Of a DNA stretch of 64,000 nucleotides, positions 1 through 64,000 are shown one piece after another. The DNA is from Rhizobium indicum (lineage in GTDB: Bacteria; Pseudomonadota; Alphaproteobacteria; Rhizobiales; Rhizobiaceae), in contig NZ_CP054023.1 of the NCBI RefSeq assembly GCF_005862305.2, positions 393,342 through 457,341 on the forward strand, given 5' to 3'. The translations under genes and the position numbers were made by a program. Every line of letters begins with the position of its first letter. Positions within the stretch are counted from its first letter, which is position 1. The notes below the pieces were generated by a model. It was not told the DNA's origin. It saw nothing but the letters and a program-made list of their open reading frames with translations, and did no database searches.

Positions 1-1399
<1,399 letters not shown>

Positions 1400-1421
1400 T
1401 TGCAGAATGCCGGAGGTTATA

Positions 1422-2792
1422 ATGGCAGCAAATCCCAAAATCACTTTCATCGGAGCAGGCTCCACCGTCTTCATGAAGAACATCGTCGGCGACGTGTTGC
1501 AGCGTCCCGCGCTGTCGGGTGCGACGATCGCCCTGATGGACCTCAATCCGCAGCGGCTGGAAGAAAGCGCCATCGTCGTCAACAAGCTGATCTCGACGCT
1601 TGGCGTGAAGGCGAAGGCCGAGACCTATTCCGACCAGCGCAAGGCGCTTGCGGACGCCGATTTCGTCGTCGTCGCCTTCCAGATCGGCGGCTATGAGCCC
1701 TGCACGGTCACCGATTTCGAGGTGCCGAAGAAATACGGGCTGCGTCAGACGATCGCCGATACGCTCGGCGTCGGCGGTATCATGCGCGGGCTTCGCACCG
1801 TGCCGCATCTCTGGAAGGTCTGCGAGGATATGCTCGCCGTCTGCCCCGAGGCGATCATGCTGCAATATGTCAACCCGATGGCGATCAACACCTGGGCAAT
1901 CGCCGAGAAATATCCGACCATCCGCCAGGTCGGCCTCTGCCACTCGGTGCAGGGCACGGCGATGGAACTGGCCCACGATCTCGACATTCCCTACGAGGAA
2001 ATCCGCTACCGGGCGGCCGGCATCAACCACATGGCCTTCTATCTCAAGTTCGAGCATCGCCAGCCGGACGGTTCCTACCGCAATCTCTACCCCGACCTTT
2101 TGCGCGCCTATCGCGAGGGCAGGGCGCCGAAGCCCGGCTGGAACCCGCGCTGCCCGAACAAGGTGCGCTACGAGATGCTGACGCGGCTCGGCTATTTCGT
2201 CACCGAAAGCTCGGAGCATTTCGCCGAATATACGCCCTATTTCATCAAGGAGGGCCGCGACGACCTGATCGAGAAATTCGGCATTCCGCTCGATGAATAT
2301 CCGAAGCGTTGCATCGAGCAGATCGAGCGCTGGAAAGGCCAGGCCGAGGCCTATCGCTCAGCCGACAAGATCGAGGTCGCGCCGTCGAAGGAATATGCCT
2401 CCTCGATCATCAACTCGGTCTGGACCGGCGAACCCTCGGTGATCTACGGCAATGTCCGCAATAATGGCTGCATCACCTCGCTGCCGACCAATTGCGCCGC
2501 CGAAGTGCCTTGCCTCGTCGATGCCTCCGGCATCCAGCCGACCTTCATCGGCGACCTGCCGCCGCAGCTGACCGCGCTGATCCGCACCAATATCAACGTC
2601 CAGGAACTGACGGTGCAGGCGCTGATGACGGAAAATCGCGAGCACATCTACCACGCCGCGATGATGGACCCGCATACGGCCGCCGAACTCGACCTCGACC
2701 AGATCTGGTCGCTGGTCGACGATCTGCTCACCACTCACGGCGACTGGCTGCCCGAATGGGCACGCACGGCCCGCAAGGTACAGGCCGCCTGA
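1422..2792 (+). CDS. melA: GH4 family alpha-galactosidase (MelA-like)
   Basis: This is a cytoplasmic NAD- and metal-dependent glycoside hydrolase of family 4, expected to cleave alpha-galactosides brought in by the upstream ABC importer. The N-terminal Rossmann motif is FIGAGS (residues 9-14). The metal-binding Cys sits in GLCHS (C173) and the His in GINH (H203), both typical of GH4. The length of 456 residues fits the family. An in-frame ATG at 1407 exists, but GGAGG at 1412-1416 lies five bases before the ATG at 1422, so I use 1422. GH4 also includes glucuronidases and 6-phospho-glucosidases; MelA is favoured by overall similarity as I remember it and by the transporter linkage. Confidence 0.9.
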   Translation: MAANPKITFIGAGSTVFMKNIVGDVLQRPALSGATIALMDLNPQRLEESAIVVNKLISTLGVKAKAETYSDQRKALADADFVVVAFQIGGYEPCTVTDFEVPKKYGLRQTIADTLGVGGIMRGLRTVPHLWKVCEDMLAVCPEAIMLQYVNPMAINTWAIAEKYPTIRQVGLCHSVQGTAMELAHDLDIPYEEIRYRAAGINHMAFYLKFEHRQPDGSYRNLYPDLLRAYREGRAPKPGWNPRCPNKVRYEMLTRLGYFVTESSEHFAEYTPYFIKEGRDDLIEKFGIPLDEYPKRCIEQIERWKGQAEAYRSADKIEVAPSKEYASSIINSVWTGEPSVIYGNVRNNGCITSLPTNCAAEVPCLVDASGIQPTFIGDLPPQLTALIRTNINVQELTVQALMTENREHIYHAAMMDPHTAAELDLDQIWSLVDDLLTTHGDWLPEWARTARKVQAA

Positions 2793-2818
2793 CCCCCTCT
2801 CCCGGGTAAGGCGTCAAG

Positions 2819-2852
2819 GAGCCCCGCGGTCGCAACAACCGCGGGGCTCTTT
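2819..2852 (+). terminator. Rho-independent terminator after melA
   Basis: A perfect 11-bp stem (2819-2829 with 2839-2849, GAGCCCCGCGG) with a 9-base loop is followed by TTT. It lies 26 bases after the melA stop and should end the galactoside operon. Confidence 0.9.
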
Positions 2853-3149
2853 GCGTGGGGATGGGACGTTTTGCGATTTGGGGACGTGACTCGCCTGGCC
2901 GGATCGACATCCTGTCACCACTTTCTTGAATGCACCTTCAGAGCCGAATCGAAGGCGCTTAACCGAAGATAAGGCGAAGCTTTCGAAGCACGGCGGTAGG
3001 ACGCAGCGCGACAGCGACGGCTATCGCGAGCGGTTGTTGGGTTAAAACGAAAGAGCCTCATGCTGCTGCCGAAATTCCGGCCGGATCGTCCGCTTGGAAC
3101 AGATCTTCCTAATATACGTTTGTGGGAAGCCTGCCCCACGGAGGACGCC
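2853..3149. other. Intergenic region, no gene seen
   Basis: Apart from the melA terminator, I see no convincing gene, promoter or repeat between melA and the DUF982 gene. A long upstream extension of the next reading frame starts inside this stretch but has no ribosome-binding site. Confidence 0.5.
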
Positions 3150-3389
3150 ATGATCAGCATCTGGGATGCGAACGTCGAATTGAAGATAGATGATCGTTTT
3201 CACGTCATCAGGAGCGCTCGAGAGGCGGTCGCATTTTTGAAGAAATCCTGGCCCGACAACAGAAGCCCGAGCTACGCGACAGCGCGGAAGGTATGCCTGG
3301 ACGCGGCGAATGGCGTTGTTCCCGGTGCGGAAGCGCGAGCTGCGTTTGAGGCTGCGGCGAAGGAGGCCGGCATCCTGCGACAAACTTAG
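3150..3389 (+). CDS. DUF982 family protein
   Basis: This 79-residue protein matches the rhizobial DUF982 pattern. It has an aromatic start (WDANVEL), an IRSAREAVAFLKKSWP helix, YATARKVCLDA, and a closing FEAAAKEAGIL. The family is multi-copy in rhizobia and its function is unknown. GGAGGA at 3140-3145 sits four bases before the ATG at 3150. An in-frame ATG at 3060 would add 30 residues unlike the family, so I reject it. It is followed 64 bases later by another small gene on the same strand. Confidence 0.82.
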   Translation: MISIWDANVELKIDDRFHVIRSAREAVAFLKKSWPDNRSPSYATARKVCLDAANGVVPGAEARAAFEAAAKEAGILRQT

Positions 3390-3453
3390 GGATTACCTTG
3401 TTCGTTGCCTGCCATCGAACAGGAGGTGCTGGCGCAGTGCCATGAGGAGCGAC

Positions 3454-3660
3454 ATGACAGAGATTGATGCACTCCGCCAGGAAATCTATCGGCTTGCCGC
3501 GGCGGCCGAAGCTGACTCAGAAACAACGTCGAATTTGAAGGCGCTGGCCGTGCAGCTCTGGGCAAACTTCGACGAATTCACGGTCGAGGACCTGGAAGAT
3601 ATACTGAGGGACGAATGGAGAACTCGCGGACTGCCGTTCAACGACAACGCGGATATGTAG
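3454..3660 (+). CDS. Small acidic hypothetical protein
   Basis: This is a 68-residue acidic protein beginning MTEIDALRQEIYRLAAAAEAD, predicted helical, with WANFDEFTVEDLEDILRDEW in the second half. GAGGAG at 3444-3449 precedes the ATG. The reading frame is open further upstream to 3310, but the extra part is arginine-rich and overlaps the DUF982 gene, so it is not used. I do not recognise the family. Codon use fits a real gene. Confidence 0.6.
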   Translation: MTEIDALRQEIYRLAAAAEADSETTSNLKALAVQLWANFDEFTVEDLEDILRDEWRTRGLPFNDNADM

Positions 3661-3813
3661 GCGCTTCTGGAATTGGAGACGTCTGTGCTACCTCAGAGGC
3701 CGCTTTGCTGCGTTCGCAATCGGGCCCCTAGCTGACCTTTGTTCGATCTATGACGCATGCTACTCGTGAGCAGTGGCGCCGATATTTTCCGCGCGTCGGG
3801 TTCCCAAAATTAT

Positions 3814-3846
3814 GGTACTTGAAAGTACCTAAAAAGCCCCTATAGT
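3814..3846 (+). promoter_or_regulatory. Promoter with a palindromic operator over the -35 box
   Basis: TTGAAA at 3819-3824 and TATAGT at 3841-3846 are 16 bases apart, a good sigma-70-type match. The -35 box lies inside a palindrome, GGTACTT-GA-AAGTACC (3814-3829). A start site near 3853 would lie just upstream of the ATG at 3871. The GTACTT/AAGTAC arrangement recalls sites of HxlR-type repressors, from memory only; no such regulator is visible in this window. Confidence 0.55.
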
Positions 3847-3870
3847 CGGATCCCTTGGGGAAAATCGGCC

Positions 3871-4092
3871 ATGGACTTCGCACTCCTTTTCAACCTGTTC
3901 CGGAAGCCCAAGCAGGCTAGCGTCACTGACGTCACACTCTGGCACAAGCACGAGTCACTCCTCCCGGTGCCACTCGTCGACGCCGCCGGCCGAAACCCAT
4001 CGGGACAAATCTGGCGCCGGCTGAACGGTGTGCAATGGGAATATAAGCAGGACCCGGAAACGATTGAGGAATTCGATGCTCGACAATATTGA
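3871..4092 (+). CDS. Small hypothetical protein
   Basis: This 73-residue protein begins MDFALLFNLFRKPKQ and has a central GQIWRRLNGVQWEYKQDPET. I do not recognise a domain. Support comes from its position directly behind a good promoter/operator and from protein-like composition. The ribosome-binding site is weak (GGGGAAAA about nine bases upstream). Confidence 0.5.
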   Translation: MDFALLFNLFRKPKQASVTDVTLWHKHESLLPVPLVDAAGRNPSGQIWRRLNGVQWEYKQDPETIEEFDARQY

Positions 4093-4275
4093 GGCTTAAA
4101 GCCCTACTGTCGCACGGAACCGACGCCTCTGCATTTGTCACGTCGGCTGCGGCCCAGCATCATCGTCATGCCTTCCTCCGCGGACAGCGACGATGATATC
4201 GGATCGAGCGCCGAGGTTGGTTCGTCGTAAACAGCCAGGCCGTGTTTCTAAAGCGGTCGAAACACTCTCGATGGG

Positions 4276-4416
4276 CTAGTAACCGCCTATCTCACCGCGA
4301 ACTGGGCCTATCCCCTGCGGCTGTGCATAGGTTGTGTTGTCCGATCCGCTAGTTGCGCATCCTGCGAGTGTCATGAAGACGATTGCTGCTGCGGCCAAAA
4401 TGTTTTTCAGAGGCAC
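4276..4416 (-). CDS. Small lipoprotein (46 residues)
   Basis: Reading the minus strand from the GTG at 4416 gives a positively charged start (VPLKNIL), a hydrophobic stretch (AAAAIVFMTL) and a classic lipobox, LAGC, with the Cys at residue 20. A short polar tail rich in Gly, Asn and Gln follows, ending EIGGY at the TAG. GGAGA lies about five bases before the GTG. The layout is that of a signal-peptidase-II lipoprotein whose mature part is only about 27 residues, like entericidin-type or other tiny rhizobial lipoproteins. The function is unknown. It is short enough to be missed by routine ORF cut-offs. Confidence 0.7.
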   Translation of the reverse strand: MPLKNILAAAAIVFMTLAGCATSGSDNTTYAQPQGIGPVRGEIGGY

Positions 4417-4848
4417 GGCGTTCTCCGATCATGGCAGGCTGCCCAGGCCTCAAGGGCCATGCCGAGGATTTTCCGTTAAATCACCTACAATGGCAAGCGC
4501 GTGGTTAGCTGGCGGTAAGTAGCGATACGGCCTCTTCAAGCCTCTCCCTGACGGGATAGTCGCTCGGCGAGGCATCTTTCCCCAGCACGCTGACATAGAT
4601 GTGGGTGCTGCTGGTGAACGCCCTGACGCAAGTCCCTAGGGGGCGTGGTCGGCCAGCGCAGAAAACCTGGACCCGGCAGCTGACCAGCAGGAGCCGCTTC
4701 AGAAATCTGCCCCCTCAAAATGTCAGCGATAGTCGATGCCGCAGGAGCAACGACCCGACCGGTCTGGCTTCGGTCGTCGCACGTGCCACCCGCGTCGGGG
4801 ATCGATGCATCCCCGACCAGCACGTCAGATGGTGGCCTCTAGCCTCAA
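4417..4848. other. Intergenic region with a possible gene relic
   Basis: No intact gene is visible. One minus-strand frame, ending at the TAA at 4505-4507, has a protein-like tail (THIYVSVLGKDASPSDYP, then an acidic helix). It lacks a start codon and becomes Cys/Arg-rich and gene-unlike upstream. It may be the 3' end of a decayed gene; I do not recognise the family. Confidence 0.3.
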
Positions 4849-5283
4849 TCAGCCAAAGAACGCACGAAGCTGAGCGAAAAACCCACTTGATTTGGAGCCT
4901 GACATCTTACGCAAACGGCGGGCGACGACTGCCGCACTGACGCGTTCACCGAAATGGCAGAAGCACACAAGATCATGCAATTGTTCGTCGCTGAGTTCGA
5001 AGAACCGTTTGGCTTCTCCATAGCTATCGTTTTCCATTCCTGCCGCCCGCAGAATGGGATCAGCGAATGCAACGGAGATCGGGGTGCCGTCATCCCTGAG
5101 AGCAAGCCGATCTGCCATCGGCTGATATTCGGTTTCGTGTAGCGTCTTCAGAAACGGTCTCGGGCTGCGTTCCAGACTTTCGGCCCAGCGTTCAAGCCGT
5201 TCGCGCCGCGTTATTTCCAGGCGCTTGCAGGTCGGGCTGACCTTGGCGATGGTTTTCAACTGATCGAGTGCGTACTGTTCCAT
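4849..5283 (-). CDS. Hypothetical protein, 144 residues
   Basis: This is a soluble, charged protein of 144 residues starting MEQYALDQLKTIAKVSPTCK. The middle contains a RERLERWAESLER helix, and a conserved-looking ELSDEQLHDLVCFCHFG lies near residue 100. AGGAGG lies five bases before the ATG on the minus strand, giving a secure start. No known domain is recognised. The repeated mention of a deduced sequence-order HDLVCFCH motif makes it a plausible conserved rhizobial family, but that needs a search. Confidence 0.72.
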   Translation of the reverse strand: MEQYALDQLKTIAKVSPTCKRLEITRRERLERWAESLERSPRPFLKTLHETEYQPMADRLALRDDGTPISVAFADPILRAAGMENDSYGEAKRFFELSDEQLHDLVCFCHFGERVSAAVVARRLRKMSGSKSSGFFAQLRAFFG

Positions 5284-5487
5284 TTCGGCCTCCTATCTCC
5301 GGAAAAATAGATGGTCCGCCTCCCCAAAACAGCGTCGCTCAGGTCGCAGCCGATGTCCAATCACGATTGGGCACGGCGTCTCGTTGACGTTTCCGTAATC
5401 ACTGGAGGCGCCTTTGCTTGCTGACAGGCTCTTTTCTCATAAGGTTTCTGCACCATCTCATGCCAAGGCAACCAGACAGGGTTCGGT

Positions 5488-6384
5488 ATGGACGAGATAT
5501 TCGAACAGCTTCTGCACCTTTCTGCACGCACCGAGACGCTGATTGCCGTTTACGATGGTGATGACCGGCTGCAATACGCCAACGGCGCCTTTCGTTCGGT
5601 CTATTTCATCGAGCCCGATGAAACGCCACTCTGGCCGGATCTCATGCGGCGCAATTTTGAGCTGCGGCGAGGCACGGTCATTCAGACGAGCAATTTCGAC
5701 GAGTGGCTGCGGTCGACGCAGTCGCGCCGTGGCAAGATCGGCTATCGAGCTTTCGAGACGGACCTCTACGATGGCCGGTGGTTCTGGATGACCGAGGCGG
5801 TCAAGAAGAACGGTTGGATGTTGTGCATTGCGAGCAACATCACCAGTTTGCGAGCGCATGGCAGGACTGTCCGGCAAGATCGCGATCAGGCGATCAAGGC
5901 TTCTTACACCGACGAGCTCACAGGTGTCGCCAACCGCCGCTTTGTGATGGCACGCGTCGACGACATGCTGGCAGCCGCCCAGCACGGAAACAATGGATGC
6001 CTTGCCGTATTCGACATCGACAATTTCAAACACATCAACGATCGGCTTGGTCACCATGCCGGGGACGTCGTCCTGCGCGATTTTGCGCATCGCATTCATC
6101 AGAATGTTCGCCGCAACGATTGTTTTGGGCGGGTCGGCGGAGAAGAATTCCTGCTCGTGATGCCGGCAACCGGGCCGGAAGACGCCATTGCCATCGTCGA
6201 GTGCATGCTGACGGTGATCCGCTTCTCCCGGCCTCTGCCTGAATCTCCCGACTTCAGCTACACCTGTTCTGCCGGCATCGCCGCTTGTGTCCCGTCAGAC
6301 AGCGCGTCGGACCTTTATCGACGCGCCGATCAAGCACTCTATGCCGCCAAGTTAAGCGGCCGGGACAGGGTGCGCGCAGCGTAG
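5488..6384 (+). CDS. PAS-like sensor with GGDEF diguanylate cyclase
   Basis: This enzyme makes the second messenger cyclic di-GMP from GTP. Residues 1-120 form a PAS-like sensor (IAVYDGDDRLQYANGAFR). Residues 140-298 are the GGDEF domain, with DELTGVANRR, the metal site DIDNFKHIND and an active-site GGEEF at 217-221. GGEEF is a functional variant in many cyclases. An RxxD inhibitory site (R208, D211) just upstream suggests product feedback. No EAL domain or membrane segment is present, so it should be cytoplasmic. The start at 5488 follows a short GG-rich leader. Confidence 0.92.
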   Translation: MDEIFEQLLHLSARTETLIAVYDGDDRLQYANGAFRSVYFIEPDETPLWPDLMRRNFELRRGTVIQTSNFDEWLRSTQSRRGKIGYRAFETDLYDGRWFWMTEAVKKNGWMLCIASNITSLRAHGRTVRQDRDQAIKASYTDELTGVANRRFVMARVDDMLAAAQHGNNGCLAVFDIDNFKHINDRLGHHAGDVVLRDFAHRIHQNVRRNDCFGRVGGEEFLLVMPATGPEDAIAIVECMLTVIRFSRPLPESPDFSYTCSAGIAACVPSDSASDLYRRADQALYAAKLSGRDRVRAA

Positions 6385-6521
6385 GCGCCTGGGCTACGGT
6401 TGAACCTCAATTTGGTGTGCCGTTCTCAGAGCAGGCACTTCGTCGCGCGCCGCAGTCGTGGCGGACGGCGATGTGAGACCTGTTCGCTGAGGCAGGAACC
6501 AATGTGAGTGGACGCGATTTC

Positions 6522-6821
6522 TTAAATTCCCGACCCGTGAAGCTCCTGCTCATCGTCGCCTTCCCAGGGGGAGGGCATCGAGGTGCGATTGGCCGAGGGC
6601 ATCGGCATCCAACACTTCAATTCCGGCTCGGCATATTCGATGATGTGCCCGGGCGAGGAATCAGAGGCGCGCCAGCCTTCTGCACCGAACTGATCGCCAT
6701 GCGACCAATAGGCCAGGTCAACTTCTGCCGGCCCCTGTTCGGACGGGCGAATCGTGACGAGGATCCTGCTACCGTCTCTCGGTGCGCTTGCCATGTCGCG
6801 CCAGCGGTCTGTGTCGTCCAT
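6522..6821 (-). CDS. Small hypothetical protein with W-R-SAPRDG start
   Basis: This 99-residue protein opens WRDMASAPRDGSRILVTIR, then has a GWRASDSSPGHIIEY block and a closing ELKCWMPMP. Many proteobacteria, often near prophage or mobile DNA, carry short proteins of this pattern with no known function. AGGAGG about seven bases before the ATG at 6821 fixes the start. A further 20 in-frame codons upstream to 6881 are not needed. Confidence 0.72.
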   Translation of the reverse strand: MDDTDRWRDMASAPRDGSRILVTIRPSEQGPAEVDLAYWSHGDQFGAEGWRASDSSPGHIIEYAEPELKCWMPMPSANRTSMPSPWEGDDEQELHGSGI

Positions 6822-6911
6822 CGTCTTTCCTCCTGCCTCGCTGCAGGTTGCAAGTGTCGCCTCGCCATCGGAAACGGTCAATTGAAAGTTTGCAGAACCG
6901 ATTGTCTGTCG

Positions 6912-7053
6912 GGCCGGAGGAAGATGGCCGCCGCTTTTGGGTCCTGGCCGTTGTCGACGACTTCACCCCCGAATGCCTGAAGCTGGTCGCCGACATGTCG
7001 CTCTCAGGTCGGCGGCTTGCGCGGGAACTCGATGCCGTCATCGTACGCCCAGG
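6912..7053 (+). pseudogene. Fragment of IS3-family transposase (OrfB, IS407-like)
   Basis: About 45 residues read as part of an integrase-core transposase: GRRFWVLAVVDDFTPECL, then LVADMSLSGRRLARELDAV. In intact IS407-type OrfB proteins this segment (VVDDFTRECL...SGxRVARELD) is followed by the SDNGTE catalytic block, which is absent here. No terminal repeat is visible. It lies just outside the 3' end of the YcaO-TfuA operon and marks one edge of that region. Confidence 0.75.
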
Positions 7054-7233
7054 GGCTTCTCCACGAACTGCCGCTGAAAATGACGCCTCAGTCGCCCGTT
7101 TGCGGGATCTCCGCCATCACCGGGCCATTACGAAGCATGCTCTGTTTTTATGGTTATTTGACCGTGGAGGAGCCGAGTATTCGGCTACTCCCCGACGGGC
7201 CTATATGTCTGTTCTTCGGGAGCCTGCAATATT

Positions 7234-7683
7234 TCACTTGCCGTCTTGATGACCCGAGTTATCCTCCTCCCGAGGATACTTTTCTTGAGATCCGAGCGTA
7301 TTGAATCTGTTCCCGACGGCTGAGACGAAGTCATCAAACTTAGGGTTTTCGCGGATCATCTCGACGGTTGTTTTGTGCGAGGAATCGGAACCGTGTGTAG
7401 AGTAGACGACGCCTTCGTTAGGAAACGTGATTTCACCGTCCGATTTCCGGATTTCGTAAAGCCTGACCGTTTCGTCAGTATCGCCGTCTAGCGTCCCGGT
7501 CACTTTGATTTGGCCAGGGTCCCCCTTTTCTCCCTCGTCAACATCGATGTCGAACGTTTTGCCGCTCGGTAGTTCCAGGTCTTTGATTTTTTTGCCCTCG
7601 CTATCTTCGCAAAAGCCGCCAGCGAGATCGTAAATGGAAAAAACTGAGCACTTCCCAACCGTTACTTCAACGAAATAGGTCAT
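7234..7683 (-). CDS. Hypothetical acidic protein, last gene of the YcaO-TfuA operon
   Basis: This 149-residue acidic protein begins MTYFVEVTVGKCSVFSIYDL. It is rich in short beta-type segments in the first 100 residues (LELPSGKTFDIDVDEG, GQIKVTGTLDG) and has a helical-looking then disordered tail. Two cysteines fall early, in GKCS and GFCED. GGAGA five bases before the ATG at 7683 supports this start; an in-frame ATG at 7695 overlaps the stop of the preceding gene (TGATG) and is also possible. No family recognised. As the end gene of an operon encoding peptide-modifying enzymes, it is a candidate substrate or accessory protein (inference). Confidence 0.72.
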   Translation of the reverse strand: MTYFVEVTVGKCSVFSIYDLAGGFCEDSEGKKIKDLELPSGKTFDIDVDEGEKGDPGQIKVTGTLDGDTDETVRLYEIRKSDGEITFPNEGVVYSTHGSDSSHKTTVEMIRENPKFDDFVSAVGNRFNTLGSQEKYPREEDNSGHQDGK

Positions 7684-7694
7684 CACATTCTCCA

Positions 7695-8186
7695 TCAATC
7701 TCGGTTCAAACGACCGTCACGGTGCGCCATCCTCAAGGTGATTGCGTAGGAACTGGGGGATCGTTTGCCCGGTAAATTTGCATCAAGGATGAGTGAACGC
7801 GCATCACCATAGTTTGTGGTAAGTTCGAGCAACGCAGTCGATGCCCGAATACGCCACATTTTGTAACCCAAGCCGTCGAACCCACAACCGACGGCCGGTT
7901 TCGGCGATGCTTTCTTAATAAGGAACACGCGATTTGTATCAAATCGATAGCAGTGACCTTCGAAAGCGTAGCCATAAGCAAGAACAACTGAATACTCTCT
8001 TGACTTGTAGGCGTAAGGAACCTTGTCCTCTCGATACAACTGGAGCCGAACCGCGTTGAGTTGTCCTTCGCCGATGTCGAAGCTCGCGTAATCAAATGTC
8101 TCATTCAATTTCACACCATAAATAATCAGAGCGTCAGCCTCGTAACGATCCGTTGCTGGTGCTGGGACGTCGTCTCTATCTCTCAT
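7695..8186 (-). CDS. Hypothetical protein in the YcaO-TfuA operon
   Basis: This 163-residue soluble protein has no domain I recognise. Visible features are an early ADALIIYGVKLNETFDYASF, a beta-rich core (REYSVVLAYGYAFEGHCYRF), and VGCGFDGLGYKMWRIRAS. GGGAGGC five bases before the ATG at 8186 gives a firm start, 20 bases after the metallopeptidase stop. Its stop overlaps a possible ATG of the next gene, so the two are probably translated together. It could bind or carry the modified product; nothing in the sequence proves this. Confidence 0.72.
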   Translation of the reverse strand: MRDRDDVPAPATDRYEADALIIYGVKLNETFDYASFDIGEGQLNAVRLQLYREDKVPYAYKSREYSVVLAYGYAFEGHCYRFDTNRVFLIKKASPKPAVGCGFDGLGYKMWRIRASTALLELTTNYGDARSLILDANLPGKRSPSSYAITLRMAHRDGRLNRD

Positions 8187-8206
8187 CGATGCCTCCCGAA
8201 AAATTG

Positions 8207-9439
8207 TCAAAGAATTCCACGCCACCTCATGCAATCTTCAAGTTGTTGGAGGTATGCATTGCCACGCTCCCGATAGCTGGCTTCGAGAAAGGCTTCTGCA
8301 GCAGCTGCAAAGGTGATGCTGTCCGGTTCAAGGTAAGCCCATGAGCGCATTACAGCTTCCCCAACGATATCTCTTGCTTCCTCAAGGGCGGCCTTAGCGG
8401 CAAAGTGGCGTAGCTCGTAAGACGACCTGGACGTCCGCATCGCTTCATCCATAAGGGCAGGCGCTAGCTGTTGCCGCAGATCTGAGAAACGTTTTGGATT
8501 GAGATCAGATAGACCGCGTTCGAACAGGAGCGATTGGTAGACCTCAATGAGGCAGTCGAAGAGGGCCGCAGCAAACGGCTTCGATTGGTCGTGAACCTCG
8601 CCGCTAACATCACGCATCTTAAGTGAATTGTTGAACGATCGAAGTTGCTTCTCGTCGCTTAACTCGGCGAATCTGTCCAGTTCATTGTGCAGGAGAAGAT
8701 TCCCCTTAGTTCGACGGAGTAGCCGATCAACTGCCGTGTCGAATTGCAGTAGCCCCAGCAAAGATATGAAATCGGCTATCGATTCATGGTAGGCAAAGAA
8801 ATCGCAGCCGCGACCGTCTCCCTCAAGAATTCCGAGTTCGCTCAGCAAAATAAGGTGGCCGATTTCATGAGCGATCGCGTCAAAGTTCAGGGCAAAATAT
8901 GAAGTCGGCGTTTCTGGCTCGCTCTCGCCCAATTCAAGGAAACCAAATCCGGATTGTGCGTTCTCCCAGTGTGGAATCCGTGGAATAATCTCAAGACGTT
9001 CGACTGTAGGTTCAAAAAACCAGCCTATTGGGTGCCCAACGTAGCTCTCACAAATATCGAGAACACGACGTGCACAGGCAAAGCTGTGTGTCGAAAGGAA
9101 AGCGGGGGAGTCGGGACCGATGTGGTCAAAATGGCCGTCGGGGCCGGGTTCTGCTGGCGGCCTCAAAACCCCCCGATATGGGGGCAGATTCGGCGATGCG
9201 TAAGGGATTTTCGGCTCAATCGGATTTGCGACGTACATCCGGCTGTCCGACGGCCCTGCGAGAATCGGGCCCGCAGACGCTCCGATCCACACCACCTCGG
9301 GCTTTTCATAACCTGGAATAAATGGCGGTTGCGGAAAAATGAGAAATCGGGTTCCCAGTGACGGCTCGAAAGCTGCCCCACCTGCGCCTTCTGGATGTGT
9401 AATCGCATCCAACGTCGCCCCCACCGCTTCATTGCCCAC
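8207..9439 (-). CDS. HEIGH-motif zinc metallopeptidase-like protein
   Basis: This 410-residue protein has the zinc-binding motif HEIGH (H191, E192, H195) and, 24 residues later, HESIADF (E219, D223). That ExxxD spacing is the third-ligand arrangement of thermolysin-type gluzincins. No signal peptide or membrane segment is visible, so it should be cytoplasmic. The C-terminal half is helical and of unknown type. Start is GTG at 9439, 23 bases after the tfuA stop; the ribosome-binding site is weak, so coupling to tfuA translation is likely. In this operon it may cut a leader from a modified precursor (inference); it could also act in regulation or be catalytically inert. Confidence 0.85.
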   Translation of the reverse strand: MGNEAVGATLDAITHPEGAGGAAFEPSLGTRFLIFPQPPFIPGYEKPEVVWIGASAGPILAGPSDSRMYVANPIEPKIPYASPNLPPYRGVLRPPAEPGPDGHFDHIGPDSPAFLSTHSFACARRVLDICESYVGHPIGWFFEPTVERLEIIPRIPHWENAQSGFGFLELGESEPETPTSYFALNFDAIAHEIGHLILLSELGILEGDGRGCDFFAYHESIADFISLLGLLQFDTAVDRLLRRTKGNLLLHNELDRFAELSDEKQLRSFNNSLKMRDVSGEVHDQSKPFAAALFDCLIEVYQSLLFERGLSDLNPKRFSDLRQQLAPALMDEAMRTSRSSYELRHFAAKAALEEARDIVGEAVMRSWAYLEPDSITFAAAAEAFLEASYRERGNAYLQQLEDCMRWRGIL

Positions 9440-9462
9440 ATAAGCGATAAAGTATCATACCA

Positions 9463-10230
9463 CTACAACGCGCCTTTAGACAATACTGCGTCCGACAAAT
9501 TGTAGTAATCCATATCGTACGCGAATGCCTCGGTGAGTTTAAATTCGGGACTACATGGTGGGGCTTCCGTGATGTATTTGTTGCTACTGAGGTATCTGAG
9601 TAAACCGATCGCATCAGCTCTCTTCTGGGCTACGAATCCGTTTGCCAGCCAAGCCTTCAGAGCACCAAGCTGTTCAATAGGCCCGAGACTTACATCGGCG
9701 ACCGACATGAGTTTATGGAGGCTTCTGGTCATGAAGTGAAGGGAACGTGATAGTTCCTCAAGTTGCTGGCGGACTTTTCTCTCTATGATGCCTTCACGCT
9801 CTGCTCTTTTTAAAGTCATCCTGATGTCGAACAGCGCTTCGCCTATCCCCTTGGAGCCCATGTCGGAAGGAGCCATGGGTACCGCGACGTCGGCGTCGTC
9901 GGCGAGAACGTTTCTACGATACCATCTGAAGATCAGCCCGTGCCCGGTCATGCCGAATGGCGCAAGCTCAGCCGCCCGAAGGGCGCCTATGCTTGCCGCA
10001 CCATAGAGCCGGACCCCCTGCGACATCGCCCAGAGGATTTCTTGATGGCGAACCGCTGGTGACTGGGCGAATACTCCGTCGATGAGAGCAATTGTGGATG
10101 GAGCGTATTGAACCACCGCTCGAACAACATCTCCACACCCTGCGGGAGGGAGGTAGCGGGCGTCCATGTGCAGCCGTGCCTCAGCGGCGCTAATGGTTGG
10201 GCCGAGAAAAATGACGACATCACCACGCAA
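9463..10230 (-). CDS. tfuA: TfuA-like protein
   Basis: This is a member of the TfuA family, named for the trifolitoxin locus of Rhizobium leguminosarum bv. trifolii. Family hallmarks are visible: IFLGPTISAAEAR at the start, DARYLPPAGCGD, IALIDGVF, and the central RLYGAASIGALRAAEL...GMTGHG block (about residues 75-105). TfuA partners YcaO enzymes, and in thioviridamide-type clusters and in methanogens the pair is linked to backbone thioamide formation. The TTG at 10230 has GGAG seven bases upstream and is the only in-frame start, overlapping the ycaO end by 11 bases. Confidence 0.93.
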   Translation of the reverse strand: MRGDVVIFLGPTISAAEARLHMDARYLPPAGCGDVVRAVVQYAPSTIALIDGVFAQSPAVRHQEILWAMSQGVRLYGAASIGALRAAELAPFGMTGHGLIFRWYRRNVLADDADVAVPMAPSDMGSKGIGEALFDIRMTLKRAEREGIIERKVRQQLEELSRSLHFMTRSLHKLMSVADVSLGPIEQLGALKAWLANGFVAQKRADAIGLLRYLSSNKYITEAPPCSPEFKLTEAFAYDMDYYNLSDAVLSKGAL

Positions 10231-11371
10231 GATGGAACTCCGGATTGGTTTCTAAGGGGGGAGCAATCACTTTCGCTACATGAAGCGGTATTCGTTCATC
10301 GGAGTGTAGATGGACAAGAATTGCCGCCTGAGCGCCCGCAAGCTGAAGAGCCGTCAATATCCGTCTTAGCGGATCCTCCAGAGGTCCGTTGTTTACGTCT
10401 GTCTGATACGTCCGCTCACCCTTTGCTAACTGGGCCCGCCAACCCGCCAGTTCGGAAGCCCCGGGATAGCTATAGAGATCGGTCCTAACATCCTCTCGGG
10501 CCGCTGAAATGACGCCTAGTCTGGACTGACACGCTTCAAGAAGAGCGCTGGCCAAAGCATTATCGTGAGTGAAGGCACATCCAAATCCTTCAGCGGGCAA
10601 CGGAGCAAACGGCGCTTGCTCCCCATTCTCCATGATATGAACCCAGTAGACGGGGAACTCATGCGCCGTTGGAATCCGCCAAATGCCAACCCCAAAGCCC
10701 GCAGCACGCACCTTGATCACGATTTCGCCGGAAAGCCCTGCGGTAACGGATTGAGTGTTTATTTGGAAACGGTCAAAGAAATGCGGAGTTTCCAGTGCCG
10801 AACAGCGGGCTTGACGCTCCAAAATCTCGAAGCAGGCGTGGAGGACCGCGTGTTGGACGCTCGCGCTGGCCGCAAGGCCCGATGTATCGCGCGGAACCCA
10901 CTTTGGGTGAGGGGATGGTATCGTGTAGGCGGTATCCACCAGCCCTAACGGAACTGAGGTTTTCAGGCCAGAGAACAGATCGACCCCATCTATCCAAGTC
11001 AGCGTCTCGGCGGTGTCTCTGACGCCAAGATGTGACCAGAGCCCTTGTTCTTTGCTTTCGCGAAAGGGCGCCGTGAATATCGAGTCAGGGGCGATCCGTT
11101 CTGAAGCCCAACCTTCAAGGGACTCCATTAACGCTGATATTGCGGCCAAGGGAAAAGTCATGCCTTTACCTTGGCTTACCGTCACCGACAAAGATTGGGG
11201 GCGAACTACCTGAACGACTGGGATTCCGATCCAGTCCAGATTGGTAACCGAGCCCAACCTTGTGATGCCAAATTCGTTCTTCCGCGCCAAAATCCTCTTC
11301 GCTGTCTGCCAAGGATCGGGCAGCGTTCGAAGGTGAGCATCAAAGATGATATTCAGCAGCCCTTCGTCCAG
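10220..11371 (-). CDS. YcaO-domain cyclodehydratase/thioamidation enzyme, probable CTG start
   Basis: YcaO enzymes use ATP to phosphorylate peptide backbone amides, giving azolines, thioamides or amidines. The ATP-binding motifs are present: SQGKG, SALMESLE (the SxxxExxE type), a second ExxE block (HACFEILERQ) and EACQSRLG near residue 290. The family N-terminus RTLPxxxT...FGITR is found only if the frame is extended past the TTG at 11290. The upstream codons contain no ATG, GTG or TTG, but AGGAGG at 11378-11383 is followed after six bases by CTG (11369-11371), which I take as the start (383 residues). It lies 20 bases after the regulator's stop and overlaps tfuA by 11 bases. Confidence 0.92.
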   Translation of the reverse strand: MDEGLLNIIFDAHLRTLPDPWQTAKRILARKNEFGITRLGSVTNLDWIGIPVVQVVRPQSLSVTVSQGKGMTFPLAAISALMESLEGWASERIAPDSIFTAPFRESKEQGLWSHLGVRDTAETLTWIDGVDLFSGLKTSVPLGLVDTAYTIPSPHPKWVPRDTSGLAASASVQHAVLHACFEILERQARCSALETPHFFDRFQINTQSVTAGLSGEIVIKVRAAGFGVGIWRIPTAHEFPVYWVHIMENGEQAPFAPLPAEGFGCAFTHDNALASALLEACQSRLGVISAAREDVRTDLYSYPGASELAGWRAQLAKGERTYQTDVNNGPLEDPLRRILTALQLAGAQAAILVHLHSDERIPLHVAKVIAPPLETNPEFHLAW

Positions 11372-11391
11372 TTCCTGCCTCCTCTACTCGA

Positions 11392-14376
11392 TCATCCTGG
11401 AAAAACGTCCAACTCGCGTCTCGCTCTGTTCGCAAGCCAAGCGGCTTTTTGCCCCTCGGCAATTCGGACTGCGTTTGCCAGGTCTTTTTTGACAGACGAC
11501 GGTTGTTTGCTTAAGGCACGCCTCAGTTTCGCGCTGCGCCTGTATAACTCGGGGAGCCAAAACAATTGGCCGCTGTTACGTCCGACATCGATTGCATATT
11601 GCAAGGTTACGAGCGCCTCATCATTTCGGCCAAGCCTTTGGAGGACCTGTGCATGCATGTCGCTGTGCATCGAGAAATTGTCATCGGTCCCCAATTGTTG
11701 CTGAAGCTGAAGGGCATCTTCAAAGCGCTTTCCTCCGTTTCCGTCGGCGGACGTCATCATTTCCGCCCACCCGCAGTACATGTTGGCCCTCGCTTCGCTC
11801 GCTGCCAGCCCGTGTTTTTCAGCCAGCGACAGCATCTTCTCCCCTAAAGCGTAGACGTCATCGTACCTTCCTTGGCACCGGCGAAGTACGATCGCGTAGT
11901 AAAGTCCGTGGACCATACTCCCAACGTGTTCGGTGGAGTTAGCCCAATCTAAGCATGCTTGGATCGCCGATTCACTTGCGCCAATCTCGTTGAGAAGCAG
12001 GTAGGAGAGAGCACTCTCGCCCAACCCACATACCTTGGCGTCGTGTCCGCCGAAAAAGGCGCGGTTTCGAACTGCTCTGTAAGAATCATATAACCCAAGG
12101 CCTTTCGCGACGCAGTCGAGACAGAAGCCGTGCTCACCCGCATGAAAGCTGGTGGCCCACCCGCAGTGATACGACTGAAGCCTTGTTTCCTGGTCCTCGA
12201 CGGATTGCATGTCTTCAACAAGGATTCGTGCGCGAGATTGTTGAGTCTGGATATTCGGCGCTGTGAACCACCATCCCCAATACAAAGGGAAATGCCTCTC
12301 CCGAACGGCAGAAGGTTGTTTTCGCAAGAGCTGTGTCGCTCTCGAATAGATCCGTCGCGCAACTTCGGAGCCTTCCCCTTCAAGCGCAGTTGCAACGACT
12401 CCTTGCAGCTTGAGCAGGTTCAAGATGAGGTCAGTGCGATCGGCTTCCCGCGAAGATATGTTACTGATCGCCTCGGCGCACAGTGTGAGGGAAACGTTGG
12501 CCTCATGCATTGCGGATCGAAGGACGCTGGCCTCCGCCGCTGCCGATGCGAACCTGGCGGCAGCAACGTGTAAGCCAGCTTCGGCGCACTGCCAGGCAGC
12601 TATAGCTGCAGGCAAACTCGGGGTCCGCTCCTGAATCAGAAAGTCTGCAATCCGCCGGTGTATTCGTCGTCGATCGCTCTTAAGGAGACTTCCGTACGTA
12701 GCTTCTTGCATGAGAACATGGCGAAACTGATAGGTGCGGGGAGCCGTTGGCAACGGTTCAATGATGCCTTGAGAAAGCAGTCGCTCGATGTGGACGTCAA
12801 CGGCTCGGCGGCTTGTTTCCTCAAGAAGATAGGTGAGCAGGGAGATGCTGAATTCACGACCTATGACGCTAGCAAATTGGGCAACCTTTCGAGCATCGCC
12901 GGTTGACGCCAACCTTGCGGAGAGCAGATCGTTTAGCGAAGTAACGCCGCCGTCGAGGAGCAACCCTTTCCATTCCGAAGCAACTTTCCCAAGTGCGTGC
13001 CGTCCCCGGAAAAACTCGGCCAACTCTTCGGCGTAGAGTGGCATCCCATCGCATTGGTCTAGAATGAAATCAGACAAACCTGGAGGGGGACGTTCACCCC
13101 AGATGGATGCCACCAGATCCCGGACCGCAGTCGGAGCCAAGCCAGTGAGTTCTATTTCGGTTGTGGCCGCCAACGATCTCCTTATCCGTGAGGTTTGCAA
13201 TATTAGGACCGGGAGCTTGTGAGCCAACGAACCAAGGCGATCCATCAACTCGACCGTCATCCCATCGGCCCAATGGACGTCCTCGAATACGAGGAGCGTA
13301 GGGATAAGGTTGGCATTGCACGTCAGCAGATGAGCGGCGGCTTCGATTACCTCCTGTCGAAACGCCCGACCAGATAGATCTGTCGTACGGATCTGGCCGG
13401 GGTTGCTTGATTTTTGCTCGGCTGTGAACGAAAGGATCGTGGTGGCGGAAGCTTCACTTACCTCTCTCTTGGTTGTTTGGAGAGCCTTCAAAAAAGCTTT
13501 CGCGTCTCCCTCCCTCAGAGTGGAAGTTCCCACGACGGCCTCAAGAAAGGCAACAAACGAGTGCAACGGTTGGCTTTCCAGGCGTCTATTGCATTGAAAC
13601 ACCACACTATCGTGCTGAGTCTTCGCCAATCGATCCGCGAATTCCCGGATAAGCTTCGACTTGCCTATGCCGGCTTCGCCGACTAGCGCTATCGCGCTTC
13701 CGTTACCCACGCAGGCCGCTTCCCAAGCTTTCGAGAGTGCCGTCAGTTCCTTTTCCCGGCCCCTAATGGGTCTGTTTCGGTCTTGAGGCAGCGCTCCTAC
13801 AGATGACTCCTCCAATCGGCCGTTGGGTTGCCAAAGACCAGTCGGTTCGTCAAAACCTTTGAGTTTGGCTTCTCTCAACAATCCGTATCGAAATTTACTG
13901 CGCGTCAGCTGATAAGTTGACTCGGCGACGAGCACCGAATTCGGATCGGCCTCTGCCTGCAGGCGGGCGGCCAGAATTGGCGCCGTTCCTATAATTTCAT
14001 TGCCTTCAGAGGAAAACACGACGAGGCTCGTTGCGACGCCGACGCGCAACTTGAATGCCAGTCGGGACTTCGCTTTAGATTTGGCGACAAGCTCAATCAG
14101 TTCCAGCGACGACTGAACCGCGCTTTCTGCGGCATCTTCGGCTTGTTCGGGATATCCAAAAAAGCAGCAGCCACCGTCTCCAAGGCGCTGATGAAGAAAG
14201 CCGCCGTGCCTTTTTATGATCGTTTCAGCGTTTTGATGCAGAGCGGAAACGGAACGGAAAAACTGTTCCGGCTCGCTCTTCAGCAGAAGCTCTGTCGATC
14301 CAACTATATCGTAAAATAGGGCAGTTACCTGCCGTCGCTCGCCTGAGAACCGAAATCGCGCGTCGAGGGTCTTCAT
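11392..14376 (-). CDS. Cyclase-like/AAA ATPase/TPR signalling protein
   Basis: This 994-residue protein has three parts. Residues 10-185 are a class III nucleotide cyclase-type domain (RRQVTALFYDIVGST; HQRLGDGG). Residues 200-480 are an AAA/STAND-type ATPase with Walker A LVGEAGIGKSK (about 232-242) and Walker B TLLVFEDVHWAD (about 360-371). The rest is TPR-like helical repeats. The usual catalytic Asn of the cyclase (VNxAARL) is Ile here (PILAARL), while the Arg remains, so cAMP synthesis is doubtful. It is the first gene of the operon and probably senses a signal or the product. I chose ATG 14376; a TTG at 14409 is possible. Neither has a clear ribosome-binding site. Confidence 0.9.
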   Translation of the reverse strand: MKTLDARFRFSGERRQVTALFYDIVGSTELLLKSEPEQFFRSVSALHQNAETIIKRHGGFLHQRLGDGGCCFFGYPEQAEDAAESAVQSSLELIELVAKSKAKSRLAFKLRVGVATSLVVFSSEGNEIIGTAPILAARLQAEADPNSVLVAESTYQLTRSKFRYGLLREAKLKGFDEPTGLWQPNGRLEESSVGALPQDRNRPIRGREKELTALSKAWEAACVGNGSAIALVGEAGIGKSKLIREFADRLAKTQHDSVVFQCNRRLESQPLHSFVAFLEAVVGTSTLREGDAKAFLKALQTTKREVSEASATTILSFTAEQKSSNPGQIRTTDLSGRAFRQEVIEAAAHLLTCNANLIPTLLVFEDVHWADGMTVELMDRLGSLAHKLPVLILQTSRIRRSLAATTEIELTGLAPTAVRDLVASIWGERPPPGLSDFILDQCDGMPLYAEELAEFFRGRHALGKVASEWKGLLLDGGVTSLNDLLSARLASTGDARKVAQFASVIGREFSISLLTYLLEETSRRAVDVHIERLLSQGIIEPLPTAPRTYQFRHVLMQEATYGSLLKSDRRRIHRRIADFLIQERTPSLPAAIAAWQCAEAGLHVAAARFASAAAEASVLRSAMHEANVSLTLCAEAISNISSREADRTDLILNLLKLQGVVATALEGEGSEVARRIYSRATQLLRKQPSAVRERHFPLYWGWWFTAPNIQTQQSRARILVEDMQSVEDQETRLQSYHCGWATSFHAGEHGFCLDCVAKGLGLYDSYRAVRNRAFFGGHDAKVCGLGESALSYLLLNEIGASESAIQACLDWANSTEHVGSMVHGLYYAIVLRRCQGRYDDVYALGEKMLSLAEKHGLAASEARANMYCGWAEMMTSADGNGGKRFEDALQLQQQLGTDDNFSMHSDMHAQVLQRLGRNDEALVTLQYAIDVGRNSGQLFWLPELYRRSAKLRRALSKQPSSVKKDLANAVRIAEGQKAAWLANRARRELDVFPG

Positions 14377-14477
14377 GATAGATCGCCCAGCATCGGAGAA
14401 GCCAAGCAAGGACAGCCGATTTGTTGTCCTAATGCAAGCTTTAACTAGGTTTGCTCAACTATTTCGAGCGGTCGAAG

Positions 14478-14690
14478 TGAACCGCGCCGGGTTTGCCGGA
14501 GGCTCCAACAAAGTGGAGCCGATATGGGCAAGACAACAAACAAGTTTTCCCTGAAGTCCGTGACCGGGCCATCCGCATGGTGTTGGATCACGAAGCCGAG
14601 CGTCCCTCGCGGGGGGCTGCCGTTTCATCTATCGCGGCCAAGATTGGCTGCTCGCCAGCCACGCTGTACGAATGGAATTCGATTCCGGGC
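14478..14690 (+). pseudogene. IS3-family element relic: left end and broken orfA
   Basis: The sequence starts TGAACCGCGCCGGGTTTG at 14478, which resembles the left terminal repeat of rhizobial IS3-family elements. It is followed by an ATG at 14524 giving MGKTTNKFS. After one missing base in the C run near 14550, the next frame continues the OrfA pattern: [17 protein letters not shown], then [24 protein letters not shown]. The match stops near 14690, and the rest of orfA and all of orfB are gone. It lies upstream of the YcaO operon's first gene. Confidence 0.82.
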
Positions 14691-14890
14691 CCACAGGTTG
14701 TCCTCGAGGCCCTTGTACGAGCGGAATGCCTGGCGCTCGAACTTGCTCGGTCGATCGCAGAGGGGTGTCATATCCCGGTTGCTCGTCCGCCAGGTTTGAC
14801 GTCGATGACCCTCCGCCCGAAGCGCGGTGTTGCGCGTGGAACGAATTGCGGCGTCGGGACGTTTGGTAGCGCGAGTTAGAGGAGAATATC

Positions 14891-15082
14891 ATGGGAAGTA
14901 CTGCAGACAAGATTAAGGGAAAGACGAACGAAGTCGCCGGCAAGGCACGGCAGGCAGCCGGCAAAGCGGTCGACAATCATGACGAGCAGGCCAAGGGCGC
15001 CGTTCAGGAAGCCAAAGGTAAGGCCCAGGTTGCCAAAGGCGACGCCAAAGATGCCGTGAAGAAGGTTGTCGATAAGGCCTAG
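14891..15082 (+). CDS. CsbD family stress protein
   Basis: This 63-residue, Lys/Ala-rich hydrophilic protein opens MGSTADKIKGKTNEVAGKAR, the typical CsbD start, and continues with repeats of the form KGAVQEAKGKAQVAKGDAK. CsbD proteins are stress-induced in many bacteria (sigma-B regulon in Bacillus) and their activity is not known. GAGGAGA lies six bases before the ATG. A strong terminator follows directly, so it is probably a single-gene unit. Confidence 0.93.
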   Translation: MGSTADKIKGKTNEVAGKARQAAGKAVDNHDEQAKGAVQEAKGKAQVAKGDAKDAVKKVVDKA

Positions 15083-15109
15083 CGCCTTTCAGCATTTGAG
15101 TTTCCCCTT

Positions 15110-15136
15110 AAGCCCGCGCTGGTCGCGGGCTTTTTT
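15110..15136 (+). terminator. Rho-independent terminator after csbD
   Basis: A perfect 9-bp stem AAGCCCGCG (15110-15118) / CGCGGGCTT (15124-15132) with a 5-base loop runs straight into TTTT. Confidence 0.92.
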
Positions 15137-15151
15137 ACGAAAGAGATTCCC

Positions 15152-15492
15152 ATGAAGCTCGTAGCAATCGCCGCAGCAGCGGTCCTTATCGGTCTTCTGA
15201 CAGAAAACGCGTCCGCGCAGGCCGTCGAGGACCCCGCTGTCAATGCCTGCAAGAATACCGGCCCGCTCGCCCTCCGTGAGCGTTCTCCGGATATCACCGA
15301 TCTCGTCATGGACATGGAAAGCCTTGCCATCAGCAAAGCCGACACCAAGGTCCAGGACGTGGCGATAAAGTCGGTGATCCTCGGGGAAGCCTATATATAG
15401 CCCAGAAGGAAAAGACCGGAAAGCCGGACAGGTTCGTATGCTTGCTCGGCGACAAAGGAAAGGTCCTGCTGACGTTTTTTACCGCACAGTAG
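15152..15492 (+). pseudogene. Frameshifted secreted small protein
   Basis: The frame opens at ATG 15152 with a signal peptide (MKLVAIAAAAVLIGLLTENASAQ) shorter than 25 residues. It reads on through NACKNTGPLALRERSPD and VQDVAIKSVILGEAYI to a TAG inside TATATATAG (15392-15400). Removing one TA unit restores a frame that continues AQKEKTGKPDRFVCLLGDKG and KVLLTFFTAQ to the TAG at 15490-15492. That tail suits the protein, so the intact gene would encode about 112 residues. The cause may be a real mutation, slippage or a sequence error. Function unknown; the signal peptide and one Cys pair suggest a periplasmic protein. Confidence 0.75.
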
Positions 15493-15637
15493 CTTCGGCA
15501 ACGGTAACCCCCCGGGAACGTATTTGGCGCGTTGGGACTCGGAGTTGAAATACCGGGCGGGACGCGCCAACGCCGCCCGGAGCCGAACTCCGCCGGAGAG
15601 TTAGTGCCTTCTCGCATAAGCTGCTAGCCGCACTTGA

Positions 15638-15990
15638 ATGGTCTTCAACGCTGGCGGCCTGTGCGTCGCAGGGGAGGTGTGCGACGCCTCCTATGTCGCC
15701 GTGCTTAGTCAAGAGATGACGCACTGGACTGGTACACCGCGAAGGCTTGATCGTGATCTCAGTCGCTACGCAAAAGACAGGAGCGAACGCGTTCGCGAAG
15801 AACTCATGGCCGAACTCGGCAGCTGCTTTCTCTGCGCCGATCTTGGCATCGTCCCTGAGCTCGAACCACGCTCCCGACCACGCAAGCTATCTCGTTGGCT
15901 GGCTCAAGGTTCTGGGCTACGACAAGCGCGCCATCTTTTCGGCGAGCGCATGCGCAGCAGGCCCTCCTTGCAGCCGGACCTCGACGAGGA
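15638..15990 (+). pseudogene. Relic of an ArdC-like antirestriction protein
   Basis: The C-terminal metallopeptidase-like part of a plasmid/ICE-type ArdC protein can be read in two frames. The first gives YVAVLSQEMTHWTGTPRRLD, then REELMAELGSCFLCADLGI. The second continues DHASYLVGWLKVLGYDKRAIFSAS. Intact family members have HELTHWTG at the first motif; here the first His is Gln (QEMTHWTG). The N-terminal DNA-binding domain is missing. It points to past presence of conjugative or integrative DNA. Confidence 0.72.
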
Positions 15991-16107
15991 GGAGGCGACG
16001 TAAGCCGTCTTCCTCAGCCATGAGAGACGCGGATCACTTCGCGGCCCGATAGCCTCGCGAGCTTCTTGCGGAAAAGCGTTAGGACGGCGCATCCTCCCCC
16101 CCATCAC

Positions 16108-16920
16108 TCACACCACCGCACTAAAATCCGCCGCCAGCACCGCATCCTTCAGCGCCCTAGAATACTCATGCTGCGGATCATCCAACACCGCTCGCGCTTG
16201 TCCGCGCTCGACGATTTCGCCTTTGCGCATGATGATGATGTTGTCGCTGATGTAATAGGCGGTGGCGAGGTCGTGGGTGATGTAGACGATGGAAAGACCG
16301 AGCTCGTTTTTCAAGCGGCCAAAGAGATTGACGATGGCCATGCGCAGCGAGGCGTCGACCATGGAGACCGGTTCATCGGCGACCAGCAGTCGGGGTTGCG
16401 GAATCAGCGCGCGGGCGATGGCGACGCGCTGAAGCTGGCCGCCCGATAGTTCGTGGGGAAACCGGCCTTTCACTTCTTCAAGGGTCAGGCCGACATGGAC
16501 GAGTGCTGCATCCGCCATCTTCTCCGCCTGCTGCCGGTCCGGCCGTTTTCCCGAGAACGAAAAATTGAGGGCCGTCTCGAAGAGATAACGATCGACCCGT
16601 TTCAGCGGGTTGAAGGCTTCGAACGGGTTCTGCAGAACCGGCTGAACCTCCTTCATGAAAGCCTTGCGTTCGGCTCTGCTATGGATGGCGACGGTGCTGC
16701 CGCTGAATTGAAGCTCGCCTTCCGTCGGTTCGGTCTGCCCGAGGATCATCGCCGCGATCGTCGATTTTCCCGAGCCGGATTCGCCAACGATCGAGAGGAT
16801 CTCCGGCTCCGCTCCCAGTTCGAAGCTGACGTCCTTGACCGCCGTGATCAGCCGCCGGCCGAGCATGCCGCCTTGGCGGTAGACTTTCGTGACATGCGAG
16901 AGGCTAAGAAGAGCGCTCAA
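16108..16920 (-). CDS. Peptide-type ABC importer ATPase (DppF-like)
   Basis: This 270-residue ATPase is the second of a pair in a dipeptide/oligopeptide-type importer. Walker A is GESGSGKST, the Q-loop region QNPFEAFNP, the signature LSGGQLQR and Walker B LVADEPVSMVD. The usual Thr-Ser-Ala-Leu after the Walker B Glu is Val-Ser-Met-Val here, a common variant. The probable start is TTG at 16920, with GGAGA six bases upstream, overlapping the stop of the preceding ATPase gene by 4 bases. It is the last gene of the five-gene importer operon. Confidence 0.92.
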   Translation of the reverse strand: MSALLSLSHVTKVYRQGGMLGRRLITAVKDVSFELGAEPEILSIVGESGSGKSTIAAMILGQTEPTEGELQFSGSTVAIHSRAERKAFMKEVQPVLQNPFEAFNPLKRVDRYLFETALNFSFSGKRPDRQQAEKMADAALVHVGLTLEEVKGRFPHELSGGQLQRVAIARALIPQPRLLVADEPVSMVDASLRMAIVNLFGRLKNELGLSIVYITHDLATAYYISDNIIIMRKGEIVERGQARAVLDDPQHEYSRALKDAVLAADFSAVV

Positions 16921-17906
16921 ACCTGATCTCCCGTAACGGCAAAACACGCCACGCGCCGCTGCGGCTCGACGGTGACGAGCGGCGGAACCTTCTGCGAGCA
17001 GATCTCCATGCGCTTCGGACAGCGCGGGTGAAAGCGGCAGCCTTCCGGAGGCATGGCGAGGTTCGGCGGGCGCCCCTCCAGCGAAGGGCGGGCCGTCGCA
17101 TCGCCGATGCGCGGCAGGCTGCCGACGAGGTGCTGCGTATAGGGGTGGAGCGGTTTGCTGAAGAGTTTGGCGGTCGGCGCTTCCTCGACAAGGCGCCCGG
17201 CATAGACAATGCCGATGCGGTCGGAGACCGTCGCGTGAACCCCCATATCATGGGTGACGAATAGGAAGGACGAGCCCATCTCGCGCTGGATTTCGCGGAT
17301 CATCGACAGCACGTCGCGCTGAACGATGACGTCGAGCGCCGTCGTCGGCTCGTCGGCGATAATGAATTCCGGCGTCAGGATGGTGGCCAGCGCGATGGTC
17401 ATGCGCTGGCGCATGCCGCCTGACAGTTCGTGGGGATAGGCGTCGAGCAGATGCGGATCGAGCTTCAGCCGCTGCAGATGGGTGGCGACCCTTTCCAAAA
17501 AGACCGGGCCGCTGACCTTCATGTGGCGAAAGGCGAAATCGGTGAAGGAATGACGGATCCGGCGCACCGGATTGAGCACGTTCATCGAACCCTGCATGAT
17601 ATAGGACAGATGCCGCCAGCGCAGCGCCAGGCGCTCTTCCGGCTTCATCGCGTAAATATCCTGGGTGCCGCCGTCGAAATGGAATGTCACTTTCCCTGAA
17701 ACGACCCTCAGCGGCGGCCGGATCGCGCCGGCAATGGTCTTGATCAAGGTCGTCTTGCCGCTGCTCGATTCACCGGCAACGCCATAGACCTCGCCGCGGG
17801 CAATCGTCAGGCTGATATCGTCGACGGCGCGCACCTCGCGATCGACGCCGTAGAGGAAGGCACGGTAATAGGCTTTCAGATTCTCAATTTCGACCAAGGG
17901 ATCCAT
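16917..17906 (-). CDS. Peptide-type ABC importer ATPase (DppD-like)
   Basis: This 329-residue ATPase has Walker [11 protein letters not shown]-loop QGSMNVLNP, signature LSGGMRQR and Walker [12 protein letters not shown]. The C-terminal oligopeptide-transporter extension ends with the cysteine cluster [14 protein letters not shown], seen in DppD/OppD proteins and able to hold an iron-sulfur cluster in some. The stop overlaps the start of the partner ATPase; the start follows the permease stop by one base. Confidence 0.93.
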
Positions 17907-17907
17907 A

Positions 17908-18765
17908 CTAACTTCCCATCCGGTTCAGCCGGCTGCGCGGATCATTGTATTCGTTCATCGACATGGACAGCAGGAAGAGCGCCAGGAAGAGGACGACGAT
18001 GACGGCGACGGGGGCGGCCACCCACCACCATATGCCTGATATCAGCGCCGAATGCGCATTGGCCCAATAGATCATCATGCCCATGGTCGGCGTCTCGATA
18101 TCGGTGAAGCCGAGCACCGACAGGGTGATCTCCATGCCGATCGACCAGATCATGTTGTTCATGGTGGTGGCAAAGACGATCGGCAGAACATAGGGCAGGT
18201 GCTCCTCGATGAGGATCTTGCGCATGCTCATGCCGGAATAGACGCTCTGGGTCGTGAAGGATCTCGTCTTCAGGCTGATCGCCACCGAACGGATGAGGCG
18301 GGCATCGTAGGACCAGCCGAGCGCGGCCATGATGACGATCAGCGCCGTCCAGGTCATGCTGTCCTTCAGCACGAAATAGAAGAGGATCAGCAGCGGAAAT
18401 TGCGGGATGACCATGACGCTGTCGTTGATGGCCATCAGCACCCGGTCGACCGCGCCGCCGGCATAACCGGCGACGAGACCGACGACCAGCGAGATGATGC
18501 GTGAAATGAAGGCGACGCCGATGCCGAAAAACAGGGTGTTGCGAAGCGCGGTCGTCAATTGCCAGAAAACGTCCTGGCCGCGCGATGTCGTGCCGAGCCA
18601 ATAATCGCCATCGGGCGGCATATCGGGCGGCAGAAGATAGATGTCGGTCGCGCCGTAAGGTGAGAAATAGGACACCACTATCAATGCGACGATGACGGCA
18701 AAGAGCAGCAGGCCGCAGAGGAATTCCATATTCTGGCGCGCGAGGTCGCGGACGATCGTAAACAT
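17908..18765 (-). CDS. Peptide-type ABC importer permease (DppC-like)
   Basis: This 285-residue inner-membrane permease has about six hydrophobic segments, beginning near residue 15 (FLCGLLLFAVIVALIVVSYF). The ATPase-contact EAA-type loop is around EEHLPYVLPIVFATT. A periplasmic stretch after the first helix (LLPPDMPPDGDYWLGTTSRG) is typical of DppC. It lies between the DppB-like and DppD-like genes. Confidence 0.92.
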   Translation of the reverse strand: MFTIVRDLARQNMEFLCGLLLFAVIVALIVVSYFSPYGATDIYLLPPDMPPDGDYWLGTTSRGQDVFWQLTTALRNTLFFGIGVAFISRIISLVVGLVAGYAGGAVDRVLMAINDSVMVIPQFPLLILFYFVLKDSMTWTALIVIMAALGWSYDARLIRSVAISLKTRSFTTQSVYSGMSMRKILIEEHLPYVLPIVFATTMNNMIWSIGMEITLSVLGFTDIETPTMGMMIYWANAHSALISGIWWWVAAPVAVIVVLFLALFLLSMSMNEYNDPRSRLNRMGS

Positions 18766-18768
18766 GCT

Positions 18769-19773
18769 CTATTCCACCTTGATGCGCGGATCGATCAGCG
18801 GGCTCAGAATGTCGATGATGAAGACGGCGGCGGCGACGCCGACAATCGACAATGCGCTGAGGCCGAGCACCAGGCTGTAGTCGCCGGCATGCACTGCTTC
18901 GATCAGCAGGTTTCCGATGCCCGGATAGCCGAAGACGATTTCGGTAATGACCGTGCCGTTGAAGATCGCGCCGAGCGACATGGCAAGCCCGGTGAACTGC
19001 GGCACCATGGCATTGCGGGCGATATAGGAGCGCAGGATCTTTCGCTTCGGAACGCCGCCGAGCTCGGCGAAGACGACGTAATCCTCGGTGATGATGTTGG
19101 AAACGAGCGCGCGCATCCCGATCAGCCAGCTGCCGGCGCCGACCATGATCAGCGACAAGGCCGGCAGGATCGAGTGTTTCAGGATATCGAGGACGAGGGC
19201 AAAGGAGAGGTCGAGATTGGCGTTCATCTCGTAGCCGCCATTGATCGGCAGCACCGGCCAGAGATAGCCGAAGACAATCAGAAGCACGAAGGCCAGAATG
19301 TAATAGGGAATGGGAAGCAGGGCGATGAAGACGAGGCTGACGGCTTTCAGCACCATGTCCTTGCGGTAATAGCCGGCAAGCGCGCCGATCGCATTGCCGA
19401 GCACGAAGGTGATGAGGGTCGATACCGTCATCAGCCCGATGGTCCAGGGCAGGGACCGCAGGATGATGGTCGAAACAGGTGTCGGAAAAGCCGAGAGCGA
19501 GGGACCGAGATCACCGGTCGCGAGCCGAAGCCAGAAATGCAGGTATTGCTGCCAGATCGAACCCTCCATTCCGTAAAGCTCGCGAAGCGACTGGCGCATC
19601 AGTTCGATCGCATTCGGATCGGACTGCCCCATCTGGGTGATGGCGCCTATGCTTTCTTCGACCGGATCGATCGGGGTCAGGTGGGTGACGAAGAATGTTA
19701 TCGTCACGCCGAGAAATACAACGAGCAGAAACTGACCGAACCGCTTCAGCACAAAGATCAGATAGGACGTCAT
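18769..19773 (-). CDS. Peptide-type ABC importer permease (DppB-like)
   Basis: This 334-residue inner-membrane permease opens with a helix (FGQFLLVVFLGVTITFFV) and has the long periplasmic loop of DppB proteins (DPVEESIGAITQMGQSDPNA). The conserved late segment ITEIVFGYPGIGNLLIEAV is present. It is separated from the solute-binding protein by 112 bases with no gene, and is followed 3 bases later by the DppC-like gene. Confidence 0.92.
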   Translation of the reverse strand: MTSYLIFVLKRFGQFLLVVFLGVTITFFVTHLTPIDPVEESIGAITQMGQSDPNAIELMRQSLRELYGMEGSIWQQYLHFWLRLATGDLGPSLSAFPTPVSTIILRSLPWTIGLMTVSTLITFVLGNAIGALAGYYRKDMVLKAVSLVFIALLPIPYYILAFVLLIVFGYLWPVLPINGGYEMNANLDLSFALVLDILKHSILPALSLIMVGAGSWLIGMRALVSNIITEDYVVFAELGGVPKRKILRSYIARNAMVPQFTGLAMSLGAIFNGTVITEIVFGYPGIGNLLIEAVHAGDYSLVLGLSALSIVGVAAAVFIIDILSPLIDPRIKVE

Positions 19774-19885
19774 AGGGCGGTGGTTCCTCTCTGGTTCCCT
19801 TCATCAAGTGGAAAGGATCGACGGACATGCCACATGCCCGTCGATAGGGGGCCGGCGCGCAACACTCGCGCCGGCGTTGGGAGGA

Positions 19886-21790
19886 TTATTTCGGTTGTGC
19901 CGGCTTCAGCTTGACCATCATCAGCCTGGAGTTGGCCCAATTCGGCACCGGATCGGTATAGGGGTCGGCGATGGTCGGATAACCGGTCCAATAGGTCGTA
20001 TCCATCGAGGTGAAGACGTTATACGACATCAGCGGGATCGTCGGCATTTCGCGGGCGACCAGCTTCAGATAATCCTTGCCGAGCTCGACGCCCTTGGGAT
20101 CGTCGGCGCTGATGCCGCGGATGCTTTCGATGATCTTGTCGAGCTCCGGATTGCTCCAGCGCTGCCAGTTGCGCGGCGGCTGATTGTCACCTTTCTTGGC
20201 CACGAACTGCGAGTGCCAGCTGTCCAGGAAGAACGACAGGTCGGGATCGCCGCCCCAGGTTTCGACGCTCCAGGCGATCGCCACCTGGAAATCGCCGGGC
20301 TGTAGCGCCGTCTGCCAAAGTTTCGCGGCCGGCACGGCTTTGGCGTCGATACCGAATGCGGCCCATTGCTGCGCAATCAGCGTCCCGGCACGGGTGAAGA
20401 CCGAGCGTGTGTCGCCCTCGACCGTCATCCGGATCTTGAAGGGCTGTCCATCAGGGGTCAGCCATTTGCCGCCGGCTTTCTTGAAGCCTGCCTTTTCCAG
20501 CAGTTCGCCGGCAGCCTTCGGATCCGGTTTCCACCAGCCATAGCCAAAGGCACCGCTGATTGCCTCCGGGTCGGTCGGGATCTGGTCCTTGAACTTCGGC
20601 TGCTTGCGCAGAATATCGGCGATCTGTTGCCCGACCGTCGGGTCATAAGGCTTGATCTTGCTCTTGCCGGTATCGATCTCGAAATTCTTCAGCCAATCCT
20701 GCATCGGCGCCTGATAGTCCTTCATCGTGGCCGCCGTCGGCGGCACGCCGAGCGCCGAAAGCGTCGCCGCCCCGCGATAGCTCGCCATATCAACCGCCTT
20801 GATGTCGATCAGCAGGGCGAGCGCCCAGCGTACATCGGCGTTGTCGAAGGGCGGATTCTGGGTGTTGAAGATCACGGCCGGAAGTGTCGGGTCCGGATGG
20901 GCGAAGGGAAAGCCCGGGAACCATGTCTCGATTGTCTTGGATTTTTCCTTCAGCGTGAACATGCCCTCAGGCGTGTTGTCGTGAATGATATCGAGATTGT
21001 GCTCGAGCTGAGCGATGGTGCGTTTATCCGGCGGGCCGGGATCGGCATAGGTGACATATTTCGGGGCCGGCTCGCCGAAGCGGGCAAGCGATGTCCGCTG
21101 CCAGTCGTCACGCTTCTCCCAAGTATACCACTTGCCCTGCGGATCGTAGGACTTGAGCTTATAGGCGCCGAGCGAGACGGGATTGGCGAAATCATAGCGA
21201 AGCGGATCTTCGACTTTCTCGAAGACATGCTTGGGCATGATCCAGGCGCCGTTCCAGCGAACGGTGAAGATGGCGTGGAAGCGCGAATTGGGCTTCTTCA
21301 GCTTGAACACCACAGTCGAGGGGTCGGTCGCCTCGACGCTTGCCACCTGCACCGAGAAGGCAGCACTCCAGATCATGCCGGGGTGATCCATCTGCGTCTT
21401 CACGGTATAGACCACGTCGTCTGCCGTGAACTCCACGCCGTCGCTCCAGAAGAGCCCCTTGCGCAGTTTCACGGTCATCTCGGTGAAGTCGGCATTATAT
21501 TGCGGCTTGTCGGCGGCCAGCGAATTATCCCAGGTCGCGCCGCCAAGTCCTTGTTCGGGGTCGATATACCAGAGCGTATCCATGGTCAGCTGCTGCAGGC
21601 CGGTCGATACGCCGCCGCCGCCATTGACCCAGATGTTGAACCAGCCGGGATTTTTGATCGTCCCTTCCGGATTTTCGACGATGAGCGTCTCCTTGCGCGG
21701 CAAGGAGGTGTAGTCATCGGCCTTGGCCGTCGCTGTCAGGCCGAGTGCGGCCAGCGCGACGCCAAATGCGAGCCTCTTCCACTGTTGCAT
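19886..21790 (-). CDS. ABC importer solute-binding protein, family 5
   Basis: This 634-residue periplasmic receptor of the SBP_bac_5 type has a signal peptide (MQQWKRLAFGVALAALG...TAKA, cleavage before DDYTS). A typical early motif is VKLRKGLFWSDGVEFTADDV, followed by VVYTVK. GGAGGAG five bases before the ATG at 21790 gives the start; the open frame extends 27 codons further without need. It has the size of receptors that bind oligosaccharides as well as peptides. Linkage to a GH51 arabinofuranosidase suggests plant cell wall arabino-oligosaccharides as ligand (inference). Confidence 0.93.
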   Translation of the reverse strand: MQQWKRLAFGVALAALGLTATAKADDYTSLPRKETLIVENPEGTIKNPGWFNIWVNGGGGVSTGLQQLTMDTLWYIDPEQGLGGATWDNSLAADKPQYNADFTEMTVKLRKGLFWSDGVEFTADDVVYTVKTQMDHPGMIWSAAFSVQVASVEATDPSTVVFKLKKPNSRFHAIFTVRWNGAWIMPKHVFEKVEDPLRYDFANPVSLGAYKLKSYDPQGKWYTWEKRDDWQRTSLARFGEPAPKYVTYADPGPPDKRTIAQLEHNLDIIHDNTPEGMFTLKEKSKTIETWFPGFPFAHPDPTLPAVIFNTQNPPFDNADVRWALALLIDIKAVDMASYRGAATLSALGVPPTAATMKDYQAPMQDWLKNFEIDTGKSKIKPYDPTVGQQIADILRKQPKFKDQIPTDPEAISGAFGYGWWKPDPKAAGELLEKAGFKKAGGKWLTPDGQPFKIRMTVEGDTRSVFTRAGTLIAQQWAAFGIDAKAVPAAKLWQTALQPGDFQVAIAWSVETWGGDPDLSFFLDSWHSQFVAKKGDNQPPRNWQRWSNPELDKIIESIRGISADDPKGVELGKDYLKLVAREMPTIPLMSYNVFTSMDTTYWTGYPTIADPYTDPVPNWANSRLMMVKLKPAQPK

Positions 21791-21980
21791 GAACTCCTCC
21801 CTAGAAAGCGACGATACGGCGGCCGCAAAGGCACGCATGGGCACGTCGCGGTTGTCGGTTCGCAGAGGCATCAGGACTTGAACAGTCAGGTCCAGGGCCT
21901 CGGTGAACCATCCCTCCGGCTCCCTGCCTCCTCGCAGCGAGCCGAATATCTTCAGCCGGGGGATTACCCGGCGACGGCTG

Positions 21981-23489
21981 TCACACCGACAGCCGGATGA
22001 CGTTGTAGGAGAACGGTTTCAGCGCTGCCCGCAGCCGTCCCTCCTCGATCTTTCCACTTTCGACATTGACGGGAACGACCGTCTTCGGCCGTGCAGCCGT
22101 GTTGACGGCTTCCAGCTCACCGTGGGTCATCTCCACCTGCTCGATCACCCGGGCATTTCCGAAGCCTTCCAGCCGCACATCGAGATCGAGCGCCGTGCTC
22201 GGATGGCGGTTGACGGCAAAGAAGGTCAGGGTCTTGCCGTCCTCGGAATGGACCGCCGATACGTCGAGATAGGGGACGTCGTTCTCCTCGTCGCTGTCAT
22301 AGGTCGGGCCATCGACGACCAGCTGCAGCGCCGTTCCACGGCCATATCTGGAGGCGTAATAGAACGGGTAGTAGATGGTCTGGCGCCATGCCGCACCGCC
22401 GTCCTCGGTCATGATCGGGGCGATGACGTTGACGAGCTGTGCGATGCAGGCGATGCGCACGCGGTCGGAGCGACGGATGAAGGTGTTCAGGATGCCGCCG
22501 ACCTGCAGCACGTCCTCGAAATTATAGACGTCTTCCAGGAGATGCGGCGCATCCGGCCATTCGTCGCGCGCCAGGATCTCCTTGTCCTGCTGGTTGGAAT
22601 GATACCAGACATTCCATTCGTCGAAGGAAATGCCGATCGTCTTCTTCGAGCGTTTTTTCGCCTTGATGTAGTCGATCACGCCGCCGATCGTGGTGATGTA
22701 GCGGTCGAGCTTCGTGGCGCGGGCGAGATAATTGAGCGTGTTTTTCTCGCGGTTGGCAAAATACATATGCAGCGAGATATGGTCGGCGCTGTCATAGCAC
22801 TGCTCGAGGACCTGGGCTTCCCACTCGGGATAGGTCTTCATGTCGGAATTGGACGAGCCGCAGACCACGAGTTCGAGGGACTTGTCGAAGCCGCGCATGG
22901 CCTTCGCCGTCTCATCCGCCAGCCGGCCATATTCATAGGCCGACTTGTGGCCGACCTGCCAGGGACCATCCATCTCGTTGCCGAGGCACCACAATTTGAC
23001 ATCGTGCGGATTGGACCAGCCGTGCTTGCGGCGCAGATCCGACCAGTAGGTGCCGCCAGGATGATTGCAATATTCGAGGAAATTGCGGGCGGCATCCAGG
23101 CCGCGTGATCCGAGATTGACGGCAAGCATCGGCTTGGTATTCGCCTTCTTGCACCAGTCGACGAATTCATTGACGCCGATCTGGTTGGCTTCGCGGGTGC
23201 GCCAGGCAAGGTCGAGGCGAACCGGGCGTTCCTCACGGGGGCCGACGCCGTCTTCCCAATTATAGGCCGAGACGAAATTGCCGCCGGGATAGCGGCAGTA
23301 TGGCGTGTCGAGCTCACGGACCAGATCGAGGACATCCTGCCGGAATCCGTCCTCATCGGCCGTCGGGTGTCCGGGCTCATAAATGCCCCCGTAGATCGCC
23401 CTGCCGAGATGCTCGAGAAATGAACTGTAGAGCCTGGAGTCAATGGACGCGATGCAGAAATCGCGGTGAACCACAACGTTCGTCTTCAA
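21981..23489 (-). CDS. abfA: GH51 alpha-L-arabinofuranosidase
   Basis: This 502-residue glycosidase removes terminal arabinose from arabinans and arabinoxylan fragments. The GH51 signature SSFLEHLGRAIYGGIYEPG is at residues 22-40. The acid/base Glu is in LGNEMDGPWQ (E172) and the nucleophile in SFDEWNVWY (E291). No signal peptide is present, so hydrolysis follows uptake, fitting the adjacent importer 190 bases downstream. Upstream lie copies of a motif also found at the ArsR-type regulator gene. Start ATG at 23489 follows GGAGGATCC-like sequence. Confidence 0.93.
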   Translation of the reverse strand: MKTNVVVHRDFCIASIDSRLYSSFLEHLGRAIYGGIYEPGHPTADEDGFRQDVLDLVRELDTPYCRYPGGNFVSAYNWEDGVGPREERPVRLDLAWRTREANQIGVNEFVDWCKKANTKPMLAVNLGSRGLDAARNFLEYCNHPGGTYWSDLRRKHGWSNPHDVKLWCLGNEMDGPWQVGHKSAYEYGRLADETAKAMRGFDKSLELVVCGSSNSDMKTYPEWEAQVLEQCYDSADHISLHMYFANREKNTLNYLARATKLDRYITTIGGVIDYIKAKKRSKKTIGISFDEWNVWYHSNQQDKEILARDEWPDAPHLLEDVYNFEDVLQVGGILNTFIRRSDRVRIACIAQLVNVIAPIMTEDGGAAWRQTIYYPFYYASRYGRGTALQLVVDGPTYDSDEENDVPYLDVSAVHSEDGKTLTFFAVNRHPSTALDLDVRLEGFGNARVIEQVEMTHGELEAVNTAARPKTVVPVNVESGKIEEGRLRAALKPFSYNVIRLSV

Positions 23490-23505
23490 CGGATCCTCCC
23501 GTTTA

Positions 23506-23555
23506 TATATCAGAAATTTTGTTTTCTTGCCTCTAACTTGATATCAGGAATGTTG
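23506..23555 (-). promoter_or_regulatory. Two copies of an operator-like motif upstream of abfA
   Basis: TATATCAGAAATTTTG (23506-23521) and GATATCAGGAATGTTG (23540-23555) agree at 13 of 16 positions, 34 bases apart. The first matches TATATCGGAAATTATG upstream of the ArsR-type regulator (24654-24669) at 14 of 16. The sites lie 17-66 bases before the abfA start, suitable for control by that regulator. Confidence 0.6.
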
Positions 23556-23699
23556 TTCTGTCAACCGCGTTGCGGTTTTAATCATACTAATGTGGGGATC
23601 ATAAAAAATTGTTTTATTACAAATATTTGACCGATTTTAGCGGTCGTCAAAACTGGAAAGAAGCGTGATATGTAAATCAAGATTTCCGATTTTGATATT

Positions 23700-24626
23700 T
23701 CAGACATGCAGCCGCATGATGATGTCGCGTCCGTGATTTCCGAAGCCGCGGCCGAAAATATTCACGCCGCCAGTATGGCCGGCATTCTCCGCGATGCCGA
23801 CCCGGAGCCGGATGGAAGAGTGCTGCGTAAGGGCGAGATCGCTGAGCGTGACATTCGAGGCGGCGACACCGTCGATGAAGGTTCCGCGCGTGGAGATACG
23901 CCAAGTCTTCATCATACCATATTGCGAGCCTTCGAGCTTCCACCATGCCGGCGTGAAGGCTCCGCGCTTGTCGCCATAGTCGCCGGGCGACGTCCAGGTT
24001 CCAATGGCCATTCCATTGACCCAGAGGGTTATGTCCGACGGCCAGTCCGGATTGGTGCCGGGCACTTCCGACGACAGCTCCAACGAAAATTCGATGGCGC
24101 GGATATCCTTGTTCAACACCTTGGCGTTGTTGGGGAATTTATATTCCACATAGCCCCTGCCAAACCAGACGAGACCGGCCTGCATGCGCTGCGGATCGAG
24201 AAAATAGTCGGGGACATCGAGCGGGCCGATGACGCTCTCGGTGGAGCAAAGGCCACATGGGGCATGGACGTCACAACTGGTGTAGAGCCCGACCGGCATT
24301 TCGACTTCGATGATATTGTTGGCCCTTTGGGCGGCACTTTCCTCAAAACTGATCAGAATTTCGCTGTAGATCGCCGAGCAGATCTTCTGGTTTCCCTTGC
24401 GCGCCTTCGTCAATTGGGAATCGACAAGCCGGGCGTCTTCCAAAATCTGGATCCCGGTGGCGACGGTCGATTGAGGCAGCGAAAGAGCACGCGCGATATC
24501 GTTGATATTCATCGGCCCTTTGGCGCAAAGCAGCTTGAGCATCTCGAGCCGCGCCGGCGCCGAAAGCGCGCGTATCGCATCATTATTCTCGCCGGCGGCA
24601 ATCGTCAAAAACGAGCGTTCCATCAT
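23700..24626 (-). CDS. ArsR-type winged-helix regulator with long C-terminal sensor domain
   Basis: This 308-residue regulator has an ArsR-like HTH at residues 15-95 (LSAPARLEMLKLLCAKGPMN, then DIARALSLPQSTVATGIQIL). It is followed by an unusually long, beta-rich C-terminal domain of about 200 residues (FGRGYVEYKFPNN; SDITLWVNGMAIGTW). The CGLC-type cysteine pair (DVHAPCGLC) lies at the junction. The C-terminal part looks like a ligand-binding sandwich, possibly for sugar, but I cannot name the family. GGGGGA precedes the ATGs at 24626 and 24623. It sits upstream of abfA and the importer on the same strand and is their likely regulator. Confidence 0.83.
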   Translation of the reverse strand: MMERSFLTIAAGENNDAIRALSAPARLEMLKLLCAKGPMNINDIARALSLPQSTVATGIQILEDARLVDSQLTKARKGNQKICSAIYSEILISFEESAAQRANNIIEVEMPVGLYTSCDVHAPCGLCSTESVIGPLDVPDYFLDPQRMQAGLVWFGRGYVEYKFPNNAKVLNKDIRAIEFSLELSSEVPGTNPDWPSDITLWVNGMAIGTWTSPGDYGDKRGAFTPAWWKLEGSQYGMMKTWRISTRGTFIDGVAASNVTLSDLALTQHSSIRLRVGIAENAGHTGGVNIFGRGFGNHGRDIIMRLHV

Positions 24627-24648
24627 TCCCCCAGTATTTCCGATGAAA

Positions 24649-24677
24649 TGATGTATATCGGAAATTATGATACATCA
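24649..24677. promoter_or_regulatory. Inverted-repeat operator upstream of the ArsR-type gene
   Basis: TGATGTAT (24649-24656) and ATACATCA (24670-24677) form a perfect 8-bp inverted repeat with a 13-base spacer, 22 bases before the regulator's start. The motif TATATCGGAAATTATG shared with the abfA upstream region lies inside it. Autoregulation is the simple reading. Confidence 0.65.
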
Positions 24678-24737
24678 AGTGGGAATGCTTAGGTCGTGGC
24701 TGACTTAGATGGTTTAGAATTCTGCGATGCGAGGGAC

Positions 24738-25160
24738 TTAGAGATCCTTCCACGGATTGATGATCTGCAAGCCGATTCCCTCGAAATCGGACACATTGCG
24801 CGTTGCGAGTGAAGCGCCGCGCGAGATGGCGATGGCTGCGATCTGCGCATCGAACTGGCTGATCGGCCTGCCAGCCTTGCGGCGATCAGTGGCAATGATG
24901 GCGTAGACGTCTGCCGCGTCACGATCGAATGGCAGGACACGGCCACTCATGTCCTCATGGAATATCGGCAGGACTGCTGCCTCGAGATCATTCCGACGCC
25001 GACCGTGAGGAAGGAGGCGTAAGCCATATAGAATTTCCGCTTCGGTAATCGCGGTCGTGAATACCGATAGTGGATGTTGTGCCCCGAGCCATTCGATTAC
25101 AGCCACATTCGGCGCCGGCGTGAGCAGTTCCGAAATGACGTTGGTATCGAGAACGATCAC
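24738..25160 (-). CDS. vapC: PIN-domain toxin (VapC/FitB type)
   Basis: This 140-residue PIN-domain ribonuclease has acidic metal ligands in MIVLDTNVISE (D5, E11), in TEAEILYG (E42) and in FDAQIAAIA (about D103). VapC/FitB toxins cut RNA and are neutralised by the partner encoded just upstream. Its start overlaps the antitoxin stop by 4 bases, the usual toxin-antitoxin arrangement. Confidence 0.93.
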   Translation of the reverse strand: MIVLDTNVISELLTPAPNVAVIEWLGAQHPLSVFTTAITEAEILYGLRLLPHGRRRNDLEAAVLPIFHEDMSGRVLPFDRDAADVYAIIATDRRKAGRPISQFDAQIAAIAISRGASLATRNVSDFEGIGLQIINPWKDL

Positions 25161-25405
25161 GCGTCAAAGTCCGGCGCGTCCCGGATCGGCTGCCGGGGCG
25201 GAATTTCGAGCTCAACCCCTCCGACCGATTGCAAGCGGGCGCGAATGGTATCGGCGAGATTGCGCGCCACCGGCTCGGTAGTCGCAAGTGCCGTACGCAG
25301 AATATCGCGTGCTTCGTCTTCCATTGACCGGCCATGCGTGGCGGCGCGAACGCGCAGCCGCTGCTTCAATCCATCATCGAGATTGCGGATCGTCATGCTG
25401 GCCAT
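25157..25405 (-). CDS. vapB: Ribbon-helix-helix antitoxin (VapB/FitA type)
   Basis: This 82-residue antitoxin has an N-terminal ribbon-helix-helix DNA-binding domain (MTIRNLDDGLKQRLRVRAA) and a C-terminal toxin-binding tail ending PPRQPIRDAPDFDA. GGAGG lies five bases before the ATG at 25405; in-frame ATGs at 25408 and 25417 are poorer. The protein should repress its own operon and bind the PIN toxin. Confidence 0.9.
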   Translation of the reverse strand: MASMTIRNLDDGLKQRLRVRAATHGRSMEDEARDILRTALATTEPVARNLADTIRARLQSVGGVELEIPPRQPIRDAPDFDA

Positions 25406-25529
25406 CATTGCCTCCATTCATCAATGACAGCATATAAATCATTGATTGCATATTCTCAAGCAACGGTCCCGAGATGTGTTTCCGTTCTCAGCCTGGCGGT
25501 CCACAACAAGAGTGGTCCGCCGGCCCGGG

Positions 25530-26819
25530 TCAATGCCCGGTCGCCTCAGGCTGCAGGTCGGCATCGGTCAGGGTTCCGAGAAAGGCGACGATGTCGTCGA
25601 TTTCGGGATCGGTGAGGGCGGGCGCGTCGCCCGGCTTCCGGCCAAAGGGCGGATCCTGGTTGAGGTTATCCCAATAGGCCTGCGGCAGGTCGTCATATCT
25701 GCGGACCGAGCCGTCGGCACTTTTCGGGTACCAGCGGCCGGGATCGCTGTCGCGTGTCGCATAGAAGGAAACGACGTCGCGCAGCGAGTGGAAATAGCCG
25801 TTATGGAAGAAGCTCTGCTTCAGCGCGACATTGCGCAGCGTCGGGGTGCGGAACAGGCCGCAATATTCGCTGCGTCCGGCAAAGTCGGTGCGCTGAGGGC
25901 CGCAGAGGCCGAGATCGTGATAGTTCGGGTCGCTGTTGGCCGGGATCGCCATGTTGCGGGGTGCGGCAAGGCCGAGGAAGCCGAAATCGGAAAATTGCGG
26001 CGGCTCGCCGTCATTGGCGGGTTCGCTTAAGTGACAGCTCGAACAGTTGCCCTTGGCTGGGTCCTCGAACAGCTGCCGCCCGTGCAATTCCTGCGCCGTC
26101 AGCGTCGCCTTGCCGGCGAGAAAGGCGTCGTAGCGGCTGGAATAGGGATAGAAATCCGGGCCACTTTGTTCGAAGGTGGCGAGCGCCTCGGCGGCGGCAT
26201 CGAAGGCGTCCTTAGGATTGTCGAACACGGTCTCGCCGAAGGCTGCCGTGATGTCGCCGGCATAAGCGGCCTTCTGCAGCTTTGCCACCACCTCGGCCGC
26301 ATCCTTGTTGCCCATCTCGAAGGGCGAGAGCAGCGGGATCTTTGCCTGATCGGCGCCGTGATCGACCCGGCCGTCCCAGGTCAGGCCGCCCGTCGGGCCA
26401 TTGTCGACACTTTCGTCGCCCTCGTCCTCGGAATCGTAATAGTGCTCGGTGAAAGCAGGTACCGCCTGCAAATAGCGCAGCGTCGGAACGGCGCGCAGGC
26501 CCGGCTGGTCCCCATGTTTGCCGCCCATTTCCACCGGCATGGCCGATGCCGGGCCGAAGGCGTGCGCCGGATCATGGCAGGACGCGCAGGCCTGAAGTCC
26601 CGAGGCTGACAGCGAGGTATCTGAGAATATCTTGCGGCCGAGCGCGCCGAGCGTTTCGGCCCGGGCGAAGGCCTCGGCACGTGACATCGGTCCGGGATGC
26701 AGGCCGGCGGCGGTCGCCGCGCTGCTTTGCCGCAGGGGAAAAATGGCAAGACCAAGCGCCATGGCACCCATGCTGACGGCCAGGCCGGAGCGCACAAGCC
26801 AGATGATCTTCGTCGTCAT
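25530..26819 (-). CDS. Di-haem cytochrome c peroxidase family protein
   Basis: This 429-residue periplasmic protein has an N-terminal membrane/signal segment (LAVSMGAMALGLAIF) and two haem c sites, CASCH (C78-H82) and CSSCH (about residue 256). This is the bacterial cytochrome c peroxidase/MauG layout. Members reduce peroxide or carry out redox changes on partner proteins. Compared with standard CcpA it carries an extra acidic stretch (YYDSEDEGDESVDNGP). It is divergent from a secreted phosphoesterase gene, a pairing I recall in other proteobacteria, so the two may be co-regulated. Confidence 0.88.
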   Translation of the reverse strand: MTTKIIWLVRSGLAVSMGAMALGLAIFPLRQSSAATAAGLHPGPMSRAEAFARAETLGALGRKIFSDTSLSASGLQACASCHDPAHAFGPASAMPVEMGGKHGDQPGLRAVPTLRYLQAVPAFTEHYYDSEDEGDESVDNGPTGGLTWDGRVDHGADQAKIPLLSPFEMGNKDAAEVVAKLQKAAYAGDITAAFGETVFDNPKDAFDAAAEALATFEQSGPDFYPYSSRYDAFLAGKATLTAQELHGRQLFEDPAKGNCSSCHLSEPANDGEPPQFSDFGFLGLAAPRNMAIPANSDPNYHDLGLCGPQRTDFAGRSEYCGLFRTPTLRNVALKQSFFHNGYFHSLRDVVSFYATRDSDPGRWYPKSADGSVRRYDDLPQAYWDNLNQDPPFGRKPGDAPALTDPEIDDIVAFLGTLTDADLQPEATGH

Positions 26820-27017
26820 GATAAGGATTCCAATAAGTTGGCGCGGGTTTCCTCCATGATCGAACCTCGTTGCAACAAATTGATGACGGCTATTCCCTGC
26901 GGCATCACGACAACCCCAGATGTCACAAAGTTGATAGACGGCCGGAATAGCGTCCGAACGCCCCCCGAGCGTTCTTCGCTCCCTCTAGCCAACGCCCCCT
27001 AGCCATGAGGTACCCAC

Positions 27018-28562
27018 GTGAAAAGACTGAAACTCCTCCACTCGATCTGTCTCGCCGGATCGGCCATCGTGCCGGTTGCAGTGGCGACGGCAGCCCATGC
27101 GGCGCCGGCCGGTTACGACAAGATCGACAATGTCGTCGTCATCTATGCCGAAAACCGCAGCTTCGATAATCTCTACGGCAGCTTTCCCGGCGCCGACGGG
27201 CTCTCGAACGCGACCGCCGATCGCGCCCGCCAGCTCGACCGCGATGGCCAGCCGCTGTCCGAACTGCCGCCGGCCTGGGGCGGCCTCACCGCCAAGGGTG
27301 TGACGCCTGCCGTCACCGAGGCGCAGTCGGCCCATCTCGCCAACGCCTCCTTCGCGATCGACGATCCAAAGGGGTTCGCAGAGGCGCCTTCGGTCATCAC
27401 CCGCGACCTCTGGCATCGCTTCTACCAGGAGCAGATGCAGATCGACGGCGGCAAGAACGACAAGTTCGTCGCCTGGGCCGATTCCGGCAGCCTGGTCATG
27501 GGCCATTACGACGGCTCCATCCTGCCGATGTGGCAGGTCGCCAAGAAATACGTCATGGCCGATAATTTCTTTCAGGGCGCCTTTGGCGGTTCGTTCCTCA
27601 ACCATTTCGCACTGGTCTGCGCCTGCACGCCCTATTATCCGGATGCCGACAAGAGCCCGGCCAAGCCCACCATCGCCAAGGTCGATGCGGACGGCACGTC
27701 GCTGACCGTGGCGGAGAACGCCCCGAAGTCGGCTCTGGAGGGCGCACCCAAATTTGTCTCCGACGGCACGCTGACCCCCGACTTCTACGCCGTCAACACC
27801 ATGCAGCCGCCCTACCAGCCGAGCGCCAATCCGCCGGCCAAAGATGGTGATGCGGCCTATGCCGATCCGGCGGCCTCAACGACGCTGCCGCCGCAGCATG
27901 AAATCACCATCGGCGACCTCATGTCGCTGAAGGGGGTCAGCTGGGCCTGGTATAGCGGCGCCTGGCAGGCAGCTCTGGACGGCAAGAACGCCACCCCGGT
28001 GCCGAACTTCCAGTTCCATCACCAGCCGTTCAACTATTTCGCCAATTTCGCGCCGGGCACGCCGGCGCGTGCGGAGCATCTGAAAGACGGCGGCCTTGGC
28101 GGCGAAGCCTTCCTCAAGGATATCGACGATGGCAAGCTGCCGGCGGTTTCCTTCTATAAACCGCAGGGCAACCTCAACGAACATGGCGGTTATGCCGATG
28201 TTGCGAGCGGCGACCAGCATCTTGCCGATATCGTTTCCCACCTCGAGAAGAGCCCGCAATGGGGCCATATGCTCGTCATCGTCACCTATGACGAGAATGG
28301 TGGCTTCTGGGATCACGTCACGCCACCGAAGGCAGATCGCTGGGGTCCGGGCAACCGCATTCCGGCCTTCATCATCTCGCCCTTCGCCAAGGGCGGCATG
28401 GTCGATCACACCCAGTACGACACGACGTCGATCATCCGCTTCATCACCGCGCGCTACGATCTGCCGGTGCTGCCCGGCGTCATCGCCCGCGACAAGGCAC
28501 TGCGCAACAACGACCGCCCGCCAATGGGTGACCTGACGGCCGCGCTCGACCTGACGCATTGA
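27018..28562 (+). CDS. Secreted phosphoesterase (AcpA / phospholipase C-like)
   Basis: This 514-residue exported enzyme of the phosphoesterase family (PF04185) includes AcpA acid phosphatases and bacterial phospholipases C. It has a signal peptide (SICLAGSAIVPVAVATAAHA). The metal/nucleophile region near the N-terminus is VVVIYAENRSFDNLYGSFPG, where AENRSFD is the family hallmark. Later metal-site segments are VTYDENGGFWDHV and RIPAFIISPF. The start is GTG at 27018 with GAGG eight bases upstream. Substrate choice between phosphomonoesters and phospholipids cannot be read from sequence alone. Confidence 0.88.
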   Translation: MKRLKLLHSICLAGSAIVPVAVATAAHAAPAGYDKIDNVVVIYAENRSFDNLYGSFPGADGLSNATADRARQLDRDGQPLSELPPAWGGLTAKGVTPAVTEAQSAHLANASFAIDDPKGFAEAPSVITRDLWHRFYQEQMQIDGGKNDKFVAWADSGSLVMGHYDGSILPMWQVAKKYVMADNFFQGAFGGSFLNHFALVCACTPYYPDADKSPAKPTIAKVDADGTSLTVAENAPKSALEGAPKFVSDGTLTPDFYAVNTMQPPYQPSANPPAKDGDAAYADPAASTTLPPQHEITIGDLMSLKGVSWAWYSGAWQAALDGKNATPVPNFQFHHQPFNYFANFAPGTPARAEHLKDGGLGGEAFLKDIDDGKLPAVSFYKPQGNLNEHGGYADVASGDQHLADIVSHLEKSPQWGHMLVIVTYDENGGFWDHVTPPKADRWGPGNRIPAFIISPFAKGGMVDHTQYDTTSIIRFITARYDLPVLPGVIARDKALRNNDRPPMGDLTAALDLTH

Positions 28563-28570
28563 CCGGTTAC

Positions 28571-28614
28571 GAGCGGCCCCGGTGCTGACTGGGGCCGCTC
28601 CATCTGTTTCTTTT
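28571..28614 (+). terminator. Rho-independent terminator after the phosphoesterase
   Basis: A perfect 10-bp stem GAGCGGCCCC (28571-28580) / GGGGCCGCTC (28591-28600) with a 10-base loop is followed by a T-rich run ending TTTT. Confidence 0.82.
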
Positions 28615-28664
28615 ACGCATTCCGGACGCAAAACCGCTGCGCCTTTTGCTGGAACTGCTTACCG

Positions 28665-29423
28665 TCACCGGCGCAGCAGCGGCCGCAACGCAGCCTGTGT
28701 TTCCTTCAGCAGCGGCAGATAGCGTTCCTTCATCTCCGCCGCCGGCACGAGGGCGGCCGGCGCGCCGATATTGATCGCCGCAACCGTTTCGCCGCGGTCG
28801 TTGTCGATGGGCACGGCGATGGAGCAGAGGCCGATCTCCAGCTCCTGATCGATGATGGCGTAACCCTCGGCGCGGACCCGGCGGAATTCGGCGATCAGCT
28901 CGTCCGGGTCGGTCCTGGTATTTGCCGTGTTTTGCTTCAGCTCGCTGCGGGCAAGGATGGCGCGTGCCTCGCTCTCGGCGAGAGCCGCGAGCAGCACGCG
29001 GCCCATTGAGGCGCAGTAGGCGGGCAGGCGGCTGCCGGGGGTCAAATTGATCGACATGACGCGGCGCTGCGAAGCGCGGGCGATATAGACGATGTCGGTG
29101 CCGTCGAGCACCGAAGCCGAAGCGCTCTGGCCGGCCTTTTCCGAAAGATGATCGAGATGCGGCTGCAGCAACGCCGGCAGCGGCGTCGCCGCGAGATAGG
29201 CATGGCCAAGACGCAGGATCTTCGGCGTCAGCGTGAAGAACTTGCCGTCATAATCGGCATAACCGAGCTCGGCGAGCGTCAGCAGCGAGCGGCGCACGGT
29301 GGCGCGGTCGAGCTCCGTCAGCTTCGAGGCCTCGGCGATCGAAAGCCGCTGCCTTGTTTCACCGAAGGCTTCTATGACCTTCAGGCCGCGGGCAAAGCCG
29401 CTGACGAAATCCGTTTCGCGCAT
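28665..29423 (-). CDS. pcaR: IclR-family regulator, PcaR-like
   Basis: This 252-residue regulator has an N-terminal winged HTH (RLSIAEASKLTELDRATVRR, then SLLTLAELGYA) and a C-terminal IclR effector domain (CASMGRVLLAAL; GYAIIDQELEIGLCSIAVPI). The closing SIAVPI...AAINIG motif is typical. PcaR proteins respond to beta-ketoadipate and activate pca genes. It is divergent from pcaIJF. ATG at 29423 has GGAGA eight bases upstream; the GTG at 29447 is less likely. Confidence 0.88.
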   Translation of the reverse strand: MRETDFVSGFARGLKVIEAFGETRQRLSIAEASKLTELDRATVRRSLLTLAELGYADYDGKFFTLTPKILRLGHAYLAATPLPALLQPHLDHLSEKAGQSASASVLDGTDIVYIARASQRRVMSINLTPGSRLPAYCASMGRVLLAALAESEARAILARSELKQNTANTRTDPDELIAEFRRVRAEGYAIIDQELEIGLCSIAVPIDNDRGETVAAINIGAPAALVPAAEMKERYLPLLKETQAALRPLLRR

Positions 29424-29452
29424 GGGTCCAGTCTCCAATGGATTCACCTCAA

Positions 29453-29491
29453 TTTGTGCGATATATGAACAAATGTCAAATATCGCACAAA
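29453..29491. promoter_or_regulatory. Perfect 12-bp inverted repeat between pcaR and pcaI
   Basis: TTTGTGCGATAT (29453-29464) and ATATCGCACAAA (29480-29491) are exact reverse complements with a 15-base spacer. They lie between the divergent pcaR-like and pcaI genes. It is the obvious binding site for the IclR-type regulator and could serve both promoters. Confidence 0.75.
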
Positions 29492-29581
29492 TATATTGCC
29501 GCTTGGCCCGCCGCGCTTTATGTCTACGCCAGAGGACGGGATGGGAGTTCCCCGACCGATATAGCCAAGGAGAGGTCCCGC

Positions 29582-30289
29582 ATGGACAAGACAGTCGGGA
29601 GCACGGCGGAAGCCGTCTCTGAGATCGGTGATGGCGCGACCGTCATGATCGGTGGTTTTGGTGGCTCGGGCGCGCCGATCGAGCTTATTCATGCCTTGAT
29701 CGACAAGGGCTCCAAAAACCTCACGGTGATCAACAACAATGCCGGCAACGGGCGCATCGGTATCGCCGCGATGATCGATGCCGGCATGGTCAGAAAGATG
29801 ATCTGCTCTTTCCCGCGTTCGTCGGATCCGCGCGCCTTCACCGATAAATATCTGGCCGGCGAAATCGAGCTCGAGCTCGTGCCGCAGGGAACGCTGGCCG
29901 AGCGCATCCGCGCCGGCGGGGCCGGCATCCCGGCTTTCTATACGCCGACCGCCTACGGCACCGAACTGGCCAACGGCAAGGTCATCGCCGAATTCGATGG
30001 CCGCCATTACGTGCAGGAGCGCTGGCTGAAGGCCGACTTTGCGATCGTGAAGGCTGAGATTGGCGACATCCAGGGCAATCTCACCTACAATAAGGCCGGC
30101 CGCAACTTCAATCCGCTGATGTGCATGGCGGCGGCGAAGACCATCGTCCAGGTCTCATCCATCGTTCCGGCCGGCGGCATCGATCCCGAGCAGGTGGTGA
30201 CACCAGGCATCTTCGTCGATCGCGTCGTCACTGTTCCTAATCCCCAGCAGGAAGAAGAGCTCATTCGAGCCGGAGTGGCCTACGTATGA
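29582..30289 (+). CDS. pcaI: 3-oxoadipate CoA-transferase subunit A
   Basis: This 235-residue subunit, with PcaJ, moves CoA from succinyl-CoA to 3-oxoadipate in aromatic acid breakdown. Family motifs are MIGGFGGSGAP, NNAGNG and IPAFYTPTAYGTEL. GGAGAGG before the ATG at 29582 fixes the start; the open frame runs upstream to 29438 without function. Its stop overlaps the pcaJ start (ATGA). Confidence 0.93.
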   Translation: MDKTVGSTAEAVSEIGDGATVMIGGFGGSGAPIELIHALIDKGSKNLTVINNNAGNGRIGIAAMIDAGMVRKMICSFPRSSDPRAFTDKYLAGEIELELVPQGTLAERIRAGGAGIPAFYTPTAYGTELANGKVIAEFDGRHYVQERWLKADFAIVKAEIGDIQGNLTYNKAGRNFNPLMCMAAAKTIVQVSSIVPAGGIDPEQVVTPGIFVDRVVTVPNPQQEEELIRAGVAYV

Positions 30290-30990
30290 CCATCGATCAC
30301 AGCTCCATCAACACCCGCGAAGACATCAAGCTTTCCAATGCGCAGATCGCCTGGCGCGCCGCGCAGGACATCGCCGACGGCGCCTATGTGAACCTCGGCA
30401 TCGGCTTTCCCGAAATGGTCGCCCGCTATCAGCCGCCCGGCCGTCAGGCGATCTTCCACACCGAAAACGGCATCCTGAATTTCGGCGAACCGCCGGCGGC
30501 CGGCGAGGAGGACTGGGACCTGATCAACGCCGGCAAGAAGGCGGTGACGCTGAAGCCGGGTGCTGCCTTCTTCCATCACGCCGACAGCTTCGCCATGGTC
30601 CGCGGCGGCCATCTCGACGTCGCGATCCTCGGCGCCTATCAGGTTGCCCAGAGCGGTGACCTTGCCAACTGGCGGGTGGGCAGCAAGGGCGTGCCGGCCG
30701 TCGGCGGCGCCATGGACCTCGTGCACGGCGCCAAGCAGGTCTGCGTCATTACCGAGCACGTCACCAAGACAGGCGAGCCGAAGCTGGTGGAGAAATGCAC
30801 CTTCCCGCTGACCGGCGTCGCCTGCATCACCCGTCTCTATACCAGCCACGCCGTCATCGACATCGTCAAGGGACGCTTCGTCCTGCGCGAGAAGCTGGCC
30901 GCGATGTCGCAGGAGGAATTGCAGGCCATGACCGGCGCGCCGCTGCATGTCGAGGGGCCGGTTGGCGACCTCGTCGTCCCGCAACTCTAA
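30286..30990 (+). CDS. pcaJ: 3-oxoadipate CoA-transferase subunit B
   Basis: This 234-residue beta subunit carries the catalytic Glu of the class I CoA-transferase in FHTENGIL (E60). Other family marks are NLGIGFPEMVARY and GGHLDVAILGAYQV. It is translationally coupled to pcaI by a 4-base overlap and followed 9 bases later by pcaF. Confidence 0.94.
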   Translation: MTIDHSSINTREDIKLSNAQIAWRAAQDIADGAYVNLGIGFPEMVARYQPPGRQAIFHTENGILNFGEPPAAGEEDWDLINAGKKAVTLKPGAAFFHHADSFAMVRGGHLDVAILGAYQVAQSGDLANWRVGSKGVPAVGGAMDLVHGAKQVCVITEHVTKTGEPKLVEKCTFPLTGVACITRLYTSHAVIDIVKGRFVLREKLAAMSQEELQAMTGAPLHVEGPVGDLVVPQL

Positions 30991-30999
30991 GGAAAAGCC

Positions 31000-32205
31000 A
31001 TGACCGAAGCCTTTATCTGCGACTATATCAGAACGCCGATCGGCCGCTTCGCCGGCTCGCTGTCCCAGGTGCGGGCCGACGATCTCGGTGCGATCCCACT
31101 GAAGGCGCTGATGGAACGAAATGCCGCCGTCGACTGGGAAGCCGTCGACGATGTGATCTTCGGCTGCGCCAATCAGGCGGGCGAGGACAATCGCAATGTC
31201 GCGCGCATGTCGGCCCTGCTGGCTGGTCTTCCGATCACAGTTCCGGGCACGACGATCAACCGGCTCTGCGGCTCCGGCATGGATGCTGTGATCACCGCGG
31301 CGCGCGCCATCCGCGCCGGTGAGGCCGAGCTGATGATCGCTGGTGGCGTCGAGAGCATGTCGCGCGCGCCCTTCGTCATGCCGAAGGCCGAGACGGCCTT
31401 TTCACGCGCGGCCGAAATTCACGACACGACGATCGGCTGGCGCTTCGTCAATCCGCTGATGAAGAAGCAGTACGGCGTCGATTCCATGCCGGAGACCGGC
31501 GAGAATGTCGCCGAGGACTATCATGTCAGCCGCGAAGACCAGGATGCCTTCGCAGTGCGAAGCCAGGCGAAGGCGGCCGCCGCCCAGGCAAACGGACGGC
31601 TGGCGAAGGAGATCACGCCGGTGACCATCCCGCAGCGCAAGGGCGATCCTGTTGTCGTCGACAAGGACGAGCATCCGCGCGCGACGACGATCGAAACGCT
31701 GGCGAAACTCGCCACGCCTTTCAAAAAGGACGGCGGCACGGTGACGGCGGGCAATGCTTCCGGTGTCAATGACGGGGCGGCGGCGCTGATCGTCGCTTCC
31801 CAAGCGGCGGCGCGGAAATACGGCCTGACACCAATCGCGCGTATCCTTGGGGGCGCGGCTGCCGCGGTTCCGCCAAGGGTGATGGGTGTCGGGCCGATCC
31901 CGGCCTCGCGCAAGCTGATGGCGCGGCTCGGCATGACCCAGGAGCAGTTCGACGTGATCGAACTCAACGAAGCCTTTGCCAGCCAGGGGCTGGCGGTGCT
32001 GCGCGCGCTCGGCATTGCTGATGACGACGAGCGGGTCAACCGCAATGGTGGCGCGATCGCCCTCGGTCATCCCTTAGGCATGTCGGGCGCCCGCATCACC
32101 GGCACGGCGGCACTGGAGCTTCTGGAGACCGGCGGGCAATATTCGCTGTCGACCATGTGCATCGGCGTCGGGCAGGGGATTGCGATAGCGCTTGAAAGGG
32201 TTTGA
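31000..32205 (+). CDS. pcaF: Beta-ketoadipyl-CoA thiolase
   Basis: This 401-residue thiolase splits 3-oxoadipyl-CoA into succinyl-CoA and acetyl-CoA, the last step of the beta-ketoadipate pathway. The acylated Cys is in NRLCGSGMDAV (C90), the His in GHPLGMSGAR and the second Cys in CIGVGQG near the end. The length and RTPIGRFAGSL start are typical of PcaF. The enzymes that make 3-oxoadipate are not in this window. Confidence 0.93.
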   Translation: MTEAFICDYIRTPIGRFAGSLSQVRADDLGAIPLKALMERNAAVDWEAVDDVIFGCANQAGEDNRNVARMSALLAGLPITVPGTTINRLCGSGMDAVITAARAIRAGEAELMIAGGVESMSRAPFVMPKAETAFSRAAEIHDTTIGWRFVNPLMKKQYGVDSMPETGENVAEDYHVSREDQDAFAVRSQAKAAAAQANGRLAKEITPVTIPQRKGDPVVVDKDEHPRATTIETLAKLATPFKKDGGTVTAGNASGVNDGAAALIVASQAAARKYGLTPIARILGGAAAAVPPRVMGVGPIPASRKLMARLGMTQEQFDVIELNEAFASQGLAVLRALGIADDDERVNRNGGAIALGHPLGMSGARITGTAALELLETGGQYSLSTMCIGVGQGIAIALERV

Positions 32206-32281
32206 GGCCGGGACGCTTCCAGCTTTTGCCGGAGGCTGCCGGCCCGTTGCGCGGGGCACCCGGTTTCGTTAGAGATCGGGC

Positions 32282-32764
32282 ATGCTGATCCGACCCGCAG
32301 ACAAGAACGATCAAAGCGCCATCTGGAGGATCATCGGTCCGACGATCCGCGCCGGCGAAACCTATGCGCTCGATCGCGATCTGAGCGAAGCCGATGCGCT
32401 GGCTTACTGGATGGGACCGGACCGCGAGACCTTCGTCGCCGAAGAGGATGGTGCGATCCTCGGCACATATTACATCAAGGCCAACCAGGCAGGCGGCGGC
32501 AGGCATGTCTGCAACTGCGGCTACATGACCGATGCTGCCGCGAGCGGCCGTGGCGTCGCCCGGCTGATGCATGAGCATTCCCTGGACCATGCCCGCTTGC
32601 AGGGCTTTCGGGCGATGCAGTTCAATTTCGTCGTCAGCAGCAACGATCGCGCGGTTGGGCTGTGGCAATCTCTCGGCTTCGATATCGTCGGCCGGCTTCC
32701 TGGCGTCTTCCTTCATCCGACGCAGGGTTATGTCGACGCATTGGTTATGTTTCGCACGCTTTGA
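32282..32764 (+). CDS. GNAT-family N-acetyltransferase
   Basis: This 160-residue acetyltransferase has an acetyl-CoA loop at AAASGRGVARLMHEHSL, a preceding beta strand (VCNCGYMTDA) and the closing LWQSLGFDIVGRLPGVF...HPTQGYVDALVMF. That pattern resembles L-amino acid or small-molecule acetyltransferases of the YhhY/MnaT-like group. Its own substrate is unknown. It abuts the convergent LysR gene (no gap). Confidence 0.85.
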   Translation: MLIRPADKNDQSAIWRIIGPTIRAGETYALDRDLSEADALAYWMGPDRETFVAEEDGAILGTYYIKANQAGGGRHVCNCGYMTDAAASGRGVARLMHEHSLDHARLQGFRAMQFNFVVSSNDRAVGLWQSLGFDIVGRLPGVFLHPTQGYVDALVMFRTL

Positions 32765-33673
32765 TCACGCAGTTTCAATGAGCGAGAATTCAGGCAACGC
32801 CAACAACGGCATCGAACCACGCACCAGACGCAGGAAATCGCGGACCGGGGATTTTTCGAGTGCGCGCGGAAAATAGATTGCGCCCGATTCCTGTACCCGG
32901 CCGTGGTCCTGGAACATCACGGGTCTGATCCCGAATCCATCGAATAATTTCACAAAGCCGCTGGAGGCGGCCATCACCAGCGGCGAACCCTGCATGATCA
33001 ACAGAGCCTGCAGCATGGAGTCCACACGTACGGCAAAATCTCGGGTCTGACGCTCGAGCTGACCAGGCCCTTCATCATCTCCGTAACCGGGACTGATCCA
33101 GCGCTGACGCAGAAGATCATCGAGGGTGACAGTTGCCGCTTTGGCCAGGTGGTGATCCTTGTCGCAGTAGATGTAGGTCGCCTGTCTTGCCAGGGTTTCG
33201 AACTCGACCTGCATGACGGCTTCATATTTGTAGGAGAGCGTTCCGAAGACGAGATCGTAGACGCCGTGCCGCATTCCCTCGAAACGCGTGCCGTCATCGG
33301 CTATCTCGACGTGGACGACGACACCCGGATGCGTCCGGCTGAAGGCTTTTATGATCCCCGGCAATATCACGAGCCCCCAAAGATCGCCGGTGGCCACCCG
33401 AATAACGGCCTTGGCGCGACCCTGAAGGTGTTCGATCTCTTCTTTCGCTTCATCGAGCGCCGGCAATATCCGCACTGCCCGGCTATAAAGGGCTGAACCG
33501 TAAACACTCAATTCGACGCCGGCTCCGGTCCTGTTGAACAGCGGAACGCCGTAGCTGTCTTCGAGTTGCCGGATCGCCCGGGAAAGCGCCGGCTGCGAAA
33601 TATTCAGCTTCTTGGCGGCACGCGAGATCGATCGCTGGTTTGCCACTTCGACGAATTGGCGTAGCTCCCGCAT
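32765..33673 (-). CDS. LysR-family transcriptional regulator
   Basis: This 302-residue regulator has an N-terminal HTH (FVEVANQRSISRAAKKLNIS, then QPALSRAIRQLE) and a LysR substrate domain (VIRVATGDLWGLVILPGIIK). It is divergent from the MalEFG-type importer and sulfatase operon 245 bases away and is the probable regulator of that operon. The ligand cannot be read from sequence. Confidence 0.92.
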   Translation of the reverse strand: MRELRQFVEVANQRSISRAAKKLNISQPALSRAIRQLEDSYGVPLFNRTGAGVELSVYGSALYSRAVRILPALDEAKEEIEHLQGRAKAVIRVATGDLWGLVILPGIIKAFSRTHPGVVVHVEIADDGTRFEGMRHGVYDLVFGTLSYKYEAVMQVEFETLARQATYIYCDKDHHLAKAATVTLDDLLRQRWISPGYGDDEGPGQLERQTRDFAVRVDSMLQALLIMQGSPLVMAASSGFVKLFDGFGIRPVMFQDHGRVQESGAIYFPRALEKSPVRDFLRLVRGSMPLLALPEFSLIETA

Positions 33674-33687
33674 CTATCTCTCTCCCT

Positions 33688-33714
33688 ATGCGAATTATGC
33701 ATAACATATAGCAT
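33688..33714. promoter_or_regulatory. Palindromic AT-rich site upstream of the LysR gene
   Basis: TTATGCATAA (33695-33704) is a perfect 10-bp palindrome set within an ATGC...GCAT frame (33688-33714), 15 bases before the LysR gene start. LysR proteins bind interrupted AT-rich palindromes in such positions, so this is a candidate site. Confidence 0.4.
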
Positions 33715-33917
33715 GTTTGCATTTGACCTCAGCGCCATCTGCGCCACATTGTACACAACAATAGTAGACTAATTCGAGCGTGCCAAGTGCTGCGAAAGCC
33801 CCAATGGAAGGGAATTTCGTGCTCATGGGCACGTTCTCGACGGACGCTCTACACAGAAGAATAAGCCTTCGACAAGGAAATCGGGGCGCGGGATGGGGAT
33901 AGAAGGAGGAGGAACCG

Positions 33918-35210
33918 ATGTTTAAAAATAGCATAGGCCGACAGCTGATTTTCGCCGCGACGACGGCGGCGTCGATGATCTTTGCGATCGCTCCATCGGC
34001 CGCACAGGACAAGGTCCAACTGACGTTTCGTCAATTCGATCCCCCAACCGAAATTCAAGGCCTGATTGCCGCCGTCGATGCCTGGAATTCCAGTCATCCC
34101 GATGTCCAGGTTAAATTGGAGACGATGTCGGGCGGCGACACGCTTGCCCAGTTGGCGCGCGAAATTCCCGCCGGTGCGGGACCGGATGTTCAGCAGCTGG
34201 CTTTCGTGTGGACGCGTGATCTGGCGCGATCGAAGCTGCTTCTCGATCTCAGTCCTCTCATCCAATCGAATGCGCCTGGAGCTGGCACCGACGATTTTCT
34301 GGCTCTCGACCTCGCCACCCTCGACGATAAGATCTTCGGCCTGCCATGGACGGCAGATACATTCTCGATGGCCTATCGCCCTGATCTCCTGCAGGCAGCC
34401 GGTGTCTCAAACTTTCCAGATAGCTGGGATGATCTTGCTGCAACTGCCAAGAAATTGACCACCGAAGGTGGCGGAACTGAACAATACGGTTTCTGCTTCC
34501 CCGCAGGCAGCGCACCCGACAGCGGCATGTGGACGCTTGTGAATTATTACCTCTGGAGCAATGGCTCGACCCTGGTCGCGGAGGAAAGCCCGGGGAAATG
34601 GAAAGTGTCCGTGACGCCCCAGCAACTGGCGGCGGCAATGAACTATTTCAATCAGTTTTTCGTGGATGGAACAGCACCCGAAAACCTCATCACCGTGAAT
34701 GCGTGGGGCGATCCCGAGCTGATCGGCGGGCTCGGCCGAGGCGATTGCGCGATCACGTTCTTTCCGCCGCAAACCTTCAGGGCCGCCCAGAAACAATCGG
34801 ACAACCCCCTGCTGACCGCACCTATTCCGAAAGGGACGGAGAAGCGCATCTCCCATCTTGGCGGACGTGCGCTGGGCATCAATCCCAACACCAAGCATCA
34901 GAAGGAGGCCTGGGAGTTCGTCAAATATCTCGTCGGCCCCGAGACCTTCAAAACCTACAACCAATATCCCTCGCAGAAGTCGCTGCTTTCACAGCTCCAG
35001 TTTCCTCCGGCCGAGCAGGGCTATGTGACGATGCTGCCATTGGCGCAGACCTTCGAGCGGTACATCTCTTCCCCGATCAAGGTGTCGAGCATGACAGCCC
35101 TTATCAATCGCGAGTTCGGCGCCGTATTCTCCGGGCAGCGCAATCCTGATGAGGCTGCGGATGTCATCATCAAGGAACTCAACGACTTGCTCGCCCGCGG
35201 CAAGGGCTGA
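33918..35210 (+). CDS. Sugar ABC importer solute-binding protein, family 1
   Basis: This 430-residue periplasmic receptor has a signal peptide (IFAATTAASMIFAIAPSAAQ). The SBP_bac_1 fold marks are LTFRQFDPPTE, VKLETMSGGDTLAQLAREI and GLPWTADTFSMAYRPDLL. It is the first gene of an operon with two MalF/MalG-type permeases and a sulfatase; the ATPase is not encoded here and must be supplied from elsewhere. GGAGGAGG-like sequence lies just before the ATG. Ligand unknown; a sulfated sugar is suggested by the sulfatase. Confidence 0.92.
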   Translation: MFKNSIGRQLIFAATTAASMIFAIAPSAAQDKVQLTFRQFDPPTEIQGLIAAVDAWNSSHPDVQVKLETMSGGDTLAQLAREIPAGAGPDVQQLAFVWTRDLARSKLLLDLSPLIQSNAPGAGTDDFLALDLATLDDKIFGLPWTADTFSMAYRPDLLQAAGVSNFPDSWDDLAATAKKLTTEGGGTEQYGFCFPAGSAPDSGMWTLVNYYLWSNGSTLVAEESPGKWKVSVTPQQLAAAMNYFNQFFVDGTAPENLITVNAWGDPELIGGLGRGDCAITFFPPQTFRAAQKQSDNPLLTAPIPKGTEKRISHLGGRALGINPNTKHQKEAWEFVKYLVGPETFKTYNQYPSQKSLLSQLQFPPAEQGYVTMLPLAQTFERYISSPIKVSSMTALINREFGAVFSGQRNPDEAADVIIKELNDLLARGKG

Positions 35211-35212
35211 CA

Positions 35213-36175
35213 ATGTCTGTTTCCGCAAACCCGGACGGCGCGCTGGCCAAGCGCGTCGAAAGACGAGGATTATTCCGGAGTTGGCATTTCGAGCCTTATG
35301 GCCTGGTCATGCCGGCGATGCTCATCCTGGCAATCTTTTTCGCCGGCCCGGCATTCTACAATATTGCGCTGAGCTTTCAGGAACTCAGTCTTTTCGATCT
35401 GGGAAAGCCGGGTCAGTGGGTCGGCTTTGCCAACTTTGTCACCGTCCTCAAAGATGAAGGAATTGCCGGCGCGTTGTTCAACACGGCTTTCCTGCTGACA
35501 TTCGTGACGGTCGTCATTCGACTGGCACTCGGACTTGCGCTCGCGATCCTTCTCAACGCTGAGGTCTTTGCCAGATGGCGCATCGGCTGGCTCGTCCGGT
35601 CGCTGGTCCTTGTCCCCTTCGTAACGCCGCCGGTCGTCGCCGTCGCCGCCTGGAAGTGGCTGCTCGACCCCCGCTACGGCGCGGTCAACCAGTTTCTCTT
35701 ATCGACTGGGCTCATCGACAGGGGAATTCCGTTTCTTTCCAGGACGTCGACGGTCTGGGGGGCGGTCGAAACCATGTTGATCTGGCGCGAGCTTCCTTTC
35801 GTCATCATCACTTTCCTCGCGGCGCTGCAGTCGATTCCGAGGGAACTCAGGGAAGCGGCCCGCATCGACGGGGCGTCCGAGTTTCAGATACACCTGCGCA
35901 TCATCCTGCCGATGCTGAAGCCCGTGATCGCGGTGGTCGCGCTGCTGACGACGATCTGGACCTTCAACAATTTCGTCTACGTCTGGCTCGCCACACGGGG
36001 AGGGCCGGGCGACTACACGCAGGTTCTGGCAACGAAGATGTATACGGTTTCGTTTGTCGACTATCGCGTCGGCGAGGGTGCCGCCATCGGCGTTCTGATG
36101 AGCTTGATGATGTTCGCCTTTGCGCTCATCTACCTCGGGGTTCTCTCCCGCAGGAAACGGGGAGCGTCGTCATGA
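35213..36175 (+). CDS. Sugar ABC importer permease (MalF-like)
   Basis: This 320-residue inner-membrane protein has six helices in the UgpA/MalF pattern. The first is in YGLVMPAMLILAIFFAGPAF, and the EAA loop is ELREAARIDGASEFQIHLRIILP shortened to its core REAARIDGAS. It starts 2 bases after the receptor stop and overlaps the next permease by 4 bases. Confidence 0.93.
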   Translation: MSVSANPDGALAKRVERRGLFRSWHFEPYGLVMPAMLILAIFFAGPAFYNIALSFQELSLFDLGKPGQWVGFANFVTVLKDEGIAGALFNTAFLLTFVTVVIRLALGLALAILLNAEVFARWRIGWLVRSLVLVPFVTPPVVAVAAWKWLLDPRYGAVNQFLLSTGLIDRGIPFLSRTSTVWGAVETMLIWRELPFVIITFLAALQSIPRELREAARIDGASEFQIHLRIILPMLKPVIAVVALLTTIWTFNNFVYVWLATRGGPGDYTQVLATKMYTVSFVDYRVGEGAAIGVLMSLMMFAFALIYLGVLSRRKRGASS

Positions 36176-37029
36176 ATGTTTCGATGGCGCATCGGGCTCG
36201 GCATATCAGGTTTGCCAAGGACCTGATCACCGTCATTCTGGGTATCGGCCTGCTGCTGATTTTGGCGTTTCCCTTCATTTGGGTGGTGCTGATTTCCTTC
36301 CGCCCGGACAAGGAAATATTCACCCGGACGTTTCAGCTGTTCACCAGCGTTACCCTGGAAAACTACTACACTCTCCTTCAAAACTCGCCGTTCCCGAACT
36401 ACCTCAGAAACAGCCTTGTCGTCTGCACGATCTCGACTGTTGCGGCCGTTACCATCTCGCTGATAACCGCCTATGGCTTTTCGCGGAACCGCGATTTCCG
36501 CGGCCGCGGCCTATTGCTGATCCTGGTGATCTGCACGCAGCTCTTTCCCTACGTGATCCTCATCACGCCGCTTTATTCGATGTTTTTCGCCGTGGGGCTG
36601 ATCAACAATCCGCTGAGCCTGGTTCTGTCCTATACGGCGATGAACCTGCCATTCGCCATCTATCTGCTGCTCGGCTACCTCGACACAATTCCCCAGGATC
36701 TCGATGAGGCGGCCAAGCTCGACGGCGCTTCGACGATCCAGATCATCTTCAAGGTCATTCTGCCGATCGCCTGGCCGGGTGTGGTGACGGTCGCGGTCAA
36801 CGCCTTCGTGTCGGCGTGGGATGAATTTCTGTTTGCCCTGACACTGATGACAGCGGACGAAAACAAGACCGTGCCGGTGGGGCTTGCCGGCTTTTTCGGC
36901 GAATACACCACGCAATGGAATCTGGTGATGACGGCGTCGGTGATTTCGACGCTGCCGACACTTGTCCTTTTCATGCTGCTTCAGCGAAAGCTCGTCTCCG
37001 ATCTCGCGGCCGGTGCAGTGAAGCTGTAG
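36172..37029 (+). CDS. Sugar ABC importer permease (MalG-like)
   Basis: This 285-residue permease has a first helix (LITVILGIGLLLILAFPFIW) and the ATPase-contact loop DEAAKLDGASTIQIIFKVIL. The frame is open far upstream to 35575, but that part is the other-frame shadow of the MalF-like gene. The ATG at 36172 has GGGGAG seven bases upstream and overlaps the preceding stop (ATGA). No ATPase gene follows. Confidence 0.92.
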   Translation: MNVSMAHRARHIRFAKDLITVILGIGLLLILAFPFIWVVLISFRPDKEIFTRTFQLFTSVTLENYYTLLQNSPFPNYLRNSLVVCTISTVAAVTISLITAYGFSRNRDFRGRGLLLILVICTQLFPYVILITPLYSMFFAVGLINNPLSLVLSYTAMNLPFAIYLLLGYLDTIPQDLDEAAKLDGASTIQIIFKVILPIAWPGVVTVAVNAFVSAWDEFLFALTLMTADENKTVPVGLAGFFGEYTTQWNLVMTASVISTLPTLVLFMLLQRKLVSDLAAGAVKL

Positions 37030-37067
37030 CGGTGTGAACGCCTCGAACGAACATCGAAGGTCCTTCC

Positions 37068-38561
37068 ATGAACATCATACTCGTGCTTATCGACAGCGTT
37101 AACCGCAATGCTCTCTCGGCCTATGGCGGAACCGAGTTCGCGACGCCGAACCTTCAGTCTTTCGCCAAAAAGGCGTGGCGTTTCGACAATCACTTTGTCG
37201 GAAGCCTGCCCTGCATGCCGGCGCGGCGTGAGATTTTTGCCGGGTTCAGCGGCATGCAATGGCGTCCTTGGGGACCGCTCGAACCCTTCGACCTACGCCT
37301 GCCGAAACTGCTGGAGAGTGCGGGTTACACAACCGCGATCGTCACCGATCACTATCACTACTGGGAGGAGTCGGCGAACGGCTACATCCAGAGCTTCCAG
37401 GGCGCGGAATTCATTCGAGGGCACGAGCTGGATTTCTGGGAGCCGCTCGTGCCTGAGGCAGATCTGCCGCAATGGGTGCACAATATCGAAAAATGGCGCC
37501 CGGGTTATGGTCACCGCTACTTCTCGAATGTCGCAAACTTCAAGGATGAGGCCGATTTCTTTCCTGCCAAGGTGATGACATCAGCGAGCGAATGGCTCGC
37601 CAAACCGAAGACCGGAAAGCCGTTCTTCCTGCAGGTCGAGTCCTTCGACGTGCATGAGCCCTTCGATGTCCCGGAGCCCTATGCCTCGATGTACGGCGAC
37701 GGTGCGGCGCGAGACCGCTTTACGTTGTGGCCGCCCTATCAGGATGCGGTGCGCCAGGCGGAGTTCATGAGCCAGGCGAGCCCCGAGGAGCTGGCGTTCG
37801 TTCGCTCCCAGTATGGCGCCAAACTGACGATGACGGACCGGTGGCTGGGCAAGCTGTTCACCACCCTGGACGAACTGCAACTCTGGGACGACACGGCCGT
37901 TATCGTCACCACCGATCATGGACATGATCTCGGTGAACGGGGCGGCTATGGCAAGCAATTCCCGCATTTCGACAGCCACGCGAACATTCCGCTGCTCGTC
38001 TGGCACCCCGGCCTCCAAGCCAATGGCGGCGCGATTGAAAATCTGACGTCGACCGTCGACCTCTTCGCCTCAATCCTGGCGATCGCCGGCGTCGAGCCGC
38101 CACGACAGACGCACTCGCATTCATTTCTGCCGCTTCTCAAGGGCGAGATCGGCAACGCGCGGAACGCCGTCATTTACGGGACATTCGGGCAAGGCATCTG
38201 CTGCACCGATGGCGAATGGACGCTGATCCAGCCACCGGATCGCGACAAGCCGCTTTACGCCTACTCGACCATGGTACCAACCACCATCGAGCCGCAGGAC
38301 AAGCCCGTCGATCATGGGCGCTACATTCCCGGTATCGACATGCCGCAATGGAAAATTCCCATCACTCCCGACGGCCCCGGAGACCGGCGGAACCTCGACA
38401 GCCAGCCGCTGCTATTTAATCGACGCTCTGATCCAGAGCAGAAGCGAGACCTCTGGCAGGACCGACCTGAAGAGCGAGAACGAATGCTGCGTCTTATGCG
38501 GCAAGTCATCGAACGGTACGGTGCACCGGCCGAACTGTTCCAGAGACTGGGATTGGACTAG
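37068..38561 (+). CDS. Formylglycine-dependent sulfatase
   Basis: This 497-residue arylsulfatase-type enzyme has metal-binding Asp in LVLIDSVNRN (D9). The Cys to be converted to formylglycine is C49 in CMPAR, matching the CxPxR rule. A later metal/catalytic block is TTDHGHDLGERG. No signal peptide is present, so it is cytoplasmic and should act after uptake by the linked importer. A formylglycine-generating enzyme is not encoded in this window. Related proteins include heparan/choline-type sulfatases and some phosphonate hydrolases; the exact substrate is unknown. The TAG stop lies inside the end of the following inverted-repeat element. Confidence 0.88.
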   Translation: MNIILVLIDSVNRNALSAYGGTEFATPNLQSFAKKAWRFDNHFVGSLPCMPARREIFAGFSGMQWRPWGPLEPFDLRLPKLLESAGYTTAIVTDHYHYWEESANGYIQSFQGAEFIRGHELDFWEPLVPEADLPQWVHNIEKWRPGYGHRYFSNVANFKDEADFFPAKVMTSASEWLAKPKTGKPFFLQVESFDVHEPFDVPEPYASMYGDGAARDRFTLWPPYQDAVRQAEFMSQASPEELAFVRSQYGAKLTMTDRWLGKLFTTLDELQLWDDTAVIVTTDHGHDLGERGGYGKQFPHFDSHANIPLLVWHPGLQANGGAIENLTSTVDLFASILAIAGVEPPRQTHSHSFLPLLKGEIGNARNAVIYGTFGQGICCTDGEWTLIQPPDRDKPLYAYSTMVPTTIEPQDKPVDHGRYIPGIDMPQWKIPITPDGPGDRRNLDSQPLLFNRRSDPEQKRDLWQDRPEERERMLRLMRQVIERYGAPAELFQRLGLD

Positions 38562-38831
38562 AGCCTTTCCTGGTCAGATTGTAGCATTCTGCCGGAGCAG
38601 GTTTTCGTCAGGGCAGAGGCGATTGGCGAAGGGCATACACTTTGGTACGTCCGAGCCGATCGCCTCTGCCCTGGCGCAAAGATGCCCGGCCCTTCGGGTT
38701 GGCTGAAACGGGCCGGCTGATCGACCGGCCGGCTTGGCCGTAGAGCTTGGCTACGACGCGCGCCGGCCGGTCGACCATCCGACTCCGTTTGAGCCAACAG
38801 AATGTTGCAATCTGACCAGGAATGGCTCTAG
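38558..38831. repeat. 274-bp inverted-repeat intergenic element (MITE/RIME-like)
   Basis: The ends CTAGAGCCTTTCCTGGTCAG... (38558-38591) and the reverse complement of 38798-38831 agree at 31 of 34 positions. Inside is a second inverted repeat (GGGCAGAGGCGAT / ATCGCCTCTGCCC) and several GGCCGG-rich palindromes. No coding frame is convincing. The layout resembles the mosaic palindromic intergenic repeats known from rhizobia. It could act as a terminator or RNA-structure element after the sulfatase operon. Confidence 0.8.
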
Positions 38832-39005
38832 CTTCGAGGATCAGAGCGCATCGCCGATAGGGCCATCGCCGGTTCGACACAAAAAAAGATGTGAGTGCGC
38901 TGTCGAATCCGCCGCGGCTCAAACGTCTTGAGATCGCAGGCGCGAAATGCGGTAGGCTTGCCGCATGCGTCGCGATCACTCTGTCGGCATGGAGGTTATG
39001 AAGCC

Positions 39006-40220
39006 ATGGGTGTTTCCTATCGTTGGGTCATCGTCGCCGCGGGCGCATTGATGACATGCGTCGCACTCGGCGCGATGTTCTCGCTGGCGATTTTCCAGGA
39101 GCCGATCGCGACGGCGACCGGTTGGTCGCATGTCGGCATAGCGAGCGCGATGACGCTGAACTTCATCGTCATGGGTTTCGGCGGCTTCTTCTGGGGGGCG
39201 GCAAGCGATCGCTTCGGCCCGCGCGTCGTCGTGCTGATAGGCTCCGTGCTGCTCGGCCTGGCGCTGGTGCTGGCGAGCCGGGCCGAGACGCTGCTGCAGT
39301 TCCAATTGACCTACGGCATTCTTGTCGGACTGGCGGCAAGCACGTTTTTCGCGCCGATGATCGCGGCGACGACCGCCTGGTTCGACGAAAACCGCGGGCT
39401 TGCGGTGTCGCTGGTCTCCGCCGGCATGGGCGTTGCGCCGATGACAATCTCCCCTTTCGCGCGCTGGCTGATCTCGGCCTATGAATGGCGGCCGGCCATG
39501 CTGATCATCGGCGTTGCCGCCTGGGTGCTGCTGGTGCCGGCCGCGCTGCTGGTCAGGCGCCCACCTGCCGAGACCACTGACACCGGAACCGAGTTCGCGG
39601 CCGACGGCGCTCGGCCGCAACTGTCTAAAGTCTTTCGATCGCCGCAATTCATCGTGCTTGGCCTGACCTTCTTCGCCTGCTGCGCGGCGCATTCCGGGCC
39701 GATCTTCCACATGGTGAACTATGCGACGATCTGCGGCGTCGCACCGATGGCGGCCGTCAGCATCTACAGCGTCGAGGGCCTGGCGGGACTGGGCGGCCGA
39801 TTGCTCTATGGCAGCCTTGCCGACAGGATCGGGGTGAAGCCGGTGCTCGTCGCGGGCCTGCTGGTGCAGGCGGCAGCCCTTGCGACCTATCTCTTCGTCA
39901 GCCAGCTCGGCGAATTCTACGCGCTCGCAATCGTCTTCGGCAGTGCCTATGGCGGTGTGATGCCACTCTATGCCGTGCTGGCGCGTGAATATTTCGGGCC
40001 GCGTATCATCGGCACGGTCTTCGGTGCGGCGACGATGCTCTCCAGCCTCGGCATGGCCTTCGGCCCTCTCATCGGCGGCTGGATATTCGACACCTTCGCC
40101 AATTATTCCTGGCTGTTCATCGGCTCCGCGATGGTCGGGCTGGGGGCTGCGGCGATAGCGCTCGCGTTCCCGCCTCTCGCCCGCCAGAAACCGCAGCCGG
40201 CCTTCGGCATGGCGCCGTAA
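39006..40220 (+). CDS. MFS transporter
   Basis: This 404-residue, 12-helix major facilitator transporter has the between-helix motif GAASDRFGPRVVV (helix 2-3 loop) and its repeat GSLADRIGVKPVL in the second half. Similar proteins are annotated as oxalate/formate or monocarboxylate carriers; the substrate here is not known. GGAGG lies about ten bases before the ATG at 39006. The frame upstream to 38895 is not coding. Confidence 0.9.
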   Translation: MGVSYRWVIVAAGALMTCVALGAMFSLAIFQEPIATATGWSHVGIASAMTLNFIVMGFGGFFWGAASDRFGPRVVVLIGSVLLGLALVLASRAETLLQFQLTYGILVGLAASTFFAPMIAATTAWFDENRGLAVSLVSAGMGVAPMTISPFARWLISAYEWRPAMLIIGVAAWVLLVPAALLVRRPPAETTDTGTEFAADGARPQLSKVFRSPQFIVLGLTFFACCAAHSGPIFHMVNYATICGVAPMAAVSIYSVEGLAGLGGRLLYGSLADRIGVKPVLVAGLLVQAAALATYLFVSQLGEFYALAIVFGSAYGGVMPLYAVLAREYFGPRIIGTVFGAATMLSSLGMAFGPLIGGWIFDTFANYSWLFIGSAMVGLGAAAIALAFPPLARQKPQPAFGMAP

Positions 40221-40630
40221 CAGGCGCCTTGCCAATCCTCACGGGCGGTATCGAGAGTGGACATCGGTGACGACGCCCACTCAAGGTTTTCGCATCGTCG
40301 CGATTTTTGCCGCCAAATCGCCAACACCGCAGGCTGCACAGTCGCCTCCACCGTAACAAATGGACGACGAGGCCGGACCGCGATCATTCAGATCCGCTGG
40401 CTTGTGTGCCATTCTGGATGGCGAAAGAACAAAGCGTTACAAGGCAAGGAATAACTTGATTCACGCAAAAGTAGAGTTCGTATTGGTGTAGTAGCGGACG
40501 ATGCGGCGACGCTCTCTGCTAGGGAAGTAACGGCTAAGACGCACCAATCCTTAAATATTCACTTGAGGAACCCTCAGTTCTTCGGCAGTATACTGTTTAT
40601 TAACTATTGGCTGGGGGCCATGCTGCAGCA
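40221..40630. other. Upstream region of the caspase-like gene
   Basis: About 410 bases hold no convincing gene. Near its end, TATACT (40589-40594) could be a -10 box for the caspase-like gene, with a poor TTGAGG upstream at too wide a spacing. A short TGAGG-AAC-CCTCA hairpin lies near 40565. Confidence 0.4.
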
Positions 40631-43600
40631 ATGAGGGTTATAGGGATTGCTCTGGCATGTGTCATGTTGCTGTCGCAGCCGGCTCTGGCGCAGTCTCCTC
40701 TCGACGTCATCAGGAGCTTGACCGACGGCGTCACGCGTGATGCTGCGCCACCAGATGCTGGTCGCCGAACGTCTAAACCGATACCGACTCTTCGGTCGCA
40801 GCTGACAAGATCGCAAGTGCAACGCCTGCAGCGTGCCCTGGAAGCGCTCGGTTACTATCATGGTCCGATCGACGGAGATGCCGGGGTCGAGACGTGGAGT
40901 TCGGTTATAGCGTGGGCACGCGACCGGGGATGGGAGGCTCCAACAACCCTCCGTGTCGCGCATCTCAATTCCCTGGAAGCTGAACGCGCGCAGGGACAGG
41001 TTGCAGAACAGGATCGTCCAAGCTCTGGTCCAGAAGATGGGACTGTTCGTCGCGTTCAAACGGCCCTCTCACGGCTCGGCTACTATTCGGGGCCGGTGAA
41101 TGGGCAGACAGACCAAGCGACCATGGCTGCGATGGCGGCCTGGGCGGCGGATCGGAGCTGGGAAGCCCCGGCATCGATCCGCGAGGCACATGCCGTCAAC
41201 ATGGAGGAGGAGCTCTCCCATAGGACAGGCCCGGTTGTCGGCGATGCGGTCTTGCCACCGTGGCAGCCGGACGACACCGGGATCGGGAGCAAAATCTGCG
41301 CCTCCACCGGCTACAGCAAGGTCTGCCTTCGTCTTGCCTGCGATGCCGAAGCCGGTGTGGTCCTTGATTTAGAAGAGGTGGCGGGCTACTCGACACCGTC
41401 GGGCTCTGGCGCGGGTCTGACGGTGGATCGAGGCCCTGAGGCAACGCTTCCCCTCGATGGCATCCGCAAGAGACCGGTCCTCGATGCCGCTCGTGATGCA
41501 GCGCTCATCGCCCGCCTTTCCTCCGGGCGGTCGCTGAACCTCAAGTTGGGGACATGGTCGATGTCCTTCGGTCTCGCGCAATTCGGCCCCGAATACGACC
41601 GGGTTGGAAAGGCATGTGCTACCCTCGTCGCCCGGCTCCGTAGCGGCCAGGATCCCTACCCTGGGCAGTTCGCCCGCCTTGCCGACGAACTGGCCGAGGT
41701 CACCGCGTCCGAAGGAACCTGGACCTCGCAGCCGAATACGGATCTTGCTGGCAATGACATTCGACATGGGCTGGCCGATCCGCTTCTGCGTGGCCTGACG
41801 GAAGGCGAATGTATGGCGATCTGCTCGGAAACTGACATGTGCCGGGCCTATACGTTCAACCCGAGCGGCGGGGCATGTTTCCTGAAGTCCGAAAAGGGCT
41901 CGCCCAAACCCTACGCAGCCGGAAAGAGCGGCGTTTTCGATGGCCGGAAAGCGGGTTTAGCACCTCCACCCACCCGCGGACCGGGACCGATCGTGGATGG
42001 AGCGGTCGGGTGGCGAGAGGGCGAGACACTGGAGGGCTTTCAGGCTCGCGTAAAACAAGCTGCTCGCAGGCTCGGCGGGTCATGCGACGAGGAGAAGGAG
42101 ACGCTCCGGCGTCTGGCCGAAAAATTCCAATGGACACTGCCGCATCAGGGACCGCTCCGCGCCGGGAACAGTTTTGAAATCGAGTGGTCGGGCAACACGC
42201 TCGAAGATCGCATACCGGTTTGGTTCATGGTCAAAGCAGAACAGCCCGTCCGTTTTAAAGGCAAGGGGCATGTCGCGTTGGGTCCTGACGCACCCAATCC
42301 GTTCGCGATGAAAACCGGTCTCGGCAAGACACGCGCCATGGTCGCCCTGGCGACGCGTGGCGCCGCAGCGAGTGGTTCAGTTTCAACCATTCCGCTGCAA
42401 GCCGGGCCATTGAACCTATCCGTCTCATTAGTGGGCTATCTGCGCGCCTGCGAGGAGGAGATCGTTCTGAAGGAAGAGTCAGAGCGGCTCGAAATCGCAC
42501 CGGCGCCTGCTGAGATCGTCCTCAACACCGCCGAGGGCCGCGCGGCGTTCACACATAGTATCGATGTCCCTAAATTCTCCCGCCGCATCCTCCTCAACGA
42601 TACCCGCTTTCTTCTGCTGGATGCGGCAAGCGGGACGGAAATCGTCGAGCGGGCAGGCACACACCTGCAGATCTCGCCGACCCACCGCTTCATCGGCGTC
42701 GAGCATAATGGCCGGCTCGACATCGTCGACATGGTCGATGGGCATACGGCTGCGACAGCGGATGCCGGCGACCTTCGCTGGGCGCTCGGCGACAGCGTCG
42801 TCTTCACCACGCTCGCGCCTTGGGCGGAGGTGAATTTTTCCTCCACCTTCGGTGATCATTTGCGCATACGGGAGCAGATTACCGGGCCGTCTTGCTGCAC
42901 CGCGGAACGCGGTCAGACGCGCGTGGCGATCGATCTGGAGAATGCCGCCTACGCCATCTGGGGTGGCGCCGGCTACCGCGTTGGTGCGCTCCAGAACCCG
43001 GATTACGCCTCGACGGCAAATTCCTCCGGCGCTTACAGTTCTCAAGGTGGCGAGACCATTCCCCTTCATTTTCATATGTTCTGGTCGCTTGGCATGGTGT
43101 CGCCCGTCAGTGTCGCTCGGGAATTCGATGTTGCCGGCGGCTTCAAGACGACCAGTACCTGGGAAGACTGGGAGGTCGCGGACGCCGACAGCCGCCGCCC
43201 CCGCGATTTTACGGAGAGCCTGTCGCGCACATTGGGCAAAATTGAGCTTCAGGCAGTCATGATCGATACGGCCGTGGCATCGAACGACCAAGGCTCCATC
43301 AGAGCCGGCAACGACACACCTCTCGCCGCAGCCTTGCCCGAACAACTCTTGCGCCTCGGCGTCGCGCTCGATCCAATGGTCGACGGTGAACGCCTCGTCG
43401 CGTCCTACGCGGCAGGTGAGAATAGCGACCTTCACGCGCTTGATCGTGACAAGCGGCTGAAACGATCCGCAGAGGCGATGGGGCGCTTCCGCCGCGAGGC
43501 GGAGCGTGCGGGCTGGCGCTTCGACTGGGCTCTGCCCGTCGGGGACGAGGGTCCGATCTCCGACTGTGAACATCTTCTGCTCGGAGAATCCTCGAACACG

Positions 43601-45295
43601 GGGGGCACGGGCTCGCTGTTAGCGCCTCGCGATGTTGTCGAGGTCTCGACGGTCCGCACGTCTCGCGGGCCAGTATGGGTGGCGCGTGCGGAGTGTGTCG
43701 CGGGCGCGACGTTCGGGAGCCTCAGGCCCTATGCTGCCCTTTACGTCATGGATATCGCGCGCCCCGCGCCGGCGGCGAGTGCGGCACTTCAGGCGGAAGG
43801 CGCATTTTTCTTCGAAAACAATGCCCATCGTCTGTGGTACGAGCACTCTTTTCGTATCAAAGCCAATGACGACCTTCTGCTGACCTATGCGCCCGGCAAC
43901 GGCGTCATTACCGTGCGTGACCGCGCAACGCAGAAATTCCTCTGGATCGGCGAGAATCTTCCGAATGGCGATCTCCTCGTCGAGGCCTGGTTGACGAAAG
44001 ACCGTCGCCATGCGGTGCAACTTAATTCTGACGGCAACTTCTATATTCACGCCATTCTAGACGATAGGCAGTCGCTCCTGTCCGGGCGCATCGCCGACGA
44101 CGAGATCGCGGTCTGGACCAAGGACTACTTTTACGACGCGACAGCCGAGGCCGCCGCCCTCATCGATCTGAAGTTTCCCGGTAGGGTTGGACAGTATAGT
44201 CTCGACCGGTTTGGCACGGCGCGCCTGGTTCCAGATCTGGCGCGCGCTGTCCTTGATCGCGGGCAGACGCCGCAGGCCGTCTCCGAGGTGGGCGTACCGC
44301 CGTCGTTGACAGGCGAGATCGCGCTCGAGGAAAACGGCGGTCGCGTAAGAGCCGTATTGCACTTCGATCCGGCCGAGACGGTGCATATGTCCGTTTTTCA
44401 GGACGGTGTGCTGACCGAAACGGTTGATGCGGCCACCGTCGCAAATGCAGTGTCGTTCGAGAGGCTCAAGGACGCGCGTTGGGTGTCGGTCATCGGATTC
44501 AATTCTGCGGGCCTGGCGAGCCTCCCGGTATCCGCTGATCTCGGCGAGCCTCTTGCGCGCCGTGCGGTCACCCGCGCGCTCGTCATCGGCGTGAACACTT
44601 ACGAGGATGAGCGCCTCCGTTCGCTCAACTACCCTCTGCGCGATGCAGGCACGGTGCTCGAAACGCTGACCGAGCCGCTTGGCAAAGAGCCACCGTTCCG
44701 CGGCGAGGTAGGGCCGAAGGACAGGCGTGCCACGCCCGAGGCCATACTGGAGGCGACGGCGCGACTGCTGGACGGGCTGGCCCGTGGGGACCACGCGGTC
44801 CTGTTTCTGGCCGGCCATGGCATGCAGGATCGCAATGGGCGTTTCTATTTCGCGACGTCGGCCACCGATCCAACGGATCTCGAACACACAGCCTTGCCTT
44901 TCGACCGGCTGGCCGCGCTGTTCGAAAGGACCGAGGCGCGCATCACCATCCTTCTTGATGCCTGCCACTCGGGCGCCGCGGGGACCGGGTCTTTCACCAC
45001 CAACGACGATCTCGCCAACAGCCTCGCTGCCCTCAGATCCAATCTCACCGTTCTCGCCGCTGCGAAAGGGCGGCAGGAGTCGCTCGGGCGGCGCGAGGTC
45101 GGGGGCCTGTTCACCAACGCGATCGTTACCGTCCTCGGAAAGGAACGCGATCGTTATGACCACAACCATAATGGTCGCATTGAGGCCTCCGAACTGTATC
45201 GCGGCGTCAAGACGCTGGTTTTCGCGGCGAGCGACGGCAAGCAGACACCCTGGATCATCAACAGCCGACTGGTGGGAGACTATGCCCTCTTTTAG
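40631..45295 (+). CDS. Giant secreted protein: PG-binding repeats, PAN domain, caspase-like protease
   Basis: This 1554-residue exported protein has a signal peptide (MRVIGIALACVMLLSQPALA, cut before QSPLD). Two peptidoglycan-binding-1 type repeats follow (LGYYHGPIDGDAG, about 57-102; LGYYSGPVNGQTD, about 135-179). A PAN/Apple-like cysteine module comes next (ECMAICSETDMCRAYTFNPS, about 365-438). A long middle part of unknown, beta-rich type leads to a C-terminal caspase-like (C14) domain from about 1315. The catalytic His is in FLAGHGM (about 1393) and the Cys in LLDACHSG (about 1441). An EF-hand-like loop, DHNHNGRIEASE, is near 1510. The ATG at 40631 suits the signal peptide; a TTG at 40607 is possible. 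The next gene overlaps it by 14 bases. Confidence 0.9.
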   Translation: MRVIGIALACVMLLSQPALAQSPLDVIRSLTDGVTRDAAPPDAGRRTSKPIPTLRSQLTRSQVQRLQRALEALGYYHGPIDGDAGVETWSSVIAWARDRGWEAPTTLRVAHLNSLEAERAQGQVAEQDRPSSGPEDGTVRRVQTALSRLGYYSGPVNGQTDQATMAAMAAWAADRSWEAPASIREAHAVNMEEELSHRTGPVVGDAVLPPWQPDDTGIGSKICASTGYSKVCLRLACDAEAGVVLDLEEVAGYSTPSGSGAGLTVDRGPEATLPLDGIRKRPVLDAARDAALIARLSSGRSLNLKLGTWSMSFGLAQFGPEYDRVGKACATLVARLRSGQDPYPGQFARLADELAEVTASEGTWTSQPNTDLAGNDIRHGLADPLLRGLTEGECMAICSETDMCRAYTFNPSGGACFLKSEKGSPKPYAAGKSGVFDGRKAGLAPPPTRGPGPIVDGAVGWREGETLEGFQARVKQAARRLGGSCDEEKETLRRLAEKFQWTLPHQGPLRAGNSFEIEWSGNTLEDRIPVWFMVKAEQPVRFKGKGHVALGPDAPNPFAMKTGLGKTRAMVALATRGAAASGSVSTIPLQAGPLNLSVSLVGYLRACEEEIVLKEESERLEIAPAPAEIVLNTAEGRAAFTHSIDVPKFSRRILLNDTRFLLLDAASGTEIVERAGTHLQISPTHRFIGVEHNGRLDIVDMVDGHTAATADAGDLRWALGDSVVFTTLAPWAEVNFSSTFGDHLRIREQITGPSCCTAERGQTRVAIDLENAAYAIWGGAGYRVGALQNPDYASTANSSGAYSSQGGETIPLHFHMFWSLGMVSPVSVAREFDVAGGFKTTSTWEDWEVADADSRRPRDFTESLSRTLGKIELQAVMIDTAVASNDQGSIRAGNDTPLAAALPEQLLRLGVALDPMVDGERLVASYAAGENSDLHALDRDKRLKRSAEAMGRFRREAERAGWRFDWALPVGDEGPISDCEHLLLGESSNTGGTGSLLAPRDVVEVSTVRTSRGPVWVARAECVAGATFGSLRPYAALYVMDIARPAPAASAALQAEGAFFFENNAHRLWYEHSFRIKANDDLLLTYAPGNGVITVRDRATQKFLWIGENLPNGDLLVEAWLTKDRRHAVQLNSDGNFYIHAILDDRQSLLSGRIADDEIAVWTKDYFYDATAEAAALIDLKFPGRVGQYSLDRFGTARLVPDLARAVLDRGQTPQAVSEVGVPPSLTGEIALEENGGRVRAVLHFDPAETVHMSVFQDGVLTETVDAATVANAVSFERLKDARWVSVIGFNSAGLASLPVSADLGEPLARRAVTRALVIGVNTYEDERLRSLNYPLRDAGTVLETLTEPLGKEPPFRGEVGPKDRRATPEAILEATARLLDGLARGDHAVLFLAGHGMQDRNGRFYFATSATDPTDLEHTALPFDRLAALFERTEARITILLDACHSGAAGTGSFTTNDDLANSLAALRSNLTVLAAAKGRQESLGRREVGGLFTNAIVTVLGKERDRYDHNHNGRIEASELYRGVKTLVFAASDGKQTPWIINSRLVGDYALF

Positions 45296-45722
45296 ATTTC
45301 GCGACGCGTATAAAGCGGTTGCGGTCCTAACCGTTGCCATGCTGCTTCTGCCTCCGGCGGCCTCCCTTGCTGCGTGCCTCATCTGCGACGAGGTCGTCGA
45401 GCTGGATGGAGTGCGGGCAAATTGCTTCCGTCAGGACTATGAAAAGTTTCTTTCAACTGCTCGAAGCGCGGAAACGAGCAATGCGGAGGTCGATCTCTCC
45501 GCCTGCGCCGGGGACGACGGACGCGAACGACGCGGTCTTGATCGGATGCCCGGGCTATTACCAGCCGGAAGTGAATCCAGCGCGCGGAACCAGCGTGAGC
45601 TACGCTCGGTCTACATTTTCGATGAGGCAAGCCTTATTTGCCTCAAGCGATTGCTGGATGGGCACGAAGGTACGATCGATCCGTCGGTGCGGTTCGATCT
45701 GGTCGAGAACTGCAAGCCATGA
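45282..45722 (+). CDS. Small secreted cysteine-containing protein in the caspase operon
   Basis: This 146-residue exported protein has a clear signal peptide (VAVLTVAMLLLPPAASLAA, then CLICDEVVELDG). Five cysteines remain in the mature part. The C-terminal segment VYIFDEASLICLKRLLDGHE is helical. No family recognised. GGGAG lies just before the ATG at 45282, which overlaps the end of the caspase-like gene by 14 bases in another frame; its own stop overlaps the next gene (ATGA). Tight coupling suggests it works with the protease, for example as inhibitor, partner or substrate (inference). Confidence 0.78.
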   Translation: MPSFRFRDAYKAVAVLTVAMLLLPPAASLAACLICDEVVELDGVRANCFRQDYEKFLSTARSAETSNAEVDLSACAGDDGRERRGLDRMPGLLPAGSESSARNQRELRSVYIFDEASLICLKRLLDGHEGTIDPSVRFDLVENCKP

Positions 45723-46309
45723 GCCAGCCATCATCCAAGCGGCGGGTCGGGCTCTCTTTCTTCCACGTTTCGGATGCCGGCTGGTCGCTTCTGAGCAGCA
45801 TTGTCACCGTAGTGACCTTCGTCGGCGCGGTGGGGGGTATCTTTTGGGCGGTCTTCGAGTACCGCGAGAGCCAGGAGACCGAACGCACGAAATATACGCT
45901 CACTCTCATCGAGACATGGGAAACGCAGGGCTATCGGCAAGCCTATGGTGAACTTCGTAAGTTCTATACGGCGTTCATCGAGACGGTCCCGCCCGCCGAC
46001 AGGAGGACGGCCGAGACGAGCGGACACGCTAGGGACAACCTTCTGCAGTCCTTTAACCGTCGGATCGCGCAGGAGCCCGCGCACCAGGAGCAGGTTAGGG
46101 AGGTCGTCTATTTCTTCAACCGGCTTGGTCTTTGCGTGAGCGCGTCGCTCTGCTCCAAGGAAACAACCGCGGTCTTCTTCAATGATACCGTGCAGTCTTT
46201 CCTAGATGCTTACGGCCCTTATATCGAAAGCAGCAAGGAAACTTTGCCAGGCCGGGGCGCGACACTTGTCGATCTCTCTCGGGAACTCAATCCCGCTGGT
46301 CGGGACTAG
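45719..46309 (+). CDS. One-helix membrane protein in the caspase operon
   Basis: This 196-residue protein has a single membrane segment near residues 22-45 (LLSSIVTVVTFVGAVGGIFW). A cytoplasmic-looking helical domain follows (ERTKYTLTLIETWETQGYRQ; VVYFFNRLGLCVSASLC). The pattern resembles DUF4760-type proteins. It starts at the ATG overlapping the preceding stop and is the last gene of the three-gene operon. It may anchor or report on the secreted components (inference). Confidence 0.8.
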   Translation: MSQPSSKRRVGLSFFHVSDAGWSLLSSIVTVVTFVGAVGGIFWAVFEYRESQETERTKYTLTLIETWETQGYRQAYGELRKFYTAFIETVPPADRRTAETSGHARDNLLQSFNRRIAQEPAHQEQVREVVYFFNRLGLCVSASLCSKETTAVFFNDTVQSFLDAYGPYIESSKETLPGRGATLVDLSRELNPAGRD

Positions 46310-46420
46310 GCACCATATCTCCCGCTTTCGTGCATTGCCCTTGGTCGAGTTCCCCTGATAAGACTTCTCATATTCGTTTCATCACCTATGTCCTTGGTTT
46401 TTCGGGAGGCAATCGTCGCC

Positions 46421-47215
46421 ATGGTCGAACTTGCGCAATCGCTCGCATCCATCAAGCTGCCGGACCTGTCCGGCAAGGCCGTACTGATCACTGGCGCCTC
46501 GACCGGGATCGGCGCGGCGCTTGCCCGCGCCTTTGCCGCTCAAGGGGCCAAGGTCGGCGTGCATTACAATGCCAGCCGCGAACCGGCGGAGAAGCTTGCC
46601 GAGGAGATCCGGGCTGCCGGCGGCACGGTGCATCTGATCCAGGGTGACGTGTCGAGGGAAGGCGAGACCGAGCGTGTCGTCGAGGAGACGGCGAAGACCT
46701 TCGGTCATCTCGACGGGCTCATCAACAATGCCGGCGGCATGCTGGGGCGCAAGCCGACCTCGGACTATACCGACGCGCATTACGCCGCGGTCATGGACCT
46801 CAATGCCCGCTCGGTGCTGGCGGCAACGCGTGCGGCGCATCCCTGGCTGAAGAAGCAGGGTGGCTTCATTATCAACACCACCTCGATCGCCGCGCGCAAT
46901 GGCGGCGGCAATGGTGCGATCCTCTATGCGGCATCAAAGGGCTTCGTCTCGACGATCACGCGTGGTCACGCCAAGGAATTCGTCGCCGACAGGATCCGCG
47001 TCAACGCGGTGGCACCGGGTGTCATCGCCACGCCGTTCCACGAGCGTTATACCAATGACGAGCAGATGGAGCTGCAGCGCAAGTCGATCCCGATGGGGTT
47101 TGTCGGCACGTCGGAAGATTGCGTCGGCGCCTATCTCTTCCTCGCCTCGCCGACGCTATCGGGTTACATCACCGGCCAGATCATCGAGGTCAATGGCGGC
47201 CAGCTGATGCCATAG
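46421..47215 (+). CDS. Short-chain dehydrogenase/reductase
   Basis: This 264-residue NAD(P)-dependent oxidoreductase of the classical SDR type has cofactor loop TGASTGIGAAL, the NNAGG motif, Ser in NTTSIAA, and catalytic YAASK (YxxxK). The closing GQIIEVNGGQLMP is typical of FabG-like enzymes. Substrate unknown. ATG at 46421 follows GGGAGG at a rather long spacing; an earlier in-frame ATG at 46388 has no ribosome-binding site. Confidence 0.9.
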   Translation: MVELAQSLASIKLPDLSGKAVLITGASTGIGAALARAFAAQGAKVGVHYNASREPAEKLAEEIRAAGGTVHLIQGDVSREGETERVVEETAKTFGHLDGLINNAGGMLGRKPTSDYTDAHYAAVMDLNARSVLAATRAAHPWLKKQGGFIINTTSIAARNGGGNGAILYAASKGFVSTITRGHAKEFVADRIRVNAVAPGVIATPFHERYTNDEQMELQRKSIPMGFVGTSEDCVGAYLFLASPTLSGYITGQIIEVNGGQLMP

Positions 47216-47318
47216 GCCCTTCCTTCGGCGCGCAACATCGTTCCTTTTTCCCTTTCACGAGGGAACTTTCGAACCGCCGTTACGTTATCCGCTTGGTCTT
47301 TTTACCAAGCGGGGCACC

Positions 47319-49475
47319 ATGAGCTTTTCATTTTCGGAACTCGACTTCCTCAAGCCGGAACTCGGGGCGGAATATATTGGTTCGGGCACCCATTTCGCCA
47401 TCTTTTCAGCCCATGCGGAACAGATCGAACTCTGCCTCTTCTCGCCTGATGGAAAGAAGGAGGTCGCCCGGCTGCCGCTGCCGAAGCGCGAAGGCGACAT
47501 CTGGTCCGGCTATATTGCCGGCGTCGGACCGGGCACGGTCTACGGCTATCGCGCTCATGGTCCCTACGATCCTGCCGCCGGCCATCGCTTCAATCCGAAC
47601 AAGCTGCTGCTCGATCCCTATGCCAAACAGGTGACGGGCGAGCTTAAATGGGACGACGCGCTGTTCGGTTATCAGATCGGCGAGGACGACCTTTCCTTCG
47701 ACGAGCGCGACAGTGCGCCCTTCATGGTCAAGGGCGTGGTGCAGGACCCGGACTTCGATTGGGCGGGTGAAGAGGCGATCCGCCGCCCCTGGCCCGATAC
47801 CATCATCTACGAGGCGCATGTGCGCGGCCTGACGATGACGCATCCAAAGGTGCCCGACCGGCTGCGCGGCACCTTTCTCGGCATGTGCAGCGATCCCATC
47901 ATCGACCATCTCGTCAAGCTCGGCATCTCGGCGATCGAGCTGCTGCCGATCCAGTATTTCCTCGACGATCGTTATCTCCTGGAAAACAACCTCAGCAACT
48001 ATTGGGGCTACCAGACGCTCGGCTTCTTTGCGCCGCAATCGCGCTACATGTCCGGCGACAAGATCACCGAAATCAAGACCATGGTGAAGAAGTTCCATGC
48101 CGCCGGCATCGAAGTCATCATGGATGTGGTCTATAACCACACCGCCGAAGGCAGTGAGAAGGGACCGACACTGTCCTTCCGCGGGCTCGACAATGCGAGC
48201 TATTACATTCTCTCCCCCGACGATCCGCGCCATACCTTCGACACGACGGGGACCGGCAACACGCTGAATGTCGCCAACCCGATGGTGATGCGCATGGTTC
48301 TCGACAGCCTGCGCTACTGGGTGGGCGTCATGCATATCGACGGTTTCCGCTTCGATCTCGCCAGCACGCTCGGGCGGCAGGATCTGGAATTCGACCGCCA
48401 GGGCGGCTTCTTCGGCGCCATAAGGCAGGATCCGATGCTATCGGGCGTCAAGCTGATCGCCGAGCCCTGGGATATCGGCGAGGGCGGTTATCAGGTCGGC
48501 GGCTTCCCGCATCCCTTCCGCGAGTGGAACGACAAGTTCCGCGACGACGTGCGCCGTTTCTGGAAGGGTGATGGCGGCATGGTGTCAGAGGTGGCGGCGC
48601 GCGTCACCGGCTCGGCGCTGCAGTTCAACCATTCCGACCGGGGAGCGACCTCCTCGATCAATCTTCTGTCGGCCCATGACGGCTTCACGCTGATGGACAC
48701 GGTCTCCTTCAACGACAAGCACAACGAGGCGAACGGCGAGGACAACCGGGACGGCCATTCGGATAATCATTCCGACAATATGGGTGCCGAGGGTGCGACC
48801 GATAATGCCGATATCAACGCCGCGCGGGCACGGCGGCGCCGCAACATGATGGCGACGCTGATGCTCTCCCAGGGCGTGCCGATGATCCTGGCCGGCGACG
48901 AGCTCGGCAACAGCCAGGACGGCAACAATAACGCCTATTGCCAGGACAACGAAATCGGCTGGACCGATTGGGCAGGGCTCGACGATCCTTTCCTCGATTT
49001 CTGCCGGCAGGCAGTCGCCTTCCGCAAGGCCCATCCCGTTCTGCGGCAGGAGCGGTTCCTGACCGGCGAAACCGGCGAGGACGGCCGCATCGAGATCGCC
49101 TGGTACAGACCGGACGGCGGCTTCATGGATGACGATGCCTGGAACGATGATGAGCTGCGGGTGCTCGGCGTCTATCTCTCGAAGAGCGCGAATGCGCCCG
49201 AGACCGAGACGATGGATGACCTCTTCCTCATCTTCAATGCCGGCGGCGACTGCGAATTCCACGTGCCGGAGATAAATGGACTGACGAAATGGTCGCGGAT
49301 TGCCGACACCGGGGCGGAGAGGGATGCTTTCAAGGTTCGCGATCAGGATAATCCGGTCATGGTCTATGCCCAGAGCGTGGCCGTCTTTGCGCCGGAGGGA
49401 CAGACCGAGCCGCTGAAGGATATGACCAAGGCCGGGCGCCGGTGGTGGTTCCAGTTCGGCCGCAGGAGCAAGTAA
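47319..49475 (+). CDS. glgX: Glycogen debranching enzyme
   Basis: This 718-residue GH13 enzyme cuts alpha-1,6 branches of glycogen or limit dextrin. The N-terminal carbohydrate-binding module begins GAEYIGSGTHFAIFSAHAEQ. Catalytic residues are the nucleophile D346 (GFRFDLAS), acid/base E382 (LIAEPWDIGEGGY) and the transition-state Asp in LSAHDGF. DVVYNHTAEG is the first conserved GH13 region. The other glg genes are not adjacent here. Confidence 0.94.
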   Translation: MSFSFSELDFLKPELGAEYIGSGTHFAIFSAHAEQIELCLFSPDGKKEVARLPLPKREGDIWSGYIAGVGPGTVYGYRAHGPYDPAAGHRFNPNKLLLDPYAKQVTGELKWDDALFGYQIGEDDLSFDERDSAPFMVKGVVQDPDFDWAGEEAIRRPWPDTIIYEAHVRGLTMTHPKVPDRLRGTFLGMCSDPIIDHLVKLGISAIELLPIQYFLDDRYLLENNLSNYWGYQTLGFFAPQSRYMSGDKITEIKTMVKKFHAAGIEVIMDVVYNHTAEGSEKGPTLSFRGLDNASYYILSPDDPRHTFDTTGTGNTLNVANPMVMRMVLDSLRYWVGVMHIDGFRFDLASTLGRQDLEFDRQGGFFGAIRQDPMLSGVKLIAEPWDIGEGGYQVGGFPHPFREWNDKFRDDVRRFWKGDGGMVSEVAARVTGSALQFNHSDRGATSSINLLSAHDGFTLMDTVSFNDKHNEANGEDNRDGHSDNHSDNMGAEGATDNADINAARARRRRNMMATLMLSQGVPMILAGDELGNSQDGNNNAYCQDNEIGWTDWAGLDDPFLDFCRQAVAFRKAHPVLRQERFLTGETGEDGRIEIAWYRPDGGFMDDDAWNDDELRVLGVYLSKSANAPETETMDDLFLIFNAGGDCEFHVPEINGLTKWSRIADTGAERDAFKVRDQDNPVMVYAQSVAVFAPEGQTEPLKDMTKAGRRWWFQFGRRSK

Positions 49476-49490
49476 CGGGTCGCAGAGAAC

Positions 49491-50498
49491 ATGAATGCCG
49501 AAGCCATCAGCGACCTTGGTCTCGTCTATGTCAGCGATACCGAACCAGGCATCCGCAGACGAAGGAAGGGTAAGGGTTTCAGCTATGTGATGCCCGACGG
49601 CACGACCCTTGCCGACGAATTGCAGCGGGCGCGCATCGGCGCGCTCGGTCTGCCGCCGGCCTATGAAAATGTCTGGATCTGCCTCCACGACAACGGCCAT
49701 CTGCAGGCGACCGGCTTCGATGCGCGCGGGCGCAAGCAATACCGCTACCATAAGGAATGGCAGTCCTTCCGAAGCGCGGGTAAATTCCATCAGCTGATCG
49801 AGTTCGGCCGGGCCCTGCCTCGGATACGCCGCACCGTGCTGCGCCATCTCGACACCGGTGCGGAGGATGTCAACGGCGTGCTGGCGGCTTTAACGACGCT
49901 GCTCGACGAGGCGCACTTACGCGTCGGCAACCAGGCCTATGTCAGGGAGAACGGCACCTATGGCGCAACGACGCTGCTGAAGCGGCACCTGAAGATCGTC
50001 GACGGGCAGATCGAGCTGAAATTCCGCGCCAAGGGCGGCAAGCGTGTCCAGCGCAGTCTCAAGCATCCCAGGCTGCAGAAGATCCTGGAGGAGATAGCCG
50101 ACCTGCCCGGCCGCCAGCTCTTCGTCTGGAAGGATGAAAGCGGGGCGCTGAAGCCGATCGATTCCGGCCGGTTGAACGCCTATCTGGCCGAGATATCTGG
50201 GATTCCCATTTCGGCGAAGACCTTCCGCACCTGGGCCGGATCGCTGGCGGCCTTCGGGGCGGCGCGCGAGGCGATCCTCAGTGGCGGCCGGCCGACGGTA
50301 AAGCAGATGTCGGAGGCTGCGGCCGAGGCGCTGCACAACACACCGGCGATCTCGCGCTCGAGCTATATCCATCCGGCGATCATCGCGCTCGCCGGCAACG
50401 ATCATCCGCTGATCGAGAGCGGCAACGAGCCGCTGCGGGGCTTGCGGGCCGAGGAAAACAGGCTACTTGATTTCCTCACAAGCGAGATCGAAGAATGA
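49491..50498 (+). CDS. DNA topoisomerase IB (poxvirus-like)
   Basis: This 335-residue type IB topoisomerase relaxes supercoils by a covalent 3'-phosphotyrosine. The active Tyr is Y292 in SRSSYIHPAI. Catalytic Arg/Lys regions are LLDEAHLRVGNQAY (R144) and the SAKTFRTWAGS block. It starts 15 bases after glgX and its stop overlaps the LigD-polymerase gene by 4 bases, so it is in a DNA-maintenance operon with it. Confidence 0.92.
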   Translation: MNAEAISDLGLVYVSDTEPGIRRRRKGKGFSYVMPDGTTLADELQRARIGALGLPPAYENVWICLHDNGHLQATGFDARGRKQYRYHKEWQSFRSAGKFHQLIEFGRALPRIRRTVLRHLDTGAEDVNGVLAALTTLLDEAHLRVGNQAYVRENGTYGATTLLKRHLKIVDGQIELKFRAKGGKRVQRSLKHPRLQKILEEIADLPGRQLFVWKDESGALKPIDSGRLNAYLAEISGIPISAKTFRTWAGSLAAFGAAREAILSGGRPTVKQMSEAAAEALHNTPAISRSSYIHPAIIALAGNDHPLIESGNEPLRGLRAEENRLLDFLTSEIEE

Positions 50499-51373
50499 GC
50501 CCCAGAAATCCGCCGACATCGGACGTATCTTTGACGCATCCCGACCGGCTCTACTGGCCGGATGAGGGCGTGACCAAACAGGCGCTGGCGGATTACTACG
50601 CGGCGGTCTGGCCATTTATGGCGCCTTATGTCGTCAATCGGCCGCTGGCATTGCTGCGACTGCCGGACGGGATAAAAAGCCACCAGCGGTTTTTCCAGAA
50701 ACATGCCTGGAAGGGGATGAATCCGCATATCGAGGAGATCGCCGATCCGCAGGAGGCGGACGGCGAAAAGCTGCTGCGCATCGGCGATTTCGACGGTCTC
50801 GTGGCGCTGGTGCAGTCGGCTGTGCTCGAAATTCATCCCTGGGGCACGACGGCCGACAATTGGGAAAGACCCGATATGATCACTATGGATCTCGATCCCG
50901 GCGAGGACGTGACCTGGAGCGCTGTCATAACCGCAGCGCTTGAATTGAAGACGCGGCTGGAAGCACGTGGCCTGGCGGCCTTCGTCAAGACGTCGGGCGG
51001 CAAGGGGCTGCATGTGGTCACGCCGCTTGCGCCGAAGGCCGGCTGGGCGGAGGTGAAGGATTTCGCCCATTCACTGGCCGAAAGCATGTCGTCCGACGCG
51101 CCGGAGAAATATCTGGCAACCGCGACGAAGGCAAAACGCGGTGGGCATATCTACATCGACTATCTCCGCAACGGCCGCGGCAACACGGCAGTCGCGGCCT
51201 ATTCGACGCGGGCGCGATCGGGTGCGCCGGTTTCGATGCCGCTGGATTGGTCGGAATTGAACGAGGTGAGCGGTCCCGCCGCTTTCACGCTCGGAAACGT
51301 GCCGCAACGGTTGGAGACCCAGCCGAGAGACCCGTGGGGAAATTTCTTCGATGCGGCGGTGCCGCTCGAATGA
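50495..51373 (+). CDS. Stand-alone LigD-type polymerase/primase domain
   Basis: This 292-residue protein contains only the LigD polymerase (archaeo-eukaryotic primase) domain of the bacterial end-joining system. Metal ligands are in MDLDPGED (D132, D134), and the nucleotide-binding loop is SGGKGLHVV. The opening LTHPDRLYWPDEGVTK is the family hallmark. No ligase or nuclease domain and no Ku gene are adjacent. Coupled by ATGA overlap to topoisomerase IB. Confidence 0.92.
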   Translation: MSPRNPPTSDVSLTHPDRLYWPDEGVTKQALADYYAAVWPFMAPYVVNRPLALLRLPDGIKSHQRFFQKHAWKGMNPHIEEIADPQEADGEKLLRIGDFDGLVALVQSAVLEIHPWGTTADNWERPDMITMDLDPGEDVTWSAVITAALELKTRLEARGLAAFVKTSGGKGLHVVTPLAPKAGWAEVKDFAHSLAESMSSDAPEKYLATATKAKRGGHIYIDYLRNGRGNTAVAAYSTRARSGAPVSMPLDWSELNEVSGPAAFTLGNVPQRLETQPRDPWGNFFDAAVPLE

Positions 51374-51385
51374 ACGGCTCTTAAT

Positions 51386-52111
51386 TCAGCCCGCACCGTC
51401 GAGCTCAGGATAGTGCCTGAAAATCCCTTCCTCGTTGAAGGCGAGGCGGCGGTTGGAGGCGAGATAGCGGGCGATGTTCGGACGTTTCGCCACCGCATCA
51501 TACAGCGCCAGCAGGGCGGGATATTCCGCTTTGCTGTTCGTCATGGCCTTCGGAAAGGCATAGGTCAGACCGGCGATCACCTGGAAGAGCGAGAGGTCGA
51601 CATAGGTGAGCGCATCGCCGACCATATGGTTGGCGCCTTTCGGGTTCTGCCGCAGCACCCGCTCGAAATAGCCGAGGAATTTTGGAATGCGGTCGCGAAT
51701 GAAAGCGGCCGAGCGGGCTTTTGCCTCTGGCTTCTGATCCTCGTAGTAGAGCGACATATCGATCGGGTGGTGCGTATCGTGCGCTTCGGCGACGAAATCG
51801 GTGACGGTCAGTTGCAGGCCGTTGACGACATGGCGAAGGCCTTCATCCTTAGGCGCAAGGCCGAGCTTCGGACCGAGATAAAACAGGATGTTGGCGACAT
51901 GCGGGACAATGAGGTCACCGTCCTTCAGGAAGGGCGGTGCAAAGGGAATGTGTGGTTCGCTTTCGCTCTCCATAATGTCGAACATGGCGCCGGTGCCGCG
52001 CCCGGGCTGCCGGGTGATGTCGATATAGTCGGCGCCGGCTTCTTCCAACGCCAGCCGCACGAATTCGCCGCGGCCTTGAATGCCGTCCCAATAATAAAGT
52101 TCGTATGCCAT
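51386..52111 (-). CDS. Glutathione S-transferase family protein
   Basis: This 241-residue protein has a thioredoxin-fold N-terminal half (YELYYWDGIQGRGEFVRLAL) and a helical C-terminal domain (YVDLSLFQVIAGLTYAFPKA). Tyr near the start (YYWDG) is the likely glutathione-activating residue. The closest type by appearance is the GST-mu/pi-like group found in rhizobia. The start is the ATG at 52111; a TTG three codons earlier is less likely. It ends 12 bases from the convergent LigD-type gene. Confidence 0.87.
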   Translation of the reverse strand: MAYELYYWDGIQGRGEFVRLALEEAGADYIDITRQPGRGTGAMFDIMESESEPHIPFAPPFLKDGDLIVPHVANILFYLGPKLGLAPKDEGLRHVVNGLQLTVTDFVAEAHDTHHPIDMSLYYEDQKPEAKARSAAFIRDRIPKFLGYFERVLRQNPKGANHMVGDALTYVDLSLFQVIAGLTYAFPKAMTNSKAEYPALLALYDAVAKRPNIARYLASNRRLAFNEEGIFRHYPELDGAG

Positions 52112-52116
52112 AGCGC

Positions 52117-52407
52117 TCAATCTTTCGGTTGACGACCGAAGTCTTTTCGCAGTTCGTCCTTGGCCTTTTCAAGGGTGCCACGCCGCTTTTTCGTCAGCTG
52201 TTCGCCGGCGCGATTGATGTAGAAGGTCAGCATCGACATGGCGGCGCGATAAGGGCTCGACTTGCGGCGATCGCTCTCATCGGCAGAGTGCTTGACGGAG
52301 CGGGCAATCTTCTTCGGATCGTCCGATTTGAACACGCCTTCCTTCAGGTCCATCGCATCACTGTGCTCGGTGACGTCCTGCGACCATTTCTTCTTCGATT
52401 TGGCCAT
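52117..52407 (-). CDS. DUF3175 family protein
   Basis: This 96-residue, Lys-rich protein opens MAKSKKKWSQDVTEHSDAMD and continues GVFKSDDPKKIARSVKHSAD, then SMLTFYINRAGEQL. This matches DUF3175 as I know it (KKWSxxVTexSxALdLE...KLaHsAE). Function unknown. AAGGA precedes the ATG at 52407. It ends 5 bases before the GST gene start and is probably co-transcribed. Confidence 0.87.
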   Translation of the reverse strand: MAKSKKKWSQDVTEHSDAMDLKEGVFKSDDPKKIARSVKHSADESDRRKSSPYRAAMSMLTFYINRAGEQLTKKRRGTLEKAKDELRKDFGRQPKD

Positions 52408-52625
52408 GTCGAAAATCCTTTTACCGGATGCGGTCGGCGGCAAGCCACCGGCTGTCGATCCTTGGTTGGCGGTCGGTTTGCAAAGGGATTGAACCGGTAC
52501 GGAGCCCAAAAGTTCCGGCCGCGGGCATGGCTTGCAAGCCCCGGATTCGGGAACAAAAGCCGATTTTATCAGGTTTCCGATGGGAAAGCCTGCACACGGG
52601 CCGCACATAAGAAGGAGCCGAGAAC

Positions 52626-53003
52626 ATGGAAAAACACATCGTCAAAGCCGATGGAAACGGCGCGATCGACGTGAACGGCCAGGTATCGCCGGTCACCTAT
52701 ACCGTCAGCCTCAAGCAAGGGAAGGGGCGTTCCTACGAGGTCGACATCCGCCTGATGGCGCCGCGTGACTGGCTGTTGCTGAGGGGCTTTGAGCGGGATG
52801 CCGTGCTGGTCAGTCAGAGCGGCGCGCGCATTCCCGTCTATCACGATGGCGGCAGTCGTCACGATGGCGGCAGCCACCACGATGATGGCCGGCTCGATCC
52901 TGCCGACACGCTCTCGATCGAACTGACGGCGCGCGACGACAGCTGCACCAGCGAGGTGGATCTGATGCGCAAATATCCCGAGTTCGACGGCGCCGACGCA
53001 TAA
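52626..53003 (+). CDS. Hypothetical protein with a His/Gly/Asp repeat
   Basis: This 125-residue protein opens MEKHIVKADGNGAIDVNGQ, has a beta-rich middle (YTVSLKQGKGRSYEVDIRLM), then a short repeat YHDGGSRHDGGSHHDDG. It ends SCTSEVDLMRKYPEFDG. The His/Asp repeat could bind metal. AAGGAG lies about ten bases before the ATG. No family recognised. Confidence 0.72.
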   Translation: MEKHIVKADGNGAIDVNGQVSPVTYTVSLKQGKGRSYEVDIRLMAPRDWLLLRGFERDAVLVSQSGARIPVYHDGGSRHDGGSHHDDGRLDPADTLSIELTARDDSCTSEVDLMRKYPEFDGADA

Positions 53004-53034
53004 AGCAGAAGTTACAGCAAAGAACAGAGATACT

Positions 53035-55752
53035 CTAGGCGCCAGGCCGCTGCTGGACGGCATTCTTGACCGCCTGGTCGAGCGCCGTGCTGCTGAAGGG
53101 TTTCGACAGCAGCACCGAGCCGGGGAGACGGTTTGCATCCGGCAGGCTGCTGTTGCCGGTGGCAAAGACCAGGCCGACCGACGGAAAGGCCTCGCGGGCC
53201 TTGGCGGCAAAGACCTGGCCCGACATGCCGGGCAGGCCGACATCGGCGACGATGATGTCGACAATGGTGTGTCCGAGGATTTCCACGCCCCTTTCGCCAC
53301 TATCAGCTTCGATGACGTCATAGCCGAGATCCTGCAGAATCTCGGCAGTATCCATACGGATGAAGGCGTCGTCTTCCACGAGCAGCAGCTTCAGCTTTTC
53401 ACGGGCGATCTCGGGATGTTTGGGAACGGCCACTGCGACATTGCTGGCCCCCTGGCGGCGTTGCGTCCTGATAGTAAGCACGTGGCGGATCTTGCGGGCG
53501 AGTTCCTCGCGCGTATAGGGCTTGGAGAGCAGTTCGAGGCCGGGATCGAGCCTGCCGCCATGGACGATCGAATTTTCGGTATAGCCCGATGTGTAGAGCA
53601 CGGCGATGTCAGGCAGACGCTCGCGCGCCATGCGCGCAAGCTCCGGGCTCCGCAACGGCCCAGGCATGACGACATCGGTAAAGAGCAGATCGATATGGGC
53701 GCCGCTTTCGATCACGGTGAGTGCGCTTTGCGCATCCTTGGCCTTCAACACGTAGTAGCCGAGATCTGACAGCATCTCGACGACGGTGACGCGCACGCCC
53801 TCATCGTCCTCGGCGACAAGGATGGTTTCCGTGCCCCCGGCTGCGGGTACGCTGTCGGCGGCCGTGACGCGATCCTCGCTCCGGAACGAGCGGGTCAGGT
53901 AGAGCTTGACGGTCGTGCCTTCGCCGATCTCGCTGTAGATCTTCACGTGGCCGCCGGATTGCTTGACGAAGCCATAGACCATCGACAGGCCAAGACCGGT
54001 GCCCTTGCCTTCCGGTTTCGTCGAGAAAAAGGGCTCGAAGGCCTGCTCCATCACCTCCTGCGTCATGCCGGAGCCGGTATCGCTCACGGCGAGCACGACA
54101 TATTGGCCGGCGGTGACTTCAGGATGGGTGCGGCTGTAGGAATCGTCGAGAAAGGCGTTACCGACCTCGATCGTCAGCTTGCCGGCGCCATCCATTGCGT
54201 CGCGGGAGTTGATCGCAAGGTTGAGCAGTGCGTTCTCGATCTGGGTCGGATCGGCGAAGGTGTTCCAAAGGCCGCCGGAGACCATGGTCTCGACTTCGAT
54301 CTCCTCGCCGAGCGCGCGGCGCAGCATGTCGTCCATGCCGGTGACGAGACGGCCGATGTTGATGACCTTCGGTTCCAGCGGCTGGCGGCGGCCGAAGGCG
54401 AGCAGCTGGCTTGCCAGCCGCGAGCCGCGTTCGACGGCGGCAAGCGCGTTGGAAATGCGTTCCTTACCCCGGCCGCTATCTGCCACATCCTTGCCGAGAA
54501 GCTGCAGATTGCCTGAGATCACCTGCAGCAGATTGTTGAAGTCATGGGCGACTCCGCCGGTGAGCTTGCCGATCGATTCCATCTTCTGCGACTGCTGGAG
54601 TGCTGCTTCGGCCTGCTGGCGTTCGGCGATCTCGGCCGCGACGCGGACCTCGAGCATTTCGTTGAGTTTCCGCAGCTGATCTTCCATGTCGCGGCGCTGG
54701 TCGATTTCGACTTTAGCGGCACGGAAGAGCCGGATATTGTCGATCGCGACGGCCGATTGGCCGGCGAGGCTGACGAGGCTCGCCTCGGCCGCTTCGGAAA
54801 AACGGCCGGGCTGGCCGTGACCGAAGAACAAGCCGCCGATGACGCTTCCGTCGCGTGATTTCACCGGCACGGCAAGATAGCTTCTGACCGGCAGATGCCC
54901 CTTCGGCATGCCTGAGTGCGGCGTATTCTGCCCGTAGCGCGGGTCGAGCAGGATGTCGTCGGAGCGCACGATGCCTTCGCCGTCGAAGGTCGGCGCGAAG
55001 ACCTTGGTATTGCGCGGCATCGGGAATTTCTCGAAGTTCTTCCGATCGACACCGGAGAGCGCATAGAGCATGTAGCTGCCGCCCTCGCCATCGTCGACAT
55101 TGTAGAAGAAGGCGCCGAATTCGGCGCCGGTCAGCGTCACGCCGGCATCGACGACAATCTGGGTGAGGCGTTCGACACTGGGCTCGGCGGTGACCGCGGC
55201 ACCCGCCCGGTTGACGACCGCAAGCGCCTCCGATTTCGCGCGCAATTCTTCCAGCGCCGTCTGTTCGCCGCGCTTGGCCGACACCTGGTCGCTGACATCA
55301 AGGGCCGCGCAGAGGATGCCGGCGACCTTGCCGTCATCGTCGCGCAGCGGCGTGTAGGAGAAGGTGAACCAGGTGTCCTCGGTGCGGCCGTCGCGGCGCA
55401 TCGGAATGAGCAGCTCTTTGAAGAGCTGCGAGCTGCCTTCCAGTGTGCTGGCGACGATCGGCGAAAACTGTTCCCAGATATCCGCCCAGACCTCGCGGAA
55501 GGGTCTTCCGAGTGCGTCGGGATGGCGCTGCGGGAAAACAGGCACGTAGGCGTCATTGTAAAGAAAAGCGAGCTCTGGACCCCAGGCGACGAATTTGGGC
55601 TGGCGGGAATTCAACACCATTTCGGCGATATGCTTGAGAGACGCAGGCCAGCTTTCGACCGGACCGAGACCAACGGCGTGGAAAGCCGGATGCCGTAACA
55701 ATTCGCCGATTTCGCCGCCGCCTCTCGGCCAGCCGTTCCCGACGCTTCCCAT
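53035..55752 (-). CDS. Hybrid sensor histidine kinase with PAS, GAF and two receiver domains
   Basis: This 905-residue cytoplasmic signalling kinase is PAS-like at about 30-155 (GPELAFLYNDAYVPVFPQRH) and has a GAF at about 180-345 (SYLAVPVKSRDGSVIGGLFF). A coiled linker follows. HisKA has the phosphorylated H403 in GGVAHDFNN. HATPase_c has NLAINSRDAM, DTGSGM and GTGLGLSMV. Two receivers have D693 (FTDVVMPG) and D837 (VADVGLPG). No membrane helix is present. Rhizobia carry many such kinases; the signal is unknown. Confidence 0.93.
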   Translation of the reverse strand: MGSVGNGWPRGGGEIGELLRHPAFHAVGLGPVESWPASLKHIAEMVLNSRQPKFVAWGPELAFLYNDAYVPVFPQRHPDALGRPFREVWADIWEQFSPIVASTLEGSSQLFKELLIPMRRDGRTEDTWFTFSYTPLRDDDGKVAGILCAALDVSDQVSAKRGEQTALEELRAKSEALAVVNRAGAAVTAEPSVERLTQIVVDAGVTLTGAEFGAFFYNVDDGEGGSYMLYALSGVDRKNFEKFPMPRNTKVFAPTFDGEGIVRSDDILLDPRYGQNTPHSGMPKGHLPVRSYLAVPVKSRDGSVIGGLFFGHGQPGRFSEAAEASLVSLAGQSAVAIDNIRLFRAAKVEIDQRRDMEDQLRKLNEMLEVRVAAEIAERQQAEAALQQSQKMESIGKLTGGVAHDFNNLLQVISGNLQLLGKDVADSGRGKERISNALAAVERGSRLASQLLAFGRRQPLEPKVINIGRLVTGMDDMLRRALGEEIEVETMVSGGLWNTFADPTQIENALLNLAINSRDAMDGAGKLTIEVGNAFLDDSYSRTHPEVTAGQYVVLAVSDTGSGMTQEVMEQAFEPFFSTKPEGKGTGLGLSMVYGFVKQSGGHVKIYSEIGEGTTVKLYLTRSFRSEDRVTAADSVPAAGGTETILVAEDDEGVRVTVVEMLSDLGYYVLKAKDAQSALTVIESGAHIDLLFTDVVMPGPLRSPELARMARERLPDIAVLYTSGYTENSIVHGGRLDPGLELLSKPYTREELARKIRHVLTIRTQRRQGASNVAVAVPKHPEIAREKLKLLLVEDDAFIRMDTAEILQDLGYDVIEADSGERGVEILGHTIVDIIVADVGLPGMSGQVFAAKAREAFPSVGLVFATGNSSLPDANRLPGSVLLSKPFSSTALDQAVKNAVQQRPGA

Positions 55753-55927
55753 TCAAAATCGCTTCCTTGTCGTCCGCGCACCGGTGTAGCTGGCCACCTC
55801 GGGGGTCAGCCCTTCCAAACCGTCAACATAGAGGCTTCCGATAGGAGGGAAAGGGCGCGGTCGAAATATCCTTAACTGCCGGGCGTTCCACACTTTTAGC
55901 AGTCAGCGGACGGCCGCCTACAGGCTG

Positions 55928-56101
55928 TTATTTTCGATAGAGTTTCTGCGATGCGGCGAAGGCGCGGCCGATGTAGACGGAGACCAGTTGCACCGGTGCG
56001 CGCGGATCGCGGAAAACCAGCCCGACGAGATTGTCGACGACAAGGATGAACCCGAGCGCGAGACCGAGGTAGAGTAGCGCGGCGATGATGAGGAGCGACA
56101 T
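55928..56101 (-). CDS. Small membrane protein (57 residues)
   Basis: Reading the minus strand from the ATG at 56101 gives MSLLIIAALLYLGLALGFIL as a first membrane segment, then VVDNLVGLVF and a short basic tail ending SQKLYRK before TAA. A GGGATGGAG stretch precedes the ATG. The protein is well formed with one long hydrophobic helix and a charged end. It lies between the kinase and the DUF2934 gene and is short enough to be missed by length cut-offs. Function unknown. Confidence 0.6.
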   Translation of the reverse strand: MSLLIIAALLYLGLALGFILVVDNLVGLVFRDPRAPVQLVSVYIGRAFAASQKLYRK

Positions 56102-56416
56102 CTCCATCCCTCACACGATCGCAGTCGACACGCGGTTGCTGGCTAAAAAGAGGATTTCGGTATGACCGTCGTTCATGGCAACTTCCTCGTCCCGCCATAA
56201 ACAGTCATCGTATCTTCTTGTTCCCCGTTATCGGGGCAAGGCTCAACTTTTTTTGGAAACCTCAAAGCTTGCAGCGTCATCCGGCCTCTGTTCACCCCCG
56301 CATGGAAGCCCACCCCTGCAATTCAATATCGCACAACCAATTCAGGCATATGACAAAAAGGATCAAGGGCGTCGAGTCGACGCCCTTTTTAATCGAGATG
56401 CTCAGTATTCTAGTGT
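56102..56416. other. Intergenic region with a terminator-like hairpin
   Basis: No gene is convincing here. AAGGGCGTCG (56365-56374) / CGACGCCCTT (56378-56387) is a perfect 10-bp stem with a 3-base loop followed by TTT on the plus strand. On the minus strand a T-run follows a few bases after the stem, so it probably serves as terminator for the DUF2934 gene. Confidence 0.55.
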
Positions 56417-56671
56417 TCAGGACGCGGTCTTGCGGCTCGCGGTGCGCTTCGGCGCCGGCGTGACCACGCCATTCGTCTTGGCGCCCGTCGCAGTGCGCTT
56501 CGCCTTGGGCTTGACCTCTTTGCCGTTGGGAGACGCAGCCGAGCCCTCGAGCGCGTCGCGCTCGTGTCGTGCCTGTTCCCAATGGATGGACTCTCGCCCT
56601 GTCGGATAACCCTCTTCTTCCCAGAGGGTGTATGCACGTTTTTTGATCCACTGTTCCCGAGTTTCTGCCAT
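56417..56671 (-). CDS. DUF2934 family protein
   Basis: This 84-residue basic protein begins WIKKRAYTLWEEEGYPTGRE, the DUF2934 hallmark, then has a HWEQARHERDAL helix and a Lys/Thr/Ala-rich tail (KPKAKRTATGAKTNG). The tail resembles histone-like, nucleic acid-binding tails. Function unknown. GGAGA eight bases before the ATG. Confidence 0.87.
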   Translation of the reverse strand: MAETREQWIKKRAYTLWEEEGYPTGRESIHWEQARHERDALEGSAASPNGKEVKPKAKRTATGAKTNGVVTPAPKRTASRKTAS

Positions 56672-56813
56672 CGCTGATCTCCAGTCACATGATGCCGTCG
56701 TTCGAACGCGATACTTCTTGGATGGTTCCAGAGGAGGGGAGCTCTTTCAAGCGAAATCGCGCCGCAACCTGAAATATTTCGCATCGCAGCATATTAGGGT
56801 TGAGAATCGGCAC

Positions 56814-57120
56814 TCATGCGGGCCGAAACGCCGCCGCCTTGTGCAGATCTGAGACGAAATCCCGGCGCTGCTCCGCCTCGTCGCGGATGCGCAAGCGGTT
56901 TTCCGGATGCAGGATATGGCCGCGCTCCGGCGTCAGCTTCACCTTCGGCCCGAGCAGCGCATAAAGCGCGGTAGCACCGAGCGTGACGACGAGCTTCGGC
57001 TGCAGGATGCTGAGCTCGGCGCCGAGCCACCAGGCGCAACGCCTGATCTCGCCGGCATTCGGTTTGCAGCCGCCGTTTGCCGCGCGGCGTGAACTTGAAG
57101 TGCTTGACGGCATCCGCCAC
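56814..57120 (-). pseudogene. Relic of a UdgX-type uracil-DNA glycosylase
   Basis: Two frames together read as the second half of a UdgX/family-4-type uracil-DNA glycosylase. They are VKHFKFTPRGKRRLQ in one, then after a shift KPNAGEIRRCAWWLGAELSI, LQPKLVVTLGATALYALLG and LTPERGHIL in the other. Intact proteins continue with a VHPS motif, but here the sequence jumps to HPENRLRIRDEAE, so an internal piece is also lost. The conserved His after the KRR of UdgX is gone (KRRLQ). The N-terminal half with the iron-sulfur cysteines is missing. Confidence 0.75.
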
Positions 57121-57379
57121 TTCGAGCGCCAAGGCCGGACCGACGTTTGCGGCTATGTTCATGATGGCGATCCTCAGTCTCCTCGGGATCAATCGATCCG
57201 TGCCGGCATCGTTCCCGCAATGGAATGGGCAGCGCGCTTTCAAATGGACAGGAGGGGGATAGCTTTCGGCGCATTCGCGCGGTCCCGGGCCGGCAAAATG
57301 GTCACGGCGAAAAAATTCGCGTCATGGGAGAGCGGCGGCGCGATTGAACGCCGGCGTTTCGCGGCTATATTGGCCAGCG

Positions 57380-58843
57380 ATGTTCTATCTCCTGTCGACC
57401 TACTGGCCGCATATCCTCTTTGTCGTCTCGATCGCCATGGGGGCCGCGGCGGCGATCCATGCCGCCATGACCAAGGAGGAAGTGCGTGCCGCGATCGGCT
57501 GGGTCGGCGTTATCATTCTGTCTCCGATCATCGGCGCGGTACTCTATGCGATTGCCGGCATCAACCGCATCCGCCGCAAATCGTTGAGCGTCCGCCGTGA
57601 CGCGCTGCTGCTTGCGGCCGAATTCGACGAGTTGGAGACCTTCGACGCCGAGGCAGAGACGGTGATCAGTCAGTTCGGCCGCCGCTTTGCGGCGCTGCAG
57701 ACGCTGGGCGACCGGGTGACGCGCAATCCGCTGACTTCAGGCAATACGATCGATGTGCTGGAAACCGGCGACGAGGCCTATGCGGCGATGAAGACCGCCA
57801 TCGACGAGGCAACGCGCAGCATCCTGCTTGAAACCTATATTTTCGACCGCGACGCTGTCGGTCTTCGCATCGCCGATGCGCTGATTGCGGCGGTCAGGCG
57901 TGGTGTGGAGGTCCGGGTGCTGATCGACGCGGTCGGTGCGCGTTATTCGGTGCCGAGCATTCTCGGCCATCTGAGGGAAGGCGGCGTCACGGTTGCCGTC
58001 TTCAACGGCAATGTCATCATGGGCTTGCGGCTGCCCTATGCCAATCTGCGCACCCACCGCAAGATCCTGATCGTCGACGGGAAAATTGCGCTGACGGGCG
58101 GAATGAACATCAGGGCGGGCTTCAGCGAGGAGGCAACAGGCGAGAGCTTTGCCCACGACACGCATTTCAGCGTCACCGGCCCTGTCGTGGCCGACCTTTT
58201 CGACCTCGCCGCCGAAGACTGGCGCTTCTCCACGCAGGAGTTGTTGAACGACGAGCCCTGGCGCATCGAACCGCCGCAGCGCAGCCCCGGCGATCCCATC
58301 CTGATGCGCGTCGTCGCCTCCGGCCCGGACCGCAGCGTCGAGACCAACCATAAGATGCTGATGGGCGCCTTTTCCGTGGCGCGCCAATCGATCCGCATCA
58401 TGTCGCCCTATTTCCTGCCGGACCGTGAACTCATCAGCGCCCTGGTGACGGCGGCGCGGCGCGGCGTCGAAGTCGATATCGTCGTGCCTGCGGTCAACAA
58501 CCTCGTGCTGGTCGACCGGGCGATGACGGCGCAATTCGACCAGATCCTCAAGAACTACTGCCGCATCTGGCGCTCCACCGGCAGCTTCAGCCATTCGAAG
58601 CTGCTGACGATCGACGGCACCTGGGCCTATGTCGGCTCTTCCAATCTCGACCCGCGCTCGCTGCGGCTGAATTTCGAGGTCGATCTCGAAGTGCTGAACG
58701 AGGGCTTCGCCGCCGAGATCGACGAGCATATCGAGGAAACCTTGAAAACGGCAACGCCGGTGACGCTTGAGGGGCTGCAGGCGCGACCCTTCGCGGTGCG
58801 GCTGCTCGAGAAGGTGCTATGGCTGGGGTCGCCCTATCTCTGA
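57380..58843 (+). CDS. Cardiolipin synthase / phospholipase D family protein
   Basis: This 487-residue membrane-bound enzyme has two N-terminal helices (HILFVVSIAMGAAAAIHAAM; IGWVGVIILSPIIGAVLYAI) and two HKD motifs: HRKILIVDG near residue 224 and HSKLLTIDG near 404, each followed by a GGMN/GSSN block. This is the layout of ClsA-type cardiolipin synthases, which join two phosphatidylglycerol molecules. The ATG at 57380 matches the membrane start; the frame to 57344 has no signal. Confidence 0.9.
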   Translation: MFYLLSTYWPHILFVVSIAMGAAAAIHAAMTKEEVRAAIGWVGVIILSPIIGAVLYAIAGINRIRRKSLSVRRDALLLAAEFDELETFDAEAETVISQFGRRFAALQTLGDRVTRNPLTSGNTIDVLETGDEAYAAMKTAIDEATRSILLETYIFDRDAVGLRIADALIAAVRRGVEVRVLIDAVGARYSVPSILGHLREGGVTVAVFNGNVIMGLRLPYANLRTHRKILIVDGKIALTGGMNIRAGFSEEATGESFAHDTHFSVTGPVVADLFDLAAEDWRFSTQELLNDEPWRIEPPQRSPGDPILMRVVASGPDRSVETNHKMLMGAFSVARQSIRIMSPYFLPDRELISALVTAARRGVEVDIVVPAVNNLVLVDRAMTAQFDQILKNYCRIWRSTGSFSHSKLLTIDGTWAYVGSSNLDPRSLRLNFEVDLEVLNEGFAAEIDEHIEETLKTATPVTLEGLQARPFAVRLLEKVLWLGSPYL

Positions 58844-58924
58844 CGGATTTTTTGTGATCGGACGTGGCAAGTTCGGCTTGCCTGCATATACTGCTGAGAC
58901 AAGCCTTTTCGATCAACGGAACAA

Positions 58925-59752
58925 GTGCGCCTGCCGATGCACGCCAGAAAAGACAGCCTTCCCGCCAGCATTCTCGCCTCGATCAGGAGCAGGAAAAAGC
59001 GGCTCGACGCGGCCTATACGGAGACAAGGCCGCGCAGTGCCGGAACGCTGATCGCCTCCTATAACGTGCACAAATGCATCGGCACCGACCGCCGCTTCGA
59101 TCCGGAGCGCACCAGCCGGGTGATCCATGAAATCGGCGCCGACGTGATCGCGCTGCAGGAGGCCGACACGCGCTTCGGCGAGCGCACGGGCATTCTCGAT
59201 CTCGGACGGCTGGAGCGGGAGACGGGGTTGATCCCGGTGCCGGTTGCCGGCATGGCGAAGGCGCATGGCTGGCACGGCAATGTCGTGCTCTTCAAGAAGG
59301 GGCTGGTGCATGACGTGCATCAGGTCAAGCTGCCGGGGCTGGAGCCGCGCGGCGCGCTCGTTGCCGAGATCGAACTCGAGAAGGGCGGGGTGCTGCGCAT
59401 CATCGCCGCGCATTTCGGATTGCTGCGCCATAGCAGAGCCCAGCAGGCCCGCATGCTGGTCGAACTGATCAATAACAGGCACGAGATGCCGACCATCCTG
59501 CTGGGGGACCTCAACGAATGGCGGCTCGGCGACCGTTCTTCGCTCAACACCTTCCAATCCGCCTTCGGACCGCTGCCGCCCGCCGTCCCGAGTTTCCCCG
59601 CCGGCCTGCCGCTTCTGGCGCTCGACCGGATCATCGCCAACCGCAAGGGGATCATCTCGGAGGTGGAAGCCCATGATACGCCACTGGCGCGTATCGCCTC
59701 CGACCACCTGCCGATCAAGGCGCTGATCGATCTGGAACCGGTGCCGGGCTGA
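58925..59752 (+). CDS. Endonuclease/exonuclease/phosphatase family protein
   Basis: This 275-residue protein of the EEP superfamily has family marks SYNVHKCIG, the metal Glu in VIALQEADTRFG, the GDLNEW block and the final SDHLPIKALI. It may act on DNA, a sugar phosphate or a phospholipid; rhizobial members often sit beside the phospholipase D-type gene, as here (81 bases apart). The GTG at 58925 with GGA four bases upstream is used; an ATG four codons later is possible. Confidence 0.87.
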   Translation: MRLPMHARKDSLPASILASIRSRKKRLDAAYTETRPRSAGTLIASYNVHKCIGTDRRFDPERTSRVIHEIGADVIALQEADTRFGERTGILDLGRLERETGLIPVPVAGMAKAHGWHGNVVLFKKGLVHDVHQVKLPGLEPRGALVAEIELEKGGVLRIIAAHFGLLRHSRAQQARMLVELINNRHEMPTILLGDLNEWRLGDRSSLNTFQSAFGPLPPAVPSFPAGLPLLALDRIIANRKGIISEVEAHDTPLARIASDHLPIKALIDLEPVPG

Positions 59753-59962
59753 TGTCATGGCGACAGTCGGTGCTGTCGCCGTTGTCACTTCGGCCGGCGC
59801 TTTCACCTGGCCATGGCTGAAACGTCACCAGCCGGATGGCGTTCAACATGATCTCGAATATCCGCTTGCGCATCGATATCTCTCCTTAGCGATCATATGC
59901 CGCCTCTTGCCTCGCGCCTTCAAACGAGCTTATCGTCGGCCTCGAATGACTTGAGGTTATGG

Positions 59963-60853
59963 ATGAAGCGTGGACGCCTGCCATTGACGGCCTTGCGCAG
60001 TTTCGAGGTCGCCGGCCGTCTCGAAAGCTTCACGCTGGCGGCGCAGGAGCTGTTCATCTCGCAGGCAGCGGTCAGCCGGCAGATCCGCGAGCTGGAGAGT
60101 TTGCTGGGCGAAGCGCTCTTCGAGCGCCGCCATCGCGGCGTCCATCTGACCACTTCGGGCAGCAAGCTGCTGGCGATCCTGACGTTATCCTTCGACCGGA
60201 TCGACGAATGCCTGGAGGAAATCCGCAGCCGGCCGGCAACGGCAGCGGTGACGATCAGCGCGGAACCCTCCTTCGCGGCCTGCTGGCTCGTTTCCCGTCT
60301 GCCGGAGTTTCGGGAACGGCATCCTGAGATCGACGTGACGATCGACGCCGATTCGCGCCTGATCGAGTTCCGGGGCGGGCAGGCCGAGATTGCCATCCGC
60401 CACAGCGCCAGCGTGACCGCCTGGCCGAGGACGGAAAGCGGGCATCTCGCCGATGTCAGGATGGTGCCAGTCGCCGCGCCTGCGCTGCTCAAGGCAGGGC
60501 CTGCGATCGACCGCCCGGAAGATATGCTTCGTCATACGCTGTTGCATGAGGAGACCCGCGACGTGTGGCTCCGCTGGTTCCAGACGGCAGGCATCGCCAT
60601 GCCGGAAACCGCGCGGGGGCCGGTCTATGCCGACAGCGGGCTGGTCATGCAGGCCGTCCTGCGCGGGCAGGGCATAGCGCTGATGGACGATATCTTCGCC
60701 GAGGAAGAGATCAGGGCGGGGCGATTGCTTCGCCTGTCCGACCTTGCCGTTGCCCACGGCGCCTACTGGCTGGTCGCGCGTAGTTTCGAGCGGCTCGCCC
60801 CGCCCGCCTCACTCTTTGTTCGCTGGATCAGCTCCCGGATCGAAACATTCTGA
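59963..60853 (+). CDS. LysR-family regulator, GcvA-like
   Basis: This 296-residue regulator has an HTH (SFEVAGRLESFTLAAQELFI, then SQAAVSRQIRELE) and a substrate domain (VTISAEPSFAACWLVSRLPE) of the GcvA/AmpR group. GAGG lies about eight bases before the ATG at 59963. The frame upstream is not coding. The gene directly downstream is a truncated SDR relic, so its original target may be lost. Confidence 0.9.
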   Translation: MKRGRLPLTALRSFEVAGRLESFTLAAQELFISQAAVSRQIRELESLLGEALFERRHRGVHLTTSGSKLLAILTLSFDRIDECLEEIRSRPATAAVTISAEPSFAACWLVSRLPEFRERHPEIDVTIDADSRLIEFRGGQAEIAIRHSASVTAWPRTESGHLADVRMVPVAAPALLKAGPAIDRPEDMLRHTLLHEETRDVWLRWFQTAGIAMPETARGPVYADSGLVMQAVLRGQGIALMDDIFAEEEIRAGRLLRLSDLAVAHGAYWLVARSFERLAPPASLFVRWISSRIETF

Positions 60854-60887
60854 AGGCGGCTATCGGCAGTGACGCTCGACCTCGGGC

Positions 60888-61256
60888 ATCGAAGGCTTCA
60901 TTGAAGCCGTTTCGCAGGAGGTTGCCCCCTTCGGCATCGAATTCATCATCGCCGAGCCAGGTCCGGCGCGGACCGATTTCGGGCGCGGCTTGGTCGCGCC
61001 GCAGTCGATGGAAGCCTATGACGCGACGCCGGCCGGCGAAATCCGCCGCGCCATCGCCGACGGCAGGTTCGAGGCCAAGGGTGACCCCGTCAAGATGGCG
61101 CAAGCGATGATGGAGGCTGCCGAACAACACTCGGCTCCGAAGCGGCTGGCGCTTGGCGCCGGTTGCTACACCTCGATCCGCAAGGCGCTGGCCGAGCGGT
61201 TGGCTACCCTCGACGCCTTCAAGGAGGTGTCGATCTCAGTAGACGTCGATAGCTGA
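60888..61256 (+). pseudogene. C-terminal fragment of a short-chain dehydrogenase
   Basis: From 60888 the frame reads IEGFIEAVSQEVAPFGIEFI, then AEPGPARTDFG and a C-terminal region (AYDATPAGEIRRAIADG; MAQAMMEAAEQHSAPKRLAL). This is the last third of an SDR of the oxidoreductase type often found beside LysR genes. The cofactor loop and catalytic YxxxK are missing and no start codon serves it. An internal ATG at 60990 gives a smaller open frame but not a working enzyme. Confidence 0.78.
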
Positions 61257-61336
61257 CCCACGGCCAGCAAATGTCGCTGCCGGCGCCGGCCGGGTCGATG
61301 TCAGCCGGCGCCGTATGTCCAATCCTGCAATTGGCG

Positions 61337-62962
61337 CTAAAGGGCGCCCGCTGCCTGCAGCAGCTTGCGATCGAGATCGACCGCCACGCGGGGCTCCTTG
61401 TCGAGGACCATGGTCGCTGGTTTGTCGGTTGTATAGGCCGGCCAGTCGGGCAAGCCCTCGGCGCTCGGCTTGCCGTTGCGCGCGAAGTTGACCCAGGCCT
61501 GGCTCACCTTCCTGGAAAGCGCCAGCGCGTCGCTGCCACCGCCGGTCGATGTCTTGACCAAGGCGGCGTTTGCAAACACGTAGGGCAGTTCCGCACAATG
61601 CCAGGCCATGGCAATCCCATCCAGGACCGGTGACTCGTAGGCAAACATGTAGGAGTAGACCGGAGCCCCGTTCTGCTTTGCCTTCAGGTCGAGATCACGG
61701 ATGGCTCCCGGCCGGAAGCGCAGATCGAGGAAATAGGCGTCGGCGATCTTTTTCTCGGGGTAGGCGGCCATGAATGCCTTGCCGACCGCGTCGGCCTTGT
61801 CGGCGAAGCGCTCCTTCAGCTTGGCCTGAGACTTGTCTTCGTCCCAGTTGTTCTTGTTGTCGGCAAAAAGCTCGCCCGCCTTGTGACTGATCACCGTCTC
61901 GAACTCGTTGAGGGTGTTCCCGACCATCAGGGGAATGTCCTTGGCCTGGTCGACCCACTCTGTCCCGACAGGGTTCGCGGGAATGTAGTCGCCGTCCTGA
62001 ACAGGTGCGTAGCGGGCGTCCTTCGCACCCTTGGCGGCCGCGTCTTTGACGGCTTTGTCGGCTGCGGCAAGGAGATCGTAGTAGTCGATGTCGGCAAGCT
62101 TGTCGATTTCCTCAGCCTTGAGACCGAGGTTGGCAAGCGTCAGTTCGGCCACCTTCCGCGAGGATGCCTGATCGACGACGGAATCGGTCCGGGAGCCGCT
62201 CTGGACGATGGCCTTCTGGAAGAGGCCCTTGGCTGACGGCGTCCCCATCAGGGCGCGCACCTTGTAGCCGCCGCCGGACTGGCCGAAAATCGTCACGTTG
62301 CCGGGATCGCCGCCAAAGGCCTCGGCATTGTCGTGGACCCATTTCAGCGCAGCAACGAGATCGGTGACGCTGGCATTGCCCGACCGTTTATATTTCTCTC
62401 CGTAGGCGGAAAGATCGAGGAAGCCGAGCACGTTGAGCCGGTGGTTGAGGGTGACGACGACGACATCGCCGTCCTTGCTCAGATTATGGCCGTCATACGA
62501 GGTCAGCTCGATGCCGGAGCCATTGGTGAAGCCGCCCCCATGGATCCAAACCATGATCGGCCGCTTCTTTCCGTCCTTGATCGCTGGCGTCCAGATGTTC
62601 AGAAACTGGCAGGCTTCGCTCATCGGCAGATAGCGGTGCGGATTGAAGAGTTCGTCGCCGGCCACTTCCTTCATGCGGGGGATGAAGCAGTTCTCACCAT
62701 AGGTGACTGCGGGACGGATGCCTTTCCAAGGCGCGACCTCTTCCGCTGGCATGAAGCGGTCGGCATGTGCATAGGGGACGCCAAGATAGCTGTAGATGCC
62801 ATCGTCGAGTGCGCCGACGAGACTGCCCTTGTTGGTTTCGACGACCGTCTTGCTCTGCGAAGCAACAAACTCTTCGGCGAGAGCGGGCGCGCCGACAATG
62901 GAAGCTGTCATCGCCGCCAGCGCGGATATCAAAGCGCAATAATATAGGAACGTCCTTTTCAT
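61337..62962 (-). CDS. Exported carboxylesterase type B
   Basis: This 541-residue alpha/beta hydrolase has a signal peptide (YYCALISALAAMTASIVGAP, then ALA). The oxyanion HGGGF is in VWIHGGGFTNGSG. The nucleophile elbow is GQSGGG (about residue 224), where most relatives have GESAGG. Glu is in LNEFE and the His in MAWHCAELPYVF (about 452). AGAGGA lies seven bases before the ATG at 62962. Substrates may be esters of plant compounds; none can be named. Confidence 0.9.
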   Translation of the reverse strand: MKRTFLYYCALISALAAMTASIVGAPALAEEFVASQSKTVVETNKGSLVGALDDGIYSYLGVPYAHADRFMPAEEVAPWKGIRPAVTYGENCFIPRMKEVAGDELFNPHRYLPMSEACQFLNIWTPAIKDGKKRPIMVWIHGGGFTNGSGIELTSYDGHNLSKDGDVVVVTLNHRLNVLGFLDLSAYGEKYKRSGNASVTDLVAALKWVHDNAEAFGGDPGNVTIFGQSGGGYKVRALMGTPSAKGLFQKAIVQSGSRTDSVVDQASSRKVAELTLANLGLKAEEIDKLADIDYYDLLAAADKAVKDAAAKGAKDARYAPVQDGDYIPANPVGTEWVDQAKDIPLMVGNTLNEFETVISHKAGELFADNKNNWDEDKSQAKLKERFADKADAVGKAFMAAYPEKKIADAYFLDLRFRPGAIRDLDLKAKQNGAPVYSYMFAYESPVLDGIAMAWHCAELPYVFANAALVKTSTGGGSDALALSRKVSQAWVNFARNGKPSAEGLPDWPAYTTDKPATMVLDKEPRVAVDLDRKLLQAAGAL

Positions 62963-62992
62963 CAACTTATCCTCTTGTCGTTGATTTCGAGT

Positions 62993-63028
62993 TTCAAAAG
63001 CCCGACGGCCGCCATCCCCGGCCGTCGG
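62993..63028 (-). terminator. Terminator-like hairpin upstream of the carboxylesterase
   Basis: CCGACGGCC (63002-63010) and GGCCGTCGG (63020-63028) form a perfect 9-bp stem. On the minus strand it is followed by GCTTTTG, so it may end transcripts from the region upstream of 63030 and insulate the esterase gene, or act as a leader attenuator. Confidence 0.6.
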
Positions 63029-63211
63029 TGACTAACTAGGTCGGCGCCGCCGCTTTTTCAGGCCACAGTCGGTTTGCTGGAGAGGGGATCACGCCGGAGG
63101 GTTGGACGGGTCTTCTTGCCGGCCGGCCTCCAATGAACCAGGAGATGCGACGCAGCGTGGGCCGCTTCTGCGCGTTTTGGTTCTGCCCGACGTCGAGCTT
63201 TTTGAGCGTGC

Positions 63212-63328
63212 ATGATGGAACACCACTCGGTGGCCGAGTGGTGGCGATTGGCCAACTATCCGCACAGGCACGGCGAGATACATGGAAATCTCGCCGCTTG
63301 CCCGGACTGCGCTAGCGTCCGCCACTAG
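63212..63328 (+). CDS. Possible 38-residue small protein
   Basis: The frame from ATG 63212 reads MMEHHSVAEWWRLANYPHRH and ends CPDCASVRH at the TAG, with an in-frame stop nine bases before the ATG. Composition looks protein-like, with a CPDC pair, but there is no strong ribosome-binding site and nothing similar comes to mind. Kept only as a low-confidence candidate. Confidence 0.28.
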   Translation: MMEHHSVAEWWRLANYPHRHGEIHGNLAACPDCASVRH

Positions 63329-63607
63329 TCAGAAGGATGACGAAGGGACCACGCCGATCGTTGGGACGGGTGGTCTGTGCTCCGGCACCTTGTTTCCTTG
63401 CTCGTCGCTGGCGCTCAGTGCCTCGCGCACTTCATCCTCTTCCCAACCCGCCTCGATGGCGGAAGCCACGAGCGTTTCGATTTTCTCGGTTTCCGAGTTG
63501 TGCGAAGTCTCATCGAGGTGGCGTCTGGCGGTCTCGAGACACTGACGGAGGTTCGAAGCGCGGCTGGCGTCGTTACGGTCGTAGCTTGGCGATGCGACGT
63601 AGGTCAT
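63329..63607 (-). CDS. Small hypothetical protein
   Basis: This 92-residue acidic, mostly helical protein begins MTYVASPSYDRNDASRASNL, with a core of CLETARRHLDETSHNSETEK and AIEAGWEEDEVREALSASDE. No family recognised. GGGAGC six bases before the ATG at 63607 gives the start. A terminator-like hairpin lies 300 bases downstream. Confidence 0.65.
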   Translation of the reverse strand: MTYVASPSYDRNDASRASNLRQCLETARRHLDETSHNSETEKIETLVASAIEAGWEEDEVREALSASDEQGNKVPEHRPPVPTIGVVPSSSF

Positions 63608-63952
63608 TTGGAAGCTCCCTGCTGATCGAGAGGAACACCTGAAGAGAGAGCCGGTTCCACTGCGTGTCTTCGGTAAGCGCGACCCGGGTGCCGCCTCGGG
63701 GACTAACGGAACCTACCCGCGCCGGCGCGCCTGCATCCGCGGCTCCGGAAATCAATGAGACTTCGACCTTTCGTGACCGACTAAGGGACATCGGATCATG
63801 TACCCTGAGACCATTTCGGAGGTGCAAAGGGAATTGTGGAGCGGCGGGCCAACCTACGAACAAACACCCCTTGACGTCTTTCGCTCTTTGAGAAATGCTA
63901 AGATGTCAGACCAATTTCAGAGGTCGGCTGCCTGATAAGAAAATGGGGAACC
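63608..63952. other. Intergenic region, no gene seen
   Basis: About 345 bases with no convincing gene. TGTCAGACCA near 63905 resembles half of a GntR-type operator and lies close to the next gene's start, but one half-site is not enough to call it. Confidence 0.4.
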
Positions 63953-64000
63953 ATGAAGGCAAATAGCAGCGACAGGCCGGTGATCCGGCCGCTTCCGGTC
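63953..64000 (+). CDS. Start of a gene running out of the window
   Basis: GGGGAACC directly precedes the ATG at 63953, and 16 codons (MKANSSDRPVIRPLPV) follow before the window ends. Too little is visible to name the product. Confidence 0.5.
   Translation, partial: MKANSSDRPVIRPLPV

Follow-up and report, generated by a model that had tools for sequence, protein, structure and literature searches.

A YcaO–TfuA module with its own peptidase and a candidate folded-leader precursor in Rhizobium

Among described TfuA–YcaO systems, the thiovarsolins of Actinobacteria are made from a repeat-containing precursor, VarA, and their cluster holds no specific protease according to its authors, as far as the consulted part of that report goes (PMC6511847). 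In methanogens, the ycaO and tfuA genes tied to thioglycine in McrA share one locus (consulted part of PMC5589413), and TfuA gene cluster families with TfuA–YcaO pairs are described for Rhizobium and Agrobacterium (Malit 2021; consulted part of PMC8120280).

The 64,000-nucleotide stretch of Rhizobium indicum DNA analysed here (the window) carries such a pair within an operon which, we consider reasonably probable, converts the C-terminal tail of a small operon-encoded protein, s163, into a ribosomally synthesised and post-translationally modified peptide (RiPP).

Gene calls and protein families

All six ORFs were found on the minus strand, where the sequence-only reading had placed them:

7234..7683, minus strand: s149, a small accessory protein whose family diverges rapidly (family ORF in clade-I genus loci)
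7695..8186, minus strand: s163, the candidate precursor protein, with an all-beta leader domain and a C-terminal tail (AF2 model; in divergent loci, homologous domains followed by tandem-repeat tails)
7698..7772, minus strand: candidate core, s163 residues 139-163 (PGKRSPSSYAITLRMAHRDGRLNRD; low pLDDT at 145-163, tail identity)
8207..9439, minus strand: HExxH zincin-type peptidase, likely GTG start 9424 (invariant motif residues)
9463..10230, minus strand: TfuA, probable sulfur-delivery partner of YcaO (PF07812, E 4e-40; NF033432, E 2e-53)
10220..11371, minus strand: YcaO amide-activating enzyme, 383 aa from a CTG start (PF02624, E 1e-40)
11369..11371, minus strand: YcaO CTG start codon (AGGAGG at 11383-11378; sequence reading and ATG/GTG in relatives)
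11392..14376, minus strand: sensor/regulator (Pfam PF00211 and PF13191; TIGR03903-like without the kinase part)

The YcaO ORF as listed, from TTG 11290, was rejected as truncated. The start is most likely the AGGAGG-preceded CTG at 11371, which fits the starts of relatives (ATG at this position in the close relative L006, GTG in L007), and an in-frame TAG upstream falls outside the gene. Because YcaO starts there, the intergenic gaps are small, and the tight spacing earlier attributed to the six genes holds. For the peptidase, GTG 9424 is the probable start, since the proteins of relatives begin there.

The Pfam matches bear out the YcaO and TfuA identities. Against NCBIfam, YcaO matched the generic domain TIGR00702 (E 2e-33), the McrA-thioamidation model TIGR03266 (E 6e-32) and the SagD type (E 7e-16; 58 bits against a cutoff of 219), while TfuA reached 181 bits on NF033432 against a cutoff of 235. 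The best-scoring models are thus the McrA-thioamidation ones for TfuA, and for YcaO after the generic domain model; they are the closest curated models among those matched. Glu 83, 86, 182 and 185 of YcaO are kept in 95/95 aligned rows, duplicates included, suggesting an intact ATP site, and ycaO and tfuA are adjacent as in TfuA–YcaO RiPP pathways. As to the proteins that mark azol(in)e-forming TOMM clusters, no E1-like/ocin-ThiF (C) protein or flavin dehydrogenase was conserved in 46 hand-picked loci (ORFs of at least 110 aa). Curated models and ATP-site residues agree in pointing to the YcaO–TfuA chemistry that had been expected, of which a thioamide would be the product.

The sensor matched guanylate cyclase (PF00211, E 7e-17) and AAA_16 (PF13191, E 4e-18) and appears to combine a class III cyclase domain, a STAND/AAA ATPase with intact Walker A and a long C-terminal region; its cyclase base-recognition position is Gln. 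The cyclase and AAA parts of its earlier description are therefore retained, but its TPR part found no Pfam TPR match. Similarity to TIGR03903 (TOMM kinase/cyclase) extends over profile positions 282-1264 at 316.9 bits, under the cutoff of 705.75; the N-terminal kinase of that fusion is absent. Pycsar-cyclase matches are weak (best E 1e-10).

The peptidase of the window matched neither Pfam nor NCBIfam at E 1. Nevertheless, H191, E192, H195, E219, D223 and H283 are invariant in 96/96 loci (91 distinct sequences), and the combination of HExxH, ExxxD and a later His is what we take to be the gluzincin signature, in a thermolysin-type arrangement; the gluzincin-type assignment already proposed is thereby strengthened, on motif grounds. 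Three of four distant members scanned weakly matched M4, M36 or M2 at the HExxH region, below cutoffs, and the fourth matched M12B; among 18 members, M36 was matched once, at E 0.37, and none reached a curated cutoff. These same data bear on whether the protein could be an HExxH oxidase dependent on alpha-ketoglutarate, acting on the tail by hydroxylation or oxidative cleavage. A RiPP enzyme of this kind was earlier annotated as a metallopeptidase (consulted part of PMC12636437), and the lack of a Pfam or NCBIfam match would suit an oxidase. We consider it very unlikely, given the invariant zincin residues, the peptidase-family matches of distant members and, among 18 members, the absence of hits to any NCBIfam model for HExxH oxidases, provided that the library includes one.

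Linkage and distribution of the module

Sensor ATPase, YcaO, TfuA, peptidase and s163 were all present in 80/80 loci selected through the peptidase, namely the best 80 of its 233 relatives (phmmer, E 1e-5); this figure tests the path from the peptidase to the other genes, and the converse was tested within the genus only. Gene order is identical in 78/80 loci and also in L034, where the true sensor lies upstream beside a weak second sensor match; in L078 the peptidase is inverted. The five genes recurred in 46/46 representative loci, selected by hand out of the 80 and compared for ORFs of at least 110 aa. Leaving out frames read on the opposite strand of these genes, no other family in these 46 loci came near the five in frequency (the next reached 16/46), and no transporter or immunity gene was conserved. 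Since 80/80 loci hold the five genes, the grouping in the window is not a chance one, and this linkage argues for the single functional operon that had been proposed.

The sequence-only reading had proposed a neighbourhood survey of whether the six genes recur together, and the survey gives five. An s149-family ORF was found in 22/22 clade-I genus loci, the window's own counted, and in 0/8 second-clade loci examined; at the positions that align, these relatives share 20-35% identity with the s149 of the window, which is the background level. On this comparison, s149 is a fast-diverging accessory limited to one clade. The module is five genes; the sixth is an accessory of that clade.

Within the genus, s163 and YcaO of the present subtype co-occur in the same 44 of 148 genomes, 22 of these loci forming a second clade. 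The subtype threshold (E < 1e-36) was chosen after a gap in scores was seen, and six YcaO matches between 1e-25 and 1e-28 were assigned to other subtypes. The two genes lie within about 3.5 kb of each other in 43/44 genomes; in G010 about 537 kb of a single contig separates them, as would be the case if a circular replicon had been opened there. A chance grouping was to be suspected, according to the earlier reading, if YcaO–TfuA occurred without the other genes. Two such pairs do occur in the window's own genome, but they are of other subtypes, the present one being accompanied by s163 in 44/44 genomes. Five of ten further regions (L137, L139-L142, of which L137, L139 and L140 end at contig edges) are weak peptidase matches in which no YcaO, TfuA or s163 was detected; distant HExxH homologues therefore occur apart from the module.

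The module is patchily distributed and also occurs on plasmids (73 plasmid records), R. johnstonii 3841 having it on pRL11, with RL_RS31025 as its s163. This patchiness, together with a STAND-type ATPase bearing a cyclase domain, its weak Pycsar-cyclase matches and an s149 at background identity, would suit a conflict or defence module in which the STAND/cyclase protein would detect infection or a competitor, a toxic or signalling tail would be released from s163 by the zincin, and s149 would confer immunity or specificity. Yet YcaO, TfuA, peptidase and s163 had no PADLOC match at E 0.1, the only PADLOC match of s149 is weak (E 0.017), and s149 is absent from other clades. We regard a defence role as quite unlikely; it also overlaps with our favoured reading, since under either one the tail could become a modified peptide.

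The s163 tail as candidate core

Neither s163 nor s149 matched Pfam at E 1, and NHLP/Nif11 leader models matched none of 49 s163 members at E 0.1. The s163 domain is modelled by AF2, with confidence, as all-beta, with a GroES-like or an Ig-like fold as candidates, and tail residues 145-163 have pLDDT < 50, possibly an effect of shallow alignments (49 and 31 sequences). Amino-acid identity is 0.67 in residues 134-163 versus 0.48 in residues 1-120, with third-position identity of 0.37 in both: the tail is predicted to be disordered, yet appears more conserved than the folded domain. RiPP cores are mostly less conserved than their leaders. The Rhizobium tail shows the opposite pattern, which would fit a conserved docking or signal peptide equally well. 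In the second clade (8 loci examined of 22) the tail is likewise single but of another type, ..SPxAY..AP[QMV]R..

More distant relatives are informative in this respect. Of 16 module loci fetched, five (L138, L190, L192-L194) were already in the near set, and the other 11, all alphaproteobacterial and none among the 80 near loci, form a divergent set, with the sensor absent or weakly matched in L134, L135, L189 and L191. The gene following the peptidase is complete in nine of the 11 (L185 and L188 end inside it), and in 8/9 it ends in tandem peptides, with the units VSGAR, RAVMAS, RAMMQS, GQMVGA, RGDMAA, GQNV and MNVG; the L135 homologue has no repeat. Repeat detection gave 0/450 positives on shuffled sequences, and the sole positive of 47 control enzyme ORFs was a run of X. 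The repeats are conserved as peptides while their codons have diverged: amino-acid and third-position identities are 1.00 and 0.40 in L134, 0.96 and 0.25 in L191, and third-position identity is 0.40-0.67 in the other six arrays. The s163 and divergent domains are homologous (hhalign probability 98.2, E 4e-14), the alignment stopping near the tail start. For the L187 precursor, the match to the profile of s163 is marginal, and the link runs through L133 (BLAST E 4e-27). L136 holds TfuA, peptidase and a repeat precursor with a weak domain match (E 0.0018); YcaO was not detected in its 19 kb.

VSGAR-type proteins number 78, of which 76 have at least three units. The VSGAR query matched 23 genomes, most at E 1e-3 to 1e-6 and mainly on the repeat itself; the module was present in G850, G805, G799 and G939, the weak matches that were followed. 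A pentapeptide-repeat solenoid was rejected for these tails: PF00805 scored 17.2 bits, below the cutoff of 20.2, the tail is predicted to be disordered (pLDDT 37-46) with no strands, and other tails have periods of 4 and 6. One of the 78 relatives, P0184, has a precomputed PF00805 label.

The swapped tails also bear on another role for s163, that of an adaptor whose tail docks the peptidase or the YcaO–TfuA complex, which would modify an external protein, as happens with McrA or ribosomal protein uL16. YcaO-type thioamidation of large proteins is known (consulted parts of PMC5589413 and PMC13063428), and both enzymes score well on models for McrA modification; the strong conservation of the Rhizobium tail is what would be expected of a docking peptide, and a transporter is conserved nowhere in the 46 hand-picked loci (ORFs of at least 110 aa). 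However, in relatives the tail gives way to unrelated units of 4-6 residues, repeated about 4 to 12 times, with the enzymes still conserved, and a docking peptide needs neither exchange nor repetition; we therefore hold the adaptor to be unlikely. The proposal that one of the two small proteins is the substrate is thus sharpened to the 163-aa s163, which, judged on sequence anatomy, would be a precursor encoded within the operon and composed of a leader and a core, and likely the substrate through its C-terminal tail. The modification site cannot be named, because the various core types do not share a single residue.

From gene linkage, tail anatomy and catalytic residues, we infer the following chemistry and activity for the peptide pathway. 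The beta-domain of s163 would serve as a large folded leader and its flexible tail as the core, single-copy in Rhizobium and tandem in divergent relatives. YcaO, with ATP, would activate a backbone amide of the tail, and TfuA would supply sulfide to give a thioamide (or another amide modification). The HExxH zincin may then cleave the tail off the domain or between repeats. The cyclase/STAND protein could detect a signal and control expression or assembly, and s149 could play an auxiliary part limited to its clade, perhaps in immunity or as a partner protein. An orphan YcaO–TfuA pair hereby gains a hypothesis, set in a culturable Rhizobium host, that names its substrate (the s163 tail), the enzymes of modification, a protease and a sensor. 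Moreover, cores that are exchanged and repeated while the leader stays related offer a natural series for testing what TfuA–YcaO accepts.

The precursors are mostly of 150-300 aa and, where names were seen, are called hypothetical or pentapeptide-repeat proteins; at this size and so annotated, they would tend to be missed by mining of short precursor ORFs.

Comparison with described systems

The likeness to thiovarsolin lies in YcaO and TfuA acting on a precursor with a repeatable core and in a non-repeating relative within the same family (consulted part of PMC6511847). In contrast to that system, a peptidase is present in every locus seen here, the N-terminal part of the precursor is a folded beta domain and the sensor is new; ATP-grasp, amidinotransferase and heme-oxygenase-like genes are not conserved with the module (46 hand-picked loci, ORFs of at least 110 aa). 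The McrA system modifies a large catalytic subunit, unlike the small dedicated, operon-encoded protein proposed here.

The sensor recalls the NHLP-Burk TOMM clusters (TIGR03795, large kinase), which we take to be linked to TIGR03903, the model matched in the window from position 282 onward; their leader is nitrile-hydratase-like and their enzyme a cyclodehydratase fusion, whereas the sensor of the window has no kinase part and stays under the cutoff. The present loci may be among the clusters listed by Malit 2021, in the consulted text of which zincins, cyclase/STAND proteins and folded-domain precursors go unmentioned and the word ‘cyclase’ occurs 0 times (PMC8120280).

We tentatively suggest, with rather less confidence than for the operon itself, an unrecognised class of thioamidated, protein-tethered peptides in Alphaproteobacteria, which would combine a beta-domain leader, exchangeable cores (single, or 4-6-residue units repeated in tandem about 4-12 times), YcaO–TfuA with its own zincin and, in most loci, a cyclase/STAND sensor. 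Its products would not require an exporter of their own and may be active within or between bacteria of soil and sea. By its leader domain, dedicated peptidase and sensor, the module appears to stand apart from known TfuA–YcaO RiPPs, within the same RiPP kind.

The operon and its conserved features

The six minus-strand open reading frames (ORFs) claimed by the sequence-only reading were all found on inspection of the locus. The genome comprises six contigs totalling 7.5 Mb, and the contig that bears the locus is 457 kb long:

7234..14376, minus strand: the six-gene operon, encoding a cyclase-domain and AAA protein (the sensor), YcaO, TfuA, an HExxH peptidase, a 163-aa protein (s163) and a 149-aa protein (s149)
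14376-11392, minus strand: the sensor gene
14493-14879, beside the sensor start: an ORF resembling by eye an IS3-type transposase fragment, so that the remnant of an insertion sequence may border the operon

The sensor, YcaO and TfuA of the window are recognised by Pfam and NCBIfam; the peptidase, s163 and s149 have no match in either at E 1, and the operon's last three genes are labelled hypothetical in the R. johnstonii 3841 plasmid record. The YcaO start is most likely a CTG behind AGGAGG, at the point where relatives carry ATG or GTG; the gene does not include the in-frame TAG further upstream. The ATP-site glutamates of YcaO are kept in 95 of 95 rows, and the HExxH, ExxxD and distal His of the peptidase in 96 of 96 loci (91 distinct). 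Most sensor relatives have the Walker A and GDGG motifs. However, the cyclase-domain position of the base-recognising Lys is occupied by Gln in the window sensor and is variable in relatives (loci L004-L083). The protein may therefore bind rather than make cyclic nucleotide, and so may act in sensing instead of as an active cyclase.

Recurrence of the gene set

A five-gene pathway comprising sensor, YcaO, TfuA, peptidase and s163 (the module) is real and recurrent. A peptidase profile made from the window protein and 17 others, searched against genome contigs, gave 233 relatives, the best 80 of which were retained (the near set). The other four module genes are encoded in 80/80 of these loci (phmmer E 1e-5), in the same order in 78/80 by script and also in L034 on inspection; L078, unlike the other near-set loci, has an inverted peptidase. 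When ORFs of at least 110 aa within about 10 kb were compared among 46 representative loci picked by hand, each module family occurred in 46/46 and the next family in 16/46, opposite-strand frames of the same genes being set aside. In the converse test, 44 of 148 genus genomes had s163, and the same 44 had YcaO of the module subtype (E < 1e-36, a threshold chosen after a gap in scores was visible); six further YcaO matches, weaker at E 1e-25 to 1e-28, were assigned to other subtypes.

The window genome has two more YcaO-TfuA loci that lack the peptidase, s163 and the sensor, namely L084 (G000:C1:3888000-3903500) and L085 (G000:C3:229000-244000). To the eye, large ORFs nearby resemble BTAD/TPR-type regulators. 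In L084, YcaO is preceded by a short ORF that could be the precursor of that locus. At class level, the peptidase profile matches 12 of 289 genomes, seven strongly (E < 1e-80); in the six neighbourhoods inspected of these seven (window included), TfuA and an s163-like gene are present in 6/6 and YcaO in 5/6. Among 398 genomes sampled across the phylum, 7 match at E 1e-30, all from the window's class. Locus L136 (G380:C1) has TfuA, peptidase and an MNVG-repeat precursor, with no YcaO detectable in 19 kb; its YcaO is either lost or distant.

The proposed six-gene grouping holds for five genes, s149 being the exception. An s149-family ORF (96-149 aa) is present in 22/22 genus loci of the window's s163 clade (window included) and in 0/8 loci fetched from the second clade, of 22 second-clade genomes found. 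Among 19 comparable near-set proteins, the median pairwise identity of s149 is 27% (shuffled control, 25.6%), against 72% for the peptidase. N-terminal patterns that can be aligned, together with clustering at E 0.01, suggest one fast-diverging family, which may serve as immunity protein, partner or second substrate. Five Roseibium/Labrenzia loci (L058-L061, L063) carry a different family of approximately 135 aa downstream of s163, to which phmmer finds no link from s149, suggesting that this accessory slot is reused.

Domain and tail of the candidate precursor

A structure model of s163 based on 49 sequences shows an ordered all-beta domain and, behind it, a stretch (residues 145-163) where pLDDT is < 50. 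Despite this predicted disorder, the tail is more conserved than the domain: across 300 pairs from 25 sequences, amino-acid identity is 0.67 for residues 134-163 versus 0.48 for residues 1-120, with third-position identity equal at 0.37. The window tail is PGKRSPSSYAITLRMAHRDGRLNRD. In a second Rhizobium/Sinorhizobium clade (L055, L057, L066, L070, L072, L075, L076, L108-L115), s163 ends in another single tail, which reads SPxAY... and has APQR, APMR or APVR close to its terminus, in place of AHRxGRL; this is possibly another core type.

Eleven module loci lie outside the 80 (the divergent set). In nine of them the peptidase is followed by a complete ORF, which ends in a tandem array in eight; that of L135 has no repeat.

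Tandem repeats in the ORF after the peptidase, by divergent locus
L133: RAVMAS, 12 units
L134: VSGAR, about 8 units
L191: VSGAR, 10 units
L136: MNVG, 4 units
L184: RGDMAA type, 4-5 units
L186: GQMVGA, 5 units
L187: RAMMQS, 10 units
L189: GQNV, 5 units

Tandem tails were found in 0/81 of the near set and 0/450 shuffled sequences, and the sole positive among 47 control enzyme ORFs is a masked sequence. Amino-acid versus third-position identity between repeats is 1.00 versus 0.40 in L134, 0.96 versus 0.25 in L191 and 0.81-1.00 versus 0.40-0.67 in the six other arrays. The arrays thus keep the peptide while codons drift, a pattern that speaks for selection at the peptide level and against recent slippage of the DNA.

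In 8/9 divergent ORFs, the s163 profile or the VSGAR profile matches the domain before the tail (weakest L136, E 0.0018); the L187 precursor matches marginally, yet aligns to L133 (BLAST E 4e-27). A search with the L134 protein gave 78 proteins, 76 with at least three VSGAR units. By hhalign, the domain of these proteins and the s163 domain are homologous (probability 98.2, E 4e-14), and their tail is predicted by a structure model to be disordered rather than a solenoid. The L133 and L187 precursors have an additional, partly acidic segment between beta domain and repeats. Judged from sequence, a related domain bearing single or multiple exchangeable C-terminal peptides beside YcaO-TfuA is a leader-plus-core anatomy.

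Predicted chemistry and relation to known pathways

This anatomy has good support; the module's chemistry and its function are predictions. The McrA-thioamidation model gives the best score for the window TfuA, and for YcaO the best after the generic domain model. TfuA is described as obtaining sulfur from thiocarboxylated ThiS, which it hydrolyses, and as increasing the affinity with which YcaO binds its substrate (PMC8939145). From these scores and this role, a backbone thioamide is expected in the s163 tail, as in thiovarsolin: YcaO-TfuA would place it there, and the zincin would free the product from the precursor. No residue common to all core types was found, so no modification site is named. 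Alternatively, the HExxH protein could be an alpha-ketoglutarate oxidase and not a peptidase, a rival that we keep, as HExxH proteins of RiPP clusters can be such oxidases according to one report (PMC12636437).

Within the open PMC literature, neither this gene set nor this precursor type was found. The consulted portion of a RiPP leader protease review lists metalloprotease families M1, M16, M50, M61 and M103, with M79 in quorum sensing, and there the words TfuA, thermolysin and gluzincin are absent (PMC10885120). TfuA clusters were reported in Rhizobium by Malit 2021, in whose abstract and consulted sections no zincin, cyclase or folded-domain precursor was found (PMC8120280). In thiovarsolin, a repeat precursor is likewise acted on by YcaO and TfuA, but the cluster is without a specific protease (PMC6511847), whereas the module has a zincin in every locus seen, as the design of the search entails. 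The module is best classed as a variant among TfuA-YcaO RiPP pathways, with a newly identified candidate precursor.
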